From Candidatus Aminicenantota bacterium (GTDB lineage Bacteria > Acidobacteriota > Aminicenantia > UBA2199): DNA of 10,604 bases. The notes beneath the pieces were generated by a model. It was not told where the DNA came from and ran no database searches. It saw nothing but the letters and a program-made list of their open reading frames with translations. Every line of letters starts with the position of its first letter. Position 1 is the stretch's first letter. This document shows, piece by piece, positions 1 to 10,604 of this stretch. The translations under genes and the position numbers were made by a program. Location: positions 8,371,561 through 8,382,164 of the forward strand of contig CP070627.1 of assembly GCA_020355945.1 (NCBI GenBank). The letters run 5' to 3'.

Positions 1-62
1 TTTGAAAAAACTGCCCCCCCTGGACCCCCCTGCAAAAACTTTTTATTAATCAAAAGCTTTTG
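1..62 (+). repeat. Intergenic palindromic repeat, copy A1 (left part off window)
   Basis: Begins inside the hairpin loop (TTTGAAAAAACTG), continues through the poly-C arm (CCCCCCCTGG), then ACCCCCC, GCAAAAACTTTTTATTAA and the palindrome AAAAGCTTTT (52-61). The same order of blocks is found at 5697-5755 (opposite strand) and 7352-7415. It faces copy A2 tail to tail. Confidence 0.85.
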
Positions 63-78
63 TGGATGTTTCACGGGT

Positions 79-112
79 CAGGGGGGCGGTTTTCTCGAAA
101 AGAGCCCCCCTG
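79..112 (-). repeat. Intergenic palindromic repeat, copy A2
   Basis: Perfect 9-bp arms CAGGGGGGC (79-87) and GCCCCCCTG (104-112) with a T/A-rich centre containing TTTTC and GAAAA. The 34 bases are identical to the reverse complement of 5608-5641. It lies 6 bases downstream of the acsB-acsD stop codon. It has a T-run only on its plus-strand side (114-119), so it does not look like an intrinsic terminator for the leftward cluster, though it could act as one for rightward transcription or protect the 3' end of the leftward mRNA. Confidence 0.85.
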
Positions 113-118
113 GTTTTT

Positions 119-3100
119 TCATAATAGTTTAAATATCGTTTCTTTTAATTTCATTGCCGCATCCGGGTGATACATGATGAATAGATCGGCACCTGCATAA
201 AGAAGACTAACCGCAGTGGATAACTCCCACATGGCCGCTCGTTTCCCTAAATCACCCCAGGCAGGGAAATCCGCTTCCGAAGCTTTATATTCCTTCACTT
301 TGGAACATTCTTGACCTGGTGCAACAATCATCGGCCCGGCCAGCATTTTATCTCCGTTCAAACCAGTCTGACGAATCCGCTCCATCACCGAATAAGTGTA
401 CTCAATCCCATACCCTGACGCACTGGTCAGGGGGTCCATGACAATCTTTTCAGTTTTAATATCCATATTGGTAAGCAAAATATTCATCTGCTTGGCAATG
501 TTTACATCAATCGGACTCTGGGCTACGATGCAATGATGGTAAGCCATGGCAGCTCCGGCAATAGTGCGGTAATTATCCTGCTCCACCCAGTTGAGAAGAA
601 GATTCTCACCGGCACATGCCTGGGCCACTGCTTTTAATACCTCATTGTTGGAATCAAAATGACTGTGCCCGGTCACAATTAAAGGAACATCAACAGCAGC
701 CAGTACATCTTTTACCAGTTGGACAGCCTGACCGGGACTTCGGTTCCCTTTTTCAGGGTGAGTCCCTTCTAAACGTACACTGATAAGGTCTACACCATAT
801 TTTTCAACACATACCTGTGCCATTTTTGCCGGATTTTCCAGCAGGTCACCATAAATATCCTTAAGAACAGGGGGAAACTTTTCACTGATCACATCAAAAA
901 CTTCCATGGCTAGCAAAGGCCGGTGCGGCATATCTCCTTCCCAAAAATGAAAAGGCATACAGGCTTCGCCGCCAATGGTGTAAGTTTTTCCCCGGGTACC
1001 ACCTTCATCCTTAGTGGCACCCAATTGAACCGTCCAGACCGGTACCTCACAGGTCTCCTTTTTGATCTTAAAAGCAGTTACGCCGCTCAAACGCTCTTCT
1101 GCCGTAGGGCCTTTGGATTCAATTATTACCGATCCCGGTTTTGTTTCCGCATCAGTGGGAACAGTTGATGTGGATTCCGGCTCCCGGACAGATGCCTCTT
1201 TACCCAGGAATTTACTACTAAGGGTGTTAATAATTTTATTGACTACCTGCCGGGTAATCTCCGTATTAAGTTGTTCACTTACTTCCCTGGTTACCTGTTC
1301 TTTGATCTGGTTTAATATTCCCTCTGTTAGTATTGCTTGCTGGGATACCGCCTTAGTCCCCGGCTGGTCCGCATTACCAGGCAGTGATGTGGCTGGCGCA
1401 GTTGGTGCTTTTTCTTCCTCTGCTTCTGTGGGGCCGGTCTCTTCTATATCCGGGGCAGCTTGTGAATAAATCGCCATATCTTCCATTTCCAGGGCAGGGT
1501 GTTGGCATTTTTCCATGAATTCACGAACCCCATGAGCATCAGCAGCGATTGTTTCATCAGCGATTTTTTCAATGAGGTCCGGGACGCCTTGCTCTGCAAA
1601 ACGTTTCTTCAGATCATCAGCCAGCAGTTCCTTCAACTCTTTGGTCATCCAGACCAGGCGTTTATGCCCACCTTCTGCATAGAGAAACTTTTTTGAAGAG
1701 AGAAAGACTTTACCACATCCCATGAATCCCGGTGTCTGCTGCCCGCCACCAACCTCACCGGCTAATGTAGAAAAAGTCATTCCCACGGGGGTATCTCCCT
1801 GGAATTCCCTATTGACCGCCATTACGCCATTGCACTCCGGTACATAAGCACAGATGACTTCAAAACACCCACAACTGGTCATGGGAAGATACATAATGGA
1901 ATAAGCAGAAAAACTGTCGACGGACTTATGGCTGTTGATATAAACATATTCGTCAATTCCTTTCCAGATACCTTTAACCGGATCGAGACAATCACCTTTT
2001 TTTACCGGCTGGTTGGGCCCGGTTTCGTCGATTTCATAAGCGGCTTTACCATCCAGCCAATTATAGGCGCCGCACAATCCCAACCGCTCCGGTGTGATAA
2101 TACAGACATGATTGGGGGCAAAGGATTGACACAACAAACAAGAATAAAAGGTATCCACGGATTCGTCGGTCATGGATTCCAGCCGGCGGTTGCGTTCATC
2201 ATAAACCTTACGGGCAATGGCCACCCGTTTTTCCACTTCCTGGCCGTCGGTTATCATTGTTACTTTTACTTTGTCTACAATAGCGGGATAGTCGGAAAGG
2301 AATTTGGCATGAATGATTTCGCCGTAATGTTTCAGCCGCAGTCCCCTGTCAAAACCGCTTTTGGAAACCCGGGTCCAGGCTATATCCCGCTGCCCCATGT
2401 GCCAGATTCCTTCCGCACCGTTTACCAGGTGGTGAATCTGGCGTTCAAGAATCGGTTCGAAATCCGTCTGCATTTTGCGTCCCGCCACTTCAACCCAGAT
2501 TCCCAACGGCAGCGCCATACCCTCTTCAACCGTATCAATATCAGGACCAATAACTTCTATATCTCCATCATTAATCTTATCCAACTCAACAGAGGTAACA
2601 AATTCAAATGCGGTTGTCCGGTTACCGCCAAATTCCACATGCATATCGTTCTTGCGGATACGTTCTCCTTCAAAGGCGGGGCCATAAGGAACCGGGATAG
2701 GGACTTTGGTTATCCTTACTTTACAGCCGCGTACCTCCAATGCCTTTTCCACCATGGACTCATATGGCACATTGGAGACAACATGTTCATAGGTACATAC
2801 ACCAGTGGGCAGAATCTGGGGAATACCCGTGTCGGCAATCACAGGGAAGCCATAATTAATCGCACCGGCAGCAACGGCATATTTATCCGGTGTCACCTCA
2901 CCTAAAGCCAATACAAAGGCAAACACACGCTCTTTATTGTACTTTAGATTCTTCTTAAAATCACCGGGTTTAACCCCTCCAAACGAGAGGGCAACACGAT
3001 TGGCAAATCCAAGTGCATAAATCAAGGCAGATACATCCTTGCCATAAGGGACCAGGCGGGTTTCCCAGCCTAGCTGTACACCTTCTTCCGCCAACTGCTC

Positions 3101-3649
3101 GGCAAACTGTTTGCCTTCCGTAGGCCCGGCCATAAAAACATAGAGGTTTTTCTCTTGCAGTTCCCGGGCGATTTTAACGGCAATTTCATTATCAGGCGCA
3201 GCCCCGGTAACAGCGGCAAACCCCGGTGCCGTACCATCAACAAATTCAATACCTCGTTCACGCATAATCGTGTCATTGGCTGCACCCAGCCAGATACCTT
3301 CTACCGGGTCCGGACCAATGACATATTTGCAAGCCTCAATAATTTCACAGGCAAAAAGTGCTGCTATGCCTGCATCAAGGGTATTGCCCAAATACGGCAG
3401 CCAAACATTTTCAGCCGGCCTTTGGGGCAGCAGTTCTTTGGCTCGTTTTAGAATATCTCTTAATTCTCCCAGGGTCTGTACCTTTTTACCGGTAAACGAA
3501 TAAATCACAGGCAAGAAATATGCGGTATTGGGAAATGCTGCCGGGTTTGCTTCACCTTTGGTTTTGATCGCTTGATCGAGCTTAGCCTCAGCCGCGGCCA
3601 CCCACGCCACTGCACCATCAATTGCGCTGCTGCATATGATTTTAGACAT
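119..3649 (-). CDS. acsB-acsD: Fused acetyl-CoA synthase (AcsB) - corrinoid Fe-S protein small subunit (AcsD)
   Basis: A 1176-residue cytoplasmic protein joining two Wood-Ljungdahl proteins. Residues 1-730 match acetyl-CoA synthase, which condenses CO, a corrinoid-bound methyl group and CoA. All A-cluster ligands are visible: C504, C507, C516 and C526 (spacing x2, x8, x9) hold the Fe4S4 cluster, F510 matches the gating Phe, and C593-G-C595 holds the distal nickel. The numbering is two below Moorella AcsB (506/509/518/528/595/597). Residues 731-850 are an acidic, Pro/Thr-rich linker with a long helix. Residues 851-1176 match AcsD, the TIM-barrel small subunit of the corrinoid iron-sulfur protein, at full length for that family (about 320). 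AcsB and AcsD are separate genes in the well-studied acetogens. The start has an AGGAG box 8 bases upstream and overlaps the acsA stop by 8 bases, suggesting translational coupling. No frameshift or stop interrupts the junction. AcsC, the partner of AcsD, is absent from the window. Confidence 0.95.
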   Translation of the reverse strand: MSKIICSSAIDGAVAWVAAAEAKLDQAIKTKGEANPAAFPNTAYFLPVIYSFTGKKVQTLGELRDILKRAKELLPQRPAENVWLPYLGNTLDAGIAALFACEIIEACKYVIGPDPVEGIWLGAANDTIMRERGIEFVDGTAPGFAAVTGAAPDNEIAVKIARELQEKNLYVFMAGPTEGKQFAEQLAEEGVQLGWETRLVPYGKDVSALIYALGFANRVALSFGGVKPGDFKKNLKYNKERVFAFVLALGEVTPDKYAVAAGAINYGFPVIADTGIPQILPTGVCTYEHVVSNVPYESMVEKALEVRGCKVRITKVPIPVPYGPAFEGERIRKNDMHVEFGGNRTTAFEFVTSVELDKINDGDIEVIGPDIDTVEEGMALPLGIWVEVAGRKMQTDFEPILERQIHHLVNGAEGIWHMGQRDIAWTRVSKSGFDRGLRLKHYGEIIHAKFLSDYPAIVDKVKVTMITDGQEVEKRVAIARKVYDERNRRLESMTDESVDTFYSCLLCQSFAPNHVCIITPERLGLCGAYNWLDGKAAYEIDETGPNQPVKKGDCLDPVKGIWKGIDEYVYINSHKSVDSFSAYSIMYLPMTSCGCFEVICAYVPECNGVMAVNREFQGDTPVGMTFSTLAGEVGGGQQTPGFMGCGKVFLSSKKFLYAEGGHKRLVWMTKELKELLADDLKKRFAEQGVPDLIEKIADETIAADAHGVREFMEKCQHPALEMEDMAIYSQAAPDIEETGPTEAEEEKAPTAPATSLPGNADQPGTKAVSQQAILTEGILNQIKEQVTREVSEQLNTEITRQVVNKIINTLSSKFLGKEASVREPESTSTVPTDAETKPGSVIIESKGPTAEERLSGVTAFKIKKETCEVPVWTVQLGATKDEGGTRGKTYTIGGEACMPFHFWEGDMPHRPLLAMEVFDVISEKFPPVLKDIYGDLLENPAKMAQVCVEKYGVDLISVRLEGTHPEKGNRSPGQAVQLVKDVLAAVDVPLIVTGHSHFDSNNEVLKAVAQACAGENLLLNWVEQDNYRTIAGAAMAYHHCIVAQSPIDVNIAKQMNILLTNMDIKTEKIVMDPLTSASGYGIEYTYSVMERIRQTGLNGDKMLAGPMIVAPGQECSKVKEYKASEADFPAWGDLGKRAAMWELSTAVSLLYAGADLFIMYHPDAAMKLKETIFKLL

Positions 3650-5591
3650 CGAGTTCTCTCCTATCTTTCATATCCATTAACTTGCGTTCCATTTTCTTAT
3701 TTATGCCCAGCTTCTCCCTCCGGTTATAAAGAATCTCCATGATTGTTTCCACTGCCGCGTTAGGGTCTTCACATGTATAAAACGATCCCCCGAATAACTC
3801 TTTTGCTTCTTTTTCCAGGAAATCGGTGACTTCAGGTGAACCTTGAATACGAAACGGGTGTCCCAGGATAACATCTATACCGGAAGCGACAAAATAACAG
3901 GCGATTGCCACGGCTTTTTCACTCATCCATTCCGGGGCCACGCCCACAGCAGGTATTTGGGAAAGATCATCTCCCAATCCACCTTCCATTACAATCTCTG
4001 TCCCGGCTTCCAGGATGCGGGAATTATCAACGCAGCTTCCCATATGCAGGACCGGTGGAATACCTACAGCCTCGCATACTTCCCGTAAACCATGACCTGC
4101 CTGTTCCAGGGCAGTTTCCGGTGTAAGCATGCCCTGTTTGGCAGAAGCAATCGCGGCACAGCCGGTCTTCAGCACCAGGACATTGCGTTTGATGAGTTCG
4201 CCAGTCAGTGTATTAATATAATTATCCACTTTTGACCTGGCATTATTACATCCGACAATTCCCACTACACCGAAAATGCGGTTCTGCATAATCGCATCGT
4301 TTAATGGTCGAAATGATGCCCGAAAGGTTCCACCCAGCATGTATTTGATAGCTTCCACACTGAAACCGGCCACCAGGGGCTTCTTTTCAGCAGGAATGAT
4401 TACCTTATCCGGGTCACGCTGTTTGAAATTATCAACCGCTCGTCTGATTATTTTTTTAGCAGATTCTAACGCATTGTCTTCATCCAGCGTCAAATGTGTG
4501 GCTCCGATTGTCTTAGCAATATCATTGGTAGAGACGATTTCCGTATGATAGGCACTGGCCACTTCCGGCAGACCCGGCATACAGCACTGCACATCAATAA
4601 CCATCATTTCTACTGCCCCGGTAACAATAGCCAGTTCCTGCTGGAGGAAATTACCGGCTACAGGTATTCCGTGGCGCATTAAGATTTCATTGGCAGTGCA
4701 GCAGATACCGGCCAGGGTTATTCCTTCGGCACCTGCTTTTTTGGCATATTCAATAATATCAGGTGCTTGTGAGGCCACGGCCAGCATTTCGGAAAGCGCT
4801 GGCTCATGTCCATGAACCACTATATTGACTGTTTTTTCTCCCAGCACACCAAGGTTGGCATTGCTGCGTATTGGCTGAGGGGAACCAAAAAGAATATCCG
4901 AAACCATCGTAGCGATGCGTGACCCACCCCAGCCATCAGACAGGGATGTACGAAAAGCCTGTAAGAGGAGATTCCTGTAGTCATGATCGACACCCATGTG
5001 GGTTCGATGCATGGATTCCACTATAATACGGTCAATTCCCAGGGGCATTGCATAGTTGTTATGCCAGGTATTCTGCTGTTTAAGCGGTGCCAGGGTAGTG
5101 GTTTTAAGTTTTTCTTCCTGGGCTGTAAATTCTTTTAAAAAGAGGTTAGCTAAATCAAGGGCCACTTCCTCTTTGCTGCGGTCAGCTTCTTCAATTCCAT
5201 AAAGACGTGCCGTATAGCGCAGTGCATGTTCATCTTTTACCTGGTAACCACTGCCATTTCCCTGGGCAATCTTTTTTAAACGTAATACCAGGTGTCGTCC
5301 ATGGTCTGAGTGGGCTGCCGTACCGCCTACGACTTCACGTAAAAAATTCCGTGCCACGATCGTAGCGGCATCAGCGCCGCATACACCATACGGTGATTTA
5401 GGGGTAATTCGACAGGGCCCCATATAACAAATACGACAGCAAACTCCTTCTTTACCAAATTTACATTGAACAGACTGAGCATCTATGCGAGTGAAACAGG
5501 TATCAATACATTCTTCTTGTGCTTTTTTCAGCACTTCAACAGAAGCTGCATCAGTCACACACTCTTCTATATTTCTCGCTTGTTTAGCCAT
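3642..5591 (-). CDS. acsA: Ni-Fe-S carbon monoxide dehydrogenase, ACS-associated
   Basis: A 649-residue anaerobic CODH (CooS/AcsA family, usually 630-675 residues) that interconverts CO2 and CO and here should feed CO to the acetyl-CoA synthase encoded next. Ligands are visible in order: C43 and C51 for the intersubunit D-cluster; C52, C55, C60 and C71 for the B-cluster; H262 (in HGHEP), C298, C336, C448, C478 and C520 (in HMGSCVDNSR) for the Ni-Fe-S C-cluster. C297 beside C298 matches the extra Cys seen in other CODHs. The catalytic Lys is K559 (MSEKA), and H94/H97/H100 fit the proton-relay His set. The gap before the fourth B-cluster Cys is 10 residues, against 13 in Moorella AcsA as I recall it. 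An AAAGGAG box sits 7 bases before the ATG. The stop overlaps the acsB-acsD start by 8 bases, so the two are probably made together. The name acsA rather than cooS is chosen from context. Confidence 0.96.
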   Translation of the reverse strand: MAKQARNIEECVTDAASVEVLKKAQEECIDTCFTRIDAQSVQCKFGKEGVCCRICYMGPCRITPKSPYGVCGADAATIVARNFLREVVGGTAAHSDHGRHLVLRLKKIAQGNGSGYQVKDEHALRYTARLYGIEEADRSKEEVALDLANLFLKEFTAQEEKLKTTTLAPLKQQNTWHNNYAMPLGIDRIIVESMHRTHMGVDHDYRNLLLQAFRTSLSDGWGGSRIATMVSDILFGSPQPIRSNANLGVLGEKTVNIVVHGHEPALSEMLAVASQAPDIIEYAKKAGAEGITLAGICCTANEILMRHGIPVAGNFLQQELAIVTGAVEMMVIDVQCCMPGLPEVASAYHTEIVSTNDIAKTIGATHLTLDEDNALESAKKIIRRAVDNFKQRDPDKVIIPAEKKPLVAGFSVEAIKYMLGGTFRASFRPLNDAIMQNRIFGVVGIVGCNNARSKVDNYINTLTGELIKRNVLVLKTGCAAIASAKQGMLTPETALEQAGHGLREVCEAVGIPPVLHMGSCVDNSRILEAGTEIVMEGGLGDDLSQIPAVGVAPEWMSEKAVAIACYFVASGIDVILGHPFRIQGSPEVTDFLEKEAKELFGGSFYTCEDPNAAVETIMEILYNRREKLGINKKMERKLMDMKDRRELDV

Positions 5592-5606
5592 TTAGTTTCT
5601 CCTTTG

Positions 5607-5660
5607 CCAGGGGGGCTCTTTTCGAGAAAACCGCCCCCCTGGACCCCCCGAAAAAGCTTT
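5607..5660 (+). repeat. Intergenic palindromic repeat, copy B1
   Basis: Perfect 10-bp arms CCAGGGGGGC (5607-5616) and GCCCCCCTGG (5633-5642), then ACCCCCC and AAAAGCTTTT (5651-5660). It sits between cooC and acsA, 15 bases upstream of the acsA start codon and just outside its ribosome binding site. It is the exact inverse of copy A2. Confidence 0.88.
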
Positions 5661-5692
5661 TGATTAAGACACTTAACCACTTGCCCGAAGGG

Positions 5693-6508
5693 CTATAAAA
5701 AGTTTTTGCGGGGGGGTCCAGGGGGGGCAGTTTTTTCAAAAAGCGCCCCCCCTGGTAATTTTTCAATAAAAGCATCCAAACGTCCTATCACAGGGTTGCC
5801 TGGTTCCAGGTTTAAAAGGGGCAGGCCTTTTTCCGAAAGAGCTGCCAATTGGTCATTATTTGGCAGGCCAACGACAAAGTCTGCTTTGATTCGTTCTTTT
5901 AGGTCTTTAACTTGTGAAGGCAGTTCTTCATTACGAAGGCGATTAACAATAATTGCCAGTTGATGGTATTTCGTCTCCATTTCCAGTGCCAGGGAATGAA
6001 GGCGGCTGACGGTTTCTAGCCCACGTTGGGAAGGGTCTGTCACCATAACCAATAGGTCTACTTTTTGAACGATCCGCCTTGAGAGGTTTTCCAGGCCGGC
6101 TTCATTATCCAGGACTATATAGGGATAGTGTTTTGAAATCTCAGTCAACACGGATTTTAAGACATTGTTGGCATAGCAGTAGCATCCTGGTCCTTCGGGC
6201 CGGCCCATGGCAATCAAATCAAAGTCTTTTGCTTCCACAAGGCATTGGGCGATCTTCATTTCTAACAACTGTTGTTTAGAAATCCCGCTGCTCATGCCTT
6301 TTCCGGCTATTTCCCGGGCTTCTTCACGCACGCCGCCGACGGTTTTTTCAACCGAAACCCCCAGGGCAGCATCAAGACATGTATTAGGGTCGGCATCCAC
6401 TGCCAAAACAGGCTTACGGTCTTTTTTGATCAATCGATTAATTAAAAGGGCAGCAATAGTGGTTTTTCCTACGCCGCCTTTCCCGGTTATGGCAATTAAG
6501 TAACTCAT
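5693..6508 (-). CDS. cooC: CooC-type nickel-insertion ATPase with repeat-derived tail
   Basis: A 271-residue MinD/Mrp-superfamily P-loop ATPase of the CooC group, whose studied members load nickel into the CODH C-cluster in an ATP-dependent way as dimers. The deviant Walker A, GKGGVGKTT, is at residues 9-17. DADPN follows at 38-42, and the signature CxC (C109-Y-C111 within GPGCYCYANN) marks the metal site at the dimer interface. The gene lies directly upstream of acsA, so the CODH is the likely client. Residues 252-271 (PGGALFEKT onward to RKNFL) are encoded exactly by an intergenic repeat (5755 down to the stop at 5693), so the ancestral protein probably ended near residue 251. No Shine-Dalgarno box is visible: the bases before the ATG are the AAAAACTTTTTATT end of another repeat copy. 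Nickel specificity is a family inference. Confidence 0.9.
   Translation of the reverse strand: MSYLIAITGKGGVGKTTIAALLINRLIKKDRKPVLAVDADPNTCLDAALGVSVEKTVGGVREEAREIAGKGMSSGISKQQLLEMKIAQCLVEAKDFDLIAMGRPEGPGCYCYANNVLKSVLTEISKHYPYIVLDNEAGLENLSRRIVQKVDLLVMVTDPSQRGLETVSRLHSLALEMETKYHQLAIIVNRLRNEELPSQVKDLKERIKADFVVGLPNNDQLAALSEKGLPLLNLEPGNPVIGRLDAFIEKLPGGALFEKTAPPGPPRKNFL
5697..5755 (-). repeat. Intergenic palindromic repeat, copy B2, overlapping the cooC 3' end
   Basis: Perfect 11-bp arms CCAGGGGGGGC (5718-5728) and GCCCCCCCTGG (5745-5755), plus the GGGGGGTCC and AAAAAGTTTTTGC tail. It faces copy B1 across a short spacer holding GCCCGAAGGGC (5683-5693). Its bases from 5755 leftward are translated as the last 20 residues of CooC. 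Confidence 0.88.
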
Positions 6509-6569
6509 AATAAAAAGTTTTTGGAGGTGTCGGAACCTTTTTTCAAAAAGGTTCTGACCCGCCGGAGGC
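6509..6569 (-). repeat. Diverged palindromic repeat, copy C, between acsF and cooC
   Basis: Read leftward it has GCCTCCGGCGG (6569-6559), a hairpin of 14-bp arms with one G-U pair (6529-6542 and 6545-6558, core GAACCTTTTT/AAAAAGGTTC), then CCTCC and AAAAACTTTTTATT ending directly at the cooC ATG. It fills all but the first two bases of the acsF-cooC gap. The poly-G/C arms of the other copies are replaced here by GAACC/GGTTC. It is followed by no T-run of terminator type on the minus strand beyond the short TTTTT. Confidence 0.75.
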
Positions 6570-7337
6570 TTATTTAAGCTTTTCTAAAATTTCTTCGAAT
6601 ATGGTGACCATTTCTTTACTTAATCCATCCAGCACAGACAGTCCGTTTCTGTCATTTCGGCGGATTTCTTCGGAATAAGGAATAATACCGAGTAAACCAT
6701 GACCCGGAAATGCCTCCCGGATAAAACGCTCATCGTTGGGACCATCTATTTTATTAGCGACGAATCGGATATTTTTCAAGCCGATTTCATGGGACATGCG
6801 GATAATCCTGTAGGCGGAATCAATGGAGCGCTGGCCTGGTTCGATGACTACGATCATGCAGTCAACACCCCGGGCGGTAGCGCGTCCCAGGTGCTCTATA
6901 CCCGCTTCCATATCCATCACCAATGCTTCGTTTTTATATAATATTAAATCGGTTACCAGGGCACGGATTAATACATTTTCCGGGCAAGCACAGCCGCTGC
7001 CTCCTTGCTCTACAGCACCTAATACCAGCAGCGCCACACCTTCATGTTCTGTGGCATAATTGTCCGCGATATCAGACACTTCCGGGTTAAGCTTGAATAT
7101 TTGTCCGTACTGTTTGACTTTGGCACCGGTTCGCTCTTCAATCAATGCCACTTGCTGTGAAATAGGAATAATTTCTTTTTGTTTTTCTTCAGAGAAACCC
7201 AGGGCCGCTGCCAGGTTCGCATCCGGGTCCGCATCTACTGCCAACACCTTCAGCCCCTGTCGAGCCATTAAAAGCACCAAAGCCGCTGCTAAAGTAGATT
7301 TTCCTACTCCACCTTTGCCTGATATTGCAATTTTCAT
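6570..7337 (-). CDS. acsF: AcsF/CooC-family nickel-insertion ATPase for ACS/CODH
   Basis: A 255-residue MinD-like ATPase of the CooC/AcsF group. Walker A GKGGVGKST is at residues 7-15, DADPDAN at 36-42 and the CxC pair C116-A-C118 in GSGCACPEN, which differs from the GCYCYANN form of the neighbouring CooC. AcsF of Moorella inserts nickel into the A-cluster of acetyl-CoA synthase. The presence of two paralogs beside one CODH and one ACS suggests this one serves AcsB, but the split of duties is inference and the symbol is provisional. The start is placed at 7337: MKIAISGKGG is the normal family N-terminus, and GGAGG lies 4 bases upstream. The open frame continues 24 codons further to 7409, but that extension is translated repeat and contains the ribosome binding site, so it is not coding. 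The gene is flanked on both sides by an 11-bp inverted sequence (6559-6569 and 7341-7351) belonging to the repeat family. Confidence 0.85.
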   Translation of the reverse strand: MKIAISGKGGVGKSTLAAALVLLMARQGLKVLAVDADPDANLAAALGFSEEKQKEIIPISQQVALIEERTGAKVKQYGQIFKLNPEVSDIADNYATEHEGVALLVLGAVEQGGSGCACPENVLIRALVTDLILYKNEALVMDMEAGIEHLGRATARGVDCMIVVIEPGQRSIDSAYRIIRMSHEIGLKNIRFVANKIDGPNDERFIREAFPGHGLLGIIPYSEEIRRNDRNGLSVLDGLSKEMVTIFEEILEKLK

Positions 7338-7340
7338 TCT

Positions 7341-7417
7341 GCCTCCGGCGGCCAGGGGGGGCGCTTTTTGAAAAAACTGCCCCCGTGACGCATCTGGCCC
7401 CCCCCGCAAAAACTTTT
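7341..7417 (+). repeat. Palindromic repeat, copy D, interrupted, between the methionine synthase gene and acsF
   Basis: Starts with GCCTCCGGCGG (7341-7351), then CCAGGGGGGGCGC, TTTTTGAAAAAACTGCCCC, a foreign stretch GTGACGCATCT (7385-7395) where other copies have CCCTGGA, then GGCCCCCCCC and GCAAAAACTTTT. On the minus strand its first block supplies the GGAGG box of acsF. Confidence 0.8.
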
Positions 7418-7441
7418 GACTGGAACCTACACACCGTGAGA

Positions 7442-8509
7442 TTAAAATCCATATTTTTCACGCATCACCTTTGACAATTTAGCTGTCATTTCAAACACCT
7501 TTTCTGCATCCACCGGGTCCATGGAACCAGTGCCGCAGGAAGGTGTAACAATTGCCTGTTCAACAATGAGTTGTTTATCAACACCTTTAGAAGCCAGGTT
7601 ATCCACCATTTTTTCAAAATGCGCCACCATGGTTTCAACAGTTTGTTCTTGAATCGCTTTTGATGTAGGCACCACACCCCAGGCCAGCATACCGCCGCGC
7701 TCCAAATGGGTTTTTACTGCATCCGCATACATGGCAATGGTCTCACCATATCCAAAGGCATCAAAATTAACAATATCTACCCCTGCATCAATAAGAATAC
7801 TCCATTCCGTGTTACCACAGCAGTGAATACCGGCAATCCCATTGTCGGCATGAATCGCATCGATCATCTCAGCCAGGTGCGCCACCACATCTTCGCGCTT
7901 CACAGATATATAGGTGGAACTGCCAAAAGCCGAAAGAATCGGTTCGTCCACAAAACAGATCACTCTTTCAGCAAAAGGTTGAAATTTTTGTATCTGCCAA
8001 CGGCATTTCATAGCCAGGGCTTTGATCACTACATCACGAAATTCTTCGTTATAATAAATCGCACGCTTGTTTTCATCTACAATAGTCAAAGCAAAACTGC
8101 ACGGACCTGTGGTTTGTACCTTCACAAACGGCAGTTTACCCCCCAGGGACTGCAAACGCTTTTCCATGGCATAAATCCCTTTGGAGAAATCCTGGCTAAT
8201 CGCCACAGCAGAACAATCCCCAGTGCCCTCATCCGGGTCCATGGCCATCATATAAGCTTCATAAAATTCAGCAAAAGCTTCGGAATAATCCCCGGAAGTA
8301 TCAAAATACATCCGCCCTTTCTCACGATCGATCACGATACAGGGCATGCCTTCCGAATATTGAATTTCCATTTGCTCATTCAAACCCAGTTTGGGTAACT
8401 GCGGCCAGAAAGGCGCTTCAGGCAATTTTGCCAGCGACACGTCTACCGCATGTTCCACGTCTTCAAACGGCATACTACCAATCCCGGCAGCAAGAAATTT
8501 AGGTTTCAT
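7442..8509 (-). CDS. Core methionine synthase (MetE catalytic-domain type), MesB-like
   Basis: A 355-residue soluble protein resembling the C-terminal catalytic domain of cobalamin-independent methionine synthase (UROD/MetE-like TIM barrel), with no folate-binding N-terminal domain. The zinc ligands can be matched: H229-x-C231 (IHCCGN) to MetE His641/Cys643, D250 (NFDAFG) to the Glu665 position, and C325 (TPSCGTG) to Cys726. FVDEP near residue 187 matches the conserved DEP motif. Short MetE-core proteins of the MesB family occur in anaerobes with the Wood-Ljungdahl pathway, and are proposed to take methyl from the corrinoid iron-sulfur protein to make methionine from homocysteine. Position at the head of the CODH/ACS cluster fits that role. 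Another thiol or corrinoid methyltransferase of the same superfamily remains possible. The start at 8509 is chosen over an ATG 15 bases upstream (8524) because GGAGGGG lies 6 bases before it and nothing similar precedes the other. Confidence 0.7.
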   Translation of the reverse strand: MKPKFLAAGIGSMPFEDVEHAVDVSLAKLPEAPFWPQLPKLGLNEQMEIQYSEGMPCIVIDREKGRMYFDTSGDYSEAFAEFYEAYMMAMDPDEGTGDCSAVAISQDFSKGIYAMEKRLQSLGGKLPFVKVQTTGPCSFALTIVDENKRAIYYNEEFRDVVIKALAMKCRWQIQKFQPFAERVICFVDEPILSAFGSSTYISVKREDVVAHLAEMIDAIHADNGIAGIHCCGNTEWSILIDAGVDIVNFDAFGYGETIAMYADAVKTHLERGGMLAWGVVPTSKAIQEQTVETMVAHFEKMVDNLASKGVDKQLIVEQAIVTPSCGTGSMDPVDAEKVFEMTAKLSKVMREKYGF

Positions 8510-8721
8510 GATGTTCCCCTCCATTGCAAAAGTAAGCTTCCGCCATTAAGCACCCGGTAGAACCGGTAATGCTTTTGACTGATGGAAAAAGTTGTTTGCT
8601 TTTCCATTGTTATATTTTAACAATTCCACGATTCCGCCGCTCCGGTTTTTCTTTTAGAAACGTCCATAGATTCACCCTTTTCGCGGATTCGCGGACCGCT
8701 TCAAAGTTAAGGTTAAAGCAA
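8510..8721 (-). other. Long 5' leader with inverted repeats
   Basis: No gene is credible here. Besides the 19-bp palindrome listed separately, the leader holds TGGAAAA/TTTTCCA arms around a 10-base loop (8583-8606), a nested AAGCA/TGCTT and CCGG/CCGG hairpin (8548-8574) and a tandem CCGCGAA pair (read leftward, 8692-8678). I see no conserved core of cobalamin, SAM-I or THF riboswitches and no T-box motif. No poly-T terminator is present within it. Confidence 0.45.
8606..8624. promoter_or_regulatory. 19-bp perfect palindrome, candidate operator
   Basis: ATTGTTATATTTTAACAAT has perfect 7-bp arms around 5 bases. The half-sites TTGTTA/TAACAA are those of clostridial Rex (redox) operators, but the spacing is one base shorter than the usual Rex site, so the regulator is uncertain. 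It lies about 100 bases inside the predicted transcript. Confidence 0.4.
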
Positions 8722-8727
8722 GGGTTA

Positions 8728-8755
8728 ATCATACCACATAAACCAAAAAATTCAA
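8728..8755 (-). promoter_or_regulatory. Candidate promoter for the acs cluster, extended -10
   Basis: On the minus strand TTGAAT (8755-8750), a 16-base spacer and TATGAT (8733-8728) preceded by TGG, which fits an extended -10 (TGn). It would start RNA near 8721 and leave a leader of about 210 bases before the methionine synthase start at 8509. Confidence 0.55.
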
Positions 8756-8778
8756 GAGAAAAGTAAAAAAAATAGCCA

Positions 8779-8808
8779 TTGACAGTACCCAAATTCTTAT
8801 TATATAAT
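8779..8808 (+). promoter_or_regulatory. Near-consensus vegetative promoter for the 148-residue protein
   Basis: TTGACA (8779-8784) and TATAAT (8803-8808), both perfect, with an 18-base spacer. RNA would start near 8815, about 33 bases before the ATG at 8848. The promoter is back to back with the leftward one, with 23 bases between the two -35 boxes. Confidence 0.75.
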
Positions 8809-8847
8809 TTTATCTCAAAATTAGATCAAAAAAGGTTATTAAAAAAA

Positions 8848-9294
8848 ATGGAGGTTTACAATAAAGTTAAAAGTATTTATGGCGGAATAACCATATGGGG
8901 TTCCAGGAAATATGCGGCTTATGATATTGGCAGCGGTACTCAATGGGATTCGGACAGGGGCACAAAGGTTTCCGTATATTTTGGTGGGCCGGATGGATAC
9001 GATACTGACACCTTACACCTGCGGATTTATGCTCCACCATCTGATTATTTTGATGGAAATGGTGGTTGGGGGCATTATGTGATCGCTTCTGCTCATTTTG
9101 ATTTTAATCCGCCCTGGGATACCGTATGTGGTTACAGTGAAGATTGCGAGCATATGGCCCTTCAAATTGCTGCCAGTAAAGGATATACAGTCTATTATGA
9201 CTGGGCTTATATCGGCAATCCCGAAAGCTTACGAAATGAGGGTAACCCCTGGTGGCAAAGTGATGGGTATGTAAGCCTGGTTTACGTTCCTTAG
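8848..9294 (+). CDS. Hypothetical protein, 148 residues, Trp/Tyr/Gly-rich
   Basis: I do not recognise this protein. It reads MEVYNKVKSIYGG at the start, is rich in Tyr, Trp, Gly and Asp, and alternates polar and aromatic residues in short stretches as beta-strand proteins do. It ends with SDGYVSLVYVP. There are two Cys (CGYSEDC) and several acidic loops (such as GGPDGYDTDT). No signal peptide, membrane helix or familiar catalytic motif is visible. The open frame extends upstream to a TTG at 8779, but that codon is part of the -35 box of a strong promoter, so the ATG at 8848 is preferred. Its ribosome binding site is weak (AAAGG 12 bases upstream), while a GGAGG begins inside the start codon itself with no usable start after it. 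It is transcribed away from the acs cluster. It could be the remnant of a longer secreted protein that lost its signal sequence. Confidence 0.6.
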   Translation: MEVYNKVKSIYGGITIWGSRKYAAYDIGSGTQWDSDRGTKVSVYFGGPDGYDTDTLHLRIYAPPSDYFDGNGGWGHYVIASAHFDFNPPWDTVCGYSEDCEHMALQIAASKGYTVYYDWAYIGNPESLRNEGNPWWQSDGYVSLVYVP

Positions 9295-9328
9295 AATTTA
9301 GCTTCAAAATTTCCTGTACGCAGGGGTG

Positions 9329-9357
9329 TTGTAAAATACCAATAGTTATAATATAAT
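9329..9357 (+). promoter_or_regulatory. Candidate promoter for the restriction-modification gene
   Basis: TTGTAA (9329-9334), a 17-base spacer and TATAAT (9352-9357). A second overlapping TATAAT lies at 9347-9352 without a matching -35. The predicted RNA start falls on or next to the ATG at 9363. No terminator hairpin is visible between the preceding gene (stop 9294) and this site. Confidence 0.55.
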
Positions 9358-9362
9358 GCTAT

Positions 9363-10604
9363 ATGACCAAAGAGCAAGCAATTGAAGAACTAAAAGAACT
9401 CATCAACCTATTTGAGTACAACATCAAACAATACAAAGGGAAAAATTACGACGAAGCAAAAGCTCGTGTGGATTTTATCGATAAATTCTTTGATCTGCTG
9501 GATTGGGATATTTACAATAAACAAGGATACTCGGAAAAATACCGCGATGTTGTCCGTGAAGACCGCGTCACCATCAAAGGAAAAGTAAAAGCACCGGATT
9601 ACAGTTTTAGAGTCGGCGGCATACGTAAGTTTTTTGTTGAAGCCAAAAAACCCGCCGTCGATATCCAACATGAAATCGAACCCGCTTTTCAATTAAGACG
9701 ATATGCCTATACTGCAAAACTTGATCTCTCCATATTGACTGACTTTGAAGAGTTTGCTGTCTATGATACTCGCTTCCCACCTAATAAAAACGATAAAGCA
9801 TCTTCTTGCAGACTCTATTACTGCAAGTACGAAGAATACATCAGGAACTTTGATTTTCTTTTCAATACTTTTTCAAAGGAGGCCATTTTAAAAGGAAATT
9901 TTGACGAATATATCAAGACTACTAAAATACAAAAAGGCACCTCTCCCGTTGATAAAGAATTTCTAAAATTGATAGAAAAATGGCGGGAAAACCTGGCAAA
10001 AAATATTGCGCTGCGGAATAAAAATTTATCTATTTACGAATTAAACTATGTAGTCCAGGTGATCATTGACCGGATCATCTTTTTACGTATTGGCGAAGAC
10101 CGGCAAATGGAAGATTACGGACGCATAAAAGAACTCACTGAAAACAAAAAAACCATTTACCCGGAACTGGTGAAATTATTTTTACAGGCTGATGTAAAAT
10201 ACAATTCCGGTCTCTTTGATTTCAAAAAGGACCAGGTTACCCCACATCTTAAAATCGACGATAAAATCCTTAAAGATATGATTGCCCATCTTTATTACCC
10301 GGATTCGCCTTATGAGTTTTCTGTACTTGATGTAGAAATCCTGGGTAATATTTACGAGCAATTCCTGGGAAAGACCATTCGTTTGACCCCTGCTCACCAG
10401 GCAAAAGTAGAAGACAAACCCGAAGTAAAAAAAGCCGGAGGCGTATACTATACTCCTAAATACATCGTGGATTATATCGTTGAGCATACTGGAGGAGAAA
10501 AGATTAAAGACAAAACACCCGGGGAAATCTCTAAATTGAAAATTCTTGACCCTGCTTGCGGCAGTGGTTCGTTTTTATTAGGGGCGTATCAACTGCTGAT
10601 GGAT
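9363..10604 (+). CDS. Type IIG-like restriction-modification enzyme (N-terminal 414 residues, cut by window end)
   Basis: An open frame of 414 codons with no stop, running off the right edge. An N-terminal PD-(D/E)xK nuclease domain is visible with P78-D79 and E93-A-K95 (FFVEAKKP), preceded by the FIDKFFDLLDWDI segment typical of HsdR_N/Eco57I-type enzymes. A helical region follows. The beginning of an N6-adenine methylase shows motif X-like GGVYYTPKYIVDYIV (359-373) and SAM-binding motif I DPACGSGSF (396-404). This order is that of single-chain enzymes that both methylate and cut DNA and carry a C-terminal recognition domain; such proteins are usually about 1000 residues, so more than half is missing. 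The ATG at 9363 is the only in-frame start (TAA lies three codons upstream), there is no ribosome binding site, and a promoter -10 box ends 5 bases before it, so the mRNA may be leaderless. Target sequence cannot be read from the visible part. Confidence 0.88.
   Translation, partial: MTKEQAIEELKELINLFEYNIKQYKGKNYDEAKARVDFIDKFFDLLDWDIYNKQGYSEKYRDVVREDRVTIKGKVKAPDYSFRVGGIRKFFVEAKKPAVDIQHEIEPAFQLRRYAYTAKLDLSILTDFEEFAVYDTRFPPNKNDKASSCRLYYCKYEEYIRNFDFLFNTFSKEAILKGNFDEYIKTTKIQKGTSPVDKEFLKLIEKWRENLAKNIALRNKNLSIYELNYVVQVIIDRIIFLRIGEDRQMEDYGRIKELTENKKTIYPELVKLFLQADVKYNSGLFDFKKDQVTPHLKIDDKILKDMIAHLYYPDSPYEFSVLDVEILGNIYEQFLGKTIRLTPAHQAKVEDKPEVKKAGGVYYTPKYIVDYIVEHTGGEKIKDKTPGEISKLKILDPACGSGSFLLGAYQLLMD

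Follow-up and report, generated by a model that had tools for sequence, protein, structure and literature searches.

The fusion gene and its operon

The window (the whole stretch of 10,604 nucleotides that was analyzed) carries on its reverse strand an uninterrupted open reading frame with an ATG start and a TGA stop (positions 119..3649), which encodes a 1176-aa protein combining acetyl-CoA synthase (AcsB) with the small subunit of the corrinoid protein CFeSP (AcsD). This assignment combines the ORF reading of the window with Pfam and NCBIfam matches, database proteins, and genome loci. The AcsB part (residues 1-725; 1475..3649, reverse strand, as are all features below) contains three Pfam domains, CODH_A_N (residues 21-110), CdhC (318-472), and ACS_CODH_B_C (483-725), and matches two full NCBIfam models of AcsB, NF040764 with 1053 bits (residues 10-725; cut-off 800) and NF007078 with 1035 bits (residues 1-725; cut-off 809). 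By comparison with Moorella AcsB, cysteines C504, C507, C516, C526, C593, and C595 are presumably the A-cluster ligands; they and the glycine between the last two (G594) are unchanged in all 193 aligned fused sequences. The AcsD part (residues 848-1176 and the stop codon; 119..1108) contains the CdhD domain (878-1111) and scores 378 bits with the AcsD model NF003376 (residues 859-1175; cut-off 280); it falls below the cut-offs of NF040759 (261 vs 430 bits), NF003375, NF003377, NF003378, and TIGR00381. In the predicted structure, this part has the TIM-barrel fold of the CFeSP small subunit, with TM-scores, normalized by target length, of 0.94 to 4djd_D and 0.95 to 2h9a_B. These results bear out the preliminary description of this DNA, which had proposed a natural fusion, in one frame, of a complete AcsB with all six A-cluster ligands to a full-length AcsD.

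The two parts are joined by a variable, predicted disordered linker of about 110-120 residues (residues 726-847; 1109..1474), close to the junction originally estimated at about 1100-1459. An amphipathic helix (modeled at residues 776-814; 1208..1324) lies within it between Pro/Ala/Glu-rich arms, the length of which varies among relatives; the helix is conserved, with positions that are kept in 87-96% of the 193 sequences. We infer that this helix is a docking or self-association element. A search for a partner motif in the other frames of the loci found none (the best non-fused frame had E 0.64); 74 of 75 fused frames, most of them part of the search model, were recovered at E <= 1e-3. An origin of the helix from the tail of archaeal ACS was rejected, hhalign giving a probability of 0.1% and hmmsearch a best E of 0.93.

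Upstream of the fusion, and overlapping it by 8 nucleotides, lies the gene for the carbon monoxide dehydrogenase CooS/AcsA (3642..5591), identified by its ORF, Pfam, and NCBIfam matches. The same 8-nucleotide overlap is kept in 37 of the 61 loci with a CooS frame beside the fusion, suggestive of coupled translation. Next come two CooC-like ATPases recognized by Pfam, the second copy at 5693..6508 and the first at 6570..7409, for both of which we assume a role in nickel insertion, and a MesB-like core methionine synthase (MetE core; 7442..8524), which NCBIfam and genome comparison mark as a companion of the fusion. The operon order is MesB-CooC-CooC-CooS-AcsBD-AcsC-AcsV. The window ends 118 bases past the fusion stop, and the counts for the last two genes come from the loci of relatives: among 57 loci with more than 2 kb of downstream sequence, AcsC is present in 48 and AcsV in 44. 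Of the 50 loci that extend 6 kb or more upstream, 39 have the MesB-like gene. In all 28 fused genomes compared, the only AcsD match is the one within the fused frame.

Distribution and origin of the fusion

A database search for single chains covering both families, as the preliminary description had suggested, yielded at least 119 further protein clusters; the AcsB-AcsD architecture is present in all 120 proteins listed, this one included. It is also shared by 77 of the 80 genome loci kept, while of the other three, one has a broken frame and two stop at the end of a contig; the loci span 17 named phyla. Among 1108 genomes searched in five phyla, 306 have an AcsB or AcsD match, and 15 of these are fused, including five that were themselves centers of draws. 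The fusion is widespread but is a minority form. In the Bacillota draw, 95 genomes match AcsB or AcsD, and the single fused one among them is the center of the draw, in agreement with the earlier statement that studied acetogens have AcsB and AcsD as separate polypeptides.

Mapped on the AcsB tree (181 rows), the fusion forms one group with SH-aLRT support of 99, consisting of 78 fused rows together with L066, L075, and L080. In the AcsD tree (145 rows), 80 fused rows and L066 likewise form one group (SH-aLRT 99). Because each of the two trees gives a single fused group, the fusion seems to have arisen once, and it was probably spread thereafter by horizontal transfer. The fused clade of the AcsB tree has 81 tips, none of which is a confirmed case of re-splitting at the junction. 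One group of carriers brings together Treponema, Synergistaceae, Bacillota, and Actinomycetota, and, judging by the isolate codes, we take it to come from insect guts.

Several routes to the fusion were considered and rejected. Simple loss of a stop codon between neighbors does not fit the unfused pairs inspected by eye, where AcsD is never immediately 3' of AcsB: it lies just upstream of AcsB in some Desulfobacterota loci and 1.4-6.4 kb downstream in other pairs. Archaeal-type ACS of Desulfobacterota do not qualify as intermediates, since the seven inspected stop shortly past the ACS core. Plasmids were likewise discarded as the vehicle, with one match in 72,556 records, its best place covering AcsB only. 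We found no account of the fusion in the accessible parts of the open-licence PMC literature. The available part of a study of cultured termite-gut treponemes (PMC3082573) gives ACS, the small subunit, and the large subunit a gene each, so the fusion is perhaps not found in all gut treponemes.

Companion genes in fused and unfused genomes

The gene content of 28 fused and 26 unfused genomes was compared; these are mostly MAGs of unstated completeness, and all 26 unfused and 24 of the fused ones were picked by the analyst. A close MesB type (at least 475 bits) occurs in 28/28 fused and 0/26 unfused genomes; 14 of the latter have a distant homolog, scoring 300 bits at best. In the Spirochaetota draw of 198 genomes, the MesB type (at least 470 bits) is present in exactly the nine fused ones, the next best score being 250 bits. 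The zinc residues H234, C236, D255, and C330 are present in all 46 MesB-like sequences, and an HxC-D-C zinc pattern is reported for MesB in the available text of PMC7857596.

A clear single-domain AcsE (at least 200 bits; the count includes G878 despite its 529-aa open frame) was detected in 2/28 fused vs 24/26 unfused genomes; at the model's own cut-off, the counts are 2/28 (one within an 806-aa frame) and 19/26. With weak scores included, a single-domain AcsE-like frame is found in six fused genomes (G013, G018, G014, G021, G003, and G006). No AcsE-like frame was found in the window or in loci L001-L080, and the same query matched AcsE in other loci as a positive control. Matches of about 290 aa to Pterin_bind were rejected as AcsE candidates, the three tested being dihydropteroate synthase. 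Because the fusion represents one clade, its associations with MesB and AcsE are not independent observations.

Most fused genomes retain folate genes: a MetF match is present in 24 of the 28 and Fhs in 20 (one fragmentary and one split), and multidomain frames fitting MetH occur in most (the three examined are MetH-type). Thus, these genomes seem to have a folate-based way to methionine, and MesB would often be redundant. Against the AcsE model, the pterin domain of the MetH-type frames reaches as much as 259 bits. In G013, a clear AcsE, MetF, and Fhs lie on one contig, that is, a methyl branch.

Possible functions of the fused protein

The association of the fusion with an unusual methionine-making gene suggests a use other than the textbook one. 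On balance, we lean toward a tethered ACS-CFeSP that mostly moves methyl groups of acetyl-CoA to methionine, in preference to classical acetogenesis. The AcsD part would have AcsC, the product of a separate gene, as its partner; each ACS would thereby permanently hold its own CFeSP on a leash of about 110 residues, and the methyl group would be exchanged between the A-cluster and the corrinoid inside one complex. The leash could leave the CFeSP head free to reach MesB and, for reactivation, AcsV. The net flow in most carriers would likely run from acetyl-CoA to CH3-CFeSP and CO, with CooS oxidizing the CO and the MesB-like enzyme giving the methyl group to homocysteine, a scheme already put forward for Dehalococcoides; a few carriers retain AcsE, and there the complex might run towards acetyl-CoA. 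That the tethered partners do meet is suggested by an AlphaFold3 model in which the N-terminal domain of ACS touches the CoFeSP beta subunit, as described in the available part of PMC12289521. The earlier proposal that the tether fixes ACS and CFeSP at 1:1 is plausible. The idea that it brings methyl groups to the A-cluster for acetogenesis is not supported in that form: no AcsE-like frame was found in the window or the 80 loci, a clear single-domain AcsE is lacking in 26/28 fused genomes, and the close MesB type occurs in every one of the 28.

We counted several observations against transfer to methionine as the main function: MetF, Fhs, and MetH-type frames in most fused genomes, where the MetH-type pterin domain might stand in for AcsE; the methyl branch of G013; and two unfused genomes, G159 and G066, that are likewise without AcsE. 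The linker helix was also counted on this side, being diverged in a few fused members and modeled by AlphaFold with a pLDDT of only 40-53 per ten-residue block (packing without confidence; pTM 0.40).

As a broader and more doubtful possibility, the operon may be a horizontally moving cassette in which the leash helix builds an ACDS-like multi-enzyme complex, providing many phyla with a folate-free, AcsE-free route from acetyl-CoA to methionine via a dedicated MesB subtype. If the link to MesB is true, many uncultured "CO2 fixers/acetogens" recognized by acsB may instead draw methyl groups from acetyl-CoA, and acsB surveys would have to separate the two uses, for which the fused length or a MesB neighbor would suffice. 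In this carbon pathway, one of the oldest, methyl transfer between ACS and the corrinoid protein is one of the steps least often observed, and it is hard to trap with separate partners; the natural single chain offers structural biology a ready-made tethered pair.

The fusion could instead serve CO2 fixation or acetogenesis by supplying more methyl donor at the A-cluster, with AcsE either overlooked because genomes are incomplete or replaced, for example by the MetH-type pterin domain. We consider this rather unlikely. It would account for the frequent Fhs and MetF, for their co-occurrence with AcsE in G013, and for the insect-gut carrier group, this being a habitat where acetogenesis matters; an ideal-chain estimate with an assumed persistence length also puts the effective concentration at 0.2-1 mM for a separation of 30-80 A. 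Against it stand the contrast in AcsE between fused and unfused genomes, the window and loci in which no AcsE-like frame was found, and the presence in every fused genome tested of a MesB-like gene, which acetogenesis does not need.

Still less probable is a fusion that matters for expression only, ensuring that ACS and AcsD are made in the same quantity and fold together, with a passive linker or a chain cut post-translationally and a CFeSP working as in other bacteria. The long arms of varying length and the widely kept cooS overlap agree with such a role, but the strong conservation of a helix inside an otherwise variable linker and the absence of confirmed re-splitting argue against it. 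An assembly or sequencing artefact, in which a stop was lost or a frame error joined two genes, found no support and is refuted because so many independent copies share the architecture, with the AcsB and AcsD domains each forming one group in their own tree.

The transfer of methyl groups to methionine that we favor has a close parallel in Dehalococcoides mccartyi, where, according to the available portion of PMC7857596 (see also PMC7005905), a MesB-type enzyme is likewise tied to CFeSP and AcsE is absent. In the fused carriers, by contrast, AcsB and AcsD form one chain, a CooS accompanies them, and most genomes retain a MetF match, whereas D. mccartyi lacks MetF as well (PMC7857596, same portion). 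The three-domain AcsB, the A-cluster cysteines, and the AcsD fold are as in the CODH/ACS of Moorella, Carboxydothermus, and Clostridium autoethanogenum. In bacterial systems with stand-alone CFeSP (AcsC/AcsD), however, AcsB and AcsD are separate chains, and, in contrast to the Moorella type, the fusion has a MesB-like gene and no acsE found nearby.

The preliminary description had also invoked archaeal ACDS, and here the parallel holds for function but not for descent: the ACDS of Methanosarcina (CdhA-E) also keeps ACS and CFeSP together, although without a covalent link, and homology of the archaeal ACS tail to the bacterial linker was not detected by hhalign. Archaeal ACS lacks the A1 domain, according to the available part of PMC11474084, which also describes its C-terminal extension as probably important when ACS swings from CODH to CFeSP and back; across 115 sequences, this extension consists of a flexible acidic/Pro/Met arm followed by a conserved terminus.

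Fusion gene and its distribution

The minus-strand gene at 119-3649 is a single open frame of 1176 amino acids. Its preliminary description, as a full AcsB followed by a full AcsD in one frame, was borne out by Pfam and NCBIfam, which place a complete AcsB at residues 1-725 and a complete AcsD at residues 859-1175, each above the curated cut-offs. Chains combining both families recur in the protein database: all 120 listed proteins (the best of 7998 scored matches, counting the window's own) are 1148-1211 amino acids long and contain all four Pfam domains. Among related genome loci, AcsB and AcsD share one frame in 77 of the best 80 of 379, some of them shortened by a contig end; of the exceptions, the AcsD part of L066 contains a frame break, and L075 and L080 are truncated where their contigs end. 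The 77 fused loci represent 17 named phyla, and 13 carry no phylum name, including KSB1, Aminicenantes and SAR324.

Five phylum draws, each named after the locus leading to its central genome, comprised 1108 genomes (198 + 218 + 299 + 194 + 199), of which 306 had an AcsB or AcsD match. By our count from the match listings, 15 genomes among the matches listed were fused: nine in Spirochaetota, three in Verrucomicrobiota, and one each in Desulfobacterota, Bacillota_A and Planctomycetota, the last three being the centres of their own draws. Two of the nine Spirochaetota (G106 and G197) are fused, yet cut or split by contig ends; besides the fused genomes, this draw includes 14 with unfused AcsB and 3 with AcsD alone. 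The fusion is real and widespread, yet a minority form.

When the fusion was mapped on an AcsB tree, as initially suggested, a single fused group emerged: in the AcsB-domain tree (181 rows), 78 fused rows grouped with L066, L075 and L080, and in the AcsD-domain tree (145 rows), 80 fused rows grouped with L066 (SH-aLRT 99 in both; the trees are quick, midpoint-rooted and include a few long branches, such as L072). The fusion probably originated once and afterwards spread horizontally; phyla are intermixed within the fused group. One set of 18 rows (SH-aLRT 97), 16 of which are Treponema, Synergistaceae, several Bacillota and two Actinomycetota, is separate from other Spirochaetota. From isolate codes, we take 16 of these 18 rows to be insect-gut bacteria, and this mixed-phylum set fits transfer inside a habitat. 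Misbinning of some MAGs is a possible source of the phylum mixing. The window itself belongs to a 7-row set with Aminicenantes, one Acidobacteriota and one Ignavibacteriota row (SH-aLRT 97).

Linker and structure

In the alignment of 193 fused sequences, 40-residue blocks of AcsB carry 3.1-4.0 bits of information per column and those of the linker 1.2-1.7 bits, yet single positions within the linker are conserved: V803 (88%), I806 (92%), I807 (87%), L810 (96%), L815 (91%) and G816 (87%). The linker (median 111 residues, 10th-90th percentile 98-127) has arms rich in Ala, Glu and Pro, with median lengths of 42 and 26 residues. In the AlphaFold2 model, disordered arms flank a helix spanning residues 776-814, whose pLDDT is 40-53 by block; this helix is diverged in a few members (L072, L053, L067 and L014), and no relatives of it were found in archaeal ACS tails or in other frames of the loci. 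The whole model has a mean pLDDT of 74.6 and a pTM of 0.40; confidence is also low for some stretches of the middle and C-terminal ACS domains. By target length, TM is 0.94-0.95 for the AcsD part against CFeSP small subunits and at most 0.73 for the ACS part against full-length ACS chains. No solved structure with both domains in one chain was found among the 24 distinct sequences matched. A rough ideal-chain estimate puts the effective concentration due to the tether at 0.2-1 mM.

PMC12289521 makes the case that contact with CFeSP requires ACS to open, and in the model given there the ACS N-terminal domain is placed against the beta subunit; a long leash is consistent with this picture. In PMC11474084, acetogen CFeSP is described as stand-alone; archaeal ACS is described there in a stable complex with CFeSP, with its C-terminal extension unseen. 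An earlier description of an AcsB-AcsD fusion was not found in the literature searched, which is weak evidence. Thus, the fusion is a known enzyme in altered form, not a novel kind of enzyme. In archaeal ACS (P0121-P0240), the C-terminus consists of a flexible arm plus a highly conserved element built around VKIILKNAKVSIDKVII, a consensus from 115 length-selected sequences of the 120 listed; this element may be a docking piece absent from the published cryo-EM map.

Methyl-transfer partners and a proposed role in methionine synthesis

When only the AcsD part was used as query, each of 28 fused genomes gave a single match, always within the fused frame; no second AcsD was detected outside it. 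Because no other AcsD was found, the fused domain must, judging from gene content, form CFeSP, presumably with AcsC, whose gene lies near the fusion in most relatives.

A clear single-domain AcsE (at least 200 bits with the AcsE model; G878 included despite its open frame of 529 amino acids) was detected in 2 of the 28 fused vs 24 of 26 unfused genomes (Fisher p 1e-10, kinship ignored); by the model's own cut-off, the counts are 2 (G013, and G019 in an 806-amino-acid frame) vs 19. Single-domain frames of up to 360 amino acids match the model at any score in six fused genomes; in 21 others only frames of 499-1246 amino acids match, the three examined being MetH-type, and G015 yields no match. 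No AcsE-like frame was found in the window or its relatives L001-L080 with a query that detects AcsE in other loci. Among the 28 fused genomes, 24 have a MetF-family match and 20 have Fhs; among the 26 unfused, the counts are 25 and 24.

The fusion is accompanied, on the same strand, by a MetE-like core methionine synthase resembling MesB (7442-8524), for which no Pfam match above the cut-off was found. Its HxC-D-C zinc pattern, present in 46 of 46 operon copies, is that reported for MesB in PMC7857596. The close MesB type (at least 475 bits) occurs in 28/28 fused vs 0/26 unfused genomes, the latter being our own pick from the phylum draws; 14 of these 26 encode distant homologues, scoring 300 bits at best. 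Across all 198 genomes of the Spirochaetota draw, a type of at least 470 bits is found in nine, exactly the fused ones, and ten others have distant homologues of up to 250 bits. Within the sets tested, this MesB subtype is restricted to genomes with fused AcsB-AcsD.

MesB is predicted to accept methyl groups from CFeSP, and in D. mccartyi, which lacks both MetF and AcsE, the methionine methyl comes from the acetate methyl (PMC7857596). The cassette is complete for such a route: ACS, CFeSP, the reactivator AcsV, CODH for CO removal, and MesB. Because all parts are present, we think that the fusion could keep CFeSP ready for two-way methyl exchange: the tether would hold it close to ACS for transfer in both directions, and methionine would be the usual outlet. 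Against this, most carriers keep the folate route to methionine (unlike D. mccartyi, which is without MetF, 24 of the 28 have a MetF-family match), and at least one, G013, combines AcsE, MetF and Fhs; there, the ACS-CFeSP complex could produce acetyl-CoA.

Operon neighbours and repeats

CooS, two CooC-like ATPases and the MetE-like gene lie upstream of the fusion on the same strand (window frames, Pfam and NCBIfam). CooS overlaps the fusion by 8 nt, an overlap kept in 37 of the 61 related loci where a CooS frame adjoins the fusion. The CooC-like ATPases (5693-7409) are two, not one, as in many related operons; perhaps one serves CODH and the other ACS nickel insertion. In several cassettes, a DUF3786 protein (PF12654) follows AcsV, for example, at 16738-17355 of the related locus L028.

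Four near-palindromic, GC-clamped repeats of the type CCAGGGGGGC...TTTT...GCCCCCCTGG (79-113, 5607-5641, 5711-5755 and 7347-7389) sit at operon gene ends and in gaps between genes; no Rfam family matched the window. The repeat pairs, one of which includes 1-46, are inverted repeats with 98-100% match over 33-46 nt. These sequences resemble intergenic elements of the REP type; the final codons of the second CooC seem to come from one of them. Beyond the operon are a 171-amino-acid frame without a family match (8779-9294) and, divergently on the plus strand, the beginning of an N6-adenine methylase of the restriction-modification type (HSDR_N and N6_Mtase; 9363-10604), cut by the window end.
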